Source: Arenibacter nanhaiticus
GTDB taxonomy: Bacteria; Bacteroidota; Bacteroidia; Flavobacteriales; Flavobacteriaceae
Length of the DNA: 64,000 nt
Assembly: GCF_900141935.1 (NCBI RefSeq)
Contig: NZ_FQYX01000010.1
Span: 1-64,000, forward strand
Direction of reading: 5' to 3'
This document shows positions 1-64,000 of the stretch, in pieces (the first letter of the stretch is position 1; each line of letters starts with the position of its first letter). The notes beneath the pieces are model-generated. The model worked only from the letters and a program-made list of their open reading frames with translations. It ran no database searches and had not been told where the DNA came from. The translations under genes were made by a program, and so were the position numbers.

Positions 1-151
1 TGCTGAAAATAGGTGCTACCATTAAAATAACCAAAAGAAGAATTTATTACCGGCTCTCCAAAGCCTTTGTGTACCAGCATCTATTCCAGGAATTGCTCTC
101 TGGCTAAAAGTTACTCATCTCACTGTTTATCAGTCTTGGGATACCTATGCC

Positions 152-409
152 TTATCGGGAAATTTCAGCAATATCAGGACTAAAAATAGTCATATCTGCA
201 CTAAAATTTACAGAAGGTTCATCTAACAGCTGGAAAACTATCCCGGAAAATTTCCTTAATCCAGGGAATGCAAAATTTATCCTCAAATTCCTTGAAGAAA
301 AAACTCTTGGTGAATAATGCGGGTTAAAGTTCTCGTATTCCTTTAAAAAGTGCTGAAGTTGTAGGTTCGAAGTGGCATCAGAATCTATAATAGTATAGCT
401 AAACTCCAT
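152..409 (-). pseudogene. Remnant of a LytTR-type response regulator (N-terminal fragment)
   Basis: The first 28 or so residues (MEFSYTIIDSDATSNLQLQH, then FLKEYENF) look like the start of the receiver domain of flavobacterial LytTR response regulators. After that the similarity is lost, apart from a short FSPDI segment near the end that recalls the region before the phosphorylated aspartate. The frame stops at 85 codons, where a receiver plus LytTR protein needs about 240. No clear LytTR domain continues downstream to position 1. I read it as a decayed, truncated gene. A genuine small protein using this N-terminus is the alternative. Confidence 0.45.
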
Positions 410-452
410 AGTATTGGTGTTTTGCTACAATTTAAGAAGTGTTTGCTATAAT

Positions 453-487
453 ACCCTAGGTTTTAGCCATAGAAAAACTAGGGTTTC
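453..487. terminator. Hairpin between the regulator relic and the thioesterase gene
   Basis: Inverted repeat ACCCTAG / CTAGGGT with flanking A/T runs inside the loop side. It lies downstream of the leftward thioesterase gene (576-974), so it can terminate that transcript. Stem is short, so confidence is moderate. Confidence 0.45.
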
Positions 488-575
488 TGTGCGTAGTCAA
501 CCAATAAGTATCTTTTTTAGTGAAGTAGGGATAAAAGGCCTTGTTGGTTGATAAAAAGAAAGTAGAGAGAGTCTA

Positions 576-974
576 TTAATTGTTGTCAATAAACACATCT
601 TCGATCTCTTTTGAGATTCGCATAGGTTTAAAGGTCTCTGCGTTTAAGAGACACCATTCTGTTTTAGATTTAACAAGGAGCTGATCGTTGTGCTTGTTGT
701 ACATTTCTACAATTCTAATGCTGATCGCTCCTTTGCTTTTGTCTATATATGTTTTAATCAGGATTTCATCATTTAGTTTCGCGGCGCTTTTATAAGTGAT
801 ATGATGGGTTAATACCACCCAGGCAGTAGTGCTCAGCAATTCTTGTGGTGCTTTGGTTTGCCAATGCTCTTTGGCGATATCTTGCATCCATTGTACATAC
901 CTTACATTGTTTACGTGGTTTAAATCGTCTAAATCGTCTGCGACTACGGTGATGGTTTTTTGAAAGGATTTCAT
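576..974 (-). CDS. Acyl-CoA thioesterase, YbgC/4-hydroxybenzoyl-CoA thioesterase type
   Basis: A 132-aa single hotdog-fold protein. The N-terminal DLDDLNHVNNVRYVQWMQD segment (residues about 14-32) matches the active-site loop of the YbgC/FadM family, in which an Asp or Asn preceding HVNN sits near the thioester. These enzymes hydrolyse acyl-CoA or acyl-ACP thioesters in the cytoplasm; the substrate cannot be read from the sequence. The ATG overlaps the stop region of the upstream glutamine cyclotransferase gene at 974, so the two leftward genes are probably co-transcribed, although a shared pathway is not obvious. Confidence 0.85.
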   Translation of the reverse strand: MKSFQKTITVVADDLDDLNHVNNVRYVQWMQDIAKEHWQTKAPQELLSTTAWVVLTHHITYKSAAKLNDEILIKTYIDKSKGAISIRIVEMYNKHNDQLLVKSKTEWCLLNAETFKPMRISKEIEDVFIDNN

Positions 975-2014
975 TATTTCTTGTGTATTTTAACTTCAAA
1001 TAACTTGCTCCAATTTTTTCCGGTGATAAAAAAGGTCTTCCTTTCAGGGTGATAGGCCACACCGTTTAGGACGTCTAGGTTTTCATGCTGCTTTACCTTG
1101 TCTTTTAGGCCGCCAAAATTAACAACACCTTCAATAGCCCCGCTTTTGGCATCAATAATCATCATGCTTTCCTTTTGGTATACATTGGCATATATTTTAC
1201 CATCTACATATTCTAGCTCATTAGCCTTGTTGAAAATGGATTTATTGGTGACAGTTTCCAGAAAACTTTCCTCTGCCAAGGTTTCTTTGTTTAGGATCCA
1301 AATTTTTTCCGTACCATCGCTTTTGAAAATTTTCTGTCCATCATTGCAAAGTCCCCAGCCTTCCTTGCTTTGATTGTATTTAAAGCTGCCTGTTTTTTGA
1401 AAACTATTGAGGTCATAAATAAATCCGATACCATTACGCCATGTAAGTTGATAGATTTTTTCATCTAAAATGGTAATGCCTTCTCCAAAATAGGTGTTCT
1501 CTAAGTCTATTTTTTGAAGGATTTCTCCCGTTTTATAGTCCACTTTGCGCAGTGAAGAATATCCATTTCTTCCGGTGCTCTCGTATAGGGTGTCCTTATA
1601 AAATTCTAATCCTTGGGTATAGGCATTTATATCGTGCGGATATTCGTTGATGATGTCATAGGTATAGATTACCGGTGCCTTTTCTGCTAAAATTTTTAAT
1701 TTTTTTTCTACCGCTACGGTATTGCCTTCATAAGTAACCGTAGCAGAGAGTGTTTTAGAGCCAAGAACTGCTTCATTAAGGTGAATTTTACCGTCATTAA
1801 CATTTATTTCCTTGTCGTTTAGTTTATAGACAACTTTATCTACAGTTTGGTTTTTTAGCGGATTGAGTTTAATTCCTACGGTTTCATTTTGTTGAAACTC
1901 GGTTTTGTTGCCCTCTATTTGTATTTCGAAAAGTGAAGCGGGATCTGGATTTCCACCACAAGCCATGAAAAAAATAGGGACTAAGCATGTTAGGTGGTAC
2001 TTTAAAATGTTCAT
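974..2014 (-). CDS. Glutaminyl-peptide cyclotransferase (bacterial/plant type), lipoprotein
   Basis: A 346-aa protein with a lipoprotein signal (hydrophobic stretch ending in FFMACGGN, lipobox Cys near residue 19). Residues about 30-115 form an Ig-like beta region. From about residue 118 on (TYDIINEYPHDINAYTQGLEF) it matches the five-bladed beta-propeller glutamine cyclotransferase family, including the YEGTGRNG-like segment (here YESTGRNGYSS) and the late HENLDVLNGVAYHPE motif. The family converts N-terminal Gln to pyroglutamate. It probably acts at the periplasmic face of a membrane. The extra N-terminal domain makes it longer than the plain propeller. Confidence 0.88.
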   Translation of the reverse strand: MNILKYHLTCLVPIFFMACGGNPDPASLFEIQIEGNKTEFQQNETVGIKLNPLKNQTVDKVVYKLNDKEINVNDGKIHLNEAVLGSKTLSATVTYEGNTVAVEKKLKILAEKAPVIYTYDIINEYPHDINAYTQGLEFYKDTLYESTGRNGYSSLRKVDYKTGEILQKIDLENTYFGEGITILDEKIYQLTWRNGIGFIYDLNSFQKTGSFKYNQSKEGWGLCNDGQKIFKSDGTEKIWILNKETLAEESFLETVTNKSIFNKANELEYVDGKIYANVYQKESMMIIDAKSGAIEGVVNFGGLKDKVKQHENLDVLNGVAYHPERKTFFITGKNWSKLFEVKIHKK

Positions 2015-2211
2015 TATATAGTAGTGTTTAGGTGTGTAATAACAGAAATTTACTGCTCAAAATTAAATAAAAGTAATTTTTTTATTTTTTTTTCAAATTT
2101 ATATCGAATCCAATTTATTCGTAGTTGATTTATAATCAATCCAATATCGTTGAAAAGGTATTTTAAAATTGTATAGGCAAGTTATTTAATAAAAATTAGA
2201 CCAAAAAATGA

Positions 2212-2241
2212 TTGGAAAAAAAAGAAAAGAGTGTATCTTTG
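2212..2241 (+). promoter_or_regulatory. Bacteroidota-type promoter of the SRP RNA gene
   Basis: TTG at 2212-2214 and TATCTTTG at 2234-2241, separated by 19 bp, match the TTG/TAnnTTTG consensus of the Bacteroidota housekeeping sigma factor. The RNA begins about 6 nt downstream, the expected distance. Confidence 0.75.
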
Positions 2242-2246
2242 CACTC

Positions 2247-2340
2247 GGCAAGTCCTACACGACCAGCTCCTGTAGAATCCCCCAGGGCGGGAACGCAGCA
2301 AGGGTATATGGTTGTAGCGGTGCGATGTAGGTAGCTTGCC
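2247..2340 (+). ncRNA. ffs: Signal recognition particle RNA (small bacterial type, 4.5S-like)
   Basis: The outer ends pair perfectly (GGCAAG at 2247-2252 with CTTGCC at 2335-2340, and CCTACA at 2254-2259 with TGTAGG at 2326-2331). The apical part carries the conserved SRP core (CAGGGCGGGAACGCAGCAAGG around 2283-2303), which contains the symmetric loop bound by the Ffh M domain and the tetraloop. A T-run directly after 2340 is a plausible terminator. It forms the RNA component of the SRP that targets membrane proteins. Boundaries are good to a few bases. Confidence 0.9.
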
Positions 2341-2460
2341 TTTTTTTGTACCCGAAACTGAACAAACACTTCGAAGTTCAGTTGTTGTCCCAACAGAATT
2401 TTAATCCATTCTTTTCTCTTAAAATTGTACATTTATTTGTTATTTTGCCAGCTTATACAA

Positions 2461-3276
2461 ATGGTGATGGAAGGTAAAGTTGTACTGATTACAGGAGGTT
2501 CGTCTGGAATAGGGAAATCTATAGGAGTTTTTTTAAAATCTAAGGGTTTTAAAGTCTATGGCACTACAAGAAACCTGTCAAGGTATCCGGATTTTAAGGA
2601 GTTTGAGCTTTTGGAGCTCGATGTTAGGGATGTGAAAACCATTCAAGGGGCAGTTTCCCAGCTCATAGCAAAGGAAGGAAGGATAGATGTGTTGGTTAAT
2701 AATGCTGGCGTAGGGATTACCGGACCAATAGAAGAAACTCCTCATGAAGAAATTTTAAAGGCCTTTGATACTAATTTTAATGGACCCTTGCATGTGTCCA
2801 AAGCTGTATTGCCGCATATGCGAAAGCAAAAATCGGGACTGGTTATAAATATTACTTCTATAGCGGGTTATATGGGATTGCCGTATAGAGGGATTTATTC
2901 GGCTAGTAAAGGTGCGTTGGAGCTGGTGACCGAAGCGCTGCGTATGGAGACTAAAGGGTTTGGAATTTCTTTCACTAATTTAGCACCTGGCGATTTTGCG
3001 ACCAATATTGCTTCTGGGCGTTATCACGTACCGGTTGTAGAAAGCTCACCGTATCAATTGCCTTACGGGAACACTCTAAAGATGATGAATGAGCATGTAG
3101 ATCATGGTCAGGATCCTATGTTGGTGGCACATATGGTGCTTAGGATCATAAATACGGCTAATCCTAAGGTCCATTATAAGGTGGGAGAGTTTATGCAAAA
3201 ATTCTCATTGTTTCTCAAAAAAGTTTTACCAGACAAAATGTACGAGAAACTATTGATGAATCATTATAAATTGTAA
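2461..3276 (+). CDS. Short-chain dehydrogenase/reductase (SDR), classical type
   Basis: About 271 aa. Rossmann NAD(P)-binding motif TGGSSGIG near the N-terminus, NNAG motif (VLVNNAGVGITG), catalytic Ser in NITSIAG and the YxxxK pair in YSASKGALE are all present, so it should be an active NAD(P)-dependent oxidoreductase. Substrate unknown. I start at ATG 2461 (MVMEGKVVLITGG) because the frame further upstream encodes a sequence unlike SDR N-termini; ATG 2467 is equally possible. It stands alone, between the SRP RNA and the aldolase gene. Confidence 0.88.
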   Translation: MVMEGKVVLITGGSSGIGKSIGVFLKSKGFKVYGTTRNLSRYPDFKEFELLELDVRDVKTIQGAVSQLIAKEGRIDVLVNNAGVGITGPIEETPHEEILKAFDTNFNGPLHVSKAVLPHMRKQKSGLVINITSIAGYMGLPYRGIYSASKGALELVTEALRMETKGFGISFTNLAPGDFATNIASGRYHVPVVESSPYQLPYGNTLKMMNEHVDHGQDPMLVAHMVLRIINTANPKVHYKVGEFMQKFSLFLKKVLPDKMYEKLLMNHYKL

Positions 3277-3349
3277 TTTTACGAATCTTAAAGAAAGGGC
3301 ATTATTTTTAGTGTTTCCTTTCATACATTAATTAAAAATAGCAAATAAG

Positions 3350-4003
3350 ATGAAATTTTTTATTGACACAGCAAACTTGGCTCAAATAAAGGAAGCCCAA
3401 GAATTAGGGGTTTTAGATGGTGTAACCACTAATCCGTCTTTGATGGCTAAGGAAGGAATTACAGGAAGAAACAATATCTTAAAGCATTATGTGGATATCT
3501 GTAATATCGTTGACGGTGATGTTTCTGCTGAGGTGATTTCTACTGATTTCGCTTCTATGGTTAAAGAAGGGGAAGAGTTGGCTGAGTTGCATGAGCAGAT
3601 CGTAGTGAAAGTTCCTATGATCAAAGATGGTGTAAAAGCGATAAAGTATTTTTCTAATAAAGGAATAAGAACCAATTGTACGTTGGTTTTTTCGGTAGGA
3701 CAAGCGTTATTGGCTGCTAAGGCTGGAGCAACGTATGTATCTCCTTTTATCGGAAGATTAGATGATATTTCTACAGACGGATTGAACCTGATATCTGATA
3801 TTAGACTAGTTTATGACAACTACCAGTTCGAAACTCAAATCTTAGCGGCATCTGTAAGACACACAATGCACGTTATTGACTGTGCTAAACTTGGATCAGA
3901 TGTTATTACTGGACCTTTATCTGCTATTGAAGGATTGTTAAAACACCCTTTAACAGACAGTGGTTTGGCTAAGTTTTTAGAAGACTACAACAAAGGAAAC
4001 TAA
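3350..4003 (+). CDS. fsa: Fructose-6-phosphate aldolase / small transaldolase (TalC/MipB family)
   Basis: A 217-aa single-domain TIM-barrel aldolase, the usual length for the FSA/TalC subfamily of about 215-220 aa. N-terminal [16 protein letters not shown] and [13 protein letters not shown] are signatures; the Schiff-base lysine lies in EQIVVKVPM, near residue 88. The family either acts as transaldolase in the pentose phosphate pathway or cleaves fructose 6-phosphate; the sequence alone does not decide which. A strong terminator follows directly, so it is probably monocistronic at its 3' end. Confidence 0.92.
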
Positions 4004-4020
4004 TTTTCCTTAACAACTAT

Positions 4021-4060
4021 AAAAAAAGTCCCAGGGGTTTATTTCTCAGGGACTTTTTTT
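4021..4060 (+). terminator. Rho-independent terminator after the aldolase gene
   Basis: AAAAAGTCCC pairs with GGGACTTTTT around a loop of about 16 nt, followed by a T-run. It lies 17 bp after the stop codon. Confidence 0.88.
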
Positions 4061-4137
4061 GTTTATAATGGTTTTGGGGATCAAGGATCAAGTAAAAGCT
4101 ATTTCTTTTAATGAATTTGACATGGCTATCTTATTCC

Positions 4138-4217
4138 GCGTTAGGGACCGTAGCGGCATCCCCGCAGCAAAGCAAGGGATATAGCGAAGTGCCCGCCCGA
4201 GGAACGAGGGAACGCCC
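4138..4217 (-). repeat. 80-nt GC-rich intergenic repeat, copy A
   Basis: Reverse-strand copy of an 80-nt element that begins GGGCGTTCCC and ends GGTCCCTAACGC. It has exactly the same length as copies B (7638-7717) and C (25875-25954) and differs from B at about 6 positions. It is far richer in GC than its surroundings and lies just beyond the aldolase terminator. The remaining bases to 4300 hold nothing I recognise. Confidence 0.85.
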
Positions 4218-4300
4218 AAATAATTTTAATAGGAGCTGTTAGTCTAGGGAATCGGTCTTGCTGCATTGCATTTGAACACAGCGCTTTTAATATTGTTCTG

Positions 4301-5689
4301 TTAGAAACTGCTATAAATGTCGGCGAAGGCGTCTATAATAACACCGTCCTTGGTAATAATGCCTTTGTTTAAGCTCTTTAGGACCAAAGCGTTTTTTAAA
4401 TTCTCAAAATCATCGGATCTGTACTGTTTGCTGGTATCCAAGTTGCTGGTGTTAAGTACGTATTGCCATCGAGCTGGATCGGTGTTGCAATTGATTCCGA
4501 TAAAGGTATATTCTGGTTTGCTTACTGCCAATTGGGACACGCGTTTTTTTATGCCTTCAAAGTGCATTCTTTGGGCGTCTGTCCAGAAATAAAACACCGC
4601 ATTCTTTTCCTTGTCCGCTATTTCTTGGAGAGTAACCGAAATGCCCTCGGCATTAATAACAGAGATATTGGGCAGTTTACTGGAAGGTTGTAGGTTGATG
4701 ACTCCTTGGTACAACAATTCTATTTCTTTGTGATGTTTATTGTTTTGCGCCAATTTTCGGAAATCATTGATGAAAATTTTATTGTTTTCATCTCCCTCAT
4801 GAGCGTTGATTAAGTAATCCATGGCAACATTCCTAAAAAGGTTGTCACGCAGCCCTTTTTCTGTTACCAAATCGTTTATCAATTGCAGCTTGTGCTGGTT
4901 GAAATGAAGTTTGTTCTTTACAATGCTATGGTGGTTTTCAAGGCAGCCATCCTTGCAACTCATATAGGACAAGTTGTCAAAATGGTTCTTCATAAAATTG
5001 TAATAGGGTCTTAGATAGGTTAGTTTGTTGTTGTCATATTCCAAATCTTTTCTATAGGTGTAAAAATGTTCCGGAACCGTGGTGATTTCTTTCTTAGCAT
5101 TCCTGATCCTGTTCCAAAAAGGATAGCGTTCCTTGTAGGTATAGTAATGGTAGTCTATGCTGGCCGTTGCTATTTCCAAAGCGTTTTTAGATAACTGTGC
5201 CTCTTTGCTTAGTTCGTTTAGCAATTTAAATTTTATGCTTCGTAAAGAGTCTATTTTTTTACAAAATTCGCTTGGCTCAAGGCTGTAAAGTGGGAGTATT
5301 TTATTGGGTTCGTCTTCTGTGCTAAGGAATAGTTCCAGCAAAAAGTTATTGATTTCATCTCCTGTGCCGGAAAAAATTAGGGACTCATCAAAATCCTTGG
5401 TATTTAATCGGATCATGAGACTGTCACCTTGTTCAAGATATACATATTGCAATTCCGGACTGTGGTTAAAATGGTATAGTCCTTCGGCTACAGAGTCTAA
5501 TGTTATGGAGAATCGGTTGTCTTGGTTTAGTTTGGCGGAGTCTATAACGACCTCGTCTTTATAAAGTACGACATAATCGCTCGTGGGGTTAACAATTTCA
5601 CCAGCAAAATATGCACTAGAGGATTTTTTTTCTTTAGTACCGCAGCTAATAAGTGCGAATAAAAAAGTATAGAGTAAAGGTTTATTCAT
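4301..5689 (-). CDS. Lipoprotein with a thioredoxin-like fold lacking the CxxC motif
   Basis: A 462-aa protein with a lipoprotein signal peptide (LFALISCGTKEKK, Cys about residue 16). Residues about 25-115 form a beta-rich N-terminal domain like the DUF4369 domain found before TlpA/ResA-type domains. A helical middle follows, and residues about 340-460 look like a thioredoxin fold (LPNISVINAEGISVTLQEI, then NAVFYFWTDAQRMHFEGIKKR). Where active TlpA proteins have WCxxC, this one has WTDAQRM, so no redox-active cysteines exist there. It is probably a periplasmic binding or scaffold protein derived from a thiol oxidoreductase. Function unknown. Confidence 0.75.
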   Translation of the reverse strand: MNKPLLYTFLFALISCGTKEKKSSSAYFAGEIVNPTSDYVVLYKDEVVIDSAKLNQDNRFSITLDSVAEGLYHFNHSPELQYVYLEQGDSLMIRLNTKDFDESLIFSGTGDEINNFLLELFLSTEDEPNKILPLYSLEPSEFCKKIDSLRSIKFKLLNELSKEAQLSKNALEIATASIDYHYYTYKERYPFWNRIRNAKKEITTVPEHFYTYRKDLEYDNNKLTYLRPYYNFMKNHFDNLSYMSCKDGCLENHHSIVKNKLHFNQHKLQLINDLVTEKGLRDNLFRNVAMDYLINAHEGDENNKIFINDFRKLAQNNKHHKEIELLYQGVINLQPSSKLPNISVINAEGISVTLQEIADKEKNAVFYFWTDAQRMHFEGIKKRVSQLAVSKPEYTFIGINCNTDPARWQYVLNTSNLDTSKQYRSDDFENLKNALVLKSLNKGIITKDGVIIDAFADIYSSF

Positions 5690-5829
5690 ATTAGAATAGC
5701 AACTTTATTGTAAACAAATCTACTAAACTCAAAAGACACAGCTTGTTAATTGTGAGTTAAAACTACAGGGTTCGAGATAAAATAGCCATGGTACTTCATT
5801 GTATTAGATGGTAATGGGTACTAATATAG

Positions 5830-5860
5830 TTGGCTTAGCGGGTTTATTTTGTTATTTTTG
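5830..5860 (+). promoter_or_regulatory. Bacteroidota-type promoter of the ABC-F gene
   Basis: TTG at 5830-5832 and TATTTTTG at 5853-5860 with a 20-bp spacer. It supports ATG 5883 as the start and rules out the upstream in-frame ATGs at 5808 and 5814. Confidence 0.75.
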
Positions 5861-5882
5861 CACAAAATTTAAAATTTCATTT

Positions 5883-7511
5883 ATGCTATCTGTATCAAAT
5901 TTATCTGTACAATTCGGGAAAAGAATTCTTTTCGATGAAGTAAACGTAGCCTTTACACAAGGAAATTGTTATGGGGTTATTGGTGCCAACGGCGCAGGTA
6001 AATCTACTTTCTTAAGAATTCTTTCCGGACAGATAGATCCAACTTCCGGACATGTTCATTTAGAGCCTGGAAAGCGTATGTCTATCTTAGAGCAAAATCA
6101 CAACGCCTATGATGAGTACACTGTTTTGGAAAGTGTTGTCATGGGAAATAAGCCTTTGTTCGACATTAAAAGTGAGATTGATGCTCTTTATGCTGATTAT
6201 AGTGATGAAAATGCCGAAAGAATAGGAGAGTTGCAGGTGCAGTTCGAAGAAATGAACGGTTGGAACGCAGATAGTAATGCTGCAGCAATGCTATCGAACT
6301 TAGGAATTACCGAGGAGTTTCATTATAGCTTAATGGCCGATATGGATTCTAAATTAAAGGTGAGGGTATTATTGGCCCAGGCACTTTTTGGAAACCCGGA
6401 TGTGCTTATTATGGATGAGCCTACCAACGACCTGGATTATGAAACCATTAGCTGGTTAGAGCATTTCCTTGCCAATTATGAGAATACAGTAATAGTGGTG
6501 TCTCACGACAGGCACTTTTTAGATTCAGTATGTACGCATATTGGAGATATCGATTTTGGAAAGATGAACCTTTATTCTGGGAATTATACTTTCTGGTACG
6601 AGAGTAGTCAATTGGCAGCTAGACAAAGAGCGCAGCAGAACAAAAAATCTGAGGAAAAGGCCAAGGAGTTACAGGAGTTTATTATGCGTTTCAGTGCAAA
6701 CGTCGCTAAGAGTAAGCAGGCTACTTCCCGTAAAAAAATGTTGTCCAAATTAAAGATCGAAGATATTAAGCCTTCGAGCAGACGTTATCCGGCCATTATT
6801 TTTGAAAGAGAGAGAGAAGCTGGTGACCAGATATTGAATATCGAAAAACTTGCCGCTTCTACCGAAGAAGGAGAAGTGTTGTTTCAGGATGTAAATATCA
6901 ATTTGGCCAAAGGTGATAAGGTGGTGGTTATTTCGAAGGATTCCAGGGCCGTTACTGCCTTTTACGAGATCTTGAACAATAATAGAAAAGCCGATAACGG
7001 AACTTATCAGTGGGGTATTACTACCACGCAATCTTATTTGCCGGCAGACAATTCACCCTTCTTTAACAGTGATCTAAATTTGGTAGACTGGTTAAGACAA
7101 TATGCCAAAACTGAGGAAGAAAGAGAAGAGGTAAGTATTAGGGGCTTTTTAGGAAAAATGCTCTTTAGCGGAGAAGAAGCCTTAAAAAAATGTACGGTAT
7201 TATCCGGAGGAGAAAAAGTGCGTTGTATGCTTAGTAGAATGATGTTGATGCGTGCCAACGTTTTAATGTTGGACGAGCCTACGAACCACTTGGACTTGGA
7301 AAGTATTACTACTTTTAACAATTCCTTGAAAAACTTTAAAGGAACAGTGCTTTTCTCTACCCATGATCATGAGTTTGCAGAAACTGTTGGTAATAGGGTG
7401 ATCGAATTGACGCCTAAAGGATGTATCGATAGGTATCTGACTTTTGATGAGTATATGTCAGATAAATCTATTAAAGAGCAACGCGAGAAAATGTACGTCG
7501 TGAATGCCTAA
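5883..7511 (+). CDS. ABC-F family ATPase, YbiT-like, with one degenerate ATP site
   Basis: 542 aa, two ABC domains and no membrane segments, closest in my reading to E. coli YbiT (QFGKRILFDEV, then RFSANVAKSKQATSR in the linker). ABC-F proteins bind the ribosomal E site and influence translation. NBD1 has Walker A GANGAGKS (about 34-41) and Walker B VLIMDEPTND; NBD2 has the signature LSGGEK (about 440-445) and Walker B VLMLDEPTNH. In contrast, the NBD2 P-loop is replaced by VISKDSRAV (about 349-357) and the NBD1 signature by MDSKLKVRV (about 154-162). One composite ATP site is thus intact and the other degenerate. The start is set by the promoter at 5830-5860. Confidence 0.9.
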   Translation: MLSVSNLSVQFGKRILFDEVNVAFTQGNCYGVIGANGAGKSTFLRILSGQIDPTSGHVHLEPGKRMSILEQNHNAYDEYTVLESVVMGNKPLFDIKSEIDALYADYSDENAERIGELQVQFEEMNGWNADSNAAAMLSNLGITEEFHYSLMADMDSKLKVRVLLAQALFGNPDVLIMDEPTNDLDYETISWLEHFLANYENTVIVVSHDRHFLDSVCTHIGDIDFGKMNLYSGNYTFWYESSQLAARQRAQQNKKSEEKAKELQEFIMRFSANVAKSKQATSRKKMLSKLKIEDIKPSSRRYPAIIFEREREAGDQILNIEKLAASTEEGEVLFQDVNINLAKGDKVVVISKDSRAVTAFYEILNNNRKADNGTYQWGITTTQSYLPADNSPFFNSDLNLVDWLRQYAKTEEEREEVSIRGFLGKMLFSGEEALKKCTVLSGGEKVRCMLSRMMLMRANVLMLDEPTNHLDLESITTFNNSLKNFKGTVLFSTHDHEFAETVGNRVIELTPKGCIDRYLTFDEYMSDKSIKEQREKMYVVNA

Positions 7512-7554
7512 GGTGTTCCTGGGATTCTTGTCCAAGAATTTTTACCATAAATTT

Positions 7555-7583
7555 AAAGCTGTCTTAAAAGGCAGCTTTTTTTA
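7555..7583 (+). terminator. Rho-independent terminator after the ABC-F gene
   Basis: AAAGCTG / CAGCTTT hairpin with about 10 nt in the loop, followed by a run of T; 44 bp after the stop codon. Confidence 0.85.
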
Positions 7584-7637
7584 TTTCCTTTACGTTTACT
7601 TTTTGGAAGTAAGTCTATGTTTGAATGAAAGTGATTT

Positions 7638-7717
7638 GGGCGTTCCCTCCTTCGTCGGGCGGGCACTTGGCTATATCCCTTGCTCTGCTGCGGGGATGCC
7701 GCCGCGGTCCCTAACGC
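7638..7717 (+). repeat. 80-nt GC-rich intergenic repeat, copy B
   Basis: Forward copy of the element, again exactly 80 nt, starting GGGCGTTCCC and ending CCCTAACGC, about 4 differences from copy C. It lies after the ABC-F terminator, the same position relative to a gene end as copies A and C. From 7718 to 7979 I see only a short imperfect direct repeat (GGCAACTAGTGGGT near 7741 and GCCAACTGGGTG near 7763) and no gene. Confidence 0.85.
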
Positions 7718-7979
7718 AGATTAGTAAAAATGAAACTAAATGGCAACTAGTGGGTATTTTGATGCCAACTGGGTGTTTTTAATTGATCGGTGTAGGTGAA
7801 AATTTAAATAAGGGCATGTCTATTGGGCTTTAAAAGAAGCTGTGCTTGATGTCGAACCTATTTTGGGATGCCAGTGATAACGTCATAGTTTTTCGATCGG
7901 AGTGATGGTGATAAAGCACCATATTTATCCTCGGTTCGGTTTTATCGCAGTTGGCGCCGATAAGTTATGTAGAAATCAG

Positions 7980-8705
7980 TTAGGGTTTTATGTATTTACT
8001 GTTCCAAATGGAAGAATTGAAATTTTTTCCTTTCGCTACCCCGTAATACAGGCAGATAAAGGCCGTAGTTTTAAACATAAAAAAGAAGAGAATCCAGAAC
8101 TCAGGGGTGGTAAGGTTTTTGGTAAACAAGCCCGATGGAATAACCACGGTTAACAAATAGCTACAAGAGATGATGGTAACTAATAGGTTGGGGAAGTTTT
8201 TAAAGGGCCACATCATTAGTTTCCTAAGGGGGTGAAGGTCTGTTCCCCATTTGTGTATTAAGTAGTAGTAATCGTTCCCAATGGGTGCAAATAAAACAGG
8301 ATCGTCTCTGTCTTCTAGGATAAAGAGTTTGGAAGGAGCCAAGATTTTAAATCCCTTTAGTTCGGTATTGTGAAGTTTTTCCAGCCCTTTTATTTTGGAA
8401 ATAACCTCAGAAGGCAGTGGGCCTTTAAAATACCGAACGTCTAAAAACCGAAGCCTATAATTTATCGCTATTTTTTTAATATGGCTTATATGGTATATTT
8501 CTTTGGTGTCCAATAAATCGAACTTGAAGGAATTGGAGCTGCTATTGTTTTTGGAGCTTAGTGTGGCGCTAATTCTTTTTCGAATATCCTCGTCTTCGGA
8601 TAAAAGCTTATAAACCTCGGCAATGAGTTGTTGCGCCTGGTTTTCTTTCTCCTTCTCTTGGAAGAGCTTTTTCTGAATGTTGGTTTTCTCTAGTAGCATC
8701 ACCAT
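7980..8705 (-). CDS. Unknown protein with two C-terminal membrane segments
   Basis: A 241-aa protein that I do not recognise. Residues 1-60 are charged and helical (EKEKENQAQQLIAEVYKLL, possible coiled coil). The middle, about residues 60-165, is soluble and contains FNAPIGNDYYYLIHKWGTDLHP-like features around residue 140. Two hydrophobic segments follow (LLVTIISCSYLLTVVIPSGLF and FWILFFFMFKTTAFICLYYG), then a short charged tail. The arrangement suggests a cytoplasmic domain anchored by a C-terminal hairpin. A purine-rich AAGGAGGA about 10-12 nt before ATG 8705 is an unusually good Shine-Dalgarno for this phylum and supports that start. Confidence 0.65.
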   Translation of the reverse strand: MVMLLEKTNIQKKLFQEKEKENQAQQLIAEVYKLLSEDEDIRKRISATLSSKNNSSSNSFKFDLLDTKEIYHISHIKKIAINYRLRFLDVRYFKGPLPSEVISKIKGLEKLHNTELKGFKILAPSKLFILEDRDDPVLFAPIGNDYYYLIHKWGTDLHPLRKLMMWPFKNFPNLLVTIISCSYLLTVVIPSGLFTKNLTTPEFWILFFFMFKTTAFICLYYGVAKGKNFNSSIWNSKYIKP

Positions 8706-9136
8706 TTCAATTAGTCCTCCTTATAAAGTTAAGGAATTTCGGGTTTCTTTTCAATAGCGAGGCTATTAAAATTATAAAAGTTCGCTATTGCTGCTCCCTG
8801 TTATAATCTTAGCAGGGGAATGCTTTAAGTGATGAAAGCCGTTGTTGAATAATGAATACAATGAGTACTGTCGGTGGCGATTTAATTCAATAGGCAAACT
8901 CTAGTATAGTTAATTAACGCTATAAAAACGGCTTGTTAAAAGGCTTATTCCGTTCTGTTGTTGTGATCGAAAAAGGGGGGGGGAGAAGGCTATTTTAGTA
9001 TGCTGGAAGAGCAATTCTATAGGAAGTAGTAAATATATCCTTGGGAGTAAGGGGTGTATGGCCAAGGAAGGACGAAAACACTTATTTGAACGCCGGGTTG
9101 GGTTGTTAGGGGGTTACAGTGATAGATAGCGAATAA
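8706..9136. other. Gene-free stretch with a G9 tract
   Basis: No supportable ORF or RNA. It contains a run of nine G at 8975-8983, rare in this AT-rich genome, but nothing links it to a reading frame. The terminator of pheT follows at 9137-9196. Confidence 0.5.
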
Positions 9137-9196
9137 AAAAACCGTTATTTTCTCGGGACTGGCATTACTGCTGTTCGTAAAGAAATAACGGTTTTT
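9137..9196 (-). terminator. Terminator of pheT
   Basis: 14-bp perfect arms AAAAACCGTTATTT / AAATAACGGTTTTT around a 32-nt loop. The arms end in T-runs on both strands, so it can work in either direction; the nearest gene end is pheT, 42 bp away. Confidence 0.75.
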
Positions 9197-9237
9197 ATTT
9201 GTAATTTGTGTGGTTACAAACGATTGTGATGCACAAC

Positions 9238-11664
9238 TTACCTTAATTCGGCACCAAGGTCTGTAGCGTAACGCTGTTGTAACTTGTTCATAATCTTGTC
9301 TATTTTCTTGTCTGTCAGGGTGCCCTTTTCGTCTAATAATGTATAGCTTACGGCATAAGATTTTTTTCCTTGCGGCAAATTACTTCCAGTGTATACATCA
9401 AATAGATTGATATTGGTCAATAATTTCTTTTCCGTTTCTAAGGCGATATCGTAGATCTGTTTAAAGCTTACGTTTTCGTCTATCAATAAAGCAAAATCTC
9501 GTTTTACCTCAGGATATTTTGGAATTTCCTTAAATACAATTTCGGTATTAAGGATGGCATCCAAAATATTGTCCCAATTAAAATCGGCGTACAATACTTC
9601 TTGTTTGATATCGAATGCCTTTAAAATCGATTTCTTGATAACCCCTAAGCTTACAATTTCCTTTTTCGCGTATTTTAGGGTAATTCCTTCCGAGTAAATA
9701 TCTAGGGTAAGCGGTTGTGAGTTTAAGTGGTTGAGTCCTAAACGACTTAAGGCGTTTTCGGTAATAGCTTTTAAATAGAAGAAGTCCGATTTCTTAGGGG
9801 AATTCGTCCAGCTGTCTTCTAATCTGTTTCCTGTGATAAGAAGGCTTAGGTGTTTGTTCTCTATTCTTTTGCTATCATATTGATGGTAGGTTTTTCCAAA
9901 TTCGAAAAATTTCAAGTTTGGTTTTTTTCGATTGCTGTTGTATGCTATCGCTTCTAGGCCAGAAAACAGCATAGATTGCCTCATGACCGATAAATCTGTG
10001 CTAAGGGGATTTAGCATCACGACATTTTGTTCCGATTTAAAATCTTCGGAAAGTTCGGTATAGGCAGGTGATGTAAGACTGTTACATAATATTTCATTGA
10101 ATCCTTGAGCTGCCAAAAGGTTGCCAATGATGTTTTGAATCTTATAATCTTCGAATTTAGAAGTGGTGGCTACGGAAGCGTTTAATTTCTCCTTGAATTC
10201 TACATTGTTGTAGCCAAAAACCCTTAGGATTTCCTCAATAACATCGACTTCTCTTTGTACGTCTACCCTGTAAAAAGGAATGGAGAGTCCTAGACCCGAT
10301 TCGGTGATGTTTTTAACCTTAATATCCAAGGACGCTAAAATAGATTTTATCGTATCCTTAGGGATTTCCTGTCCAATTAACTTGTTGATCTTATCGAAGG
10401 TTAAGAATACATGGTAATCGTCTTTTTTCTTAGGATAGATGTCTACGATATCCGAAGTGATATCTCCACCGGTGATTTCGTGGATCAATAAGGCTGCCCG
10501 TTTAAGGCTGTACTCTACGTTGTCAATATCTATACCTCTCTCGAAACGGAAAGAAGCATCGGTATTAAGTCCGTGTCTTTTTGCAGTTTTACGAACAGAG
10601 ACCGGATTAAAGTAGGCACTTTCTAAAAATATGCTTTGGGTAAATTCGGTAACTCCAGAGTTTTCTCCTCCAAATACCCCTGCAATGCAAAGCGGTTTTT
10701 CGCTATCGCATATCATTAAATCTTCTTCGCTTAAAGTTCTCTCAATACCATCGAGAGTAGTGAACTTGGTGCCTTTTGGAAGGGTTTGAACTATTATTTT
10801 GTTATCCTTGATTTTTGCGGCATCAAAGGCATGTAGAGGTTGGCCTAATTCGTGTAACACGTAATTAGTAGCGTCTACTACGTTGTTTTTCGGTGTAATA
10901 CCTATAGAAAGCAATCTGTTTTTTAGCCAAGTTGGAGATGGCTGAACTACCATATTGCTAATGGTGATTCCAGAATACCTTGGCGCTAGCGTATTGTTTT
11001 TTACTTCAACATCTACTTTCAAGGATCTATTGGTGATATTGAAATGGGAAACTGGCGGTGTAATAAGTTCCTTAAGGATGTCTTTTTGTTTAAAACCTGC
11101 CTTTAAATCTCTGGCAACACCAAAATGACTCATGGCATCGGCTCTATTAGGAGTAAGGCCAATTTCAAAAACCTCGTCATTTTCGACCTCAAAAATTTCG
11201 GCACAAGGTGTTCCTGCCTTTAGCTTTTCATCTAAGACCATGATGCCATCATGACTTTCTCCAAGCCCTAATTCGACTTCGGAACAGATCATGCCAAAAC
11301 TTTCCTCTCCCCGGATCTTTCCCTTCTTAATGGTCCAAGCGTCACCTTCGGCCGTATATAGGGTAGTGCCTATAGTAGCCACTGGTACATTTTGTCCTGC
11401 AGCGATATTAGGGGCGCCACAGACGATTTGTAGAGGGGCTGGAAGACCTATATCTACAGTGGTTAATTTTAATTTATCGGCATTAGGGTGTTGTGCGCAG
11501 GTTAAAACATTCCCTACAACAATTCCCTTCAGTCCACCTTTTACGGATTCATAGGGAGTGATGCCTTCTACTTCTAAACCAAGGTCGGTTAAGAGTTCGG
11601 CGGTCTTGTTTGCATCCCAATCAATTTTTAAAAACTGTTTTAGCCAGTTGTAAGATATTTTCAT
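9238..11664 (-). CDS. pheT: Phenylalanyl-tRNA synthetase beta subunit
   Basis: 808 aa, the usual length. Order of domains: tRNA-binding OB fold (about 40-150, VGNVLTCAQHPNADKLKLT), B3/B4 editing domain (about 210-400, with the GGENSGVTE segment), B5 domain (about 410-485), the catalytic-like core (about 500-690) and the C-terminal anticodon-binding FDX-ACB domain (about 715-808, IPKYPEVKRDFALLIDENV). It charges tRNA-Phe together with PheS, which is not in this window. The subunits are therefore encoded apart here, as is common in Bacteroidota. Confidence 0.97.
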   Translation of the reverse strand: MKISYNWLKQFLKIDWDANKTAELLTDLGLEVEGITPYESVKGGLKGIVVGNVLTCAQHPNADKLKLTTVDIGLPAPLQIVCGAPNIAAGQNVPVATIGTTLYTAEGDAWTIKKGKIRGEESFGMICSEVELGLGESHDGIMVLDEKLKAGTPCAEIFEVENDEVFEIGLTPNRADAMSHFGVARDLKAGFKQKDILKELITPPVSHFNITNRSLKVDVEVKNNTLAPRYSGITISNMVVQPSPTWLKNRLLSIGITPKNNVVDATNYVLHELGQPLHAFDAAKIKDNKIIVQTLPKGTKFTTLDGIERTLSEEDLMICDSEKPLCIAGVFGGENSGVTEFTQSIFLESAYFNPVSVRKTAKRHGLNTDASFRFERGIDIDNVEYSLKRAALLIHEITGGDITSDIVDIYPKKKDDYHVFLTFDKINKLIGQEIPKDTIKSILASLDIKVKNITESGLGLSIPFYRVDVQREVDVIEEILRVFGYNNVEFKEKLNASVATTSKFEDYKIQNIIGNLLAAQGFNEILCNSLTSPAYTELSEDFKSEQNVVMLNPLSTDLSVMRQSMLFSGLEAIAYNSNRKKPNLKFFEFGKTYHQYDSKRIENKHLSLLITGNRLEDSWTNSPKKSDFFYLKAITENALSRLGLNHLNSQPLTLDIYSEGITLKYAKKEIVSLGVIKKSILKAFDIKQEVLYADFNWDNILDAILNTEIVFKEIPKYPEVKRDFALLIDENVSFKQIYDIALETEKKLLTNINLFDVYTGSNLPQGKKSYAVSYTLLDEKGTLTDKKIDKIMNKLQQRYATDLGAELR

Positions 11665-11800
11665 CGATAATTATTAGAGGGCTCAAAGATAAAACAATGC
11701 TATTAGACATTCAATAGGTAATAGGGCGAATTGTTCTATTTTTTATTCCATATAAAAAATTCAGCTTTATCTTTGGGGCTATTAATTAGTAAACATATCC

Positions 11801-13036
11801 ATGAAATATTTATTTACATTTTTTTTTCTTTCCTTTTTGATTTTATTGAACTCTTGTAATGAGAAAAATAATAAAGTATTGTCCCAAGGCATGTGGCTTG
11901 GAGAGTTAGAAGTTACAAAGGAGCAGAAACTTCCTTTTAATTTTAAGCTCGAAAAATCGCCCTTAGGTGCATATTCTATGTTTGTTTATAATGATGAGGA
12001 AACTATTGAAATAAATGAGATAGAAATTTCAGGAGACTCTATAGTAATTAAGATGCCAGTTTTTGAAAGCTATTTTTCTGGGAACTTTACGGAAAACAGT
12101 ATAATAGGCAATTTTATTAACGAGTCTTTAGGTCGAAATGTGGCATTTGAGGCAACTTTCGGAATCAAAGAACGCTTTGATAAAACAGGAAAACCGAGTC
12201 CGGGACAAAATATTTCGGGAGATTGGGAGGTTGTCTTCGGTCCAGGAACCATTGATAGTACCATGGCCAAAGGAATTTTTAAACAGCGCGGTGACCAAGT
12301 GACGGGTACCTTTAGAACCACTACCGGTGATTATAGATTTTTACAAGGAATACAATACGGTGATTCTGTGAGGCTATCTGCCTTTGATGGGGCCCATGCC
12401 TACTTATTTGCTGCCAAAATAACCGATAGTACTCTTAACGGAGTGTTCTATTCGGGGAATCATTTTAAAGAGCCTTTTACGGCGCAACGGAATGAAAACT
12501 TTGAGCTTCCAAGTGAAGATTCCCTTACCTTTTTAAAGGAAGGATACGAGAAATTTAATTTTGCCTTTCCTAATACCGACGATCAGATTGTTTCCTTGGA
12601 AGATGAAAACTTTAAAGACAAGGTGGTTGTTGTTCAGATTATGGGTACTTGGTGTCCTAATTGTTTGGATGAAACCATGTTTTTGGTAGACTTTATGGAA
12701 GAGCACCAAGAAGATGCTTTGGAAGTGGTAGCGCTGGCTTTTGAATACTCTAAGAGCAAGGAAATGGCTTTTAAGGCTATCAATAGGTTAAAGGAACGAG
12801 TAGGTATAAAATATCCCGTATTATTGGCGCAATACGGAAGTTCCAATAAAAATTTAGCGCAAGATAAATTACCGATGTTAAATCATATTTTATCGTACCC
12901 TACGACGCTTATTATCGACAAGTCTGGACAAGTAAGGAAAATATATACCGGCTTCAATGGCCCGGCTACCGGAGAGATTTATGAGAAATTTAAAACAGAT
13001 TTCCAAGGGGTTATCGCTAAGTTGTTAGAGGAATAA
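11801..13036 (+). CDS. TlpA-family thiol-disulfide oxidoreductase, lipoprotein
   Basis: 411 aa. Lipoprotein signal (LILLNSCNEKNN, Cys about residue 19), a long beta-rich N-terminal region (about 25-240), then a thioredoxin domain with GTWCPNC; the active-site cysteines are C285 and C288. SYPTTLIIDKSG carries the cis-proline loop. It should act in the periplasm as a thiol reductase or in redox maintenance. A TATCTTTG box at 11768-11775 fits a promoter 25 bp upstream of the ATG, though I find no -33 box at the right distance. Its 3' end, from about 12765, was copied in the tandem duplication described at 12765-13636; this copy is intact. Confidence 0.88.
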   Translation: MKYLFTFFFLSFLILLNSCNEKNNKVLSQGMWLGELEVTKEQKLPFNFKLEKSPLGAYSMFVYNDEETIEINEIEISGDSIVIKMPVFESYFSGNFTENSIIGNFINESLGRNVAFEATFGIKERFDKTGKPSPGQNISGDWEVVFGPGTIDSTMAKGIFKQRGDQVTGTFRTTTGDYRFLQGIQYGDSVRLSAFDGAHAYLFAAKITDSTLNGVFYSGNHFKEPFTAQRNENFELPSEDSLTFLKEGYEKFNFAFPNTDDQIVSLEDENFKDKVVVVQIMGTWCPNCLDETMFLVDFMEEHQEDALEVVALAFEYSKSKEMAFKAINRLKERVGIKYPVLLAQYGSSNKNLAQDKLPMLNHILSYPTTLIIDKSGQVRKIYTGFNGPATGEIYEKFKTDFQGVIAKLLEE

Positions 13037-13105
13037 AACCCTAAAAATCCGTTTTTATGATGATGGAAATATCGGGACGAAAGGTATCTGTTTAATAGTA
13101 GGTTT

Positions 13106-13197
13106 TCCTTATCCGATATTTTCATAATTATCATTAAAGTCATCGTCCCCGTCTATAAAGTTTTCAGGGATAAAATCTTCGACTTCTTCGGTGCCCT
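13106..13197 (-). pseudogene. Orphan 3' fragment of leuB
   Basis: Read leftward it gives GTEEVEDFIPENFIDGDDDF followed by NDNYENIG and a stop, against GTEEVGDFIAKNIIDSDDDF and NYNYENIGLGKSTII in intact LeuB. The stop is premature (TTA to TAA change). Only the last 30 or so codons exist, with no start. Confidence 0.88.
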
Positions 13198-13204
13198 AAG
13201 AGGA

Positions 13205-13478
13205 GGGAGTAGGCTTTTAAAGCTATCAATATACTGAAAGGGGTAGGGGCAAAATACTCAGGTTTTTTGTTGCAATACGGAATGTCCAAAAAAAATGAGC
13301 GCAAGATAAATTAACCATGTGAATGCATATTTTGTCGTGCCCTAGGACGTAGATTGTCGATAAGTCGTGACAGGTAAGGAAAAAATATACCGGCTTCAAT
13401 GGGGCGGCTACTGCAGAGATTTATGGGAAATTTAAAACGGATTTCCAAGGGCTTATCACTCCGTTATTAGAGGAATAA
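13205..13478 (+). pseudogene. Orphan 3' fragment of the TlpA-family gene
   Basis: Matches the final 88 or so codons of the intact gene at 11801-13036, e.g. AFKAIN at the start and FKTDFQG near the end. It has a 3-bp deletion, then a frameshift near 13295 that leads to a stop (TAA) in the former reading frame. The terminal LLEE-stop is still readable. No start codon or promoter. Confidence 0.88.
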
Positions 13479-13529
13479 AACCTTAAAAATCCGTTTTTAT
13501 GATGATGGAAATATCGGGACGGAAGGTAT

Positions 13530-14648
13530 CTATATAATGGTAGATTTTCCTAATCCGATATTTTCATAATTATAATTAAAGTCATCGTCGCTATCAATAA
13601 TGTTTTTAGCGATAAAATCTCCGACTTCTTCGGTACCGTATTTGCTATCTGGGTTCAGATCTACAGTAACAATGTTTTTGCGCAAGGCTTTCTTTACTGC
13701 GGCAACTATCGCACGGGCTTCTTCATCGAGACCTAAATGATTTAGCATCATGGCTGTAGAAAGAATAGAGGCAACCGGATTGGCAATGTTTTTCCCTTCA
13801 GCTTGTGGATAAGATCCGTGAAAAGGTTCAAACATAGCGTGTTCGTTCCCTATAGATGCCGATGGCAGTAAGCCTTTAGAGCCACAAATTGCACTTCCTT
13901 GATCAGATAAGATGTCTCCAAACATGTTTTCCGTAAGAATCACATCAAAATGGCTAGGGTCTAACATCATCTGCATCGCAGCATTGTCTACAAATAAAAA
14001 GTCGAGTTCCACTTCGGGATAACTTTCTCCTATTTTTGTAACCACTTTACGCCATAATCTAGAAGATTCCATAACGTTGGCCTTATCGACCAAGGTTAGT
14101 TTTTTTCTTCTGTTTTTTGCCGCTTTAAAGGCTAAATGCGCAATTCTGCTAATTTCTTTTTCTGAATACTCGCACAAGTCCGAGGCTACTGTTCCTTCTG
14201 GATTTAATTTTTTCTCGCCAAAATAAATACCACCCGTCAATTCCCTGTAAATAACGAAGTCCGTACCAAAAATAATATTCTTTTTTAGCGGAGATTTGTC
14301 GATCAGGGTAGGGAAAACTTTTACCGGTCTAATATTGGTAAAGAGTTTTAATTCTGTCCTTAACTGCAGCAAACCTTGTTCGGGCCTTATTTTTGCACTA
14401 GGGTTTTCATCGTATTTGAGGGTTCCAATTGCTCCAAATAATATAGCATCGGCTTCCGTGCAAAGCGCAATGGTTTCCTTGGGTAGGGGCGTGCCAAATT
14501 TATCCATAGCGGCAGCTCCTATTAATCCTTCGGTATAGGTAAAATGATGGTTGAAGGTCTCTTCAACTGCATGCAAACATTTTATAGACTGGCTGAGGAC
14601 TTCCGGACCTATGCCGTCACCACCCAAAAGAGCAATTTTTAGATTCAT
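13530..14648 (-). CDS. leuB: 3-isopropylmalate dehydrogenase
   Basis: 372 aa. Family signatures for Mg2+/NAD binding and catalysis are clear: LRTELKLFTNIRPVK, GGIYFGEK, the lysine in LVDKANVMESSRLWR, DNAAMQMMLDP and ENMFGDILSDQ, then EPFHGSYPQAEGKNIANP. It oxidatively decarboxylates 3-isopropylmalate in leucine synthesis. The start codon directly abuts the leuA stop codon (TAAATG), so the pair is an operon with probable translational coupling. leuC and leuD are not here. The last 35 codons are the parental copy of the fragment at 13106-13197. Confidence 0.96.
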   Translation of the reverse strand: MNLKIALLGGDGIGPEVLSQSIKCLHAVEETFNHHFTYTEGLIGAAAMDKFGTPLPKETIALCTEADAILFGAIGTLKYDENPSAKIRPEQGLLQLRTELKLFTNIRPVKVFPTLIDKSPLKKNIIFGTDFVIYRELTGGIYFGEKKLNPEGTVASDLCEYSEKEISRIAHLAFKAAKNRRKKLTLVDKANVMESSRLWRKVVTKIGESYPEVELDFLFVDNAAMQMMLDPSHFDVILTENMFGDILSDQGSAICGSKGLLPSASIGNEHAMFEPFHGSYPQAEGKNIANPVASILSTAMMLNHLGLDEEARAIVAAVKKALRKNIVTVDLNPDSKYGTEEVGDFIAKNIIDSDDDFNYNYENIGLGKSTII

Positions 14649-15821
14649 TTAAGCTGTAGTTTCAATTGTTATACCCGAGGCAACAATAATTTCATGAATA
14701 TCGTCATCTTGGATCTCTTTTTTTAGATCTGCAAATTTTAAAAACTCATCATAAACGGTATCCAATTGGATTTTTGTCAATTCATAACCAACATTTTTGG
14801 CTCTATAGGCCAAGGCAGCTCTACCGCTACGGGCAGTAAGAACTATAGAAGATTCGTTCACACCTACATCGGCAGGATCCATTATCTCGTAAGTTTCCCT
14901 GTTTTTTATAACGCCATCTTGGTGAATCCCAGAGCTATGCGCAAAAGCATTTGCTCCAACGATCGCCTTATTGGGCTGTACTAACATTCCCATTTTTTGA
15001 GAAACCATTTGGCTTGTATCGTACAACAACTTGCTGTTTACATTGGTGTCTAGGTTTAAGTAAGGATGTTGTCTTAAGATCATAACAACCTCTTCCAAGG
15101 CGGTGTTCCCAGCTCTTTCGCCAATACCATTAATGGTACATTCAATTTGTCGTGCACCATTGATAACCCCCGCAATAGAATTTGCCGTTGCCAACCCTAG
15201 GTCATTGTGACAATGACAAGAAAGGATAGCCTTGTGGATACCAGTTACATTTTCTTTTAAATACTTCATTTTAGCGCCGTATTCATCGGGTAAACAATAT
15301 CCTGTAGTATCAGGAATGTTCAGTACCGTTGCTCCCGCTTTTATAACAGCTTCGCAAACCCTAGCTAAAAACTCATTGTCTGTTCTACCAGCATCTTCGG
15401 CATAAAACTCTACATCTTCCACAAAAGTCTTGGCATACCTAACAGCCTCTACAGCTCGTTCGATAATAGCATCTTTATTGGAGTTGAATTTAAATTTAAT
15501 ATGCGATTCTGAGGTTCCAATTCCAGTGTGTATCCTAGGTTTTACAGCGTATTTTAAGGCTTCTGCGGCAACTTCAATATCTTTCTTAACCGCACGGGTC
15601 AGCCCACAAACGGTCGCGTTTTTAACGATTTTTGAAATTTCTTGTACAGAATTAAAGTCTCCAGGACTAGAAATAGGAAACCCTGCTTCAATAATATCTA
15701 CCCCTAATAGGTCTAACCTTTCGGCTATTACCAATTTTTGGGCAGTGTCTAATTTACAGCCAGGCACTTGTTCCCCATCCCTAAGTGTTGTATCAAATAT
15801 TTGTACCTTATCTTTACTCAT
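14649..15821 (-). CDS. leuA: 2-isopropylmalate synthase, short form without regulatory domain
   Basis: 390 aa. The HMGL-like TIM barrel is complete, with [14 protein letters not shown] near the N-terminus, metal ligands in [14 protein letters not shown] and the NGIGERAGN loop, followed by the HSSGIHQDG linker subdomain. The protein ends soon after, so the C-terminal leucine-binding dimer domain of the approximately 520-aa enzymes is missing. Product is 2-isopropylmalate, the first committed intermediate of leucine. A related Re-type citrate or homocitrate function is less likely given the leuB partner. The 147-bp gap to the divergent gene at 15969 must hold its promoter. Confidence 0.92.
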
Positions 15822-15968
15822 TATAATTACGTAATTTTATGGACGCAATACGAATATAGTGCTACTAGGTTTGTTAGCCTGGTTCAGAAAAGGTTATTTA
15901 CAACGTTAAATAACTTTCACTACTATGTAAATAACTGAATATCAACAATATAAACCTTTTTTATTACG

Positions 15969-17513
15969 ATGACAAATGCACATAAAGATGCATTATTTGT
16001 ATTGGTTAAATCGCTTTCTAAGTCAGAAAAACGACAATTTAAATTATACGTTGGACGTTTGGGGGTGAATACCGATGCTAAATTTCTTGCTTTATTTAAT
16101 TTATTGGATAAGATTAAAGTTTATGACGAAAAGGTAATCCTAGAAAACGGGATCGTCAAGAAGGCTCAACTATCCAATCTTAAGGCACATTTATACAAAC
16201 AAATATTGGTAAGTCTTAGGCTTAACCCGGTAAATCAAAATATTAGGGTGCAGATTCGGGAGCAATTAGATTTTGCGACCATCCTGTACCAAAAAGGGCT
16301 CTATAAGCAGAGTCTCAAAATATTGGATAAGGCCAAATTGATCGCTATTGAAAATGAAGAAAAAAACGTAGCCTATGAGATAGTAGAATTCGAAAAGGTT
16401 ATTGAGACCCAATATATAACCCGTAGTATTCCCGATAGGGCAGACGAGCTTGCCTTACAAGCCAAAAAACTGTCGGCCCAAAACGTGATGACCAGTAAGT
16501 TATCCAATCTGTCCCTGCAATTGTACGGGCAGATGCTGAAGATAGGGTATGCAAGAAGCGACGAGGATATTAAGAGGATTCAGAAATATTTTAAGAAACA
16601 ATTGCCTAAATACAAAATAGAGGATTTAGGCTTTCGGGAAAAACTTTGGCTGTACAAGGCGCATCTGTGGTACAGTTTTTTAACCCAAGACTTTTTGTCC
16701 TGCTACAAATATTCCAGTAAATGGGTAGATCTTTTTTATGACAATAAAGAGATGATCAATTTAAATCCTGTTTTCTTCCTTAAGGCCAACAACTACTTGT
16801 TAGAATCCTTGTTTTTTGTAAAGTACAGCTCGCAGTTTAAAGAGACCTTGGAGAAGTTGGAGAAAATGGTCGAAAGCGAGGATTTTCCAAAAAACGATAA
16901 TATTTCCTCTCTAGGATTTCTTTACCTGACCTCCAACAAACTAAACCTTCATTTTTTAGAGGGTAATTTTGAAAAGGGATTGTATTTGGTGAAGATTGTA
17001 GAATACGGAATTAATAAGCACAAAGAAAGGATAGACGAACACCATATCATGGTGCTCTATTATAAAATTGCCTGTCTGTATTTTGGAATAGGGGATAATA
17101 AAACATGTATTCAATACCTAAAGCGCATCATCAATAACAAAAATCTTAAAATGCGAGAAGATTTAATGTGCTTTGCTCGAGTGTTAAGTTTAATCGCCCA
17201 TTATGAGGCGGGGATGGATTATCATTTAGAGGTGCAATTAAAAAGCACTTATAAATTTTTATTGAAAATGAACGACTTACATGCCGTTCAAAAAGAAATG
17301 ATTAAATTTTTAAGGCGTTTAGGGGATATTTTTCCTCATGAATTGCCCAATGAATTTCAGAAACTTTACGATCAATTAAAAAAATATGAAAACCACCCTT
17401 ACGAAAAACGTGCTTTTTTATATTTGGATATTATTTCTTGGCTAGAAAGCCATTTGCAAAACAGGCCAGTTTCGGAAATCATTAAAGAGAAGGCTTTGGC
17501 GCTTACCCGATAG
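15969..17513 (+). CDS. Large all-helical protein of unknown function
   Basis: 514 aa, no signal peptide or membrane segment. The N-terminus KSLSKSEKRQFKLYVGRLG is distinctive, and I recall similar proteins of about 500 aa in Flavobacteriaceae without an assigned role. The whole chain looks helical with TPR-like spacing (for example LYQKGLYKQSLKILDKAK, then YYKIACLYFGIGDNKTCIQYL), which suggests a protein-protein interaction scaffold. It is divergently transcribed from leuA and followed by a terminator, so it forms its own unit. Confidence 0.7.
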   Translation: MTNAHKDALFVLVKSLSKSEKRQFKLYVGRLGVNTDAKFLALFNLLDKIKVYDEKVILENGIVKKAQLSNLKAHLYKQILVSLRLNPVNQNIRVQIREQLDFATILYQKGLYKQSLKILDKAKLIAIENEEKNVAYEIVEFEKVIETQYITRSIPDRADELALQAKKLSAQNVMTSKLSNLSLQLYGQMLKIGYARSDEDIKRIQKYFKKQLPKYKIEDLGFREKLWLYKAHLWYSFLTQDFLSCYKYSSKWVDLFYDNKEMINLNPVFFLKANNYLLESLFFVKYSSQFKETLEKLEKMVESEDFPKNDNISSLGFLYLTSNKLNLHFLEGNFEKGLYLVKIVEYGINKHKERIDEHHIMVLYYKIACLYFGIGDNKTCIQYLKRIINNKNLKMREDLMCFARVLSLIAHYEAGMDYHLEVQLKSTYKFLLKMNDLHAVQKEMIKFLRRLGDIFPHELPNEFQKLYDQLKKYENHPYEKRAFLYLDIISWLESHLQNRPVSEIIKEKALALTR

Positions 17514-17598
17514 AGTGACTGATACAAGTGACAGTTAAGGGTTGGTTTTTTAAAAAGTGTTATAAAAGATGGCTGCTTAGCGGTTTTTTTATTATTAC

Positions 17599-17654
17599 GA
17601 AAGCCTTGGGCGCGAATGTGTACTTACAATATCATCCAAGGCTTTCTTTATTTT
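17599..17654 (+). terminator. Terminator after the helical-repeat gene
   Basis: 11-bp perfect arms GAAAGCCTTGG / CCAAGGCTTTC, loop 26 nt, followed by TTTATTTT. Confidence 0.75.
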
Positions 17655-17738
17655 GGCCATAATTAAGAGCATACATGCTTACTTTTCTCTAAAACCAAAG
17701 GAGGAAAAGGGCGTTAAAAATATAGGATGCGTTTAGCC

Positions 17739-18440
17739 TTATGGCGAACATGCTTTCCAGATACTATCGTTGGGAAGGGGGGCTATTAGATTCAGCAACT
17801 CCTTTTTTACCGGATGGATAAAAGAAAGTTGTCTGGCGTGCAAATGAATACTACCGTCTTTATTGCTTCGGTCGAAACCATACTTTAAATCGCCCTTTAT
17901 CGGACAGCCAATAGCGGTGAGTTGCGCCCTAATTTGATGGTGTCTTCCGGTTTTTAAATCTACTTCCAATAAAAAATAACGATCTAGTTTTTTAATGACC
18001 TTATATTCTAATATGGCCTTCTTACTTTCTGCTACTTCCTTTATATGGGCGTACGATTTGTTTTGTTTGGTATTTCTTTTAAGCCAATGAACCAGTGTTT
18101 CTTGTGCTGTTTCTGGGCACTGTTGTACCACGGCCCAATATGTTTTTTTGGCATCTTTCTCTGCGAAAAGCTTGTTGAGTCTCGGTAGGGCTTTTGAGGT
18201 TTTGGCAAAAACAACAATTCCGGTTGTGGGCCTGTCCAATCTATGAGCTACCCCTAAATAAACATTTCCAGGTTTGTTGTGTTTGGTTTTGAGATATTCT
18301 TTGACCACCTCACTTAAAGGAGCGTCTCCTGTTTTATCGCCCTGTACAATATCACCAGCTCTTTTATTAATGGCTATAAGGTGGTTGTCTTCATAAATGA
18401 CTTGAAGATTCTTAGCGTTTGATATAATTTTTAAAGACAC
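17739..18440 (-). CDS. RluA-family pseudouridine synthase
   Basis: 233 aa, catalytic domain only (no S4 domain). The catalytic motif HRLDRPTTGIVVF holds the aspartate required for uridine isomerisation; ALNKRAGDIVQGD-like N-terminus (here AINKRAGDIVQGD) and the LKTGRHHQIRAQL motif are typical. It modifies rRNA or tRNA; the target base cannot be deduced. It lies 87 bp downstream of panB, on the same strand, but a hairpin in that gap may separate them. Confidence 0.92.
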   Translation of the reverse strand: MSLKIISNAKNLQVIYEDNHLIAINKRAGDIVQGDKTGDAPLSEVVKEYLKTKHNKPGNVYLGVAHRLDRPTTGIVVFAKTSKALPRLNKLFAEKDAKKTYWAVVQQCPETAQETLVHWLKRNTKQNKSYAHIKEVAESKKAILEYKVIKKLDRYFLLEVDLKTGRHHQIRAQLTAIGCPIKGDLKYGFDRSNKDGSIHLHARQLSFIHPVKKELLNLIAPLPNDSIWKACSP

Positions 18441-18484
18441 CTGAGGCTTGTATTTTAAGATGATACTAGTTAAGAAAATAAAAA

Positions 18485-18520
18485 CTTTTCCAAGGCAGCG
18501 CCTAGGGCATGCTGCCTCGG
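18485..18520 (-). terminator. Hairpin downstream of panB
   Basis: On the minus strand CCGAGGCAGC pairs with GCTGCCTTGG around an 11-nt loop; a short AAAAG then TTTT follows. It would partly separate panB from the pseudouridine synthase gene. Confidence 0.55.
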
Positions 18521-18527
18521 GTGTTTT

Positions 18528-19346
18528 TTAATATTGTTCTTCGTCGTTGGGAAAGTCTTTCGATTTTACATCCTCGACATATTGAGAAATGGCATTCCCC
18601 ATTTCTTCGTAAAGGTTTAAATATCGGCGTAAAAATCTAGGGTTAAACTCTTGCGTAATTCCCAGTAAATCGTGTACTACCAATACCTGGCCATCGACAC
18701 CGTTTCCTGCTCCGATCCCGATAATAGGAATAGAAACGCTTTCGGCTACTTTTTTGGCCAAATCGGCTGGAATTTTTTCCAGGACAATACTGAAACATCC
18801 AGCTTTCTCCAAGAATTTAGCATCTTCTATTAATTTTTCCGCTTCTTCTTCTTCCCTAGCCCTAACGGTATAGGTTCCGAATTTGTAAATAGATTGCGGG
18901 GTAAGGCCTAAATGCCCCATTACCGGGATTCCGGCGTTCAATATTCTTTTGATCGATTCTTTAATTTCGCTTCCACCCTCTAATTTAACGGCGTGGCCAC
19001 CGCTTTCTTTCATGATTCTGATCGCCGATCTCAAGGCTTCTTTAGGGTCGCTTTGGTAACTTCCAAAAGGAAGGTCTACCACAACTAAGGCACGTTTTAC
19101 GGCTCTGATCACAGACGAAGCGTGGTAGATCATTTGATCTAAAGTGATGGGGAGCGTAGTTTCATGACCCGCCATTACATTACTGGCAGAATCACCAACT
19201 AAAATAACATCTACCTGTGCCGCGTCCACTATTTTGGCCATGGAATAATCATAGGCAGTTAACATGGATATTTTCTCCCCGTGTTTTTTCATATCCACGA
19301 GAGATTTTACAGTAACTCTTTTGTATTCTTTTTTAGCAACAGACAT
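18528..19346 (-). CDS. panB: 3-methyl-2-oxobutanoate hydroxymethyltransferase
   Basis: 272 aa. TIM-barrel signatures are [31 protein letters not shown] (metal and ketopantoate binding), [23 protein letters not shown] and the catalytic glutamate in IVLEKIPA. It makes ketopantoate from 2-oxoisovalerate for pantothenate and CoA synthesis. panC and panD are not nearby. Confidence 0.96.
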
Positions 19347-19499
19347 TTGTTTTGTTTTTTTTTTGACGGGATAAAAGTAAGGAGATTTGTTGTAAAACTG
19401 CCGGAGACCGAAAATTTTGGCTTTAAATAAACAGTTTTTTAGAGCTAGAGATCCTTAAAATTCAATAAATGAGATTTTTACCCCTAAATAGGGTTGTTG

Positions 19500-20831
19500 T
19501 CATATATGAATGATAAAAATCTGTTTTACAGCAGTACTTGTTTTATGGGCTACAATTTTATTATAGGCGATTTTTTTTCCATCATGTGACCATACTAGGT
19601 TGGTCGGCGGATATTCCCCTGGCCGGGTCAACATAAGGGTTTCGTTTTTTTCTATATGAACACTTACTAGAGCGTTTTGCCATACATAGCAAAAGCGGTA
19701 TTTGCTAGGATGCCAACGCACGCTACCTTGTACATGGGAAGCGTGGAAGGTTCGTTGTACGGGAGATCCTCCCAAGGGTGAAATGGTAAACACCTGCTTA
19801 ATGTTGTTCTTATCGAAGGCCGTAAAGCTTAGCATACTGCCATCGAATGCCGATCGTACAATACCTTGACAGCCTGGGAAGTCAGTTGCTGCCGTATAGG
19901 TAAGTCTTTGTTGATAGGCACCCTGTGGCGGCGATGGCATTGTTGTTTCTGTTCCTTCCAAGGGGCCGTTATCTCCTGGAATATGAATGTTTTCCGGAAT
20001 ATTAACCACAAAGACCTCGTCTATGTCTTTGCCTTCGTTGTTTTTTACAGTTCCTATAAACCCTCTAGCCATTTGCCGGGTGCCGTCCGGTTTTTTGTAT
20101 CCGGACTTTCCTATCCAACTATCGCCGGCTGCATTGCTAATGTCATCGCTCCCTGGTCTTGGGTTTACCGTAACTTGTGCTACCAAAACACTAAACCATT
20201 CGGCCGAAACTTGTTCGCCAGGCTTGGTGTTGTCGGGCGATATGGGGCGATGCCTCTTAGAAACGCCGATAGTTCTCAGATTTTGGTGAATTCCTGTTTG
20301 GTCTTCTAGTTTTTTCATCACCGCATCATTATAGGTAAAGCCTATCCATCGATCGTCGGCGCTCCATTCATGACGATGGGTGCCTCCTCTCAATGCTCCA
20401 GCAGTAAAAGGATGGTTCGTGTCTCGGGCATCCATAAAAATCGGGGTGCCAGGGTGGTTGTCCTTGACGATTACCCCTGTCCTCCGCCATTGTTCATAAG
20501 GGGTGTTTTTATTGCAATTGAAAAGGCCATGAATAAATATTACTTGGTTGTGCTTATGGGCATAACTGGCCGCACCTACACCAAGACCGTATACTGTGTT
20601 TTGGCTGAGGTGGTATAATACGACCTTTTCGCCTGTTTCTATATTGATTTTTTCAATAGTGGCGTTAGCGCCTATACCACCTTCCGTGGTTCGGGTGTCA
20701 TAAACCAGCCATTGGTCATTGGGTGAAAAATTGTCATTATTGTCTAAATCGTGGTGATAGTAAAAATCGTTGGAGATTTGATGTTCTTCTCTAAAATCTT
20801 TATCTATGCTACTGTTCCACAATGTTTTCAT
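19500..20831 (-). CDS. DUF3748 (YidR-like) TolB-type beta-propeller protein
   Basis: About 443 aa. Residues about 30-440 align by eye with E. coli YidR: DNFSPNDQWLVYDTR, VIFIHGL, RGGTHRHEWSADDRWIGFTYND, then NPRPGSDDISNAAGDSWIG and ETTMPSPPQGAYQQRLTYT. WD40-like TolB repeats dominate the C-terminal half. Function of the family is not established. I place the start at ATG 20831 because the in-frame extension to ATG 20909 has low-complexity LLPTPNP-like sequence and no family counterpart; the longer start is possible. No signal peptide is evident from either start. Confidence 0.82.
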   Translation of the reverse strand: MKTLWNSSIDKDFREEHQISNDFYYHHDLDNNDNFSPNDQWLVYDTRTTEGGIGANATIEKINIETGEKVVLYHLSQNTVYGLGVGAASYAHKHNQVIFIHGLFNCNKNTPYEQWRRTGVIVKDNHPGTPIFMDARDTNHPFTAGALRGGTHRHEWSADDRWIGFTYNDAVMKKLEDQTGIHQNLRTIGVSKRHRPISPDNTKPGEQVSAEWFSVLVAQVTVNPRPGSDDISNAAGDSWIGKSGYKKPDGTRQMARGFIGTVKNNEGKDIDEVFVVNIPENIHIPGDNGPLEGTETTMPSPPQGAYQQRLTYTAATDFPGCQGIVRSAFDGSMLSFTAFDKNNIKQVFTISPLGGSPVQRTFHASHVQGSVRWHPSKYRFCYVWQNALVSVHIEKNETLMLTRPGEYPPTNLVWSHDGKKIAYNKIVAHKTSTAVKQIFIIHI

Positions 20832-21121
20832 AAAAAGAGGGTTAGGGGTAGGGAGTAAAAATAATTCTAATTTAGGGGATGCTAATTCAAAAGGAAAAGT
20901 TTTCTTCAAAGAATTAAGAGGAAAGAACGATTTCTTGGATTTAAATTTTTAAGTACAGTATGCCCTGTCTAACTATAAGAAAACGAGATTTTCCTATGGG
21001 ACGTGGATGTTTAAGATTTTCCACGGCCCTTACCTCCGTGTCAGTTGGCCTATATGTTAGTACTTAGTTTTAAGGGCTTGTCCTTAATTAAAACAGGTCT
21101 TATATAGTTACGGAAATATTC

Positions 21122-21673
21122 TTATAGATCGTCGGTAAAATGCTGAGTTCTTTTACCTTTCGAAAGCTTGTCGCTATTGTACTGTTCGGAAGCTTCTTTG
21201 GGTATAGAAAGGGGCTGCCATTTCTGATTTTGTATCATTTTGCCTAAAAATACAATTTGTCCAATATGATAGGAGTAGTGGCATAATTGACGGTTGATGG
21301 CCTCTATGACGGTATGCCCCATATTTCGGATATAAACGACTCTCTCTAAATCGTTTTCTTTTAAAGCGTCCAAGGCGTTAAAAAGACATTCCCAACCTTG
21401 GTTCCATTGTGCCATTGCAGCAGGCTTGGCAGTGGTGTCATTGTTAAATTCGGCAGCTCTGTTTCGCCAATCTTTTTCACCATCGGCCGTTAAGAAGTCC
21501 GTCCATCTAGAGCGCATATTGCCATGAAGGTGTTTTACGATCATGGCAATGCTGTTGCTTTCTGTTGTGGGAATCCAGAAAAGCATTTCATCGGGAAGCT
21601 GATCCATGGTTTTTTCTCCAAGCGATTTGTAATATTCAAATTGCTTTTTTACACTATTCAAGTAACTGTTCAT
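21122..21673 (-). CDS. DUF1572 / DinB-like four-helix protein
   Basis: 183 aa. IAMIVKHLHGNMRSRWTDFL and the late NRQLCHYSYHIGQIVFLGK supply the metal-binding histidines (His about 48 and two near 133-137) of the DinB superfamily. Many relatives are thiol-dependent S-transferases; the role of this subfamily is unknown. Cytoplasmic, probably monocistronic. Confidence 0.85.
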   Translation of the reverse strand: MNSYLNSVKKQFEYYKSLGEKTMDQLPDEMLFWIPTTESNSIAMIVKHLHGNMRSRWTDFLTADGEKDWRNRAAEFNNDTTAKPAAMAQWNQGWECLFNALDALKENDLERVVYIRNMGHTVIEAINRQLCHYSYHIGQIVFLGKMIQNQKWQPLSIPKEASEQYNSDKLSKGKRTQHFTDDL

Positions 21674-21796
21674 CGAGATACTTTTTTTATAGGGCTACTT
21701 CTTGTAAGTGAGGATGGTACAGCTTGTCACAATCGTCGTAGCTCGGTTTTTTAATTCATTTGACAATTCAGGTCATTTTTTAACAATTTCTATTCC

Positions 21797-23221
21797 TTAA
21801 CAATCACTTAAATTAACTCCAACGGCCAATCCGCCTTCAGAAGTTTCTTTGTATTTTGTATTCATGTCCTTGGCAGTTTCCCACATGGTGTTTACAACCT
21901 TGTCTAAGGGAACTTTGGCATTGTTAGGGTTCGAGTCTAGGGCTAATTCTGCCGCGTTTATGGCTTTAATAGCCCCCATAGAGTTGCGTTCAATGCAGGG
22001 GATCTGTACCAATCCGCCAATAGGGTCACAGGTAAGTCCCAAGTGGTGTTCCATGGCAATTTCCGCGGCCATGGTTACTTGTTCGGGCGTACCTCCCATG
22101 AGCTCTGTTAGGGCAGCGGCAGCCATGGCAGATGACACACCGATTTCTGCTTGGCAGCCTCCCATGGCGGCTGAAATGGTAGCACCTTTTTTGAAGATAC
22201 TGCCGATTTCTCCGGCGACCAAAAGGAATTTTTTAACGTGCTCAAAGTCGGCCTGGTGGTTTTCGATGACCATATAATACATCAGTACGGCAGGAATTAC
22301 CCCTGCACTTCCGTTGGTAGGCGCTGTTACTACTCTTCCCAAGGAGGCGTTTACTTCATTTACACTAAGGGCAAAGCAACTTACCCATTTTAGGATAGCT
22401 CTAAATTTAACCTCTGTTTTTCTGATGGTTAGGAGCCATTCTTGGGGAGAGTCATAAGGGAGGTCGCCTATTAGCTTTTGGTGAGAATCGTAGGCGCGTC
22501 TGCGAACATGTAATCCGCCTGGCAAATGTCCTTCCGTATGGCAGCCAATATACATGCATTCTAACATGGTATCCCAAATATGTCGCAGTCCCTCGTCTAT
22601 TTCGGCATCGGTTCTTAACGAGCGTTCGTTTTCCAATACCAATTCCGAAATTGATTTTTGGTGTTCTTTGCAGCTGGCCAAAAGTTGGGCGCCATTTTGT
22701 ACGGGATAAGGGAAGGATTTAAACTCCTTGATCTTTTTGATGGCCTTGGTACGGGCTTCCCGGACAACAAAGCCCCCACCGATAGAATAATAGGTTTGCT
22801 TTAATTGTTTGCCGCTATCTAAAGTAGCTTCAAAGATCATTCCGTTGGCATGGAATGGCAAGAATTCCTTTTCGAAGACAATATCCGTTTTAGGGTCGAA
22901 GGGTATGGTTAAGGCATTGTTTAATTTTAGGCTTTTATTATCCCGAATGCCCTGTATGATACTACCGATGTTTTCTATAGGGATGGTTACCGGATCGGCA
23001 CCTGTTAGCCCTAGCATAATGGCTAAATCGGTAGCGTGTCCTTTCCCTGTCAGGGATAAAGACCCATAGGTAGATATTTTTATGTGGGTTACTGAATCAA
23101 ATACTTTTTTCTTTTTCAGTTTTTTAATAAATCGTTCGGCAGCTCGCCAAGGTCCTAAAGTGTGGGAGCTCGAAGGGCCAACTCCTATTTTGAGCATATC
23201 GAAAACACTAATGCATTCCAT
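21797..23221 (-). CDS. sdaA: L-serine ammonia-lyase, single-chain iron-sulfur type
   Basis: 474 aa. It begins with the beta-subunit-like domain (SVFDMLKIGVGPSSSHTLGPW) and continues into the catalytic alpha domain (ITAPTNGSAGVIPAV-type segment, here VTAPTNGSAG; MGGCQAEIGVSSAM; LTCDPIGGLVQIPCIERN). The cysteines in the last two motifs are ligands of the 4Fe-4S cluster. It deaminates serine to pyruvate and ammonia. It stands alone. Confidence 0.95.
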   Translation of the reverse strand: MECISVFDMLKIGVGPSSSHTLGPWRAAERFIKKLKKKKVFDSVTHIKISTYGSLSLTGKGHATDLAIMLGLTGADPVTIPIENIGSIIQGIRDNKSLKLNNALTIPFDPKTDIVFEKEFLPFHANGMIFEATLDSGKQLKQTYYSIGGGFVVREARTKAIKKIKEFKSFPYPVQNGAQLLASCKEHQKSISELVLENERSLRTDAEIDEGLRHIWDTMLECMYIGCHTEGHLPGGLHVRRRAYDSHQKLIGDLPYDSPQEWLLTIRKTEVKFRAILKWVSCFALSVNEVNASLGRVVTAPTNGSAGVIPAVLMYYMVIENHQADFEHVKKFLLVAGEIGSIFKKGATISAAMGGCQAEIGVSSAMAAAALTELMGGTPEQVTMAAEIAMEHHLGLTCDPIGGLVQIPCIERNSMGAIKAINAAELALDSNPNNAKVPLDKVVNTMWETAKDMNTKYKETSEGGLAVGVNLSDC

Positions 23222-23710
23222 GGACTATATTCCTTAAAATTTTAAGTAAAGGTATGACTATAAATTGTAAAAGTAGAATGTGTTTTCCTCAAAAAACCAA
23301 GGGGTTTAAATGGATCGCTTTATTATGTGTACTTGAGATTTAAGGTGTGTTTTTTTTGAATGTATTTAAGAAAGTATGCAGCTAATCTAAGGAAGGGGAG
23401 GTGCTGTTTTAAAAAGGGGGATTGCTGAGCTTGTTAAAAACAAATATGGCCCCATAAGGGTGTGGGCGTAGATTGCCAGTAGCAGCTGTGGTGCAATTGT
23501 GCCAATAATGCACCAATAAAAATAAGGCTTTAGGGAGCGAGTTTTTTTTGCATTAGTGATTGCAATGTATAGCTCTATGTGTTTGCTTTTTAGGGCAAAT
23601 ACATAGACTAGCAATGAAAAGCACGACCCCGTGGCACTTTTAATGCCATGGGGTAATGCCATAATACCCCTAATAACCTTGGGATTTTGTCCAAAACAAG
23701 ACAATGTTTA
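23222..23710. other. Gene-free stretch upstream of dnaK
   Basis: A leftward 105-codon frame (23387-23704) has hydrophobic stretches but no recognisable family, start context or promoter. I treat the region as non-coding. No RNA gene was recognised. Confidence 0.4.
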
Positions 23711-23750
23711 TGACACCTTGTCATATTTGATGTCATGGCACAATCCTTGA
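23711..23750 (+). promoter_or_regulatory. Possible sigma-54-like promoter and TGACA/TGTCA operator of dnaK
   Basis: TGACA-CCT-TGTCA (23711-23723) is an inverted repeat, with a third half-site TGTCA at 23731-23735. Immediately after it, TGGCAC-N5-TTGA (23736-23750) resembles a -24/-12 element, TGGCAC-N5-TTGC, except that the -12 C is A. Transcription would start near 23761, about 40 nt before the dnaK ATG. No CIRCE element is seen. The palindrome so close to the -24 box would suit a repressor as well as an activator. Confidence 0.45.
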
Positions 23751-23801
23751 CTTATATAGCACGAGTATTAAAAGAATTTTCAACATAGTAAATATATAAA
23801 A

Positions 23802-25706
23802 ATGAGTAAAATTATTGGAATAGATTTAGGAACAACAAACTCTTGTGTTTCTGTAATGGAAGGTAACGAAGCTGTTGTAATTCCAAATGCAGAAGGAAAA
23901 AGAACTACTCCATCTGTAATTGCATTTGTAGATGGCGGAGAGATTAAGGTAGGAGATCCTGCAAAAAGACAGGCGGTAACGAACCCGGAGAAAACCATTT
24001 ATTCCATCAAACGTTTTATGGGGAACAAATTCACTGAGTCTTCTAGTGAAGCCGATAGAGTACCTTATAAAGTGGTAAAAGGAGATAACGATACGCCTAG
24101 AGTAGATATCGATGGTCGTTTATATTCGCCACAAGAATTGTCTGCAATGATTCTTCAAAAAATGAAGAAGACTGCTGAGGATTACTTGGGGCAAACTGTT
24201 AGTAGAGCGGTAATTACTGTTCCTGCTTATTTTAACGATGCGCAAAGACAAGCTACCAAGGAGGCTGGTGAAATAGCCGGTTTAACAGTAGAGCGTATTA
24301 TTAACGAACCAACCGCTGCTTCTTTGGCTTACGGTATGGACAAGAAAGATACCGATCAAAAAATCGTTGTTTTTGATTTTGGTGGTGGTACACATGATGT
24401 TTCTATCTTGGAATTAGGAGATGGTGTTTTTGAAGTATTGTCTACTGAAGGAGATACCCATTTAGGTGGTGATGATGTTGACCAAAAAATCATTGATTGG
24501 TTGGCCGATGAGTTTAACGCTGAGGAAGGAATTGACTTGCGTAAAGACGCAATGGCTTTGCAGCGTTTGAGAGAGGCTGCTGAAAAAGCAAAAATAGAAT
24601 TGTCTTCTACAGGACAGACAGAAGTAAACTTGCCATATGTTACAGCAACTGCTACAGGACCTAAGCATTTGGTGCGTACATTGACAAAATCTAAATTTGA
24701 GCAATTAATTGCTGATTTAGTAGAAAGAACTATCGCTCCTTGTGCTTCTGCCTTAAAAGCAGCTGGATTGTCTAAGAGCGATATTGATGAGATTATTTTA
24801 GTTGGTGGTTCTACAAGAATTCCTGCAGTACAAGAAGCAGTAGAAAAATTCTTCGGAAAAAAACCATCTAAAGGAGTAAACCCAGATGAGGTAGTTGCCG
24901 TTGGTGCTGCTATTCAAGGTGGTGTACTTACCGGAGATGTAAAGGATGTATTGTTATTAGATGTTACTCCTTTGTCTCTAGGTATTGAAACTATGGGAAG
25001 TGTTATGACGAAATTAATCGAAGCTAACACGACTATCCCTACTAAAAAATCTCAGATATTCTCTACGGCAGCAGACAATCAGCCATCGGTAGAAATCCAT
25101 GTATTGCAAGGAGAGCGCCCAATGGCCAAGGATAACAAAACTATTGGACGTTTCCATTTAGACGGTATTCCACCAGCACAAAGAGGAACACCACAAATTG
25201 AGGTGACTTTTGATATTGATGCCAATGGTATTATTAAAGTATCTGCTACGGATAAAGCTACCAACAAAAGCCAGGACATTAGAATTGAAGCTTCTTCTGG
25301 TTTGACCGAAGAAGAAATCAAAAAAATGAAGGCCGAGGCTGAAGCGAACGCTGAAGCAGATAAAAAAGCTAAGGAAACTGCCGATAAATTGAATGAAGCA
25401 GATGGAATGATTTTCCAAACAGAAAAGCAATTGGCTGAATTTGGCGAAAAATTATCTGACGAAAAGAAAAAGCCTATCGAAGAAGCATTGACTGAACTTA
25501 AGGCTGCTTATGAGTCTAAAGATATAGCTGTCATTACTCCTGCTTTGGATAAAATTAACGAAGCGTGGAAAGTAGCTTCAGAAGAAATGTACAAAGCTCA
25601 AGCAGAAGCACAGCAAGGTGCTCCTGCAGGTGCTGATGCAGCTGGCGGTGACACTAAGAAAGATGCCGACAATGTAGAAGATGTAGATTTTGAAGAAGTG
25701 AAGTAA
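23802..25706 (+). CDS. dnaK: Chaperone DnaK (Hsp70)
   Basis: 634 aa. ATPase domain starts [18 protein letters not shown] and carries [15 protein letters not shown] (the second residue is H where most DnaKs have F) and [13 protein letters not shown]. The substrate-binding beta domain begins [16 protein letters not shown], and a helical lid with an Ala/Gly-rich tail ends in [10 protein letters not shown]. It folds nascent and stressed proteins with DnaJ and GrpE, which are not adjacent. Codon use here is cleaner and more biased than in neighbours, as expected of a highly expressed gene. A strong terminator follows. Confidence 0.98.
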
Positions 25707-25729
25707 TCACTGATCTTATTTATATAACG

Positions 25730-25770
25730 AACCCCTTCAAAAGAAATTTTGAAGGGGTTTTTGTTTTTTT
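25730..25770 (+). terminator. Rho-independent terminator of dnaK
   Basis: ACCCCTTCAAAA / TTTTGAAGGGGT with a GAAA-type loop, then TTTTTG and a T-run. Confidence 0.92.
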
Positions 25771-25874
25771 AGCTTATTTACAGCGCCCTATTTTAGATGC
25801 CTACAAGCTGTTATGGTGGGTGAAAAAAGCGAGAATTCTTTCCGTTTTCCCGTAGACCTATATTAAAATATTTT

Positions 25875-25954
25875 GGGCGTTCCCTCCTTCCTCGGGCGGG
25901 CCCTTGGCTCTATCCCTTGCTGTGCTGCGGGGATGCCGCCGCGGTCCCTAACGC
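25875..25954 (+). repeat. 80-nt GC-rich intergenic repeat, copy C
   Basis: Third copy of the element, exactly 80 nt, GGGCGTTCCC to CCCTAACGC; it differs from copy B at about 4 positions. It lies about 105 bp beyond the dnaK terminator. Between it and 26256 I see no gene, but a perfect 14-bp palindrome ATCCAAATTTGGAT (26106-26119). Confidence 0.85.
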
Positions 25955-26217
25955 ATAAAAATGTGCCGGTTTTAAAAGGAAACATGGCAGAATGTACCTT
26001 TATAGGAATATTGGCACAGGAAAATATGGAGCCCTTAGGGAATTCTTCCTTTTCAGGAAGTAAAGGGCTAGATAACCGCAACAGTTCTTGAAATCCCATA
26101 ATTTTATCCAAATTTGGATTGGATTCACCTAGAAGCCCATGGCGATCTTAAATGGTGGTTTTTAAACAAAATATTGGGGCGCTCCTTTAATGTTAATACC
26201 TTATTTTGTTGTGGAAA

Positions 26218-26252
26218 TTGTTTTTATTATGGCTTAATTAAGCCTAATTTTG
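26218..26252 (+). promoter_or_regulatory. Promoter with an embedded perfect palindrome
   Basis: TTG at 26218-26220 and TAATTTTG at 26245-26252 (24-bp spacer, slightly long). GGCTTAATTAAGCC at 26231-26244 is a perfect 14-bp palindrome that fills the spacer up to the -7 box, a position typical of a repressor operator. The -7 box ends only 4 nt before the ATG at 26257, so the transcript may be leaderless. Confidence 0.55.
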
Positions 26253-26256
26253 AGGT

Positions 26257-27201
26257 ATGGAAAAAAAAATCGTTACAGCTATATTTTGCGCGTTATTAAG
26301 TGTAGGGACTCTCTTTTTTGCACCAGTGGCTATGGCGCAAGAATTGGAAGTGTTTACGGTGAAGGATTTTGATCTGAAAGGACCCGTACAATCCTGTATG
26401 GTGATTACGAGTTATGGGAAAGAAGAATATGTGTTTAATAAACAAGGGTATTTGATTAAATCCGTGACCCGTTACAATGAGTCCGATTACGATATTACTA
26501 TTTATAAACTTCAGGGCAACAGTGTTTTGGAAAAGAGATTGGAAAATTACAGGGATGGCCAATTTGTTAAAAATACCTCTATTGCCAATTTTTATAAAAC
26601 AGATACCACTGATGTCAAAAAAGTAACAGAACGGATATTTTCCTATGACAAGGAGTTTTTAGATCAATACGAATATGTTTATAATGAAGCTGGGAAACTA
26701 AAAACCATTAAACGTATGAACGATAGCGGTATAGATGAAACGACCGTTACCTACGAAGAGAAAAATGGGGCGTTTACCAAGACATTTTATTTAAATGATG
26801 TTATTCTTAAAACCGTAACGACCGCTACCATTAAAGCATCCAATAAGAAAGAACAGAAAAAGGTACATACCAAGGAATACCTAGAAGGAGAACCGCATTT
26901 GGCTTTTGAGCAAATTTACTCCAATAATGGAGCGTTGTTGTACGAGAAAAAAGAAGTATATCGCGAGGAACAAAACGGTTTTGTTCCCTTGGAAAGCAAG
27001 TTTTATACCTATGATGCTAACAATGTCTTGGTTTCGGTGAAGACTAAAAAAGGGAAAGCAGAATCTGTAAAGAATTATATTTACCAGTTTGACAGTGGAG
27101 AGAAAGGAAATTGGATAAGACAAGTCATTACGCCCGACAATACCTATATCAGTCGGAAAATTAAGTATTTTGAAAACGAAGGCGTCAAGAGTAAAAAGTA
27201 A
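26257..27201 (+). CDS. Secreted protein of unknown function with RHS/MORN-like strand repeats
   Basis: 314 aa with a classical signal peptide (positive start, hydrophobic core, cleavage after PVAMAQ about residue 28). The mature part is rich in short Y/F-x-Y strands (EYVFNKQGYLIK, YEYVYNEAGKLKTIKR, FYTYDANNVLVSVKTK), reminiscent of YD/RHS or MORN beta repeats. No catalytic motif is seen. It probably works in the periplasm or on the cell surface. Promoter with palindrome directly upstream. Confidence 0.75.
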   Translation: MEKKIVTAIFCALLSVGTLFFAPVAMAQELEVFTVKDFDLKGPVQSCMVITSYGKEEYVFNKQGYLIKSVTRYNESDYDITIYKLQGNSVLEKRLENYRDGQFVKNTSIANFYKTDTTDVKKVTERIFSYDKEFLDQYEYVYNEAGKLKTIKRMNDSGIDETTVTYEEKNGAFTKTFYLNDVILKTVTTATIKASNKKEQKKVHTKEYLEGEPHLAFEQIYSNNGALLYEKKEVYREEQNGFVPLESKFYTYDANNVLVSVKTKKGKAESVKNYIYQFDSGEKGNWIRQVITPDNTYISRKIKYFENEGVKSKK

Positions 27202-27292
27202 GCGCTCTAGACAGAACGGATTTTCTTTTTAAATACTTTGGGTGTAACAAGTTGATATGCTCTGCGCAGTTGTGTGAGTATTGCGGAAATTA

Positions 27293-27324
27293 ATATACTG
27301 TACATGGCTACATGTACAGTATAT
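27293..27324. terminator. Perfect 14-bp hairpin between convergent genes
   Basis: ATATACTGTACATG and CATGTACAGTATAT flank a 4-nt loop (GCTA). It sits between the convergent genes ending at 27201 and 27360, so a bidirectional terminator is the simplest reading, although no T-run of normal length follows on either strand. Confidence 0.5.
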
Positions 27325-27359
27325 GGGTTTGTTTAGAAAGCTATTGAAAGTTGTAGTGT

Positions 27360-27887
27360 TTAAAGAATATTGCCTTTAGTGTCTACTTTTATATTCTTTT
27401 TTTGGTTGTCTTTTCTAACCTGTAATTGATAAATCTTTTTTACATCTTCTCCTTGAAAATAGGTAACCCTATAAATATCCTTATGGATGGTCCAATTAGG
27501 ATATAATTCGTAAATGCTGTTTCGAACCGATTCTGGTGGCGTAACATTTTTGAATTTTTCAAAGGTAGAAATTACTTTTCCATCTTGGTCATAAGTAGCA
27601 ATGATGCGGCCATTGGTTTGTGAAAAAATAACCTCATAAGCCTCATAGTCTCCGTTAAAATTAGGATCTTGAGTAACGTCGTATCTGGCTACCTCGTCCT
27701 GTAGGTTTTGAACATAATCTGGGGTTGTGTCTTCACGCACCAAATTTTGATACGAAAAATTCACGATAGGGGTAACGGTTACCTCTTCCAGTTTTACTTC
27801 TTTTGCTTCTTTATCGTTGTCGGTTACCTGGGAAAATCCCATGAGACTAAAACCTAGTATACCGAGTAACATTAATGTATTTTTCAT
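27360..27887 (-). CDS. Secreted PepSY-like protein of unknown function
   Basis: 175 aa, signal peptide with cleavage after GFSQ (about residue 19). The second half has the alternating pattern of BLIP/PepSY-like periplasmic proteins (YEVIFSQTNGRIIATYDQDGKV, then IYRVTYFQGEDVKKIYQLQV). I recall similar flavobacterial proteins, sometimes mislabelled as nicotinate-nucleotide adenylyltransferase; nothing here supports that label. It lies 106 bp downstream of the Crp/Fnr gene on the same strand. Confidence 0.75.
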   Translation of the reverse strand: MKNTLMLLGILGFSLMGFSQVTDNDKEAKEVKLEEVTVTPIVNFSYQNLVREDTTPDYVQNLQDEVARYDVTQDPNFNGDYEAYEVIFSQTNGRIIATYDQDGKVISTFEKFKNVTPPESVRNSIYELYPNWTIHKDIYRVTYFQGEDVKKIYQLQVRKDNQKKNIKVDTKGNIL

Positions 27888-27993
27888 AATAATTGGGTTT
27901 TAATATTAATACTATATAAAATTACTGGCAAATGGCTGTTTAAAGTGCTACGTAGGTAGCAGTTACAGATTCTTTAAGAATAAATTAACGCTG

Positions 27994-28722
27994 CTAATTT
28001 TTGAAATAAGCTGTCGCTGTAGAGGTGGTATGCATCTTTTGTATCAGTAGTGGAAGGTCTATGATTTCTATATTTTTTCTTTTAATTTTTAGAATGCCGT
28101 CTTCCTTAAATTCTTGTAGATGTCTGTTTAACACGGCTCTGGTAGTGCCTATCAATGCGGCCAATTCATCATGGGAGAGTCCGTTTATAACTTCAATTTT
28201 ATTGGTTGCTATATTTAAATGTTGCACCAAAAGGTTGGCCAAACGGGTCGATGTGTTTTTTAGGCATAAATCTGAAACAGCCACTTCTAGCTTTTCTGTT
28301 TTCTTAACAACATAGCTTAAGAACGGTTTGTATATGGCAGGATTGTCTGCCATCCATTGCCGCATTTGATCTATTGGGATCCATAATACTTCGGTAAATT
28401 CCAAGGCCTCGTAAAAGAGTATGCTGCTGTCGCCGTTAATTAGGGTACATACATTGAAGATATCGCTGTCGGTTAAAATATTCAGGGTAAGTTCCCGGTT
28501 GTTTTGTGGGTCGAAATTATAAACTTTAACCTTGCCGAAAATGATGATATAAAATTTATGAAAAGTATTATCGGTATCTAATATACAGGTTTTTTTTTCC
28601 CAATACAGGCTAGTAGATATCTTTAGTAGTGCAGCAAGAGATTCGTTGCTGATATCTTTAAATAAGGGATTTTCTCGTAATGTCTCAAAATAATACCGAT
28701 ATTTCTCCAATCCAATATTCAT
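27994..28722 (-). CDS. Crp/Fnr-family transcriptional regulator
   Basis: 242 aa: an N-terminal cyclic-nucleotide-binding-type beta barrel (about 20-130), dimer helix and C-terminal winged helix (about 160-225, LSHDELAALIGTTRAVLNRHLQEFKEDG with the recognition helix). The barrel lacks the Fnr cysteine cluster and I do not see the RTAR phosphate-binding motif of CRP, so the ligand is unknown. It may regulate itself or the secreted protein downstream at 27360. Confidence 0.88.
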   Translation of the reverse strand: MNIGLEKYRYYFETLRENPLFKDISNESLAALLKISTSLYWEKKTCILDTDNTFHKFYIIIFGKVKVYNFDPQNNRELTLNILTDSDIFNVCTLINGDSSILFYEALEFTEVLWIPIDQMRQWMADNPAIYKPFLSYVVKKTEKLEVAVSDLCLKNTSTRLANLLVQHLNIATNKIEVINGLSHDELAALIGTTRAVLNRHLQEFKEDGILKIKRKNIEIIDLPLLIQKMHTTSTATAYFKN

Positions 28723-29143
28723 ACAACTTAGTTTAAAGTTAATTGGAATTCCAGTCGGATTCCAAATTTAAATACCAAGTGACAGCTCGATATTTTTTTG
28801 GGGGATTTTTTATTATTTCATTGACAAGCTTATTTACTGGGTCTCTGTACGTGCTGTAAGGGATAAAAATTTATAAGGACCAAATTAATTACGGAGTCCA
28901 TTATCCGAATTATAGCTCGGAAAGTAGTCTTTTAAAAGTACGAAAAAATGCTTGGATTAATGGTTTTTAATCCTAAAAATCAATCAGTTTCGCTGCTAGG
29001 ATATTTATAAAACAGGGCCTGATTTTTGTTAATCAAAAATTTCAAACGTTTTGGTTTGGAATTTCGGACGTTGTTAAAACAAGGAAGTAAATAATTGGTA
29101 TGTAATAATATAATAGGGTTTCTGCGCTAGTGGTGGTTATAGG
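28723..29143. other. 421-bp intergenic stretch upstream of the Crp/Fnr gene
   Basis: No gene seen. It contains a near-perfect palindrome TTTTTG-TTAAT-CAAAAA at 29023-29039, which could be a Crp/Fnr-type operator or part of the terminator of the hydrolase gene ending at 29144. I cannot choose between them. Confidence 0.4.
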
Positions 29144-29791
29144 TTATTCTGCCAGGTTATTAATAAGGTCTTTGTTTATGACATGGCCGCCTTCAAAGCT
29201 TATAAATTGTGCTTTACCCTGGAACAAAGTGTCTATTTTTGTTTTTTCTTGCTGTAACCGTTGGCCAGACAGTAAGGGGTCTTGGTCACCGTAAATGATT
29301 TTTATTTGAGTAGAATGTTCTTTTAAAAAATGAAAATCCTCGGGTTTTAGTTCTGCCGGAATCCCTCCGGCATATAGACAGAGTTGATGGCAGGGGATTT
29401 TACTATGTGCTACCCATCGGCTGGCAATGGATACGCCCTGGGAAAAGCCCAAAATAATAAGCTTGCAATGTGATGGTATATTTTCTGATTGGTATAAGTT
29501 ATCTAGGTATGAAAGGATGTTTTTTGTTTCCAACGCTCTATTCTCTTTGGTAAGCCAACTTGCACCAACACGCTTATATTCGTTGTTTAGATAATATTTA
29601 GAGGGCGCTTGGGGGGCAATGATATAATTTATATCCCTGGGGAGCTGGGAAAAATAGTTCAAAAAATATTTACTGAGAAAACCTATTCCATGAAAAACTA
29701 TCCACACATTTTTAGTGTTTTTGTCTAAAGTATTTAGGCTGAGGTAGGTATTGGTAGTGGTGTAGGAGATTTGTTTTTCTATTGGCTTCAT
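29144..29791 (-). CDS. Alpha/beta hydrolase, phospholipase/carboxylesterase type
   Basis: 215 aa. Nucleophile elbow GFSQGVS (Ser about 106), acid in YGDQDPLLSG and histidine in FEGGHVI complete the catalytic triad in the order of the YpfH/carboxylesterase family. No signal peptide, so cytoplasmic. It is divergent from the menaquinone genes. MenH is also an alpha/beta hydrolase, but the motifs here fit small esterases better. Confidence 0.85.
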   Translation of the reverse strand: MKPIEKQISYTTTNTYLSLNTLDKNTKNVWIVFHGIGFLSKYFLNYFSQLPRDINYIIAPQAPSKYYLNNEYKRVGASWLTKENRALETKNILSYLDNLYQSENIPSHCKLIILGFSQGVSIASRWVAHSKIPCHQLCLYAGGIPAELKPEDFHFLKEHSTQIKIIYGDQDPLLSGQRLQQEKTKIDTLFQGKAQFISFEGGHVINKDLINNLAE

Positions 29792-29864
29792 AAATCTTAA
29801 ATCTGATATAAAGGAACACTTTTGTTGGCTTGGTATTGCTTAATTTTACAAAAAAAAACTAGCA

Positions 29865-30287
29865 ATGAAGGAATATAAGGAAAAGATTCTTAAAATTTGT
29901 AACGATACTAGTAAGGGGACTTTAATGGAGACATTGGGGATAGTTTATACCGATGTTGGCGAGAATTTTTTAGTTGCAAAAATGCCGGTTTCTTCTAAGG
30001 TTCATCAGCCAGAAGGAGTATTGCACGGCGGGGCGTCTGTGGCCCTTGCCGAAAGTGTAGGTAGTATGGCGGCACATATCTTTATGAATACAAAGGAGTT
30101 AAGTGTGAGGGGAATAGAGGTGTCGGCCAATCATGTAAAGAGTATTCGTGAGGGAGATGTTTATGCAAAGGCTACCATTGTACACAAAGGGCGTACTACT
30201 CAAATATGGGACATAAAAATTACGGATACACAAAATAACCTAATCTCTGTTTGCAAATTAACTACCATAGCACTTCAAAAGAAATAA
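29865..30287 (+). CDS. Hotdog-fold thioesterase (PaaI/MenI type)
   Basis: 140 aa. QPEGVLHGGASVALAESVGS holds the HGG motif and the catalytic-base Glu of the PaaI/EntH/MenI hotdog class, and GIEVSANHVKSIREG is typical of the DHNA-CoA thioesterase group. Placed one base before menF, it most likely hydrolyses 1,4-dihydroxy-2-naphthoyl-CoA in menaquinone synthesis. That role is inferred from context. Confidence 0.85.
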   Translation: MKEYKEKILKICNDTSKGTLMETLGIVYTDVGENFLVAKMPVSSKVHQPEGVLHGGASVALAESVGSMAAHIFMNTKELSVRGIEVSANHVKSIREGDVYAKATIVHKGRTTQIWDIKITDTQNNLISVCKLTTIALQKK

Positions 30288-30288
30288 T

Positions 30289-31407
30289 ATGTTTTTAAAC
30301 TTTCTGGACCGGATAAAGGATCAATTAGAAAAGGGATATCCGTTGGTGGCCTATCGTCATCCGAAGGAGGTAACGGTGAAGGCTATTTTTCAAAAAGACA
30401 AGGAATTGTATTTTGTAGAGGATTTTCGGGAAAGCGGCTTTGTATTTGCTCCTTTCGATGGCGAACAAAGTCCTGTTTTATTAAAAAAAGACGAGTTTCT
30501 TTCAGTAGCGTATCCACAGGAAAACAAGTTGTTAAACGAAACTACAATTTTCTCGGAATTTGACGATTTGGATAAAGATTTCCACCTTCAGATGATAGAG
30601 AAAGGCCTGGATGAAATAGCCGAAGGTACTTTGGACAAGGTTGTTTTGTCTAGAAAATTAGAGGTAGATACGGTTAAAACCCCGCTGGAAACTTTCCATG
30701 CCCTGTTGCGAAAATATCCCAGTGCATTCTGTTATATCTGGTACCATCCTTCCGTAGGGCTGTGGCTGGGAGCTACCCCAGAAATGTTATTGCAAACCGA
30801 GAACAAGCGTTTTAAGACCATGTCCTTGGCAGGGACCAAGTTGGCTGTAGGTGAGCAAGGGCCACAATGGGACAAAAAGGAGCTAGAAGAACAAGGAATG
30901 GTAACCGAATTTATAGAAGCTGCACTTGCCGATAAAGTAACTTCCATGACCGTCTCGGATACTACGGCTGTACGGGCAGGTAATTTATGGCATTTAAAGA
31001 CTTCGGTATCTGGCCTAATAGGAAGCTGTGGGTTAAAGGAAATTATTAGTGCCTTGCATCCTACACCGGCAGTATGTGGATTACCAAAATTAAAGGCCAA
31101 GACCTTTATCCTAAATAATGAAAACTACAATAGGGAGTATTATACGGGCTTTTTGGGGGAGCTGAACTTCAGGGAAGATCAGAGAAGGCCCCAACCTAGG
31201 CGTAATCAGGAAAACAGGGTGTATAGAACCGTAAAGAACAAGACGGCCTTGTATGTTAACCTAAGGTGTTTGCAATGGCAAGATAAGAAAGTGATGATAT
31301 ACGTAGGAGGTGGTATTACCAATGGCTCGGTGCCAGAGGACGAATGGAAGGAAACCAAGCATAAAAGTGGAACAATGCTGAATGTGCTTTTTAATAAAAA
31401 CTATTAG
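30289..31407 (+). CDS. menF: Isochorismate synthase (chorismate-binding enzyme)
   Basis: 372 aa. Chorismate-binding fold with LDKVVLSRKLEVDT (lysine base), FCYIWYHPSVGLWLGATPEMLL, MSLAGTK, TPAVCGLPK and the C-terminal YVGGGITNGSVPEDEWKET. Chorismate to isochorismate is the first step of the classical menaquinone pathway; next to menD, a siderophore or salicylate role is unlikely. Nearly contiguous with the upstream thioesterase gene. Confidence 0.93.
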   Translation: MFLNFLDRIKDQLEKGYPLVAYRHPKEVTVKAIFQKDKELYFVEDFRESGFVFAPFDGEQSPVLLKKDEFLSVAYPQENKLLNETTIFSEFDDLDKDFHLQMIEKGLDEIAEGTLDKVVLSRKLEVDTVKTPLETFHALLRKYPSAFCYIWYHPSVGLWLGATPEMLLQTENKRFKTMSLAGTKLAVGEQGPQWDKKELEEQGMVTEFIEAALADKVTSMTVSDTTAVRAGNLWHLKTSVSGLIGSCGLKEIISALHPTPAVCGLPKLKAKTFILNNENYNREYYTGFLGELNFREDQRRPQPRRNQENRVYRTVKNKTALYVNLRCLQWQDKKVMIYVGGGITNGSVPEDEWKETKHKSGTMLNVLFNKNY

Positions 31408-31416
31408 GGCTTTCCG

Positions 31417-31448
31417 TTGGTTTTAGAATTGGTGGCGTTGTATTTTTG
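31417..31448 (+). promoter_or_regulatory. Internal promoter of menD
   Basis: TTG at 31417-31419, 21-bp spacer, TATTTTTG at 31441-31448. The -7 box ends 5 nt before the menD ATG, so a transcript from here would be leaderless or nearly so. Confidence 0.65.
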
Positions 31449-31453
31449 TCACC

Positions 31454-33208
31454 ATGAAATATTCGAGCATTCCTACCGCACAATCTGTTGTGTACCACTG
31501 CAAGGCAAGGGGTATAAAAAACGTTATAATTTCTCCGGGCTCCCGAAATGCCCCTCTGACCATAGGGTTTTCAGAAGACCCTTATTTTAAGTGTTTTAGC
31601 ATTGTAGACGAACGTTGTGCTGCCTTTTTTGCTCTTGGGATTGCTCAACAAACAAGAAAGCCGGTCGTTCTTTTGTGTTCCTCGGGCAGTGCGCTTTTAA
31701 ATTATTATCCCGCTATTTCTGAAGCTTTTTACAGTGATATCCCCTTGGTGGTCCTCACTGCAGACAGACCTGGGTATAAGGTAGATATAGGGGATGGGCA
31801 GACTATTAGGCAAGAAAATGTTTTTAAAAATCATATCGGATATACGGCCAATTTAAAGCAAGATGTCTATCATGCTACGGATAAGATAAAAAAGTATGCT
31901 CCCGAACAGCTTTTAGGGCTTAGCCCTAGTGACGCCCAAGCTAGAGTGCAGCACTATAACGATGGGGAATTAAATCAGGCCTTTAAAGAGGTGTTGTCTC
32001 AAAATTGCCCAGTTCACATTAATGTTCCATTTGAAGAGCCCTTGTATGATGTTTTGGAACATGCTACGGTAGCCCCAAAAGTGGCCGTGGAAGCGATCGA
32101 AAATGATCCTTGGACGGACGACTTAAAAGAAGTGGCAAAAATATGGTCTACTGCGGCTCGTAAAATTGTATTGGTAGGCGTAAACTATCCCAATACGATC
32201 ATGGAATCGTATTTAAAGGTTCTGGGCGAAGATCCATCGGTAATCGTTTTTACGGAAAGCACTTCAAATCTTCATCACGACAATTTTTTTGCAAGTATCG
32301 ATAGTATCATTGCGCCTATCGAAAAATCGGACCAGAAAGAAGAACTGTTTAAGGAGTTGCAACCCGATATCGTCCTGACCCTAGGGGGGCTTATTGTTTC
32401 TAAAAAGGTAAAGGCTTTCTTAAGAAGCTATTCTCCCAGTCATCATTGGCATGTAGATGCTAAAAAAGCCTATAACACCTTCTTTTGTCTGAAAAAGCAT
32501 TTTAAAACGGATCCCAATAATTTTTTTAAGGAACTGTTTTCATTATCCAGTCCTTTAGAAAGTACTTATCATCAGAAATGGGCCAAAAAAAGACGGGGAT
32601 ACGAGTTAAAAAGACAGGCCTTTATATCGGAAATACCTTTTTCCGACATGTTGGTTTTTAACGATATAATAAAAACCATTCCACAAGAGTATCAATTGCA
32701 GTTGGCGAATAGTTCTACGGTTCGCTATGCGCAGCTTTTTGATTTGGATACTTCTATACGGGTGTTTTGTAATCGTGGGACAAGTGGAATAGATGGCAGT
32801 ACTTCTACGGCTATTGGAGCAGCTCTTTACGATAACAGCCCAACATTGCTTATCACAGGCGATTTAAGTTTTTTGTATGATAGCAACGCTATGTGGAATC
32901 GTTATATCCGTCCTGATTTTAGGATTATAGTGATCAATAATAATGGAGGCGGGATATTTAGAATATTACCAGGGAGGGCAGAGACCGAAAATTTCGAAAC
33001 ATTTTTTGAGACGACGCACCAGTTAAATATTGAGCCTTTAGCTACAATGTATGGCTTTGAGTATGGGCGGGTTTCAGATGAGGATGCTCTAAAAGATGCT
33101 CTTGAAAAATTTTACCGGCCCTCGGAGAGGCCAAAAATTCTTGAGGTTTCTACCCCTAGACTTATAAATGATAAAATTTTGCTTAATTATTTTGATTTCA
33201 TATCTTAG
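31454..33208 (+). CDS. menD: SEPHCHC synthase (menaquinone biosynthesis)
   Basis: 584 aa, full length. ThDP-enzyme architecture: N-terminal Pyr domain with GIKNVIISPGSRNAPLT and VDERCAAFFALG (conserved Glu), central TH3-like domain, C-terminal PP domain with FCNRGTSGIDGSTSTAIG and the Mg/ThDP motif ITGDLSFLYDSN to NNNGGGIF. It joins isochorismate and 2-oxoglutarate. Confidence 0.96.
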   Translation: MKYSSIPTAQSVVYHCKARGIKNVIISPGSRNAPLTIGFSEDPYFKCFSIVDERCAAFFALGIAQQTRKPVVLLCSSGSALLNYYPAISEAFYSDIPLVVLTADRPGYKVDIGDGQTIRQENVFKNHIGYTANLKQDVYHATDKIKKYAPEQLLGLSPSDAQARVQHYNDGELNQAFKEVLSQNCPVHINVPFEEPLYDVLEHATVAPKVAVEAIENDPWTDDLKEVAKIWSTAARKIVLVGVNYPNTIMESYLKVLGEDPSVIVFTESTSNLHHDNFFASIDSIIAPIEKSDQKEELFKELQPDIVLTLGGLIVSKKVKAFLRSYSPSHHWHVDAKKAYNTFFCLKKHFKTDPNNFFKELFSLSSPLESTYHQKWAKKRRGYELKRQAFISEIPFSDMLVFNDIIKTIPQEYQLQLANSSTVRYAQLFDLDTSIRVFCNRGTSGIDGSTSTAIGAALYDNSPTLLITGDLSFLYDSNAMWNRYIRPDFRIIVINNNGGGIFRILPGRAETENFETFFETTHQLNIEPLATMYGFEYGRVSDEDALKDALEKFYRPSERPKILEVSTPRLINDKILLNYFDFIS

Positions 33209-33247
33209 AACAAAATAAACCATTCAATAAATAGAACCTTCTAAATT

Positions 33248-33592
33248 ATGAGCAAAAGAGACGAATTAATCGAAAAGTACGCAGCAGATATTAAAGAAAA
33301 ATTTGGTGAAGCTCCAGATTTGGACTTGTTGACCAAGGTAACCATTGGTTTGGGGCCCTCTATTTATAACTTGGATGCCTCCAAAGTTTCTGGTTCAGAT
33401 GACAAGGAGTTGGAAACCGTAAAGAATAACTTCCTTATTAAAAAATTAGGATTAAGTGATAGTCCAGCTTTGATGGAAGAAATAAAGAATGTTGTCGACA
33501 AATACGGGTCTTCGGTGAAAAGTAAGCACCGAGCGGTTGTCTATTATATGTTGACGAAACACTTTAAAAAAGAAGCTATATATAGCAAATAA
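33248..33592 (+). CDS. DUF2853 protein
   Basis: 114 aa, small, acidic and helical, matching in my memory the DUF2853 family (LTKVTIGLGPSIYNLDASKVSG and SKHRAVVYYMLTKHF). It is often found next to menD in flavobacteria, but no function is known. Co-directional with menD (39-bp gap) and followed by a terminator. Confidence 0.85.
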   Translation: MSKRDELIEKYAADIKEKFGEAPDLDLLTKVTIGLGPSIYNLDASKVSGSDDKELETVKNNFLIKKLGLSDSPALMEEIKNVVDKYGSSVKSKHRAVVYYMLTKHFKKEAIYSK

Positions 33593-33614
33593 TAAGTTGT
33601 ATATAGAGATATGG

Positions 33615-33644
33615 GCCGTTCTTTAAAAAGAGCGGCTTTTTTTG
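33615..33644 (+). terminator. Terminator after DUF2853, overlapping the next promoter
   Basis: 10-bp stem (GCCGTTCTTT / AAAGAGCGGC, one G-U pair) and a T-run. The last T-run bases, TTTG at 33641-33644, double as the -33 box of the following promoter. Confidence 0.8.
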
Positions 33645-33674
33645 TACGCATGATTCTTTTTAAATGTATTTTTG
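33641..33674 (+). promoter_or_regulatory. Promoter of the CvfB-like gene
   Basis: TTTG at 33641-33644, 22-bp spacer, TATTTTTG at 33667-33674. Only 4 nt separate the -7 box from ATG 33679, suggesting a leaderless mRNA. Confidence 0.7.
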
Positions 33675-33678
33675 TAGC

Positions 33679-34512
33679 ATGATAGCATTAGGAAAATATA
33701 GCAATTTAGAAATATTAAGAGATACCAGCGTGGGTCTCTTTTTAGGAGATGAAGAAGGGAATGATGTTCTGCTTCCCAATAAATATGTGCCAGAGGAATT
33801 TGAAATAGGAGATTTCATAAATGTATTCTGTTATTTAGATCATGAAGAACGTATAGTAGCCACTACATTGGAACCGTTTGTGATGGTAGATCAGTTTCAA
33901 TTACTGGAAGTAGCAGAGGTTAATGATTTTGGTGCTTTTATGGATTGGGGACTAGAGAAGCATTTATTAGTGCCGTTTCGCGAGCAACGAAATAAAATGC
34001 AGGAAGGACAATGGTATGTAGTGCATTGTTATTTGGATGAAAAGACCAACCGTTTGGTGGCTTCTAATAAGTTGGATAAATTTTTATCAAACGATCTCTT
34101 AACCGTAAAGGTATTGGACGAGGTTGATTTAGTGGTGACCAGGTTTACCGATTTAGGATGGGAAGTTATTGTCAATAACCAACATAAGGGACTTGTCTAT
34201 GCTAACGAAGTATTTAAAAAGGTAGCGGTAGGCGATAAGTTAAAAGGATATATTAAGCATATAAGACCCGATAATAAGTTAGATGTAGCCCTACAACCAA
34301 TAGGATACCAAAGCTTGGAACCGGCGGCCAACCTTATCTATGAAAAACTGTTAGCCCATGGAGGCAAACTGAACCTTCACGATAAATCGGATCCTGAAGA
34401 TATCAAAAGGCAGCTTCAAATGAGTAAAAAAACCTTTAAAAAAGGAATTGGAGCCCTTTACAAGGAACGTAAAATTGAAATTAAATCAGACAGTATTCAC
34501 CTGATTGAATAA
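33679..34512 (+). CDS. CvfB-family S1-like RNA-binding protein
   Basis: 277 aa. N-terminal MIALGKYSNLEILRDTSVGLFL, then S1-like barrels (DFGAFMDWGLEKHLLVPFREQ; LGWEVIVNNQHKGLVYANEVF) and a C-terminal winged helix (FKKGIGALYKERKIEI) match CvfB/YitL. The family binds RNA and affects virulence-factor expression in Staphylococcus; the role here is unknown. An in-frame ATG at 33664 lies upstream of the -7 box, so 33679 is the likely start. Confidence 0.88.
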   Translation: MIALGKYSNLEILRDTSVGLFLGDEEGNDVLLPNKYVPEEFEIGDFINVFCYLDHEERIVATTLEPFVMVDQFQLLEVAEVNDFGAFMDWGLEKHLLVPFREQRNKMQEGQWYVVHCYLDEKTNRLVASNKLDKFLSNDLLTVKVLDEVDLVVTRFTDLGWEVIVNNQHKGLVYANEVFKKVAVGDKLKGYIKHIRPDNKLDVALQPIGYQSLEPAANLIYEKLLAHGGKLNLHDKSDPEDIKRQLQMSKKTFKKGIGALYKERKIEIKSDSIHLIE

Positions 34513-34643
34513 AACAGTTGTTGTCCTAGGCAGGAGCATTTGCTGTGAAGGAGTTCGATGAAGGAGCCTTCTTTTATCGAAACATGAACCATTGCTTTTA
34601 AATAGCGAAAGAAACGTATTTTTATATTAAAACTTAAGTATTT

Positions 34644-35249
34644 ATGCCATTCATTGAAGAAAGCGATTTGTTAGAATTGCACAAGGATATTGATAAGGCG
34701 CAAATTATAAATGATCGCCTTTTAGATCAAATAAAGCACAAGAATAAGGAGTTAAAACGAAGCAAGATACAACGTAACGTTTTAGGGATAGTGACTGGAC
34801 TTTTCCTGATTGGCGGTATGGTGGCTTTATCGTATAATGCCGGTTTTGTTAAATCGTCCAATCAACAGTATCGTAACAGTCTAGAGGTTATTGGTTTAAT
34901 CGATAGTTTGGATATTATAAAAAGACGAATTGAAAATATTAAAAAGCAAAACGAGGAACTTAGTCTGTTGCACGAATTTTATTTGGCTAAAAGGTTCTTG
35001 AATAAAGAAAAAATATATTCCGTTCAGGTAAAAACCTTCGTTGATAACAATATAACCTTATCCTCGGAGTCTTTGGGAAATACCCTATTTGCAAAGGCCA
35101 ATCCTTTTTATTCTTATTCCTTGGGGAATTTTGAAACCTTGGAAGAGGCACGCTCCTTTAGATATCAGTTGATCAATATGGGGTTTAAAGACGCCTTTGT
35201 GGCCTCATACAGAGATGGAAAACGAATAGAAATAGAAGAACCCTACTAG
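34644..35249 (+). CDS. Membrane-anchored coiled-coil protein with SPOR-like C-terminus
   Basis: 201 aa. Charged N-terminal helix (about 1-50), one membrane segment (VLGIVTGLFLIGGMVALSYNAG, about 47-70), a coiled-coil stretch (about 80-115) and a C-terminal region (about 120-195, IYSVQVKTF and YSLGNFETLEEARSFRYQLINMGF) with the beta-alpha-beta pattern of SPOR peptidoglycan-binding domains. Likely periplasmic domain facing the cell wall. The role is unknown. It abuts menA, so the two may be co-transcribed. Confidence 0.75.
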   Translation: MPFIEESDLLELHKDIDKAQIINDRLLDQIKHKNKELKRSKIQRNVLGIVTGLFLIGGMVALSYNAGFVKSSNQQYRNSLEVIGLIDSLDIIKRRIENIKKQNEELSLLHEFYLAKRFLNKEKIYSVQVKTFVDNNITLSSESLGNTLFAKANPFYSYSLGNFETLEEARSFRYQLINMGFKDAFVASYRDGKRIEIEEPY

Positions 35250-35250
35250 T

Positions 35251-36159
35251 TTGTTGAAAATAAAAGCTTGGCTTAACGCAGCGCGATTAAGAACACTTCC
35301 CCTTTCTCTATCGGGTATCATTGTAGGTACTGTTTTAGGGAGAATGTACGGTGAATTTAATATCGGCATTTTTATCCTTGCCGTATGTACTACAATCGGA
35401 TTTCAGGTTACCTCAAATTTTGCCAATGATTACGGGGATGGAGTAAAAGGCACAGACAATGAAAATCGGGTAGGTCCAAAACGAGCCTACCAAAGTGGTC
35501 TCCTGTCCCGGAAGGAGTTGAAAAACGGTATTATCACCGCTGTGGTGATCTGTATATTGTTAGTGATAAGTTTGTTGTTTTACGCTTTTGGTGCCGAAAA
35601 TTTAAAATACATTGCCATCTTTGGCGGCTTAGGGGCCCTTAGTATTTGGGCGGCCATTAGGTATACGGTGGGAGAGTCGGCTTACGGATATAGAGGCTTA
35701 GGGGATGTTTTTGTTTTTCTTTTTTTTGGATTGCTCGGGGTATTGGGAGCCATGTTCCTATATACTAAATCCATGGAGTATATGGGTATTTTTCCGGCTA
35801 TTACCATAGGCCTGTTGAGTACAGGGGTGCTGAATTTGAATAATTTACGCGACTATAAGTCCGATAAACTAGCGAATAAAAACACGATTATTGTTAAAAT
35901 TGGTGTTGAAAAAGGAAAAATATATCATACGTTTTTGATCGTTTTGAGTTTTTTGGCCATGCTGGTATTTACGATCCTAAATTTTCAAAGCTGGTTAAAT
36001 GCCCTACATTTATTGGCTTTTATTACTATATTCATACATTTAAGGAAGGTGTTGAAAACCAAAAACACCGTTTTGTTAGATCCGGAACTTAAAAAATTAG
36101 CGCTGAGTACTTTTTTATTGGCCCTATTGTTTTATTTTAGTTATTATAATTTTTTGTAA
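35251..36159 (+). CDS. menA: 1,4-dihydroxy-2-naphthoate polyprenyltransferase
   Basis: 302 aa, UbiA superfamily with about eight or nine membrane helices. The first aspartate-rich motif is NFANDYGDGVKGTDN and the second LNNLRDYKSDKLANKNT. It prenylates DHNA to demethylmenaquinone in the inner membrane. The only start that keeps the N-terminal KAWLNAARLRTLPLS segment is a TTG at 35251, one base after the upstream stop codon. Confidence 0.93.
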   Translation: MLKIKAWLNAARLRTLPLSLSGIIVGTVLGRMYGEFNIGIFILAVCTTIGFQVTSNFANDYGDGVKGTDNENRVGPKRAYQSGLLSRKELKNGIITAVVICILLVISLLFYAFGAENLKYIAIFGGLGALSIWAAIRYTVGESAYGYRGLGDVFVFLFFGLLGVLGAMFLYTKSMEYMGIFPAITIGLLSTGVLNLNNLRDYKSDKLANKNTIIVKIGVEKGKIYHTFLIVLSFLAMLVFTILNFQSWLNALHLLAFITIFIHLRKVLKTKNTVLLDPELKKLALSTFLLALLFYFSYYNFL

Positions 36160-36190
36160 GTTTGAGTACTAACCAACTAAAACTTATGCC

Positions 36191-36940
36191 GTGGAACAAC
36201 CAATCAGAATACTTATTGTAGAGGATAATGTCATAATTGCCGATGACATGCAATCGATGTTGGAAGAAATTGGATACGAAATAGTTGACAATGTTATCGT
36301 ATATGAACAAGCTGTAGAAGTATTAAAAAATAAAGAGGTCGATTTAGTACTGATAGACATTATTTTAGCTTCTGATAAAACAGGTATAGATTTAGGAAAA
36401 CACATCAGGGAAAACTATAGTATTCCCTTTATATTCGTTACTTCGAATTCGGATAGAGCTACTGTTGAAAATGCAAAAACAGTAAAGCCGAATGGTTATT
36501 TGGTAAAGCCTTTTGAACAACAGGATCTTTATACCTCGATAGAAATCGCCCTATCCAATTTTACAGAAATAAAAAAGAATGGGGAAAAGGACGAAGAGGA
36601 AGATGATAAGTTAATGTCTAATAAGGTGCTGAAGGATTCGATCTTTGTAAAAAAACAGCATTTATATTATCGAATCCAGTTTGGGGATATTAAGTTTATC
36701 AAAGCCGACAATGTGTATTTGGAAGTAAATACGGTCGATAAAAAGTTTTTGGTTCGCTCCCCTTTAAAAGATTATTTGGAAAAGTTGCCTCAGCATAAAT
36801 TTTACAGGGCACACAAATCGTACATCGTCAATGTAGATCATATCGACGCGATCAACTCCAGGGATATCTTGATAAACGATACCTTGATTCCAATTTCCAA
36901 GGAATTCAAGGAATTTATAATCTCTGCGATGAATTCGTAA
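36191..36940 (+). CDS. LytTR-family response regulator
   Basis: 249 aa. Receiver domain (about 5-120) with the phospho-acceptor D56 in DLVLIDIIL, acidic D12 and the late lysine in GYLVKPFEQQ; linker with a KKNGEKDEEEDD acid-rich stretch; LytTR DNA-binding domain (about 145-245, LYYRIQFGDIKFIKADNVYLEV, FYRAHKSYIVN). The start is GTG 36191 (MEQPIRILIVEDN); the nearby ATG 36186 is out of frame. No partner kinase is adjacent. Confidence 0.92.
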   Translation: MEQPIRILIVEDNVIIADDMQSMLEEIGYEIVDNVIVYEQAVEVLKNKEVDLVLIDIILASDKTGIDLGKHIRENYSIPFIFVTSNSDRATVENAKTVKPNGYLVKPFEQQDLYTSIEIALSNFTEIKKNGEKDEEEDDKLMSNKVLKDSIFVKKQHLYYRIQFGDIKFIKADNVYLEVNTVDKKFLVRSPLKDYLEKLPQHKFYRAHKSYIVNVDHIDAINSRDILINDTLIPISKEFKEFIISAMNS

Positions 36941-36974
36941 AGCAATAGCTTTAAGAGCTGCGGTATTAAATAAG

Positions 36975-36998
36975 AAGGCACCTAGTAGGGTGCCTTTG
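36975..36998 (+). terminator. Terminator after the LytTR gene
   Basis: AAGGCACC / GGTGCCTT with a small loop, 34 bp after the stop codon; short T-run. The remaining bases to 37225 show nothing else. Confidence 0.7.
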
Positions 36999-37225
36999 TT
37001 GTTTGCCTTGGTTCGAGAGCGGCTTAATCTTTTGCAATAGGGGTCAATCACTGTTTATTTTGAAATATATTGTCAGGGCGAGGTTAAATGCCGCTTAGGG
37101 CCGTGGAGCTTTGAATTAACGCTTCTTACAAGAAGTGGTTTTGTTTCTTTTTCACATTGTTTAGTTTTTGATTAATTTTGGCGGAGGTGCGACCAAGTAC
37201 CCTAACACCTTAATTATCTTCATAA

Positions 37226-37891
37226 ATGATTTTTGATCTTCATCCAAGTTGGCAAAAGCCGTTACAATCTGAACTTAAAAAACCTTATTTCTCCGATTTA
37301 AATGATTTTGTAAAGCAAGAGTATGCCAAGCATGTTTGCTATCCTAAGAAGGAAGCTATTTTTGCGGCCTTTGACTTCTGCAATTTTCAAGATACCAAGG
37401 TGGTTATTTTGGGGCAAGACCCTTATCATGGTCCGGGCCAGGCCAATGGCCTTTGTTTTTCGGTGAATGAGGGGGTAGGGCATCCGCCATCCCTAATGAA
37501 TATTTTTAAGGAAATGGAATCAGATTTGGGCAAAACATATCCGCTTAGTGGTAATCTGGAGGCTTGGGCAAAACAAGGGGTCTTATTGTTAAATGCCACC
37601 TTAACCGTACGTGAGAAGGAGGCTGCTAGCCATCAAAAACAAGGATGGGAAACTTTTACCGATGCTGTTATCGAAAAAGTTTCCCAAGAAAAGGAGGGAA
37701 TAGTGTTTTTACTATGGGGAGGTTTTGCTAAAAAGAAGGCAAAATTAATAGATGCTAAAAAACATCATATCTTAACTTCCGGACACCCTTCACCCTTAAG
37801 TGCCAATAGAGGGTATTGGTTTGGTAATAAGCACTTTTCTATGACCAATGAAATTTTGAAGCAAGCCAACAGACCGCTTATTTCTTGGTAA
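37226..37891 (+). CDS. ung: Uracil-DNA glycosylase, family 1
   Basis: 221 aa. Water-activating loop GQDPYHGPGQANGLCFS (catalytic Asp), uracil-binding LLLNATLTV and the DNA-intercalation loop GHPSPLSANRG are all intact. It removes uracil from DNA. Its last 14 bases overlap the end of the convergent gene at 37878. Confidence 0.97.
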   Translation: MIFDLHPSWQKPLQSELKKPYFSDLNDFVKQEYAKHVCYPKKEAIFAAFDFCNFQDTKVVILGQDPYHGPGQANGLCFSVNEGVGHPPSLMNIFKEMESDLGKTYPLSGNLEAWAKQGVLLLNATLTVREKEAASHQKQGWETFTDAVIEKVSQEKEGIVFLLWGGFAKKKAKLIDAKKHHILTSGHPSPLSANRGYWFGNKHFSMTNEILKQANRPLISW

Positions 37892-38732
37892 ATACCAAGT
37901 CCTCGTACGGCAAACGTTGGCTTATTAAATTTAAGTCGATGAGCGTTTCCTGAACCTGCTTTAAGGTATTGGGAGCAAGGTTCATTTGGCTCCATCGCGT
38001 GAGGGAGAGCCATTGCTGAAGATCCTCTAATTGCTGGCCGTAATTATTGGCTATGGTGCGATCTATACTCGGTATTTGTTTAAATTCAAGCGTGTAGCTG
38101 TTAATTACTTCTAGAATGTGGTTTAAGAGGGCTGAATTCTCGGCTATGAATTTGTCCGTTGCCGCAATCACGAAGCAAGGCCATGGGGTAGGACAATCCG
38201 TAATTCGTCTAAAAATGCCCTTATCTACTATTGGTTTGGTTGTAAACCTTTCCCACATGAAATAATCGGCAGTGCCATCGCTTAAAGCTTCAACGGCGCC
38301 ATCGAGGTTATTGATCACTTCAAAGTTTAGGTCTTCTGTGTCCCAGCCCTGATTTTTGGCGTTCACATAAGCCATTAAATGGCTGCCGCTGCCATACCTG
38401 CTTATGGCCGCTTTTTTACCTTTGAGGTCGTCCATTTGGTGTATGTCGCCTTTGGCGCCAACATGGATTCCCCATAAAAGTGGACTGGCAATGTACTCTT
38501 GTACAATCTTGGACGGATTGCCTTCTGTGATGCTTTTGGTGATTCCCTCGGTAAGGATAATGGCTAAATCTGTTTCTTGGTCTTTCAGCATTTGTGCCAT
38601 TTTACCCGTTCCTTCAGGAATGTCTGTCCATTCTAGTTGAATGCCACGGGCCTCAAAGGCACCTTCTTCGATGGCTAAATGCCAAGGGAAATTAAAATGT
38701 TCCGGAACACCGATAATAGTTACTTTTTTCAA
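37878..38732 (-). CDS. Periplasmic-binding-protein-like (NMT1/ThiY fold) protein without signal peptide
   Basis: About 284 aa. Two-lobed type II binding protein features: WHLAIEEGAFEARGIQLEW, ILTEGITKSI, GKKAAISRYGSGSHLMAYV, DYFMWERFTTKPIVD and CPTPWPCFVIAAT. I start at TTG 38732 (then KKVTIIGVPEHFNFPW), because relatives I remember begin this way; the longer frame from ATG 38804 adds a non-conserved stretch with no clear signal peptide. No ABC permease or ATPase is adjacent. It may be a cytosolic enzyme or sensor derived from a binding protein. Confidence 0.75.
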   Translation of the reverse strand: MKKVTIIGVPEHFNFPWHLAIEEGAFEARGIQLEWTDIPEGTGKMAQMLKDQETDLAIILTEGITKSITEGNPSKIVQEYIASPLLWGIHVGAKGDIHQMDDLKGKKAAISRYGSGSHLMAYVNAKNQGWDTEDLNFEVINNLDGAVEALSDGTADYFMWERFTTKPIVDKGIFRRITDCPTPWPCFVIAATDKFIAENSALLNHILEVINSYTLEFKQIPSIDRTIANNYGQQLEDLQQWLSLTRWSQMNLAPNTLKQVQETLIDLNLISQRLPYEDLVFTKK

Positions 38733-38836
38733 TATTAATTTTGTTATGTTAATGTAAAACAAGGAATTTAAGGGTAAGGTAGCTGCCGTTTTACAGAGCT
38801 CCAAAAGTTGCTCTTGACATTAGCTTTGGTCTTGTC

Positions 38837-39712
38837 CTATAGTCCTTTGGTTAATTTGTCTAAGGTATATGTAATCAGTTCATGGATAGATTCTTCCGGT
38901 TTGGCAGAAAATTCTCCTGTACTCCTATTGGCTAATATGCAGTTTAAAGAAATGGCGCGGTGGCCTAGTAATTTCGACAGCCCATAAATTCCAGAAGTTT
39001 CCATTTCTAGATTGGATATTTGTTTGTCTTTAAATTTGAAACTTGCAAGTTTGGAATTCAATTTGTCGTCCTGTGTTTTTAATCGTAGTGTGCGTCCCTG
39101 CGGACCATAGAACCCGACATTGGTAGCGGTAAAGCCAAATCGGATTTTGTCCGATGTCATAATTTTTGCCAAATCTTCATCACAACTGACCACATAGGGA
39201 GTCGACTTGTCCTTGAACCAATTGGTATGCTGTATAAATGCTTGTTGTATTTCGTGGTGCTGAATGCTGCTACTATCATAAAAATGCAATAGACTATCCA
39301 GCCCAATGGAAAGCTCGCTCAACAAAAATGAATCTATAGGGATGTGGGGCTGTATCGCCCCCGAAGTTCCAATCCGGACAATATTCAGGGAAGTGAGGTT
39401 TTTTTTTACCGTTCTGCTTTTGAAATCGATATTGACCAAAGCGTCTAGTTCGTTCAGTACAATGTCAATGTTATCAGTGCCTATACCCGTTGAAATAACG
39501 CTAATGCGCTTGCCTTTTAAGGTGCCGGTATGGGTATGGAATTCCCTTTTTCCTTTTTTAAGTTCAATAGTATCAAAATATTGGGAAACCAAGGAGACTC
39601 TATCCGGATCACCAACGGTTATAATGGTGTCCGATAGGTCTTCTGGTAGTAAATTAAGGTGGTAGATGCTATGATCGGCATTTAGGATGAGCTCGGATGA
39701 ACCAATCTTCAT
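38837..39712 (-). CDS. Nucleoside phosphorylase (uridine phosphorylase-like)
   Basis: 291 aa. PNP/UDP phosphorylase fold: ITVGDPDRVSLVSQYFD (phosphate-binding), ISTGIGTDNIDIVLNELDAL, IVRIGTSGAIQP and NLEMETSGIYGLSKLLGH. It should cleave a nucleoside with phosphate in salvage. The base specificity is uncertain; homology looks closer to uridine than to purine enzymes. Separated by a single base from the upstream DUF1835 gene, so co-transcribed. Confidence 0.9.
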   Translation of the reverse strand: MKIGSSELILNADHSIYHLNLLPEDLSDTIITVGDPDRVSLVSQYFDTIELKKGKREFHTHTGTLKGKRISVISTGIGTDNIDIVLNELDALVNIDFKSRTVKKNLTSLNIVRIGTSGAIQPHIPIDSFLLSELSIGLDSLLHFYDSSSIQHHEIQQAFIQHTNWFKDKSTPYVVSCDEDLAKIMTSDKIRFGFTATNVGFYGPQGRTLRLKTQDDKLNSKLASFKFKDKQISNLEMETSGIYGLSKLLGHRAISLNCILANRSTGEFSAKPEESIHELITYTLDKLTKGL

Positions 39713-39713
39713 A

Positions 39714-40646
39714 TTATAATTTTAATATACGGTTGGTTTCTGAATTGTATAGGAAACTATATTTTAAGGCGCCGCCCAAATAGGCGGTGTTTTCTTGGAT
39801 ACAAGAATAATAACTAGTCTTGCCCTCTAAAATAGCAACTCCTTTTTTAGAAAGTTTAACAGGATTAAAATCAGTGAACAAAGGTGTAAGTTTTGTAATG
39901 ATCCTTGTATACTGGGTGTCACCAAAACCATAGTTGCCTTGGTTTTTTAGCACTGTTTTTAATAAGGCGATCTTTGTTTTTGGGCTTTCCTTGACGGCCA
40001 ATCTCAAGATGTTGTTTTCCACTTCGTTCAGACCATTTTTTATGGTCGGGAAACGCATCAAATGAGACTTAATGGCTCCGGAAAGATATTTAAATTGGAA
40101 ATCATCAAAATCCATTAAATTTTCTAGTCGGATAGGATTGTCACTACAATAAAGCTGCCATACGTAATCGGCATATTCAACATCATCTTGAGTTAAAAAC
40201 GTACGGTTTTCGTATAAATTCCGTAACTCTTCCTTGTTTAAGTCGGTTAGGTTCAATAAAGGGCTAGAGTTTTCATCATCCCCATGACAAACCATAGATA
40301 TTTCTGCATAGGGCCTATGCATCTTTAACCAACTGATAACAGCAAGCATGTTAATTTGGCAGAAAAGATCGTAATCAAACCACAAAACAATATGGTCTTC
40401 CTTTTTGTGGCTACAAAGCATACGGTACTCCTTTAAAGTTTTATCAATAAACCAAGACTTGGAGACCTTGTAGGTCTTATTCAGGAAATCAAATCTTGTT
40501 TTCCAAAAGGATTCACTACCGACATTGGTCTCTGTCTTTCCTTCGCACAACATTTCTCGCCAAGTAATAATTTCCCCTGGCAATTTTAGGCCCTTAAGTT
40601 TTTTGGTGAACAGGTCACCATTTGTGATGTGTAACTGGGAATTCAT
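39714..40646 (-). CDS. DUF1835 domain protein
   Basis: 310 aa. N-terminal LHITNGDLFTKKLKGLKLPGEIITWREML is the DUF1835 signature; further segments are VLWFDYDLFCQINMLAVISWL and a C-terminal part with a winged-helix-like YTRIITKLTPLF segment. Cytoplasmic. Function unknown. Next to the nucleoside phosphorylase gene. Confidence 0.85.
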   Translation of the reverse strand: MNSQLHITNGDLFTKKLKGLKLPGEIITWREMLCEGKTETNVGSESFWKTRFDFLNKTYKVSKSWFIDKTLKEYRMLCSHKKEDHIVLWFDYDLFCQINMLAVISWLKMHRPYAEISMVCHGDDENSSPLLNLTDLNKEELRNLYENRTFLTQDDVEYADYVWQLYCSDNPIRLENLMDFDDFQFKYLSGAIKSHLMRFPTIKNGLNEVENNILRLAVKESPKTKIALLKTVLKNQGNYGFGDTQYTRIITKLTPLFTDFNPVKLSKKGVAILEGKTSYYSCIQENTAYLGGALKYSFLYNSETNRILKL

Positions 40647-40719
40647 TGTCTTGGTAGTTTAGGTTGTGACTATTAAAAGTAGTTAATTATTTTATGGACT
40701 AAAAATAATTAACAAAACT

Positions 40720-41061
40720 CTAACCTCCTACACGCTTTACCTTAAAGCCTTTAGCTTTTAATATGGTCATTATTTTATCGCGGTAATCACCTTGGATTAT
40801 AATACTGTCATCTTTAAAGCTTCCTCCAACGCTGAGTTTTGTCTTTAATTCTTTGGCCAGTTTTTTAAAGTCTTCTTCTGCCCCGGTATACCCTTCCAAA
40901 ATAGTGATAGGCTTTCCTTTTCTCTTTTCGTATTTGCAAATAATGGGATCTTCCTGCATCCAAATATCCGTATCATCCTTGGCGTTTTTTTGGCCTTCGG
41001 TTGAATTGGTAGAAACTTCGTGGTCTGGAAATAGATTTTTTAATTGATCTTGTAGGTCCAT
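40720..41061 (-). CDS. SUI1/eIF1-like translation factor (YciH type)
   Basis: 113 aa. The C-terminal 75 residues form the SUI1 domain (ITILEGYTGAEEDFKKLAKELKTKLSVGG, then IIIQGDYRDKIMTILKAKGF). Bacterial YciH members affect start-site fidelity in translation initiation and are not essential. The N-terminal 35 residues are charged and probably disordered. Confidence 0.88.
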   Translation of the reverse strand: MDLQDQLKNLFPDHEVSTNSTEGQKNAKDDTDIWMQEDPIICKYEKRKGKPITILEGYTGAEEDFKKLAKELKTKLSVGGSFKDDSIIIQGDYRDKIMTILKAKGFKVKRVGG

Positions 41062-41102
41062 GTAAAAAGTAATATAATTTGATTTTAATTAATTAGATAA
41101 AA

Positions 41103-41708
41103 TTATTCTGTCGGAAATCCCGGATCGGCAATGATTTCTTCAATTTGTTGTACGTGCCGTTCTGTGTGTGCGGCGATAAACAACAGGATCTGATAAGCAT
41201 CTAGGGTGCCAAATGGCACCTGCTGATAGCGGTTCCTTAAATCGTCTTGTGTGTTTTTAATGAATTCTATATGTTCGCCACGCTTGGTTTTGAAATTTTC
41301 CAATGCGGCCTCGTGAGAGCCATATTTTCCTGTAGGTTCAAATGCCTTGCTAGTTTTTACCTTGTTCGATCGGTCCGCGATCATCACAAGAATCTGTTCG
41401 TCGGAATGGTTCACTTCAGATCTTTTTGCAGCATCGGGCTGTATTTCCAAGGTTGCCAATAGCATATCGAATATTATATTTTCCGAAACAATAATATGTT
41501 CGGTACAATCGGCAATAGACCACGAATCTTTCGATGCTTTATAAGTGAGCTGTTCTTCGCTTAAATACGCCAAGGTGTTTAATAAATGATCCCTTGTCGA
41601 AGTCATTTCTTTAATGGCGGCTTCTCTTTCGGCATCGGTAAGGGGGTTTGTAATATTGGTAAAACATAAGGACGCCATGGCTAATACTATAACTGCTAAA
41701 GTCTTCAT
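41103..41708 (-). CDS. DinB-family protein with signal peptide
   Basis: About 201 aa. The chosen start, ATG 41708, gives a signal peptide (MKTLAVIVLAMASLCFTN). DinB helix bundle follows, with metal-ligand histidines in WSIADCTEHIIVSE and the late AAHTERHVQQIEEI. The frame extends upstream to ATG 41771, but this would bury the signal peptide. Probably exported and metal-binding; reaction unknown. Confidence 0.82.
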   Translation of the reverse strand: MKTLAVIVLAMASLCFTNITNPLTDAEREAAIKEMTSTRDHLLNTLAYLSEEQLTYKASKDSWSIADCTEHIIVSENIIFDMLLATLEIQPDAAKRSEVNHSDEQILVMIADRSNKVKTSKAFEPTGKYGSHEAALENFKTKRGEHIEFIKNTQDDLRNRYQQVPFGTLDAYQILLFIAAHTERHVQQIEEIIADPGFPTE

Positions 41709-41781
41709 AATTCGTAGTTTTAAAGGGTTAATTTGTTGTAATTCCTTAACGCCATTAATGTATGCAGCCAAAAAGTGCGTT

Positions 41782-42732
41782 TTATGCCTTAATAAGTCCT
41801 AATTCTATTAATCTTTCATGTAAAAACTCCCCGGCAGTAATATCTTCATATTGTTTGGGATTGTTTTGATCGATACAATTTTCCAGACAATTTAAAGGCA
41901 TCTCACTGATAGGATGCATAAAAAATGGAACAGAGTACCTCGAAGTACCCCATAGTTCGCGAGGGGGATTGACCACTTGGTGAATAGTAGATTTTAGTTT
42001 GTTGTTGGTCAATCGTGAGAGCATGTCCCCTACATTGATCATTAATTCGTCGGGACGTGCAATAGCATCTACCCAATCGCCTTTGTGGTTTTTTACCTGT
42101 AGACCTTTTCCGTGTGCTCCCATCAATAGGGTGATTAAATTAATATCGCCATGAGCTGCTGCTCTCACAGCATTTTTAGGCTCTTGAGTAATGGGCGGAT
42201 AGTGAATGGGTCTCAATATAGAATTTCCGTTTTTTATAAACTCATCGAAATAAGATTCTTCCAAATTTAAATGGATTGCCAAGGCTCTCAGTACATATTG
42301 TGCGGTCTTTTCTAACATCTTATAAGTTTCCTTGCCAACTTGGTCAAAATTCTTGAGCTCTTTGACGTGTAGGTTTTTGGGGTATTCGGCTTCCAATTTA
42401 GGATTGTCCGTTACGTATTGACCGAAATGCCAAAACTCTTTTAAATCGCCTTCTTTTTTGCCTTTGGCATGTTCCTTTCCAAAGGAAGTATATCCTCTTT
42501 GACCGCCAAGACCTTCAATTTCGTACTGGTCCTTTACCTCTTGGGGGAGATTGAAAAAATCCTTGATTTCTCGATATAGGTCTTCGATTAGTTTTTCGGA
42601 TAAAAAATGGCCGCTTAAGGCAACAAAGCCTATGTTTTCAAATGCATTTCCTATTTCTTTGATGAATTTTTGTTTTCTAGATTCATCTCCTGATATAAAA
42701 TCTGCTAGATTTACACTTGGTATAGCACTCAT
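41782..42732 (-). CDS. 2OG-Fe(II) oxygenase, isopenicillin N synthase-like
   Basis: 316 aa. N-terminal DIOX_N segment (NAFENIGFVALSGHFLSE), then the jelly-roll with Fe ligands H-x-D in AAAHGDINLITLLMGA and the distal His in KSTIHQVVNPP; RYSVPFF holds the 2-oxoglutarate-binding Arg and Ser. Substrate unknown: the family spans plant hormone, ethylene and antibiotic enzymes. No biosynthetic neighbour is evident. Confidence 0.9.
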   Translation of the reverse strand: MSAIPSVNLADFISGDESRKQKFIKEIGNAFENIGFVALSGHFLSEKLIEDLYREIKDFFNLPQEVKDQYEIEGLGGQRGYTSFGKEHAKGKKEGDLKEFWHFGQYVTDNPKLEAEYPKNLHVKELKNFDQVGKETYKMLEKTAQYVLRALAIHLNLEESYFDEFIKNGNSILRPIHYPPITQEPKNAVRAAAHGDINLITLLMGAHGKGLQVKNHKGDWVDAIARPDELMINVGDMLSRLTNNKLKSTIHQVVNPPRELWGTSRYSVPFFMHPISEMPLNCLENCIDQNNPKQYEDITAGEFLHERLIELGLIKA

Positions 42733-42855
42733 TATTGCTGTTTTTTAGGATATATCAAAGTTAAGAAATATTAAAGCAACCTTCTTATTAAATTCTGCTA
42801 GACATTGTTTTTGTCTTTTCGTTACATTTATACTTCCTTAACCAATTACCATAAC

Positions 42856-44832
42856 ATGCACTACAAGGGACATATTTTAGATAAGGCGACGCAGTTGAAA
42901 CTGTATCAGCAGTTATTAAAGCCACGCCTAATAGAGGAAAAAATGTTAATTCTGCTGCGTCAGGGGAAAATATCCAAATGGTTCAGTGGTATTGGCCAAG
43001 AGGCTATTTCTGTTGGTGTTACAGCTGCTTTGTCCGATGACGATTATATCTTGCCCATGCATCGTAACTTGGGAGTTTTTACCTCAAGGAACATGCCTTT
43101 AAGGCGACTCTTTGCACAATGGCAGGGCAAAAAAAGTGGCTATACCAAGGGCAGGGATCGCAGTTTTCATTTTGGCGCCAAGGAACACAAGATTGTAGGG
43201 ATGATATCTCATTTGGGCCCCCAATTAGGGGTAGCCGACGGAATAGCCTTGGCAAATTTGCTACAAAAAAAGCAATCTGTGACCGCGGTTTTTACCGGAG
43301 AAGGTGGTACCAGTGAAGGCGATTTTCACGAAGCACTTAATTTGGCCGCCGTTTGGGATCTGCCAGTGCTATTCTGTATCGAAAACAATAGGTATGGCCT
43401 TTCTACCCCAGCCCATGAGCAGTACAGATGTGAAAACTTGGCCGATAAGGGTGTTGGTTACGGGATAGAATCGCATATAGTTGATGGTAATAATATTATA
43501 GAGGTGTTTGATAAGGTGACGCAAATTTGTCGGGAAATGCGGAAAACTCCCCGTCCTGTCCTTATAGAATTTAAAACTTTTAGGATGCGGGGGCATGAGG
43601 AGGCAAGTGGTACCAAATATGTACCACAGCAGCTTTTGGAGAAATGGGGAAAGAAAGATCCACTGCTGAATTATGAACAATATTTAATAGGAGAAAAAAT
43701 CTTAACGCCCCATTTAAAGGAGACCTTCAGAACTCAAGTCACCGACGAAATAGAGGAAAATCTTAAAGAGGCCTTGGCCGAAGATGATGTTGTTTTTAAT
43801 GAGGATACCGAGCTAAAGGATGTTTTTAAGGAATGCGATTACCAAGAGTACAAGCCTACTGGGGTAAGAAATAAAATTAGGTTTGTCGATGCAATATCCC
43901 AAGGGTTACGGCAATCCATGGAAAAACACCGGCAGCTCGTCATCATGGGGCAAGACATTGCAGATTACGGAGGAGTGTTTAAAATTACAGAGGGATTTGT
44001 TGATGCTTTTGGAAAAGATCGGGTACGCAACACCCCCATTTGTGAGTCGGCCGTAGTTTCTTTGGCGATGGGGCTTTCTATAAATGGAATGAAGGCCGTG
44101 GTAGAAATGCAATTTGCCGACTTTGTAAGTACCGGATTTAACCCTATTGTTAATTACTTGGCCAAAGTACACTATCGCTGGGGAGAGAATGCCGATGTGG
44201 TTATCCGCATGCCTTGTGGAGGAGGGATGGGGGCCGGACCGTTCCATTCCCAGACCAATGAGGCGTGGTTTACCAAAACTCCGGGCCTAAAAGTGGTCTA
44301 TCCTGCCTTTCCGTTTGACGCTAAAGGTATGTTGATCTCCGCTATTAACGATCCTAATCCAGTATTGTTCTTTGAACACAAAGGCTTGTACCGCAGTAGT
44401 TATCAAGAAGTTCCTGTAGATTATTATTCCCTTCCTTTTGGAAAAGCAGCTTTGTTAAAAGAAGGAGAGGCTATCACCATAGTTTCCTATGGTCTTGGGG
44501 TACATTGGGTTTTGGAAGCCTTGGAGCAGAATCCTGGGATCAGTGCCGATGTGTTGGATCTGAGAAGCTTACAGCCATTAGATACTAAAGCCATTTATTC
44601 TTCGGTGAAAAAGACAGGGAAACTTATTATCTTGCAAGAAGACAGCATTTTTGGGGGTATGGCCAGCGATATTTCTGCCTTGGTCATGGAGAATTGTTTT
44701 GAGTATTTGGATGCCCCTGTAAAAAGGGTAGCAAGTTTACAAACGCCTATTCCTTTTGCAAAATCGTTGGAGGAAAATTATTTACCCAAAGAACGCTTTA
44801 TAAAAGAGCTTTTAAAATTATTGGCCTATTAA
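42856..44832 (+). CDS. Fused alpha-beta E1 component of a branched-chain 2-oxoacid dehydrogenase
   Basis: 658 aa. Residues about 1-330 are the E1-alpha half with the ThDP motif GEGGTSEGDFHEALNLA to ENNRYGLST; residues about 345-658 are the E1-beta half (GQDIADYGGVFKITEGF, VEMQFADFVSTGFNPIVNY, RMPCGGGMGAGPFHSQ). It decarboxylates branched 2-oxoacids from Val, Leu and Ile and passes the acyl group to E2. E2 and E3 are not here. The start at ATG 42856 follows the family; the frame runs upstream to 42805. Only 35 bp separate it from the histidine kinase gene. Confidence 0.92.
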   Translation: MHYKGHILDKATQLKLYQQLLKPRLIEEKMLILLRQGKISKWFSGIGQEAISVGVTAALSDDDYILPMHRNLGVFTSRNMPLRRLFAQWQGKKSGYTKGRDRSFHFGAKEHKIVGMISHLGPQLGVADGIALANLLQKKQSVTAVFTGEGGTSEGDFHEALNLAAVWDLPVLFCIENNRYGLSTPAHEQYRCENLADKGVGYGIESHIVDGNNIIEVFDKVTQICREMRKTPRPVLIEFKTFRMRGHEEASGTKYVPQQLLEKWGKKDPLLNYEQYLIGEKILTPHLKETFRTQVTDEIEENLKEALAEDDVVFNEDTELKDVFKECDYQEYKPTGVRNKIRFVDAISQGLRQSMEKHRQLVIMGQDIADYGGVFKITEGFVDAFGKDRVRNTPICESAVVSLAMGLSINGMKAVVEMQFADFVSTGFNPIVNYLAKVHYRWGENADVVIRMPCGGGMGAGPFHSQTNEAWFTKTPGLKVVYPAFPFDAKGMLISAINDPNPVLFFEHKGLYRSSYQEVPVDYYSLPFGKAALLKEGEAITIVSYGLGVHWVLEALEQNPGISADVLDLRSLQPLDTKAIYSSVKKTGKLIILQEDSIFGGMASDISALVMENCFEYLDAPVKRVASLQTPIPFAKSLEENYLPKERFIKELLKLLAY

Positions 44833-44867
44833 GGCAATTCAATATTTTTAACGTTTAATTGAAGAAT

Positions 44868-45959
44868 ATGATTACGGCAGAGGAAAAACTGAATGAAAGA
44901 ATTAAAGAGCTTACTTGTTTGTACGAGGTAACCTCTATTATCGTCAATTGTGATTACAATCAAATTGAAGATGCTCTGAAAGGAATATTGCAATGCCTTA
45001 AAAAGGCTTGGCGTTTTACCAATGACGCCCAAGTGATTATGGTGACAGATCAATACAACCTGTCTACCGCCCCAATTACAGAGGAGGTTATTTCTCTGAA
45101 ATCGAGCATTCGTGTTTTTAATAAGAAAATAGGGCGAATAAAAGTTTCCTATCCCGCTCGCAAATACCAGGCCTCGGCATTTTTGGAGGAAGAAAGCAAG
45201 CTTCTCAAGAATGTGTGCATGGAAGTGGGAAACCTGTTAGAAAGAAAACAGATTAAAGACAATGAGGATATTATAAGAAAAAAAATGGAAAGAGCCGACA
45301 GGCTTGGGATTCTCGGTGAAATTACCGCAGGGATCGCCCATGAATTAAATACGCCGTTAGCTAATATCCTAGGTTTTTCCGAGCTATTAAAAAGCAAGTT
45401 GGAAGACGATTCACAAGCCAGTAAAGATCTCGATAAAATTATAAACAGTACCATATTCTCGCGGGAAGTGGTTAAAAAGTTAATGTTTTTTGCCTGTGAA
45501 ATGCCGCAGCAAATGAGCTTGGTAAATATCAATCCCATTATTAGTCATGCTATTAACTTAATGGATCCCATTTTTAAGAAAAACAAGGTGGTTCCAGAGT
45601 TGCGGTTTAATGCCGATGATATTTATTTACGAGCAGACTCCATACAGTTGACCCAAGTGATTTTTAATCTTGTTCTCAATGCGATTTACTTTTCTCCTGT
45701 AAGAAGTAAAATTGAAATACAGGTAACAGATAAAGAGGATAGTGTTGTTATATACATCAAAGATCAGGGGCCTGGGATAAATCCAAAAACCAAGGATAAG
45801 ATTTTTGAACCCTTTTATAGCACAAAACCTGTTGGAGAGGGCTCGGGATTAGGTTTAAGCGTGGTTCATGGAATAGTGAAAAGTCATAAAGGCACCATAA
45901 AGTATACTGCTAACAAGCCTAAAGGCACTATATTTGCCCTTAATTTCCCCAAACAATAG
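44868..45959 (+). CDS. Soluble sensor histidine kinase
   Basis: 363 aa, no membrane segment. Residues about 10-125 form a GAF-like sensor region (LTCLYEVTSIIV, later SFLEEESKLLKNVCMEVGNLLERKQ-type helix). DHp domain with phospho-acceptor H158 (TAGIAHELNTPLANI), then N box (NLVLNAIYFSP), G1 (DQGPGI), F box and G2 (GSGLGLSVVHG). A cytoplasmic signal is implied. It starts at ATG 44868 (an in-frame TTG lies 9 nt upstream). Stop codon is 4 bp before the sigma-54 activator gene, so the two form a two-component pair. Confidence 0.93.
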   Translation: MITAEEKLNERIKELTCLYEVTSIIVNCDYNQIEDALKGILQCLKKAWRFTNDAQVIMVTDQYNLSTAPITEEVISLKSSIRVFNKKIGRIKVSYPARKYQASAFLEEESKLLKNVCMEVGNLLERKQIKDNEDIIRKKMERADRLGILGEITAGIAHELNTPLANILGFSELLKSKLEDDSQASKDLDKIINSTIFSREVVKKLMFFACEMPQQMSLVNINPIISHAINLMDPIFKKNKVVPELRFNADDIYLRADSIQLTQVIFNLVLNAIYFSPVRSKIEIQVTDKEDSVVIYIKDQGPGINPKTKDKIFEPFYSTKPVGEGSGLGLSVVHGIVKSHKGTIKYTANKPKGTIFALNFPKQ

Positions 45960-45963
45960 GTGC

Positions 45964-47298
45964 ATGGGTTTTAATAAAGAGAATATCTTAATTGTAGACG
46001 ATGATGTGAATATTTTAGAATTAATTCACAGGCATCTACAATCCCTTAATTATCATGCTTATAAGGCCGTATCGGTGAAAGAAGCCTTAGTTATTTTAAA
46101 GGACACCCGTATAGATTTATTGATAACCGATCTAAAAATGCCAGAGGTAGATGGCTTTCAGTTGGTAAAATATGTATCCGAGCATTATCCGTTATTGCCA
46201 AAACTTGTGGTTACTGGTTATCCATCAATAAATGATGCGCTTCATGTGATTAAGGCCGGAGTGTTGGATTATTTGGTGAAACCTTTTACAAAGGACGAAC
46301 TGAAGAATGCTGTACTAAATTCCTTTGCAGGGGCTACCAAGGCGAAAGAAAATGTCAAGATCCCCTCAAATTCTCCAAAAGAAAAGAAGCTCGCTTACGG
46401 AGAACTCATCGGACAATCTTCGGCAATAAAAAGGGTTACCGATATCATTGATCGAGTCAAGGACAACAAAGCCACGGTACTTATAATGGGTGAAAGTGGT
46501 ACAGGGAAGGAGCTAGTTGCACGTTCCGTACATTATATGGGGAAATACTCCAGAGCGCCTTTTATCGCGGTCAACTGCGGAGCTATTCCCGAAAACCTAT
46601 TAGAGGCCGAACTATTTGGGTACGCCAAAGGTGCTTTTACCGGGGCGAATGAAGATAGGAACGGATTTTTTCAAGCCGCTAATAAGGGAACTCTTTTTTT
46701 AGATGAAATAGGCAACGCCTCACTATCGGTACAATCTAAACTTTTACGGGTGCTGCAAGAAAAAGAAGTGACTAAGGTGGGCTCCCAAAAAGCCGAGAAA
46801 ATAGAGGTAAGGGTTATTGCAGCTACGAATAGCGACTTAAGTGCCCAAGTTAAAAAGGAGCTTTTTAGAGAAGATCTTTTTTATAGGTTGACAGTAGTGG
46901 AAATTGATGTTCCGCCTCTTAGGGATAGAAAATCCGACATACCTTTGTTGGTCGATAAATTCTTGCTCAAATACGGGGTAGAATATAAAGACCGAATGTT
47001 AGGGATTACTCCCGAGGCCATGGAGCTATTAAAAAGACACCATTGGCCTGGAAATATAAGGGAACTCGAAAATGTTATCCAAAGAGCCGTTATTATGTGC
47101 GACAAGCAAATTGGGGTAGCCGATTTGCCCGACAACCTTAAGTTTAAGATAGAATTTCCTGAAGAAAGGCTACTTCCATTAAGAGAGATCGAAAAAAAAT
47201 ATATTCTTAAAGTGCTCGAAGCTACCAATAACAATAAATCCCAAGCGGCGGAAATTCTGCAAATAGACCGCAAAACACTTCGACAAAAAATACAGTAG
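45964..47298 (+). CDS. Sigma-54-dependent response regulator (NtrC type)
   Basis: 444 aa. Receiver with acceptor D56 (LLITDLKMPEVDG); AAA+ domain with Walker A GESGTGKE (176-183) and the sigma-54-contact loop GAFTGA (223-228); C-terminal Fis-like helix-turn-helix (SQAAEILQIDRKTLRQKIQ). All elements for phosphorylation-gated sigma-54 activation are present. The in-frame frame runs further upstream into the kinase gene, but M at 45964 (MGFNKENILIVDDD) fits. Its own stop is followed 14 bp later by two tandem palindromes and a sigma-54 promoter, so it very probably controls the operon at 47483-49769. Confidence 0.95.
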   Translation: MGFNKENILIVDDDVNILELIHRHLQSLNYHAYKAVSVKEALVILKDTRIDLLITDLKMPEVDGFQLVKYVSEHYPLLPKLVVTGYPSINDALHVIKAGVLDYLVKPFTKDELKNAVLNSFAGATKAKENVKIPSNSPKEKKLAYGELIGQSSAIKRVTDIIDRVKDNKATVLIMGESGTGKELVARSVHYMGKYSRAPFIAVNCGAIPENLLEAELFGYAKGAFTGANEDRNGFFQAANKGTLFLDEIGNASLSVQSKLLRVLQEKEVTKVGSQKAEKIEVRVIAATNSDLSAQVKKELFREDLFYRLTVVEIDVPPLRDRKSDIPLLVDKFLLKYGVEYKDRMLGITPEAMELLKRHHWPGNIRELENVIQRAVIMCDKQIGVADLPDNLKFKIEFPEERLLPLREIEKKYILKVLEATNNNKSQAAEILQIDRKTLRQKIQ

Positions 47299-47312
47299 CT
47301 CTCATTGTTCAT

Positions 47313-47352
47313 TATGGGGAATTATCCCTCATATGGGGAAATACTCCCCATA
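47313..47352 (+). promoter_or_regulatory. Two tandem palindromic activator sites (UAS)
   Basis: Site 2 (47332-47352) is TATGGGGA-N5-TCCCCATA, perfect 8-bp arms. Site 1 (47313-47333) has the same left arm TATGGGGA and an imperfect right arm ending CATA. Centres are 19 bp apart, and the sites lie about 110-150 bp before the expected transcription start of the sigma-54 promoter at 47439, the usual range for enhancer-bound activators. A 17-nt identical stretch, ATATGGGGAAATACTCC, also occurs inside the activator gene at 46535-46551 without the right arm. Confidence 0.75.
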
Positions 47353-47438
47353 TAAGTGGTGGCTTGAAAGCGTCTTCTTTCCTTATAACTATCTGATAGT
47401 AAACATATTATGGTTTTAGTAGAATTGGTAAAACCTAA

Positions 47439-47455
47439 TTGGCACTGTAGTTGCC
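47439..47455 (+). promoter_or_regulatory. Sigma-54 (-24/-12) promoter
   Basis: TTGGCAC-N5-TTGCC at 47439-47455; the GG (47441-47442) and GC (47453-47454) dinucleotides have the required 10-bp spacing, a full match to the RpoN consensus. Transcription should start near 47466, 17 nt before the first gene. Confidence 0.88.
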
Positions 47456-47482
47456 TTTATGTTTGTACTAAAAAAAACTATT

Positions 47483-47650
47483 ATGAGGAATAGTACTAGT
47501 TTATGTATCAGTTGTGAGCATTTCGCGAATTGCGTTCTAACCACGAACAAAAATAATATTTGGTCCTGTAACGAATTTGAACCAGGAGACTCAAAGGTTT
47601 TGCCTACTAGCCATCCTTTTAAAATGAAAACAAATCTCAGAGTTTATTAA
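47483..47650 (+). CDS. Small four-cysteine protein, first gene of the sigma-54 operon
   Basis: 55 aa. CISCEHFANC and WSCNEFE give the pattern CxxC-x5-C-x11-C (C8, C11, C17, C29), which could bind zinc or an iron-sulfur cluster. No known family is recognised. An in-frame ATG at 47459 exists, but it lies before the predicted transcription start, so ATG 47483 is preferred. The stop is 10 bp before the dehydrogenase gene. The protein may sense redox state or metal, or serve as a protein adaptor; this is conjecture. Confidence 0.75.
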   Translation: MRNSTSLCISCEHFANCVLTTNKNNIWSCNEFEPGDSKVLPTSHPFKMKTNLRVY

Positions 47651-47660
47651 AAGCAAGAAT

Positions 47661-48944
47661 ATGATAACAAAATCAAAAAAAGAATTGAAGCAGGGCATGT
47701 TGGAAAACGTGATGAGTCAATTTAATCATGCTGCAGACATAGTAGATCTTAATCCTAATATTAGAAAAATATTAAGTATAACCAATAATGAACTGATCAT
47801 TCATTTTCCTGTAAAAATGGATAATGGCGATGTAGAAGTGTTCACGGGCTACCGTGTACAACACAACAACGCATTAGGTCCATATAAGGGAGGCTTGCGG
47901 TATCACCCTACGGTAGACATTGATGCGGCCAAGGCACTTGCTATGTGGATGACTTGGAAAACGTCGTTGGCCGGTTTGCCATACGGTGGGGCCAAAGGAG
48001 GAATTCAATTAGATCCGAGTAAATATTCTACTACGGAATTAGAAAGGATTACAAGAAGATTTACCTATGCGCTAGGAGATAATATTGGTCCTGAACACGA
48101 TATTCCGGCACCGGATGTAAATACGAACTCACAAACCATGGCATGGATCGTAGATACCTATATGTCTACTAAATCGCCTGCTGAGCGTTCTAAGAACCAG
48201 CACGTGGTCACGGGAAAACCATTGGGGTCCGGAGGTTCTGAAGGAAGAGACCGCGCTACAGGGTACGGGGTGTTCTTGAATATAAAGTTCTGGGCAGAAA
48301 AGAAAAAAATAGATTTAAAAAACAAACGATTCATCGTTCAGGGATTTGGGAATGTAGGTTTTTGGACTTCTTATTTTTTAGAGCTCGAGGGGGCAAAATT
48401 AGTAGGCGTACAGGATGCCTTTGGGACAATTGCCAATCAGGAAGGAATAGCAGTCGCTCAGTTAAACGATTATATGCAAGGGAATAAAGGAAGTATCGTA
48501 GATTTTCCTAATTCGGTTGCTTTACCAACGGAAGACTTTTTTGGATTGGATTGCGATATCTGTATTCCTGCCGCATTAGGAAACCAGATCACCGCTGAAA
48601 ATGCCGATAAAATAAAGGCGTTTTTAATAGCGGAAGGAGCCAATGGCCCAACAGATGTGGAAGCTGAGGAAATATTACTCAATAATGGAGTTGGAATAAT
48701 TCCGGATATCTTGTGTAATTCTGGAGGGGTGATCGGAAGTTATTTTGAATGGCTTCAAAACCGTAACGGGGAACTTTGGCAATTGGATGAAGTTTTGGCC
48801 AAACTGGACAAGAAAATGAAAGAAATTTTCGATAGGGTTTATGTAAAGGCAGAAGAAAGAAATGGAGATATGAGAACCTCGGCCTATGTTATTGCTATCG
48901 AAAGAATTGAAAAGGCCTATGTGCAAAGAGGGATATTTCCATAA
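47661..48944 (+). CDS. Glu/Leu/Phe/Val dehydrogenase (glutamate dehydrogenase-like)
   Basis: 427 aa. GPYKGGLRYHP, GLPYGGAKGGIQLDP (catalytic Lys) and PAPDVNTNSQTMAWIVDTY form the substrate domain; the Rossmann domain has QGFGNVGFW. The family reversibly deaminates amino acids with NAD(P). Length and motifs suit the NAD-dependent glutamate dehydrogenases, but leucine dehydrogenase activity is not excluded. As a sigma-54-regulated gene it links the operon to nitrogen or amino-acid catabolism. Confidence 0.93.
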   Translation: MITKSKKELKQGMLENVMSQFNHAADIVDLNPNIRKILSITNNELIIHFPVKMDNGDVEVFTGYRVQHNNALGPYKGGLRYHPTVDIDAAKALAMWMTWKTSLAGLPYGGAKGGIQLDPSKYSTTELERITRRFTYALGDNIGPEHDIPAPDVNTNSQTMAWIVDTYMSTKSPAERSKNQHVVTGKPLGSGGSEGRDRATGYGVFLNIKFWAEKKKIDLKNKRFIVQGFGNVGFWTSYFLELEGAKLVGVQDAFGTIANQEGIAVAQLNDYMQGNKGSIVDFPNSVALPTEDFFGLDCDICIPAALGNQITAENADKIKAFLIAEGANGPTDVEAEEILLNNGVGIIPDILCNSGGVIGSYFEWLQNRNGELWQLDEVLAKLDKKMKEIFDRVYVKAEERNGDMRTSAYVIAIERIEKAYVQRGIFP

Positions 48945-48967
48945 ATAATTTTAAACAATAGTGTATT

Positions 48968-49387
48968 ATGAAGTACGGACATTTGGTATTGGAAAAGAAA
49001 GAATTTGTTCTTTTAAAACGTTTAGTAAACGTTTCAGGGTTTTATACAGACAACACATATAAAAATTCTATTCAGAAATTAACTGATGAATTAAAGTCGG
49101 CAATCGTGTACAGTGAGGAAGAAATGCCCGAAGATGTAATTAGATTTAATTCGGCAGTAACTATTGAAGCTGCCAACGGTTGGTCTAAACAATTTCAGTT
49201 GGTGATTCCTTCAGAAGGAGATTTTAAAAACAATAAAATTTCTATACTCACTCCTATGGGTGCTGCAGTTATTGGCTATGCTAAAGGCGATGATATCATT
49301 TGGGAATTTAGAAATGGAGAACAGACTCTCAAGGTGACGGAAGTTGTGCAACAGCCAAGTTCTATTAATTCTGATATCTTAATGTAA
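48968..49387 (+). CDS. GreA/GreB C-terminal-domain (Rnk-like) protein
   Basis: 139 aa. The C-terminal FKBP-like domain of Gre factors is visible (FQLVIPSEGDFKNNKISILTPMGAAVIGYAKGDDIIWEF). The N-terminal part is a short helical region, too short for the Gre coiled coil with its catalytic acidic tip, so it resembles Rnk, which binds RNA polymerase without transcript cleavage activity. It lies 23 bp after the dehydrogenase gene. Confidence 0.82.
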   Translation: MKYGHLVLEKKEFVLLKRLVNVSGFYTDNTYKNSIQKLTDELKSAIVYSEEEMPEDVIRFNSAVTIEAANGWSKQFQLVIPSEGDFKNNKISILTPMGAAVIGYAKGDDIIWEFRNGEQTLKVTEVVQQPSSINSDILM

Positions 49388-49391
49388 AACT

Positions 49392-49769
49392 ATGAATGTA
49401 TTTTATGAACATGATTCCGATGATAGACTAATAGCAAAAAAAGATGCCCTGGAATTAAATAACTGGATTAATCATTTGGTCCATACCGGGGAGGAGGTTT
49501 TGATTTTAAAAGACATTGTATCTAAATTTAAAGACCAGAATGATTTAAAAGAAAGGCTGCAAGATATTGCCCTGGAAAATAAATTACGTCTCGGTGTTTT
49601 TTTTAGATATAAAAACTCGCTAATCAACGTGCACGAATGTGAAGATATGGAATGTGATATTTATTATTTGAACAAGCACGAGGAATATCGAAATATATAT
49701 GAGACCTTTTACGAGTCCCTAAGACCACTAAAAGAAGAAGTGTATAACCTTATATTAAAAAACATATAA
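49392..49769 (+). CDS. Unknown protein at the end of the sigma-54 operon
   Basis: 125 aa, acidic, no signal peptide or membrane segment. Mostly helical; two cysteines lie in HECEDMECDIYY (about 77-84). I do not recognise the family. It begins 4 bp after the Gre-like gene and ends before the terminator, so it is very probably translated as part of this operon. Confidence 0.75.
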   Translation: MNVFYEHDSDDRLIAKKDALELNNWINHLVHTGEEVLILKDIVSKFKDQNDLKERLQDIALENKLRLGVFFRYKNSLINVHECEDMECDIYYLNKHEEYRNIYETFYESLRPLKEEVYNLILKNI

Positions 49770-49832
49770 GTAAAAATTATTTTAGCAGCCAGTTTGTTGG
49801 TTTTAATATTAGAGTTTTATGGCTGTTAATAA

Positions 49833-49867
49833 TTCAAGGGAAAGCGTTGCTTTCCCTTGAAATTTTT
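49833..49867 (+). terminator. Rho-independent terminator of the sigma-54 operon
   Basis: 13-bp perfect arms TTCAAGGGAAAGC / GCTTTCCCTTGAA with GTT loop, then ATTTTT. Between it and the next gene is a TACTTTTG box (50024-50031), the likely -7 element of the lipocalin gene; I find no -33 box at the proper distance. Confidence 0.92.
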
Positions 49868-50077
49868 CAGATGGTTTCTGTCTAAAATCTCCTTTCCTTC
49901 ACTTTTTGGGATGTTTTTACAATCTAATGTCCTTATTTTTAATAACTTCCATTTCTTTAAGGAGGCTAAGGGGTATAGCTTGTTTGTTGTTGAAAATTAA
50001 CGCAATATTAACAAGTGGTTGGATACTTTTGCTAGTCTTACAACGTATAACAAGTAGCAATTATTAATACAAAAATT

Positions 50078-50563
50078 ATGAATGTAAAAAAGCCCTTTTT
50101 TGCGCTTTTAGTAATGGGTTCCTTATTAGTGTCTTGTTCGGTTTCCAAAGTAGCCCGGATGGACAGAAAAGTTATAGAGGGGAACTGGACTCTGAACAAT
50201 GTTTCTTATGAAGGAAAGAGCGGAAATTTTAAATCTGTACTTTTTAACGATGCTAATGCCAATTGTTTTATTGGGAGTCATTGGTTTTTTAGAAACAATA
50301 ACAGTACAGGGAGTTATTGGTTGATGGATGGGTCGGATTGTACCGGTGGTGATCGCTTCATTCGTTGGTCGGTAGTAGATCGGGGAGGTCTTGCCAATCA
50401 GTTGCAATTTAAGTTTATAGATGAGAAGTATAAAGATATTTCTGGAGGGGTAGGGTATCGGTTAGATATCGCTTCCTTAACGGAAGAACAAATGACCTTA
50501 AAGTCAAAAGTATCTGTAGACGGAGAACCTATAACCATTGTATATAAATTTTCAAAAGAATAA
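50078..50563 (+). CDS. Lipocalin-like lipoprotein
   Basis: 161 aa, lipobox LLVSCSVSK (Cys about residue 20), then an antiparallel strand pattern (EGNWTLNNVSYEG, SHWFFRNNNSTGSYWL, MTLKSKVSVDG) typical of the lipocalin-like families. Followed 10 bp later by the OmpA-type gene, so the two form an operon at the cell envelope. Confidence 0.82.
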   Translation: MNVKKPFFALLVMGSLLVSCSVSKVARMDRKVIEGNWTLNNVSYEGKSGNFKSVLFNDANANCFIGSHWFFRNNNSTGSYWLMDGSDCTGGDRFIRWSVVDRGGLANQLQFKFIDEKYKDISGGVGYRLDIASLTEEQMTLKSKVSVDGEPITIVYKFSKE

Positions 50564-50573
50564 CATCAATAGC

Positions 50574-51269
50574 ATGAAAAAATTAATAGTATGTAGTTTG
50601 TCGGCCATTATTATTTTGGCTTCTTTCAGTAGTTGTACTGCTGTAAAAAACACCAACAAAAAGCAAAGAGGTGCTGCCGTCGGTGCCGCTGGTGGTGCCG
50701 TCATTGGAGGGGTGATTGGCAATAATGTAGGCAATAAAAAAAATACAGCCCTTGGTGCCATTATCGGTGCCGTTGTAGGGGGTGTTGCCGGTGGTTATAT
50801 CGGAGATAGAATGGATCGTCAGGCCGAGCGTATCGAGGAGGAAATTCCAGGAGCAGAGGTAACCCGTGTTGGAGAAGGGATAAATGTAACCTTTAATGAA
50901 GATGCCGGAGTGTATTTCGATACCAATAAAGCGACCGTAAAAGGCACTTCAGCGACCACTTTGGACAGATTGATAGGTATCTTAAAAGAATACCCAGATA
51001 CCAATATTTTGGTAGAAGGACATACCGATAGTGCAGGAGCCGAGGAGTATAACTACAACTTGTCTAGACAACGCGCCCAATCCGTCACTAATTATTTGGT
51101 TTCTAAGGGAATTTCGAGTGGTAGACTTACCACAAACTGGTATGGAGAAACTCAGCCAAAGGCAGATAATGGTACGGCAGCAGGGAAGGCTAAGAATAGA
51201 AGGGTAGAATTGGTAATCGTGGCCAATGAAAAATTAAAACAAGAAGCTTTAGGCAAGGCAAAACAATAG
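50574..51269 (+). CDS. OmpA-family lipoprotein with glycine zipper
   Basis: 231 aa. Lipoprotein signal (ILASFSSCTAVKN), glycine-zipper region (about 40-80, GGAVIGGVIGNNVGN and GAVVGGVAGGYIGD), then the OmpA peptidoglycan-binding domain (about 105-215, GVYFDTNKATVKGTS, LVEGHTDSAGAEEYNYNLSRQRAQSV, KNRRVELVI). It should tether the outer membrane to peptidoglycan. The start is ATG 50574; the frame's upstream extension overlaps the lipocalin gene. Confidence 0.93.
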   Translation: MKKLIVCSLSAIIILASFSSCTAVKNTNKKQRGAAVGAAGGAVIGGVIGNNVGNKKNTALGAIIGAVVGGVAGGYIGDRMDRQAERIEEEIPGAEVTRVGEGINVTFNEDAGVYFDTNKATVKGTSATTLDRLIGILKEYPDTNILVEGHTDSAGAEEYNYNLSRQRAQSVTNYLVSKGISSGRLTTNWYGETQPKADNGTAAGKAKNRRVELVIVANEKLKQEALGKAKQ

Positions 51270-51287
51270 AAATTTATTTTTTTATAG

Positions 51288-51320
51288 AAAAACCCGACGA
51301 ATTTCGTCGGGTTTTTTGTT
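51288..51320 (+). terminator. Rho-independent terminator between the OmpA gene and the polyketide cluster
   Basis: AAAAACCCGACGA / TCGTCGGGTTTTT with an ATT loop. It ends 8-10 bp before the first gene of the biosynthetic cluster, which therefore has very little room for its own promoter. Confidence 0.92.
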
Positions 51321-51327
51321 TTAAAAT

Positions 51328-52464
51328 ATGTACCTTTCTTATGTGATCTTATTTGACGTACTCGTTGTGGGAGGTGGATTGGCTGGATTGACCTCGGCCC
51401 TTGATTTACAAAAAAAGGGATATAGTGTTTTGGTGTTTGAGAAACTAGCCTATCCACATCATAAGGTATGTGGCGAGTACGTGTCTATGGAAGCTGTTCC
51501 TTACCTAGACTATTTAGGGATTTCCCTGCTTGATGCCGTTTCAATAAACAAAATGGTGTTAAGCACTTTAAAAGGACGGACATTACAGGCAGACCTTGCT
51601 ATGGGGGGTGTGGGGATAAGTCGCTACACCCTAGATAACAGATTATATCTTAAAGCTAGGGAAGTTGGAGTGATGTTTGTTTTCGAAAGTGTTGTTTCCG
51701 TAATTTTTCAAAGGGAGACTTTTATAATAAAGACCGAAAAAGGAACAGTCTATCATGCTAAAGTAGCCATTGGAGCTTATGGAAAAAGAAGTGCTCTGGA
51801 CAAGCAGTTGCAACGTGGTTTTAAAGGGGAGAAATCGCCTTGGCTTGCGGTGAAGGCTCATTATAAATTAGATGGTTTTCCAGATGATACAGTGGCCCTG
51901 CACAATTTTAGGGGAGGGTATGGCGGATTGTCAAAAACAGAGTCTGGCGCGGTTAATTTTTGTTATTTGGTTTCTTATGAAAGTTTTAAAGAAGTGAAAA
52001 GTATAGCTCATTTTAATAAGAATGTGGTTTCTAAGAACCCTTTTTTAGGGCAGTTTTTAGAAGAGGCTCAACAGTTATTTCCAGCCCCGGAAACTATTGG
52101 GCAAGTGGGCTTTGAAAAGAAAAGTGCCGTAGAGAATCATATAATTATGTGCGGAGATACGGCTGGCTTAATACACCCACTTTGTGGAAATGGCATGGCT
52201 ATGGCGATTCATAGCGCTAAAATCGCTGCAGAAACAATAGATTGTTTTTTTAGGGAAATGGCCTATAGCCGAAATCAGATGGAAAAGGACTATACGAAAC
52301 AATGGAGAAAAACCTTTGGCAGAAGATTATGGTTGGGAAGGAATTTACAATCTTTATTACTACATGAAAAATCCTTAGAGGTCGTTGTTCAGTTAGCATC
52401 GAAATCGCCTTCTTTGATAAAATCACTTATTAGTAATACCCATGGTAAAACAATTCGATTTTGA
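51328..52464 (+). CDS. FAD-dependent oxidoreductase (monooxygenase/geranylgeranyl reductase-like), cluster gene 1
   Basis: 378 aa. FAD-binding GGGLAGL close to the N-terminus, EK at the end of the second strand, KVCGEYVS in the family-specific place and a C-terminal FAD motif MCGDTAGLIHPLCGNGMAMA. It belongs to the class that includes aromatic hydroxylases and geranylgeranyl reductases. Next to a type III PKS and a methyltransferase it parallels SrsC, which hydroxylates alkylresorcinols to quinols in Streptomyces. The start is uncertain: ATG 51328 or GTG 51343. The last base of the stop codon is the first base of the next gene's ATG. Confidence 0.88.
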   Translation: MYLSYVILFDVLVVGGGLAGLTSALDLQKKGYSVLVFEKLAYPHHKVCGEYVSMEAVPYLDYLGISLLDAVSINKMVLSTLKGRTLQADLAMGGVGISRYTLDNRLYLKAREVGVMFVFESVVSVIFQRETFIIKTEKGTVYHAKVAIGAYGKRSALDKQLQRGFKGEKSPWLAVKAHYKLDGFPDDTVALHNFRGGYGGLSKTESGAVNFCYLVSYESFKEVKSIAHFNKNVVSKNPFLGQFLEEAQQLFPAPETIGQVGFEKKSAVENHIIMCGDTAGLIHPLCGNGMAMAIHSAKIAAETIDCFFREMAYSRNQMEKDYTKQWRKTFGRRLWLGRNLQSLLLHEKSLEVVVQLASKSPSLIKSLISNTHGKTIRF

Positions 52465-53183
52465 TGAATTTTAATACCCGAAGCTCGGAAATAGAAAGGA
52501 TGGACAATCTATCGGTAGATCTTGTCTCATTGCAAGAAATATTGTTCGATATAAATCGGGTTAATTCCCTTCTTAACGGATATTCGATCACTCTTAAAGC
52601 GATAAAAAAAATCATCCAGGAAAATCCGAAAAACAGTTATACCATTATAGATATGGGGTGTGGAGATGGTACTATGTTAAGGAAAGTGGTCCGGTATTTT
52701 AAAAATGAGCCTTTTAAATTAAATTTAATAGGGATCGATCTTAGTGAAAAAGGTATTGAAATAGCCAAAGCTATGTCGACAAGTTTTTCTAATATTAGCT
52801 ATCAAAATAGGGATATCTTAAGTTTGGAGGCTCATGAAATTGATTGTGATATTATACTCTCGACCCTTACCATGCATCATTTTAGTTCCCAAGAAATACC
52901 CTTGTTTCTAGATCAATTCGTTAAAATAGCCCGTTTAGGAGTGATTATCAATGATCTGCAAAGAAGTAGGTTGGCCTATGGGTTATTTTGGGGCTTTAGT
53001 GTGATGTTTGTTAAAACCAAGGTTGGAAAGTCCGATGGTTTGGTTTCCATAAAAAGAGGCTTTGTGTTAAAGGATTTAGTGGCTTTTTCGCAAAATATTC
53101 CAGATGTCCAGCATACCATAAAGTGGAAGTGGGCGTTTCGTTATCTATGGGTCTTACGGACAAAAACAGCTAAAAATGTATGA
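52464..53183 (+). CDS. SAM-dependent methyltransferase, cluster gene 2
   Basis: 239 aa. Motif I DMGCGDGTMLRKVV and the acidic residue after IGIDLSE mark a class I fold; later LSTLTMHHFSSQEI. No signal peptide. The ATG overlaps the upstream stop codon by one base (TGATG), and its TGA overlaps the ATG of the polyketide synthase gene (ATGA). This coupling shows the enzymes are made in parallel. Likely O- or C-methylation of the polyketide, as by SrsB; position unknown. Confidence 0.9.
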   Translation: MNFNTRSSEIERMDNLSVDLVSLQEILFDINRVNSLLNGYSITLKAIKKIIQENPKNSYTIIDMGCGDGTMLRKVVRYFKNEPFKLNLIGIDLSEKGIEIAKAMSTSFSNISYQNRDILSLEAHEIDCDIILSTLTMHHFSSQEIPLFLDQFVKIARLGVIINDLQRSRLAYGLFWGFSVMFVKTKVGKSDGLVSIKRGFVLKDLVAFSQNIPDVQHTIKWKWAFRYLWVLRTKTAKNV

Positions 53184-54235
53184 ATAAGGTAAAAATTGTC
53201 ACGGTAACAAAGGAATTGCCCACCTATAGTAAGGATACTAAAGATATTCTACCGCTGGTAAAATGGTGGCTAAGGGATCAGGACGGACGATTTCAACGGA
53301 AGGTTCTAAAAATATTTGAAGGTGCTGCGGTAGACAAACGCTATAGTATAATGGCGCCGGAAGAGGTATTTAAGGCGACATCTTTTCAAGAGAAAAATGA
53401 TATTTATAGTCGTGAAGTCCGTAAACTAGGGAAAAAAGTCTTAGAAAAAGCACTTTATAAAAGCGATTGGTCGGCAAAAAGTTTAGATTTTATTATTACG
53501 GTCAGTTGTACGGGGATAATGATCCCATCTCTTGATGCTTATCTAATTGATGATTTAGGGATGCGCCAGGAAGTGGTTCGTTTGCCTGTTACTGAAATGG
53601 GGTGTGCAGCAGGTGTTTCGGGGCTTATCTATGCCTATAATTTTCTAAAATCCAACCCGGGTAAAAGAGCCGCTATTGTGGCAGTCGAAAGTCCAACCGC
53701 TACCTTTCAGTTAAATGATTATTCCATGGCAAATATGGTCAGTGCTGCTATATTTGGCGATGGGGCGGCCTGTGTTTTATTATCCTCTGAGGTAGAGGCT
53801 AGTGGCCCTAGAATAGTTGGGGGCGAAATGTATCACTTCGAGAATACGACGCAATTAATGGGTTTTGATCTGGCTAATACAGGGTTGAAAATGATCTTGG
53901 ATCCGGCGGTACCCGAAACCATATCCGAACATTTTCCAGCAATTATACATCCTTTTTTAAAAAAATATGGCAGTGAAATTGACAAGGTCAATCATTTGAT
54001 TTTTCACCCAGGAGGAAAAAAAATTGTACAAACCGTAGAAGAATTATTTGGGAAACTAGGTAAAAATATTGATGAGACCAGAGAAACCCTTCGTCTCTTT
54101 GGAAATATGAGCAGCGCAACCGTTCTTTATGTTTTGGAGCGTTATTTGGAAAAGGATATTTCGGTGGGCGAGCAAGGGCTGGTGTTGAGTTTTGGACCGG
54201 GGTTTTCGGCACAGCGGGTGTTGTTGGAGTGGTAG
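53180..54235 (+). CDS. Type III polyketide synthase (chalcone/alkylresorcinol synthase-like)
   Basis: 351 aa, a normal length. The catalytic triad is complete: C142 in EMGCAAG, H276 in LIFHPGGKK, N309 in LFGNMSS. The active site and the C-terminal GFGPG-like loop (LSFGPGFSAQ) are conserved. Such enzymes extend a CoA or ACP starter with malonyl-CoA and cyclise the product to a resorcinol, pyrone or phloroglucinol. Starter size cannot be read directly, but the downstream ketosynthase, dehydratase and ACP point to a fatty-acyl starter made in the same cluster. Confidence 0.95.
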   Translation: MNKVKIVTVTKELPTYSKDTKDILPLVKWWLRDQDGRFQRKVLKIFEGAAVDKRYSIMAPEEVFKATSFQEKNDIYSREVRKLGKKVLEKALYKSDWSAKSLDFIITVSCTGIMIPSLDAYLIDDLGMRQEVVRLPVTEMGCAAGVSGLIYAYNFLKSNPGKRAAIVAVESPTATFQLNDYSMANMVSAAIFGDGAACVLLSSEVEASGPRIVGGEMYHFENTTQLMGFDLANTGLKMILDPAVPETISEHFPAIIHPFLKKYGSEIDKVNHLIFHPGGKKIVQTVEELFGKLGKNIDETRETLRLFGNMSSATVLYVLERYLEKDISVGEQGLVLSFGPGFSAQRVLLEW

Positions 54236-54302
54236 GAATGTCATAGGAAGATAATTTCCACCATTAGGAAAGCACGCTTTAAAGGAATAATTAGTATGAT
54301 GC

Positions 54303-54743
54303 ATGAATACATATAAAGAAATTTTAGACCTACTACCATACAAGGAGCCTTTCTTGTTTGTAAATGACTTGGCAACGGTTAATGATGATGGAGCAACAGG
54401 TTCCTATACCTTTAAGGCGGAGGAAGGTTTTTACAGAGGACATTTTAAAGAATATCCGGTAACTCCTGGCGTTATTTTAACCGAGTGCTGTGCGCAGATT
54501 GGATTGGTCTGTTTGGGCATTTACCTCCTAAAGCAAGAACAGGCCGAATTTAATAATCCCCAAATTGCTTTAAGCCGTTCACAAATGGATTTTTCGTTAC
54601 CGGTGTTTCCGGAGGAAACAGTTACCGTAAGCTCAAGTCTTGTGTATTTTAGATTTCATAAATTAAAATGCCTGGTTAAAATGCACAATGGCAAAGGTCA
54701 ATTGGTATGCCAAGGAGTTTTAGAAGGGATGTTAAAAATATAA
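54303..54743 (+). CDS. FabZ/FabA-like 3-hydroxyacyl-ACP dehydratase, cluster gene 4
   Basis: 146 aa, single hotdog fold. Catalytic pair H47 (RGHFKEYPVTPGVIL) and E61 (LTECCAQIG) matches FabZ. It should dehydrate 3-hydroxyacyl-ACP during chain growth. Gaps are 67 bp to the polyketide synthase gene and 70 bp to the ketosynthase gene. Confidence 0.9.
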   Translation: MNTYKEILDLLPYKEPFLFVNDLATVNDDGATGSYTFKAEEGFYRGHFKEYPVTPGVILTECCAQIGLVCLGIYLLKQEQAEFNNPQIALSRSQMDFSLPVFPEETVTVSSSLVYFRFHKLKCLVKMHNGKGQLVCQGVLEGMLKI

Positions 54744-54813
54744 AAGCATGGAATAAGAATGAGCAAAAACCGGTCGTACATATGAACGTTAAAAAACAAT
54801 ACAAAAAACACCT

Positions 54814-56088
54814 ATGAAAAAGCGTGTCGTAATTACAGGGCTTGGCGTCTGTGCTCCAAAGGGGGTAGGGGTCTCCGACTTCCTTAACACCCTAAAAAAG
54901 GGCGAGAGCGGAATAGCATTTCACCAAGAATTGGCGGCTTTAGGGTTTTCTTGCCAAATTGCGGGAAAACCAGAAGTTACACCCTCTATTTTAGAAGCTT
55001 TTTTTTCGCCTTTGCAAAGAAAAGGCTTAAGAGCTAGTGGTATCGTTTATGGGGTTATTGCGGGTATGGATGCCTGGGCGGATGCGGGATTGGAGAAGGC
55101 GGCCAAGGAAGAACCCGATTGGGACAGTGGTATTGTGTTTGGAGCCGGAACCTTAGGGGTCGATACGTTTAGGGAAGCGATACACCTCATTGATGCCAAT
55201 AAAACAAGAAGACTGGGAAGTACTACGGTGATACAGACCATGGCGAGTGGTATTAGTGCATATTTGGGCGGAATTTTAGGTTGTGGCAATCAAGTAACGA
55301 CCAATTCTTCTGCTTGTGGTACGGGCACGGAGGGCCTTATAATGGGCTATGAAAGAATCAGGTCGGGAATGGCCAGTCGTATGTTGGTAGGGAGTACCAG
55401 TGATAGCGGTCCCTATGTATGGGGTGGATTTGATGCTATGAGAATTTTACCCAGTAAATATAATGATAATCCTATTCTTGCAAGTAGGCCTATGAGCGAC
55501 AGTGCTGCAGGTTTCGTTCCCGGGAGCGGAGCGGGGGCATTGGTACTAGAATCGCTGGACTCGGCCTTGAAGCGTGGGGCCACCATATACGCCGAGGTCT
55601 TGGGTGGGGCCGTAAATAGCGGAGGACAGCGCGGGAACGGTAGTATGACAGCACCCAACAGTACGGCCGTACAACGGTGTATAAAAGCAGCTATAAAAGA
55701 TGCTGAGGTGCAAGGGAGAGACATAGATGTTATCAACGGGCATTTGACAGCAACCAAAAAGGATGTCGATGAAATTCGGAACTGGAGTGAAGCTTTGCAA
55801 AGGAGAGGAATTGATTTTCCCTATATCAATTCGACCAAAGGAATAGTGGGGCATTGCTTGGCAGCATCGGGCAGTATAGAATCGGTAGCCACAGTATTAC
55901 AGCTTAAAGAAGGATTGGTTTTTGGAAACCAGAATTGCCCGGACATTCACCCCGAAATTTTAGCCTATGTGGATGCTAGCAAAATTCCCCAACAAACCAT
56001 TCAATATCAGCCTAAAATAGCAGCAAAAGCAAGTTTTGGCTTTGGAGATGTAAACGCATGTGTTATCTTTAAAGAATATCCTAAATGA
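54814..56088 (+). CDS. Beta-ketoacyl-ACP synthase (KAS II-like), cluster gene 5
   Basis: 424 aa. Thiolase fold with the triad C168 (NSSACGTG), H310 (VINGHLTATKKD) and H347 (KGIVGHCLAASG), all present. It condenses malonyl-ACP with a growing chain. Sequence is divergent enough from housekeeping FabF (e.g. the KRGLRAS and SDSGPYVWGGFDAM segments) to suggest a dedicated enzyme. No chain-length-factor partner, ketoreductase or enoyl reductase is in the cluster, so these are presumably borrowed from fatty-acid synthesis. Confidence 0.93.
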   Translation: MKKRVVITGLGVCAPKGVGVSDFLNTLKKGESGIAFHQELAALGFSCQIAGKPEVTPSILEAFFSPLQRKGLRASGIVYGVIAGMDAWADAGLEKAAKEEPDWDSGIVFGAGTLGVDTFREAIHLIDANKTRRLGSTTVIQTMASGISAYLGGILGCGNQVTTNSSACGTGTEGLIMGYERIRSGMASRMLVGSTSDSGPYVWGGFDAMRILPSKYNDNPILASRPMSDSAAGFVPGSGAGALVLESLDSALKRGATIYAEVLGGAVNSGGQRGNGSMTAPNSTAVQRCIKAAIKDAEVQGRDIDVINGHLTATKKDVDEIRNWSEALQRRGIDFPYINSTKGIVGHCLAASGSIESVATVLQLKEGLVFGNQNCPDIHPEILAYVDASKIPQQTIQYQPKIAAKASFGFGDVNACVIFKEYPK

Positions 56089-56095
56089 CCATCGT

Positions 56096-56353
56096 ATGAG
56101 AAAAGAAGAACGCTTTAGAACCTTAAAGAATATAGTGAAGGTTTATCTCCCGGAAGATGTTTCCGAAGAAGCTATTGAAGCGGAAAGTAATTTCACCTCG
56201 GAGTTAAATATCAATTCGGCTAACTTGGTCGATATCGTCCTCGATGTCGAGGATGCCTTTCATATAAAAATTGAAAATGACGATATGGACCAAATGAAAA
56301 CGGTCCGGGATGCTCTTTATATCATCGATCAAAAACTTTTAAACAAAGCATAA
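56096..56353 (+). CDS. Acyl carrier protein, cluster gene 6
   Basis: 85 aa, acidic four-helix ACP. The phosphopantetheine site is S41 in LNINSANLVDIVLDVEDAF; the usual DSL is NSA here, so a modified carrier loop. It starts at ATG 56096, 7 bp after the ketosynthase stop codon, and is the last gene of the cluster. An upstream in-frame ATG at 56060 overlaps the ketosynthase gene and lacks ACP similarity. Confidence 0.88.
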   Translation: MRKEERFRTLKNIVKVYLPEDVSEEAIEAESNFTSELNINSANLVDIVLDVEDAFHIKIENDDMDQMKTVRDALYIIDQKLLNKA

Positions 56354-56361
56354 AGCACCTT

Positions 56362-57306
56362 TTAAGCAGCTTCCTTTTCGGGGATAAGCAAGGAAGCTAA
56401 TACCCCGCCCGCCAAGGCAACTGAGATCACTGTCAAAGATACCCATTCTGCAATTTCGATATGGTGGGTAAATAGCATTTTTAAACCTACAAAGGCTAAT
56501 ATTACGACTAAGCTATAGTTGATATATCTGAATTTCTCTAGCATACGGGAGATTAAAAAATACATAGAACGCAAACCCAATATAGCTAAAATATTAGAGC
56601 TAAATACAATAAACGGATCGGCTGTAATGGCCAGGATAGCCGGAATGCTGTCTAAGGCAAATAATATATCGGTTAGTTCAATAATAACCAATGCTACAAA
56701 AAGCGGCGTGGCAGCATTGACCCCCATTCGTTTTATAAAGAAATCATGTCCTTTTATGACCGATGTTATAGGGTATACCTTTTTTAGTTGTTTAAAAATA
56801 AAGGATGTTTTTGGGTCAAAACCTTTATCGTCAGATTTTAGCATTTTAAAGGCTGTGAATAACAAGAAAACCCCAAAAACATAAATAGCCCAGTCGAATT
56901 TGGTGATTAAGGCGACTCCAAAAACAATCATCAAGGCCCTAAAAAAGATGGCTCCTAAAATACCCCAAAAAAGGACCCTATGTTGGTATAAGGGTGGGAT
57001 TTTAAAAGAAGAAAATATTACCGCAATAACAAATACATTGTCAATACTTAGCGATAATTCTATAAGGTAACCGGTAATATATTTTAATACCGCATTGTTT
57101 GGTGTCAGCCCTGTAGGGTTGTCTATTAAACCAGAAGAAAATAACCAATATATAACGCCGCTAAAACTTAAAGCTACCGTTACCCAAATAGCAGTCCATA
57201 TGCCCGCTTCCTTGGTTTTTATGACATGGTCGTTTTTGTGGAAAACGCCCAAATCTAAGGCAAGAAATACTATAATTAGACCTATAAAAGCACCCCAAAT
57301 TAACAT
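56362..57306 (-). CDS. TerC/Alx-family membrane protein
   Basis: 314 aa with about eight or nine membrane helices. Conserved acidic membrane residues in LIELSLSIDNVFVIAVIF and IELTDILFALDSIPAILAIT are the family hallmarks. Members export Mn2+ or other cations. It converges on the polyketide cluster with a gap of only 8 bp, so no terminator fits between them. Confidence 0.93.
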   Translation of the reverse strand: MLIWGAFIGLIIVFLALDLGVFHKNDHVIKTKEAGIWTAIWVTVALSFSGVIYWLFSSGLIDNPTGLTPNNAVLKYITGYLIELSLSIDNVFVIAVIFSSFKIPPLYQHRVLFWGILGAIFFRALMIVFGVALITKFDWAIYVFGVFLLFTAFKMLKSDDKGFDPKTSFIFKQLKKVYPITSVIKGHDFFIKRMGVNAATPLFVALVIIELTDILFALDSIPAILAITADPFIVFSSNILAILGLRSMYFLISRMLEKFRYINYSLVVILAFVGLKMLFTHHIEIAEWVSLTVISVALAGGVLASLLIPEKEAA

Positions 57307-57487
57307 AAATACATCCTATTAAAGGCACAAATGTAAGCATCCTTTTTATAAGAATAGAGGGTGAAATATGAAATATTTGAAATAATTATTGTCGGTTTTT
57401 AAACTCATTTTTAGGAGGTTAGTTGAGTGATTATTGTACATCATCGACTTAAGGTTCAATAAATCGTTAAAGGCCATAAAATGCTTT

Positions 57488-57519
57488 TTTGTTATGAGCT
57501 TAAACATCCTTTAATTTTC
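57488..57519 (+). promoter_or_regulatory. Promoter of the small secreted-protein gene
   Basis: TTTG at 57488-57491, 20-bp spacer, TAATTTTC at 57512-57519 (last base C where consensus has G). Confidence 0.45.
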
Positions 57520-57554
57520 GTAAATTAAAGAAGACCCTTTTTAAAGTGCGATTT

Positions 57555-57899
57555 ATGTGCCGTTATATTTTTCTTCCTTGTGTTCTTTTTTGCTTGGCAG
57601 TTTCCTTAAAAACAACTGCTCAAACAAATAATGATACAGTGGTAGTTGCTAAACACGAAATTGTCAATAGGACAATTTTAGAGCAATTTGAGCCAGGGAT
57701 GATTCTTTCCAAAGAAACTAGGATCCGTTTAAAAAAGGACCGGATTTCAGAGGCTAAAAGGAGAAGAGTGTTTTTGGATTCTTTGAGTATTTCAGATCGT
57801 AAAAGAAAAAAGCTACTAAGAGACCTAACAAAAAAACCATTCTCCAACAGGTTGTTGAATAATTTGGCCAAAACATCCTTTAAGGACAGCGAAAACTAA
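57555..57899 (+). CDS. Small secreted basic protein of unknown function
   Basis: 114 aa from ATG 57555 (the frame opens at a GTG 57546). Signal peptide (FLPCVLFCLAVSLKTTAQ). The mature part is very basic with many Lys/Arg residues (RIRLKKDRISEAKRRR, KRKKLLRDLTKK), predicted helical. No family recognised. A possible cell-envelope or nucleic-acid binding role cannot be decided. Confidence 0.6.
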   Translation: MCRYIFLPCVLFCLAVSLKTTAQTNNDTVVVAKHEIVNRTILEQFEPGMILSKETRIRLKKDRISEAKRRRVFLDSLSISDRKRKKLLRDLTKKPFSNRLLNNLAKTSFKDSEN

Positions 57900-57978
57900 A
57901 ACTAGGGAATGTCTCCTGTACATTGGGTAAGTAGAGACCGATAGTGCTTTTTCATAAAACAAATGAATACTAAAATAT

Positions 57979-58017
57979 AAATCCCCTTGCGCAACTTGTA
58001 GTTGCGCAAGGGGATTT
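57979..58017. terminator. 17-bp perfect hairpin between convergent genes
   Basis: AAATCCCCTTGCGCAAC and GTTGCGCAAGGGGATTT flank a 5-nt loop (TTGTA). It lies between the ends of the small secreted-protein gene and HPF. Stability is very high; T-runs are short on both sides, so a bidirectional terminator is likely but another function is possible. Confidence 0.7.
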
Positions 58018-58077
58018 ACATTGACACTTGGTCCTTGAAGTTTAAAACCTTGCTGTCATGAACAGCAATATTGCTTA

Positions 58078-58380
58078 TTAATATGTTTTCATTTTACTTT
58101 TTCTCTTTTCCAATTGACGTTCTATATCATCCACAGAATCGGTAATTGCAATTTCAAACTTACTTCTATTAGATTCGGCAAACAAGCGTGGTCCTGGGGC
58201 ACTTAATCTTATGTTACAAATTAATCCGGTTTCTGGGGTCGAAGTTTTTTCCTTTCTAAAAAACACATCCGCACGGATTATAAAATCATATTTATCTTCT
58301 ATTTTATTGAGTTTTTTGGTCGTTAATTCCTCAAGTCGCGCACTTGCTTTTACATCATCATACTGAAAGTTGATAGTCAT
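58078..58380 (-). CDS. hpf: Ribosome hibernation-promoting factor, short form
   Basis: 100 aa. HPF/YfiA beta-alpha-beta fold (VKASARLEELTTKKLNKIEDKYDFII, then VFFRKEKTSTPETGLICNIRL and EIAITDSVDDIERQLEKRK). Length fits the short HPF class without dimerisation tail. It binds the small subunit and inactivates idle ribosomes. Confidence 0.92.
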   Translation of the reverse strand: MTINFQYDDVKASARLEELTTKKLNKIEDKYDFIIRADVFFRKEKTSTPETGLICNIRLSAPGPRLFAESNRSKFEIAITDSVDDIERQLEKRKSKMKTY

Positions 58381-59187
58381 AAGGTATAGGTTTTAAGTTA
58401 ATAAATCGCTCTTGAATAGCTCTGTGTATTCAATGATTTAAGGTAGTCTTTCTTTTCAATAAAGCCAAACGAATTTTTATATTAATTTTTTTAATGGGTA
58501 CTATTGCACAGCCCCATGCAGCAGCCGTCTTGTACTTGTTGCTACGGTTTACAGACCTATGGGAGTTTTTATGTTATTTTATGAAATGAGCATGCGCGAA
58601 AGCTGGTCGCAAAGATGAATTCAGTTATGCGAATTACATGCTTGTACTGAGGGCAGCCGAAGTATGACCGCTAAGAAAACAATAGATAACTGCATATGAA
58701 ACTTTGAGTCGAATCTTTCTAGGTGTTTTGGGTTAAAGGAGTGGCAGGAATCGTATAGATCCTAAGTATCTAATAAAATATTATAAAGGGGCAGTGGGTT
58801 CATTGGGGAAGTCGCATATGGATCTATAAAAGTAATAAAGTAAGAATGACAGAAAAGTATCAAAAGAAATGCTGGTCCAAGCTTTGGGAGCTAGCCAAGA
58901 TAAAAATTTAAAAAGGCTTCTTTTTACCATGTCAGAAGGAAAACGTTTTTTGTATTCAACAGTAGCGTTTTGGAGATATTAAATATCAAAAATGCTATCT
59001 CATACAAGTATTTTGTAGCTATTATATAGTTGTGGAATTCTTTGCGGTCGAAATTAGTGAATTTAAGTACATTTGGTGAAATTGGTGCATTTTTATTAAT
59101 GGACTTTAGGAGTATTTCAAATTTCGATAGCGTTCCCTTCTTTTTATAAGGATTATAAACTTTACCTTTGCCCAAAATTATTAGGAG
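58381..59187. other. 800-bp stretch without a supportable gene
   Basis: Nothing coding is convincing. A leftward 83-codon frame (58924-59175) has no recognisable family. Near 58640-58665 the sequence TACTGAGGGCAGCCGAAGTA resembles a short motif I recall in flavobacterial intergenic regions. A TACCTTTG box at 59163-59170 is the likely -7 element of the helicase gene. Confidence 0.45.
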
Positions 59188-60543
59188 ATGAATACCTTTG
59201 AAGATTGCAATCTATCAAAACAATTACTATATGCTATTGACGATTTAGGCTTTAGCAATCCGACACCAATACAGGCCGAAGCTTTTTCGGTAATTATGTC
59301 AGGATCTGATGTTGTCGGTATAGCACAGACGGGAACAGGAAAGACCTTTGCTTATATGTTGCCTATCTTACAGGATCTAAAATTTTCCAAACAGCTAACC
59401 CCGAGAGTTTTGATATTGGTTCCGACCCGGGAACTGGTGCTTCAGGTGGTAGAACGCATTGAAGCATTTGCTAAATATTTAAGTGTAAGAGTAACCGGGA
59501 TTTACGGAGGCGCAAATATCAATACACAGCGTCAGGCCGTTGCCCGGGGATGTGATATTTTGGTGGCCACTCCAGGTAGGTTGTACGACCTTACCTTGGA
59601 CAGAACCCTAAAATTAAGGGATGTTAAAAAATTAGTGATCGATGAGGTTGATGTTATGCTAGACCTTGGTTTTCGATTTCAAATTACCAATATTTTTGAA
59701 TTGTTGCCTCCACGAAGACAAAACATTATGTTCTCGGCCACAATGACCGACGATGTGTCTAAGCTGATCGATGATTTTTTTATCGCCCCGGCCAGAATTT
59801 CTATTGCCGTTAGTGGTACGCCGCTAGAAAATATAGCGCAAAGTTGTTATTCAGTAGAAAATTTTTATACCAAGGCAAATTTGTTGGAGTACCTTTTAAA
59901 GGATAAAACTACCTATAAAAAAGTGTTGGTTTTTGTTTCTAACAAAAAAAGTGCCGATAGGTTGTTTCAAGCCATGGAAACCGTTTACGGGAACGAGGCT
60001 TGTGTCATTCACTCCAACAAAACACAGAATTATAGAATCCGTTCTATCAAACAATTTGATGAGGGCAAGAACCGAATATTGATTTCTACGGATGTGATGG
60101 CTAGAGGATTGGATTTAGATAAAATTACCCATGTGGTAAATTTTGACACTCCAAATTACCCCGAAAACTATATGCACCGAATTGGGCGTACCGGTAGGGC
60201 AAAGGAAAAGGGAACTTCCGTATTATTCTATACCGAAAAAGAAAGGGAGGCAAAAGAGGCTATTGAGAGTTTAATGGCGTATGAGATCCCAACCATAGAT
60301 TTTCCAGAAGCAGTAGAAGTATCAGAGGAATTGACTCCCGAAGAAAGACCTCAGAATTTTGAGCTTAATAATCCAGTAAGAGCGTCAGAAACCGAGGGCC
60401 GCGGAGCGGCTTTTCATGAGAAAAGTGATAAGAACAAACGAGTAAATTTAGGTGGCTCCTATAAGAGGGAAATAGCCAAAAAGTATAAAAAACCAAAAAC
60501 TCGTGGGGATAAGAATTTTGCAAAAGGCAAAAAGAAAAGATAA
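59188..60543 (+). CDS. DEAD-box RNA helicase, RhlE/SrmB type
   Basis: 451 aa. Q motif (GFSNPTPIQAEAF), motif I AQTGTGKT, Ia PTRELVLQV, II VIDEVDVM (DEVD in place of DEAD), III SAT, IV-VI (LISTDVMARGLDL, HRIGRTGRAKEKG). The C-terminal tail from about 375 is Lys/Arg/Glu-rich and probably binds RNA. Roles are ribosome assembly or cold adaptation. TACCTTTG at 59163-59170 gives a short 5' leader. Confidence 0.93.
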   Translation: MNTFEDCNLSKQLLYAIDDLGFSNPTPIQAEAFSVIMSGSDVVGIAQTGTGKTFAYMLPILQDLKFSKQLTPRVLILVPTRELVLQVVERIEAFAKYLSVRVTGIYGGANINTQRQAVARGCDILVATPGRLYDLTLDRTLKLRDVKKLVIDEVDVMLDLGFRFQITNIFELLPPRRQNIMFSATMTDDVSKLIDDFFIAPARISIAVSGTPLENIAQSCYSVENFYTKANLLEYLLKDKTTYKKVLVFVSNKKSADRLFQAMETVYGNEACVIHSNKTQNYRIRSIKQFDEGKNRILISTDVMARGLDLDKITHVVNFDTPNYPENYMHRIGRTGRAKEKGTSVLFYTEKEREAKEAIESLMAYEIPTIDFPEAVEVSEELTPEERPQNFELNNPVRASETEGRGAAFHEKSDKNKRVNLGGSYKREIAKKYKKPKTRGDKNFAKGKKKR

Positions 60544-60591
60544 ATGTGCTTGGGCAAGACTTTTGATGCCTAAGGAATATCTTCGGTGTAT

Positions 60592-60837
60592 ATGACAGAT
60601 AAAAAAAATAAAACCAAAGGTCAGGAAAATAATCCTTTACATGGGATAACCTTGGCCACTATATTGGAGGAATTAGTAGCCCATCACGGTTGGCAGACGC
60701 TTGGCGAGAATATCAATATCCGATGTTTCAACCAAGACCCTTCCATAAAATCGAGTTTAACCTTTTTAAGAAAAACTCCCTGGGCCAGAGAGAAGGTAGA
60801 AAAACTATACCTAAAATTAATTAAGAAAAAAAAGTAA
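60592..60837 (+). CDS. VF530 (DUF2132) family DNA-binding protein
   Basis: 81 aa. [20 protein letters not shown], then [16 protein letters not shown] and [16 protein letters not shown] are the family signature. Small, basic; the fold binds DNA in known members, but the role is unknown. The ATG 60592 is preferred to a GTG two codons earlier. Followed by a terminator. Confidence 0.9.
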
Positions 60838-60856
60838 GGCACCTCAGTGTTTTTTA

Positions 60857-60890
60857 GGAGCTTTTTAAGGTCTAAAAAGCTCCGTTCTTT
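60857..60890 (+). terminator. Terminator of the VF530 gene
   Basis: GGAGCTTTTTA / TAAAAAGCTCC, 5-nt loop, 20 bp after the stop codon; T-rich tail GTTCTTT. Confidence 0.8.
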
Positions 60891-61037
60891 CCACAATATT
60901 ATTCCTAGTTACGCGACAGTTCTTTTTTGTGCTATCCTTGAAGCTTTAAAGGCTAAAATTTAATGAAGATATATTTTAGTCCTATATTTAGCCAATTTGG
61001 CTGGGAATAATAACAATAACAATAAAATTCATATTAG

Positions 61038-62030
61038 ATGAAATCATTTACGATAGTAGAAATAAACGAACTTTTAAAAGGAGAACTCGTCGGTACTTGT
61101 GATGAGCAAATAACAGGAGCTGAACAGCTTGAGAGAGCTACTGCCCAGCAAATTACTTTTATCGGAAGCAACAAATTTGCTAAACTTTGGGAGGCTTCAA
61201 AAGCAAGTGTTGCTATTGTAGATGCAAAGATAAAATTAGAGCCAGGTGACAATAGAGCGCTCATTAGGGTTAAAAATGCCGATTTGGCCATGGCTACACT
61301 ATTGGAAGCTTTAGAGCCCGCACCACCTGTCCTAGAAGAAGATATTCATCCAACGGCCGTGGTACACGAATCTGTCGTATTGGGAAAAGGATGCAAAATA
61401 GGAGCAGGGTGTTATGTTGGTAAAAATGTAGTATTGGGAGATGGGGTTGTCCTATATCCCAATGTTAGCATATTCGACGATTCTAAAATTGGGCATCATA
61501 CGGTAGTATGGTCGGGAACCGTAATTAGGGAACGCAGCGAAATTGGGAACCATTGTATTTTTCACATCAATGTGAGTATTGGTGCCGATGGATTTGGCTA
61601 TAGACCTAGCGATGATGGTAGAGGATTGGTGAAAATACCACATATAGGAAATGTTATTATTGGAAACTATGTAGAGATTGGAGCTAATTCTTGTGTCGAT
61701 AGAGGCAAGTTTAGTGCTACCATTATCGGTGATGGATGTAAAATTGATAATTTAGTCCAGATAGCACATAATTGTATTTTGGGCAGATCTTGTATTATGG
61801 CAGGCCATAGCGGACTCGCTGGCTCGGTGACCCTGGGAGATGGAGTGATCATAGGAGGAAGTGCCTCCATCAAGGATCACACTACTATCAATTCAGGCGC
61901 CGTTATTGGAGCTGGTTCTGGAGTTATGGGCGATGTTGATGCAGGGAAGACTGTTTTGGGGTATCCCGCTACGGACGCCAGAGATATGCTGAAACAATGG
62001 GTAGCTCTTAAAAGATTATCCAAAAATTAA
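61038..62030 (+). CDS. lpxD: UDP-3-O-acylglucosamine N-acyltransferase
   Basis: 330 aa. N-terminal uridine-binding domain (about 1-95), then left-handed beta-helix hexapeptide repeats (from about 100, IHPTAVVHESVVLGKGCKIG). The conserved catalytic His is in QIAHNCILG; SIGADGFGYRP and GAGSGVMGD are typical. It adds the second acyl chain in lipid A synthesis. Palindrome AGCCAATTTGGCT at 60990-61002 lies 36 bp upstream of the ATG. Confidence 0.95.
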   Translation: MKSFTIVEINELLKGELVGTCDEQITGAEQLERATAQQITFIGSNKFAKLWEASKASVAIVDAKIKLEPGDNRALIRVKNADLAMATLLEALEPAPPVLEEDIHPTAVVHESVVLGKGCKIGAGCYVGKNVVLGDGVVLYPNVSIFDDSKIGHHTVVWSGTVIRERSEIGNHCIFHINVSIGADGFGYRPSDDGRGLVKIPHIGNVIIGNYVEIGANSCVDRGKFSATIIGDGCKIDNLVQIAHNCILGRSCIMAGHSGLAGSVTLGDGVIIGGSASIKDHTTINSGAVIGAGSGVMGDVDAGKTVLGYPATDARDMLKQWVALKRLSKN

Positions 62031-62306
62031 GTACTAGAGTACCCTGATCTTTTAATAATAATGCGTCACTTCTCTTCTGTATGGTGTTTCTATGTACACG
62101 GCGGTTAGGGTTATCAATAGATTAGGGTGGTCTTTTTCCTTCATTTGTGTATCCTAAAAATTACATCTCGCTACTTCTGAATTTTCCCAATGGAAAGAAG
62201 GTGTAAGATTTTATCCTATGTGAAAAATTAATTCATAGTTTTTTCAAAAATATTCTTCAAACACCCAACAAAGGCCGTAATTTTGCAGTCCTAAAAAAAA
62301 GAGAAT

Positions 62307-63866
62307 ATGTTGGAGACCTTGACTGCAAATGCTGTTGTAGAAAGAAGAACGGATAAAGAATTATACAGTTATCAAAAAGGAGCTATAGACCAAATATTTG
62401 ATAAGTTTGAAACCGCACCGGACGATTACCACCTGTTATATCAATTGCCTACCGGAGGAGGAAAAACCGTAATTTTTTCTGAAATTGTTCGACAGTATTT
62501 AAAGAACCACAAAAAGAAGGTGTTGATAATGACACACCGGATAGAACTTTGTAGGCAAACATCTTCCATGCTTACGAGTTTTGGCGTCACCAATAAGGTT
62601 GTAGACAGTAAGGCAAATTTAGAAGATCAGGATCAATATAGCTGCTTTGTGGCTATGGTAGAGACCTTGAACAACAGATTGCAGGACGATAAGTTGGATA
62701 TTTCAGGGGTGGGGCTTGTTATTATTGATGAGGCCCATTATAATTCGTTTACAAAACTCTTTAAATATTTTGAAAATTCCTTTGTTTTAGGGGTTACCGC
62801 TACTCCCTTAAGTTCTAACAAGGACTTGCCGATGAAGGATAATTACGATGAATTGATCGTAGGGGAAAGCATAGAATCCCTAATAGAGAACGAGTTTTTG
62901 GCAAGAGCCGAAGTTTTCTCTTATAATATGGGGCTAACCTCCTTGGAGGTAGGTTCTAATGGGGATTATACGGTAAAATCTTCTGAAGACCTGTATACCA
63001 ATAGCCAAATGCTGAGCAAGCTTTTGGAAGCCTATGTAAAGCATTCCAAGGGAAAGAAAACGCTGATATTCAATAATGGTATCAATACCTCATTGCATGT
63101 GTACGAAACCTTTAAGGCAGCTGGTTACCCTATAGAGCATTTAGATAATACCGCTAGTAAAAAGGAACGTAAGGCTATTTTAAAATGGTTTAAGAACACT
63201 CCCGATGCAATATTGACCTCCGTGAGTATCTTAACCACAGGATTTGATGAACCTACCATAGAAACCGTTATTTTGAACAGGGCGACGAAGTCTTTGACAT
63301 TGTACTATCAGATGATTGGGCGCGGTTCTAGGATCTTGAACAATAAAGCTACTTTCTCGGTAATAGATTTAGGGAACAACCTACACCGTTTTGGACCTTG
63401 GGGAGCAGATTTAGATTGGCAGACCATCTTTAAATCTCCTAACTTCTATATGGACAAATTATTGGGTGACGAAGAATTGGAGAGCAATTTTAAATGGGAG
63501 ATGCCCGAGGCCCTTAGAGCAGAATTTGCCAATTCTAAAGAGGTGTATTTCGATATCAAGGAAACCTATATAGACTCTGTGAAAAACGGAGAATCTTCCA
63601 AGGTTGTATTGGAGCGTTCCATTGCCCAGCATGCAAAGATATGTGTAGAGAATAGTGAAGATGTTTACGATGCTTTGGCATTGGCCAAACTCTTGGGGGG
63701 CGATATAGAAGATAGGATTCAGCGCTATGCCAAATGCATCAGTAAAAGTACCCATAACTTTTTAAAATGGTTAAATGAAGATTACCATAAAAAATTAAGT
63801 ACTCACCTACGTCAAAATTTTGACACTATTTTTGAAGAAATACACGGTAGGCCGCCAGAAGAATAA
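62307..63866 (+). CDS. Superfamily 2 DEAD/DEAH-box helicase (RecG/RAD25-like)
   Basis: 519 aa. Walker A LPTGGGKTVIFSEI, motif II VIIDEAHYNSF, III GVTATPL, VI YYQMIGRGSR with IETVILNRATKSLTLY before it. Helicase C domain ends near 370; an uncharacterised C-terminal region of about 150 aa follows. It acts on DNA or RNA; partner unknown. A TAATTTTG box (62278-62285) fits a -7 element 21 bp upstream of the ATG. Confidence 0.9.
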   Translation: MLETLTANAVVERRTDKELYSYQKGAIDQIFDKFETAPDDYHLLYQLPTGGGKTVIFSEIVRQYLKNHKKKVLIMTHRIELCRQTSSMLTSFGVTNKVVDSKANLEDQDQYSCFVAMVETLNNRLQDDKLDISGVGLVIIDEAHYNSFTKLFKYFENSFVLGVTATPLSSNKDLPMKDNYDELIVGESIESLIENEFLARAEVFSYNMGLTSLEVGSNGDYTVKSSEDLYTNSQMLSKLLEAYVKHSKGKKTLIFNNGINTSLHVYETFKAAGYPIEHLDNTASKKERKAILKWFKNTPDAILTSVSILTTGFDEPTIETVILNRATKSLTLYYQMIGRGSRILNNKATFSVIDLGNNLHRFGPWGADLDWQTIFKSPNFYMDKLLGDEELESNFKWEMPEALRAEFANSKEVYFDIKETYIDSVKNGESSKVVLERSIAQHAKICVENSEDVYDALALAKLLGGDIEDRIQRYAKCISKSTHNFLKWLNEDYHKKLSTHLRQNFDTIFEEIHGRPPEE

Positions 63867-63900
63867 CTAAATGACGGCCCTCTTAAGATTTAAAATCTCC

Positions 63901-63929
63901 AGGCAACAAACCTACTTTGTTTGTTGCCT
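63901..63929. terminator. Hairpin after the helicase gene
   Basis: AGGCAACAAAC / GTTTGTTGCCT, 7-nt loop, 35 bp after the helicase stop codon. No T-run on the plus strand; on the minus strand ATTTTAA follows. Orientation undecided. Confidence 0.5.
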
Positions 63930-64000
63930 TGGGCCATTGGCACGGTCTTGTAAACAGCTTTTAGTTTGTGTAACTGCTTATAGATAGCGGCCAAATTTTC

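Follow-up and report, generated by a model that had tools for sequence, protein, structure and literature searches.

The window analysed here, a 64,000-nucleotide stretch of DNA from the marine flavobacterium Arenibacter nanhaiticus, carries six consecutive genes on the + strand between positions 51328 and 56353. The open reading frame listing and the matches to Pfam and NCBIfam profiles agree with the original prediction in the direction and family of all six, and place them in the following order:

51328..52464, + strand: FAD-dependent oxygenase-like protein of the group A flavoprotein/geranylgeranyl reductase type, putative ring hydroxylase (profiles, predicted fold)
52461..53183, + strand: SAM methyltransferase, putative ring methyltransferase (profiles; gene present in 119 of 119 distinct loci)
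53180..54235, + strand: type III polyketide synthase (PKS), Cys142-His276-Asn309 (profiles, alignments, predicted fold)
54236..54302: gap of 67 bases, occupied in 77 of 115 distinct complete loci by a gene for a FabL-like enoyl-ACP reductase
54303..54743, + strand: FabZ-like 3-hydroxyacyl-ACP dehydratase, His47 and Glu61 (profiles, alignment)
54814..56088, + strand: FabF/B-like beta-ketoacyl-ACP synthase, Cys168/His310/His347 (profiles, alignment)
56096..56353, + strand: acyl carrier protein (ACP; profiles, alignment; longer frame, 56060-56353)

The overlap of codons among the first three genes, also predicted, is real and amounts to about 1-4 bases at each of the two junctions. The methyltransferase gene reads TTG and then ATG. 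For the ACP, the ATG at 56096 suits the N-termini of related ACPs better than the frame opening at 56060.

The last three genes form a putative type II elongation set, all members of which keep their active-site residues. The dehydratase matches the FabA-like/FabZ profile, the ketosynthase both the N- and C-terminal ketoacyl-synt profiles, and the ACP the PP-binding profile. Residues C168, H310 and H347 of the ketosynthase, singled out in the prediction, are invariant in all 16 aligned sequences, and because these catalytic residues are kept, the protein is not a decayed chain-length factor. Conservation is 97% or higher at H47 and E61 of the dehydratase (118 sequences) and at S53 of the ACP in the numbering of the longer frame (115 sequences); from what is known of the families, we take the former to be catalytic and the latter to be the phosphopantetheine attachment serine. 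A ketoreductase was found neither among the six genes of the window nor among the identified genes in the gaps within the corresponding runs of relatives. A gap in one such run (locus L122) also holds a second open reading frame, of 260 aa.

The FAD-dependent protein matches FAD_binding_3, and its best NCBIfam model, that of the geranylgeranyl reductase superfamily, scores below the cut-off (115 vs 158.8 bits). Its AlphaFold model has a mean pLDDT of 89.3, and the top Foldseek matches of this predicted fold are 3-hydroxybenzoate 6-hydroxylase and flavin halogenases. The protein is a putative ring hydroxylase, which could alternatively act as a reductase. We rejected a halogenase assignment: several flavin halogenases are among the top folds, but the motif for which such enzymes are checked, Trp-x-Trp-x-Ile-Pro, is absent as judged by eye. 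The methyltransferase matches Methyltransf_25, and its nearest NCBIfam model, PRK06202, is under its cut-off.

An OmpA match is found ahead of the cluster in 72 of the 80 named loci. The lipocalin-like and OmpA-like lipoproteins encoded upstream (50078-51269) were nevertheless rejected as members, as 9 of 34 relative genomes that lack the PKS also have the lipocalin-like gene, and in the PKS-bearing genome G030 this gene lies on another contig. TerC, encoded downstream on the other strand, was rejected because it neighbours the cluster in only part of the loci. A hairpin followed by a T run can be seen by eye at about 51288-51318, between the OmpA-like gene and that of the FAD protein, but the computational terminator scan does not list it. 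Promoter-like sites number 21, which is no excess over shuffled sequences (17.0, sd 3.6); terminator-like sites number 2, below the 6.4 (sd 3.2) of the shuffles.

Distribution of the cluster and of its two modules

Relatives were drawn from a set of 119 distinct loci, 115 of them complete, and from a phylum sample of 395 evenly drawn Bacteroidota genomes. The six-gene core is present in 115 of the 119 distinct loci, the window included, and the remaining four are cut short on contigs of 4.6-8.5 kb. The dehydratase gene occurs in 118 of the 119, with the single exception on a cut contig. The proposed comparison of synteny found the order of the six genes conserved across genera. In the relatives' loci the median intergenic gaps are -8 to 14 bases at four junctions, the PKS-dehydratase junction excepted, and in 104 of 104 loci the FAD protein and methyltransferase genes are separated by no more than 20 bases.

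In the phylum sample, the branch to which the PKS belongs and the ketosynthase (at least 61% identity) share the same 33 genomes of three families. In every one of these the ketosynthase lies 447-1529 bp downstream of the PKS on the same contig and strand, and none of the 395 genomes has the PKS branch without the ketosynthase. The view that the mixed design is uncommon did not hold up, as it is present in 30 of the 41 genomes of the same family listed from the sample, the organism's own included. Viral contigs contain no relative of the cluster; on plasmids, all PKS relatives are below 60% identity (the best at 33%) and ketosynthase relatives are at 35% or less.

The enoyl reductase gene is absent from 38 of the 115 complete loci. 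The best PDB match of its product is FabL (3oic, E 2.4e-29), and the Tyr-x6-Lys spacing is conserved. Neither the window nor any of the 19 Arenibacter loci examined carries it, and the A. nanhaiticus genome has no match to the relatives' enzyme above 30% identity. A PKS-ketosynthase gap of at least 1 kb, which leaves room for the reductase, is found in just 14 of the 33 genomes of the phylum sample; since most of the gaps are too short for it, the enzyme is optional. A phosphopantetheinyl transferase (PPTase) gene stands directly 3' of the ACP gene in 44 of the complete loci; in 31 of them the two genes share 4 bases. The window holds a reduced form of the cluster, without the reductase or PPTase that many relatives carry.

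The prediction had named as evidence against itself the occurrence of the dehydratase-ketosynthase-ACP genes as a separate unit in relatives. This objection holds in part: such a set exists without a type III PKS in five of the 395 genomes, all of other families and with ketosynthases 46-51% identical, so the cassette is not confined to this cluster. The converse, a PKS of this branch apart from the ketosynthase, did not occur in the sample. These data support the inheritance of the PKS and the three elongation genes as one unit. The tailoring genes have relatives of their own: models of the FAD protein and methyltransferase built for this analysis also match PKS-methyltransferase-FAD loci elsewhere in the phylum, and among 32 loci of a weaker PKS group, methyltransferase and FAD matches are present in 12, and dehydratase, ketosynthase or ACP matches in none. 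The cluster joins two modules that are separate elsewhere in Bacteroidota, a hierridin-like PKS/methyltransferase/oxidoreductase set and an elongation cassette.

The existence of each module on its own would also fit two independent neighbours that share only their regulation, the first drawing on ordinary acyl pools for a hierridin-like lipid and the second supplying a special acyl chain of another kind. In Corynebacterium, expressed planctomycete PKSs gave alkylresorcinols without a cassette (PMC10896814). However, the constant adjacency of PKS and ketosynthase across three families, the lack of any genome with this PKS branch alone and the tight packing of the genes make such independence unlikely.

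The type III PKS and related systems

The PKS, a plant-like ring-making enzyme, matches both type III PKS profiles (Chal_sti_synt N and C; PF00195, 79.1 bits, and PF02797, 68 bits, with a cut-off of 27 each). As predicted, C142, H276 and N309 are intact; they are invariant in alignments of 10, 38 and 46 sequences, the last of which includes distant type III PKSs. The closest NCBIfam model, DpgA, is far under its cut-off (160.8 vs 425 bits). The AlphaFold model (mean pLDDT 87.0) has a predicted type III PKS fold, and its nearest solved structures are PKS11 (Z 45.6) and CylI (Z 44.0), both with an rmsd of 2.2 and 346 aligned. THNS matches the model at Z 41.1, and the lead of PKS11 and CylI over many other type III PKSs is merely about 3-5 Z units. 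The title of the PKS11 structure names alkylpyrones, and according to its title CylI was solved with acyl-SNAC, beta-ketoacyl-SNAC and a resorcinol product. In a tree built without an outgroup and without HidC, the PKS forms a separate deep branch outside the Bacteroidota clade that bears methyltransferase and oxidoreductase/FAD genes. Because of this position, the analogy to the hierridin product is weak.

The srsABC genes of Streptomyces griseus combine a type III PKS with a methyltransferase and a flavoprotein hydroxylase. To our knowledge, srsABC has no elongation genes, and the germicidin synthase and SCO7671 clusters have no dedicated ketosynthase, dehydratase or ACP. The cyanobacterial hidABC genes (PMC8086630) and a planctomycete operon (PMC10896814) resemble the window's cluster in that a type III PKS stands beside a methyltransferase and an oxidoreductase. 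The consulted portions of these two papers mention neither an elongation cassette nor an enoyl reductase or PPTase, and they give the order methyltransferase-oxidoreductase-PKS, compared to FAD protein-methyltransferase-PKS in the window. In the ars operon of Azotobacter, a chain builder shares the cluster with a type III PKS, as it does here. However, that builder is a multidomain type I fatty acid synthase, ArsA, with demonstrated transfer to ArsB/ArsC (PMC6274091), whereas the window's operon has only discrete type II-like proteins in place of a type I synthase, with a putative transfer to the PKS.

In one of the five genomes that have the cassette without a type III PKS, a related reductase-dehydratase-ketosynthase-ACP-PPTase run (locus L167) is separated from DarB, which it faces on the opposite strand, by about 1.7 kb, with DarH also near. 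The L167 protein scores 634.8 bits against the DarB model. DarB/DarH chemistry uses alkyl chains, but in such dialkylresorcinol loci the ring is made by DarB and not by a type III PKS. Neither DarB nor DarH is among the listed NCBIfam matches of the window's cluster, PKS and ketosynthase included. A paper on an Ebo-cluster prenyltransferase (PMC9235831) proved unrelated. Full-text literature searches, the reach of which excludes most subscription journals, gave no description of this architecture among the titles and abstract openings listed.

Proposed pathway

The most likely explanation, to which we assign a probability of roughly two in three, is that the type II set builds a chain on the cluster's ACP, the type III PKS takes this chain as its starter, and the FAD enzyme and methyltransferase decorate the resulting ring of a ring-headed lipid. 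Ketosynthase, dehydratase and ACP, joined in many relatives by the enoyl reductase and PPTase, would build the acyl chain, with a ketoreductase supplied from elsewhere in the cell and, in Arenibacter, likewise an enoyl reductase and a PPTase. The ACP-bound chain would then be handed to the PKS, which would add malonyl units and close an aromatic or pyrone ring; hydroxylation by the FAD enzyme and methylation may follow, in an order that we infer. The product would most likely be a hydroxylated, methylated alkylresorcinol or a derived quinone, with an alkylpyrone as the second choice.

Priming by acyl-ACP rather than acyl-CoA is suggested by analogy. A review describes acyl-ACP starters for ArsB/ArsC, served by ArsA, and hexanoyl-ACP as a starter for two Streptomyces coelicolor type III PKSs, germicidin synthase (GCS) and SCO7671 (PMC6274091). 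Likewise, PKS, methyltransferase and oxidoreductase sets have precedents as sources of alkylresorcinols in the consulted parts of PMC10896814 and PMC8086630. The chain-supply reading is supported by the shared presence of PKS and ketosynthase in the 33 genomes, by the conserved six-gene core and its catalytic residues, by the same cassette standing near DarB/DarH in L167 and by PKS11 and CylI being the nearest folds, and the reductase and PPTase of relatives strengthen it. Against it count the runs without a ketoreductase, the enoyl reductase missing from the window and optional in relatives, and the five genomes with a cassette but no type III PKS.

The order of events might also be reversed. 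In that case the PKS product would be a small aromatic acid or thioester, from which the ketosynthase, dehydratase and ACP would grow an aryl-alkyl or aryl-polyene chain in the manner of aryl polyene pathways. DpgA, the distant best NCBIfam relative of the PKS, makes an aromatic thioester, and an unsaturated chain would fit the absence of the enoyl reductase from the window and from 38 of the 115 complete loci. This is quite improbable, however, given the reductase in the majority of complete loci, the cassettes that occur without any type III PKS, and the long-chain products made or bound by PKS11 and CylI according to their structure titles; moreover, the six genes include no ligase or acyltransferase that would load an aromatic acid onto the ACP. 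Direct delivery of beta-ketoacyl-ACP from the ketosynthase to the PKS, leaving the dehydratase and reductase to side reactions or proofreading, would suit a run without a ketoreductase and the beta-ketoacyl-SNAC in the CylI title, but is very improbable for loci that almost invariably retain a dehydratase, an enzyme that needs a ketoreduced substrate.

Returning to chain supply by the cassette, a broader form of this reading is tentative and in our judgment falls a little short of even odds. A portable, self-activating acyl-chain cassette of Bacteroidota, comprising FabL-like reductase, dehydratase, ketosynthase, ACP and PPTase in varying completeness, might be plugged into type III PKSs in Flavobacteriaceae, into DarB-type dialkylresorcinol synthesis and probably into a glycosyltransferase-bearing lipid locus. 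The Flavobacteriaceae PKS would then work from its own discrete ACP instead of CoA and yield a widespread, undescribed membrane phenolic lipid.

Type III PKSs account for 10.74% of the biosynthetic clusters across 2,680 Flavobacteriaceae genomes (PMC10734526), and a study of Aquimarina mentions type III polyketides that are likely novel (PMC9323603). A conserved architecture that includes a dedicated carrier protein, supplemented in relatives by a reductase and an activating enzyme, gives chemists a target, namely a ring lipid with a chain set by the cluster. It is also a natural system for studying how a type III PKS might accept chains from a discrete ACP. The paired ring-making and chain-building genes probably make a decorated, ring-headed lipid, and the cassette near dialkylresorcinol genes hints that several of the envelope lipids and pigments found in Bacteroidota share a logic of chain supply.

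Gene content and co-inheritance of the cluster

The polyketide synthase (PKS) locus has the following extent:
51328-56353, + strand: genes for a FAD oxygenase-like protein, a methyltransferase, a type III PKS, a FabZ-like dehydratase, a FabF/B-like ketosynthase and an ACP

Open reading frames, domain searches and alignments bore out the original prediction in the placement and strand of all six genes and in every residue it named (C142, H276 and N309 in the PKS; C168, H310 and H347 in the ketosynthase). The source genome is a 4.36-Mb draft in 85 contigs. Including this genome, 26 of 60 relatives carry the PKS: 18/18 in the genus, 8/19 in the rest of the family and 0/23 in the rest of the order. 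The gene order, from FAD protein to ACP, was kept in all 20 regions taken from 20 of the 25 other PKS-positive genomes. All six genes are present in 76 of the named loci, which are the best 80 of 578 and hence biased towards close relatives; the other four lie on contigs of only 4.6-8.5 kb. Adding three outlying genomes, 20 more loci from the phylum sample and the window itself to those collected earlier gave 124 loci. Because some of them represent the same genome taken twice, we counted distinct PKS sequences (119); the six-gene core is complete in 115. A genome search found one in-frame TAA within the ketosynthase match of locus L249 (genome G142), and loci L046 and L048 have, upstream of the cluster, a second gene with 20-21% identity to the PKS, perhaps FabH-like.

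In an evenly drawn sample of 395 genomes from the phylum, 173 contain a type III PKS of some kind (E up to 1e-30), and the scores fall into two groups, E <= 5.2e-190 in 33 genomes versus E >= 2.6e-75. The ketosynthase matches are likewise divided, with at least 61% identity in 33 genomes and 46-51% in 5. The two sets of 33 are identical, and in each of these genomes the ketosynthase shares contig and strand with the PKS and starts 447-1529 bp downstream of it. The window's family, with 41 members listed, accounts for 30 of these genomes; the remaining three come from two families in a different order of the class. The complete clusters of these three (L172 in G305, L173 in G138 and L174 in G195) have PKS scores within the range seen inside the window's family, which suggests horizontal transfer.

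In a 58-sequence FastTree phylogeny, displayed with midpoint rooting and no outgroup, the cluster PKSs form a single branch (support 0.854), separate both from the PKS-methyltransferase-FAD clade of the phylum and from a clade of PKSs lacking these partners. The FAD proteins also form one clade (0.895); the methyltransferase tree was poorly resolved. The type III PKS and methyltransferase genes, and those that follow them, are nearly identical between a Stenotrophomonas plasmid record (L213) and a Lysinibacillus plasmid (L216). Such agreement is odd for hosts so distant, and one record may be misassigned.

Reductase, phosphopantetheinyl transferase and neighbouring genes

The gap between PKS and dehydratase exceeds 300 bp in 79 of 103 loci and in most cases contains a short-chain dehydrogenase/reductase gene. 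Among solved structures, the closest relative of this gene's product is FabL, an enoyl-ACP reductase (3oic, E 2.4e-29), and it retains the Tyr-x6-Lys spacing rather than the Tyr-x3-Lys of ketoreductases. This FabL-like gene is present in 77 of the 115 distinct complete loci, a set in which near relatives are overrepresented. Across the evenly drawn sample of the phylum, a PKS-ketosynthase gap of at least 1 kb occurs in only 14 of 33 genomes, and the gene is absent from 18 of the 20 loci taken from this sample, mainly short-gap ones by choice. The 24 loci without it among the first 104 are 19 from Arenibacter (15 genomes), 3 others of the family and 2 outliers. A search of the window's genome with the reductase gave no match above 30% identity. 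A Salinimicrobium locus has a second 260-aa ORF adjoining the enoyl reductase within the cluster (L122:11973-12755).

A phosphopantetheinyl transferase (PPTase) gene lies directly 3' of the ACP in 44 of 115 distinct loci, including 19/20 from the phylum sample and 3/3 outliers, and in none of the Arenibacter or Maribacter loci searched. Four of its products scored 39.8-46.5 bits against PF01648 (cut-off 25). Elsewhere, the window's genome encodes a single protein of the PF01648 family, and nothing in it matched the cluster-type PPTase.

Three other groups of genes lie in the window:
50078-51269: genes for a lipocalin-like lipoprotein (PF13648) and an OmpA lipoprotein of the YiaD type
30289-36156: clustered chorismate-binding enzyme, TPP enzyme and UbiA-family prenyltransferase genes, which look like menaquinone synthesis
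42805-44832: fused dehydrogenase E1 alpha/beta protein (675 aa) that may be a branched-chain keto acid dehydrogenase, a potential source of iso-branched starters

The lipoprotein pair precedes the cluster in most named loci (best 80 of 578). As the lipocalin-like gene was also found in 9 of 34 PKS-free relatives, we rejected the pair as cluster members and read it as conserved neighbourhood.

The two modules apart

Both modules also exist separately. Of the loci with a PKS from the lower-scoring group, 32 were taken; none has dehydratase, ketosynthase or ACP matches, and 12 have methyltransferase and FAD matches (four of them with a weak FAD score of 26-31 bits). Conversely, all five genomes with a 46-51% ketosynthase carry dehydratase, ketosynthase and ACP, and the 18-kb stretch around them contains no type III PKS. 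Hence, the idea of a single unit is supported, with PKS and ketosynthase together in 33/33 genomes, and is qualified by the related dehydratase-ketosynthase-ACP cassettes in 5 of 395, which show that the cassette also has an existence of its own.

As to which chemistries the cassette serves, only the surroundings of one of these loci, L167, are firmly established. There, DarB (634.8 bits, cut-off 550) and DarH (453.7 bits, cut-off 300) are encoded on the opposite strand, DarB about 1.7 kb from the cassette; a FabL-like reductase gene lies upstream of the dehydratase, and the gene after the ACP is PPTase-like (24.9 bits with PF01648, just below the cut-off, and 52.4 bits with our own model). 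L168 has a similar gene order by eye, and L169 and L171 were assigned by resemblance alone. Near the cassette of L170 lie genes for a FabL-like reductase and a glycosyltransferase-like protein; a neighbour has a weak GNAT assignment (20.1 bits), and a BioF-like gene is about 4 kb away, beyond other genes.

Proposed route and its precedents

The ketosynthase, dehydratase and ACP would build an acyl-ACP, aided by reductases encoded in the cluster or drawn from primary metabolism; the type III PKS would accept the acyl group, add malonyl units and cyclise the product, and the FAD enzyme and methyltransferase would decorate the ring. Of this, the genes themselves, their conservation and co-inheritance and the occurrence of each module apart are observed; how substrate flows, which ring forms and how it is decorated are inferred. 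The predicted PKS structure (mean pLDDT 87.0) is nearest to PKS11 (Z 45.6) and CylI (44.0), then THNS (41.1), with many other type III PKSs at about 40. Structure titles describe methyl-branched alkylpyrones as PKS11 products, and CylI with bound acyl-SNAC or resorcinol product. These modelled likenesses agree with a long acyl starter but do not prove one. For the FAD protein model (mean pLDDT 89.3), the nearest structures are 3-hydroxybenzoate 6-hydroxylase and flavin halogenases.

Passages of PMC6274091 offer precedents in the acyl hand-over from ArsA to ArsB/ArsC and in hexanoyl-ACP with GCS and SCO7671. Combinations of PKS, methyltransferase and oxidoreductase resembling the first three genes of the cluster appear in excerpts on planctomycetes (PMC10896814) and cyanobacteria (PMC8086630), and flavobacterial type III PKS clusters are already tallied in survey excerpts (PMC7440613, PMC10734526). 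Our full-text literature search found no description of a type III PKS accompanied by discrete elongation enzymes of its own.

We put the probability that a dedicated type II elongation set supplies the type III PKS to make a ring-headed lipid at roughly two in three. Our estimates for this and the following reading were slightly lowered, given that the enoyl reductase is not as widespread as the near relatives imply and that the third setting of the cassette, near a glycosyltransferase-like gene, is weak. Tentatively, the dehydratase, ketosynthase and ACP may represent a portable acyl-chain cassette that serves several head-group chemistries in Bacteroidota.
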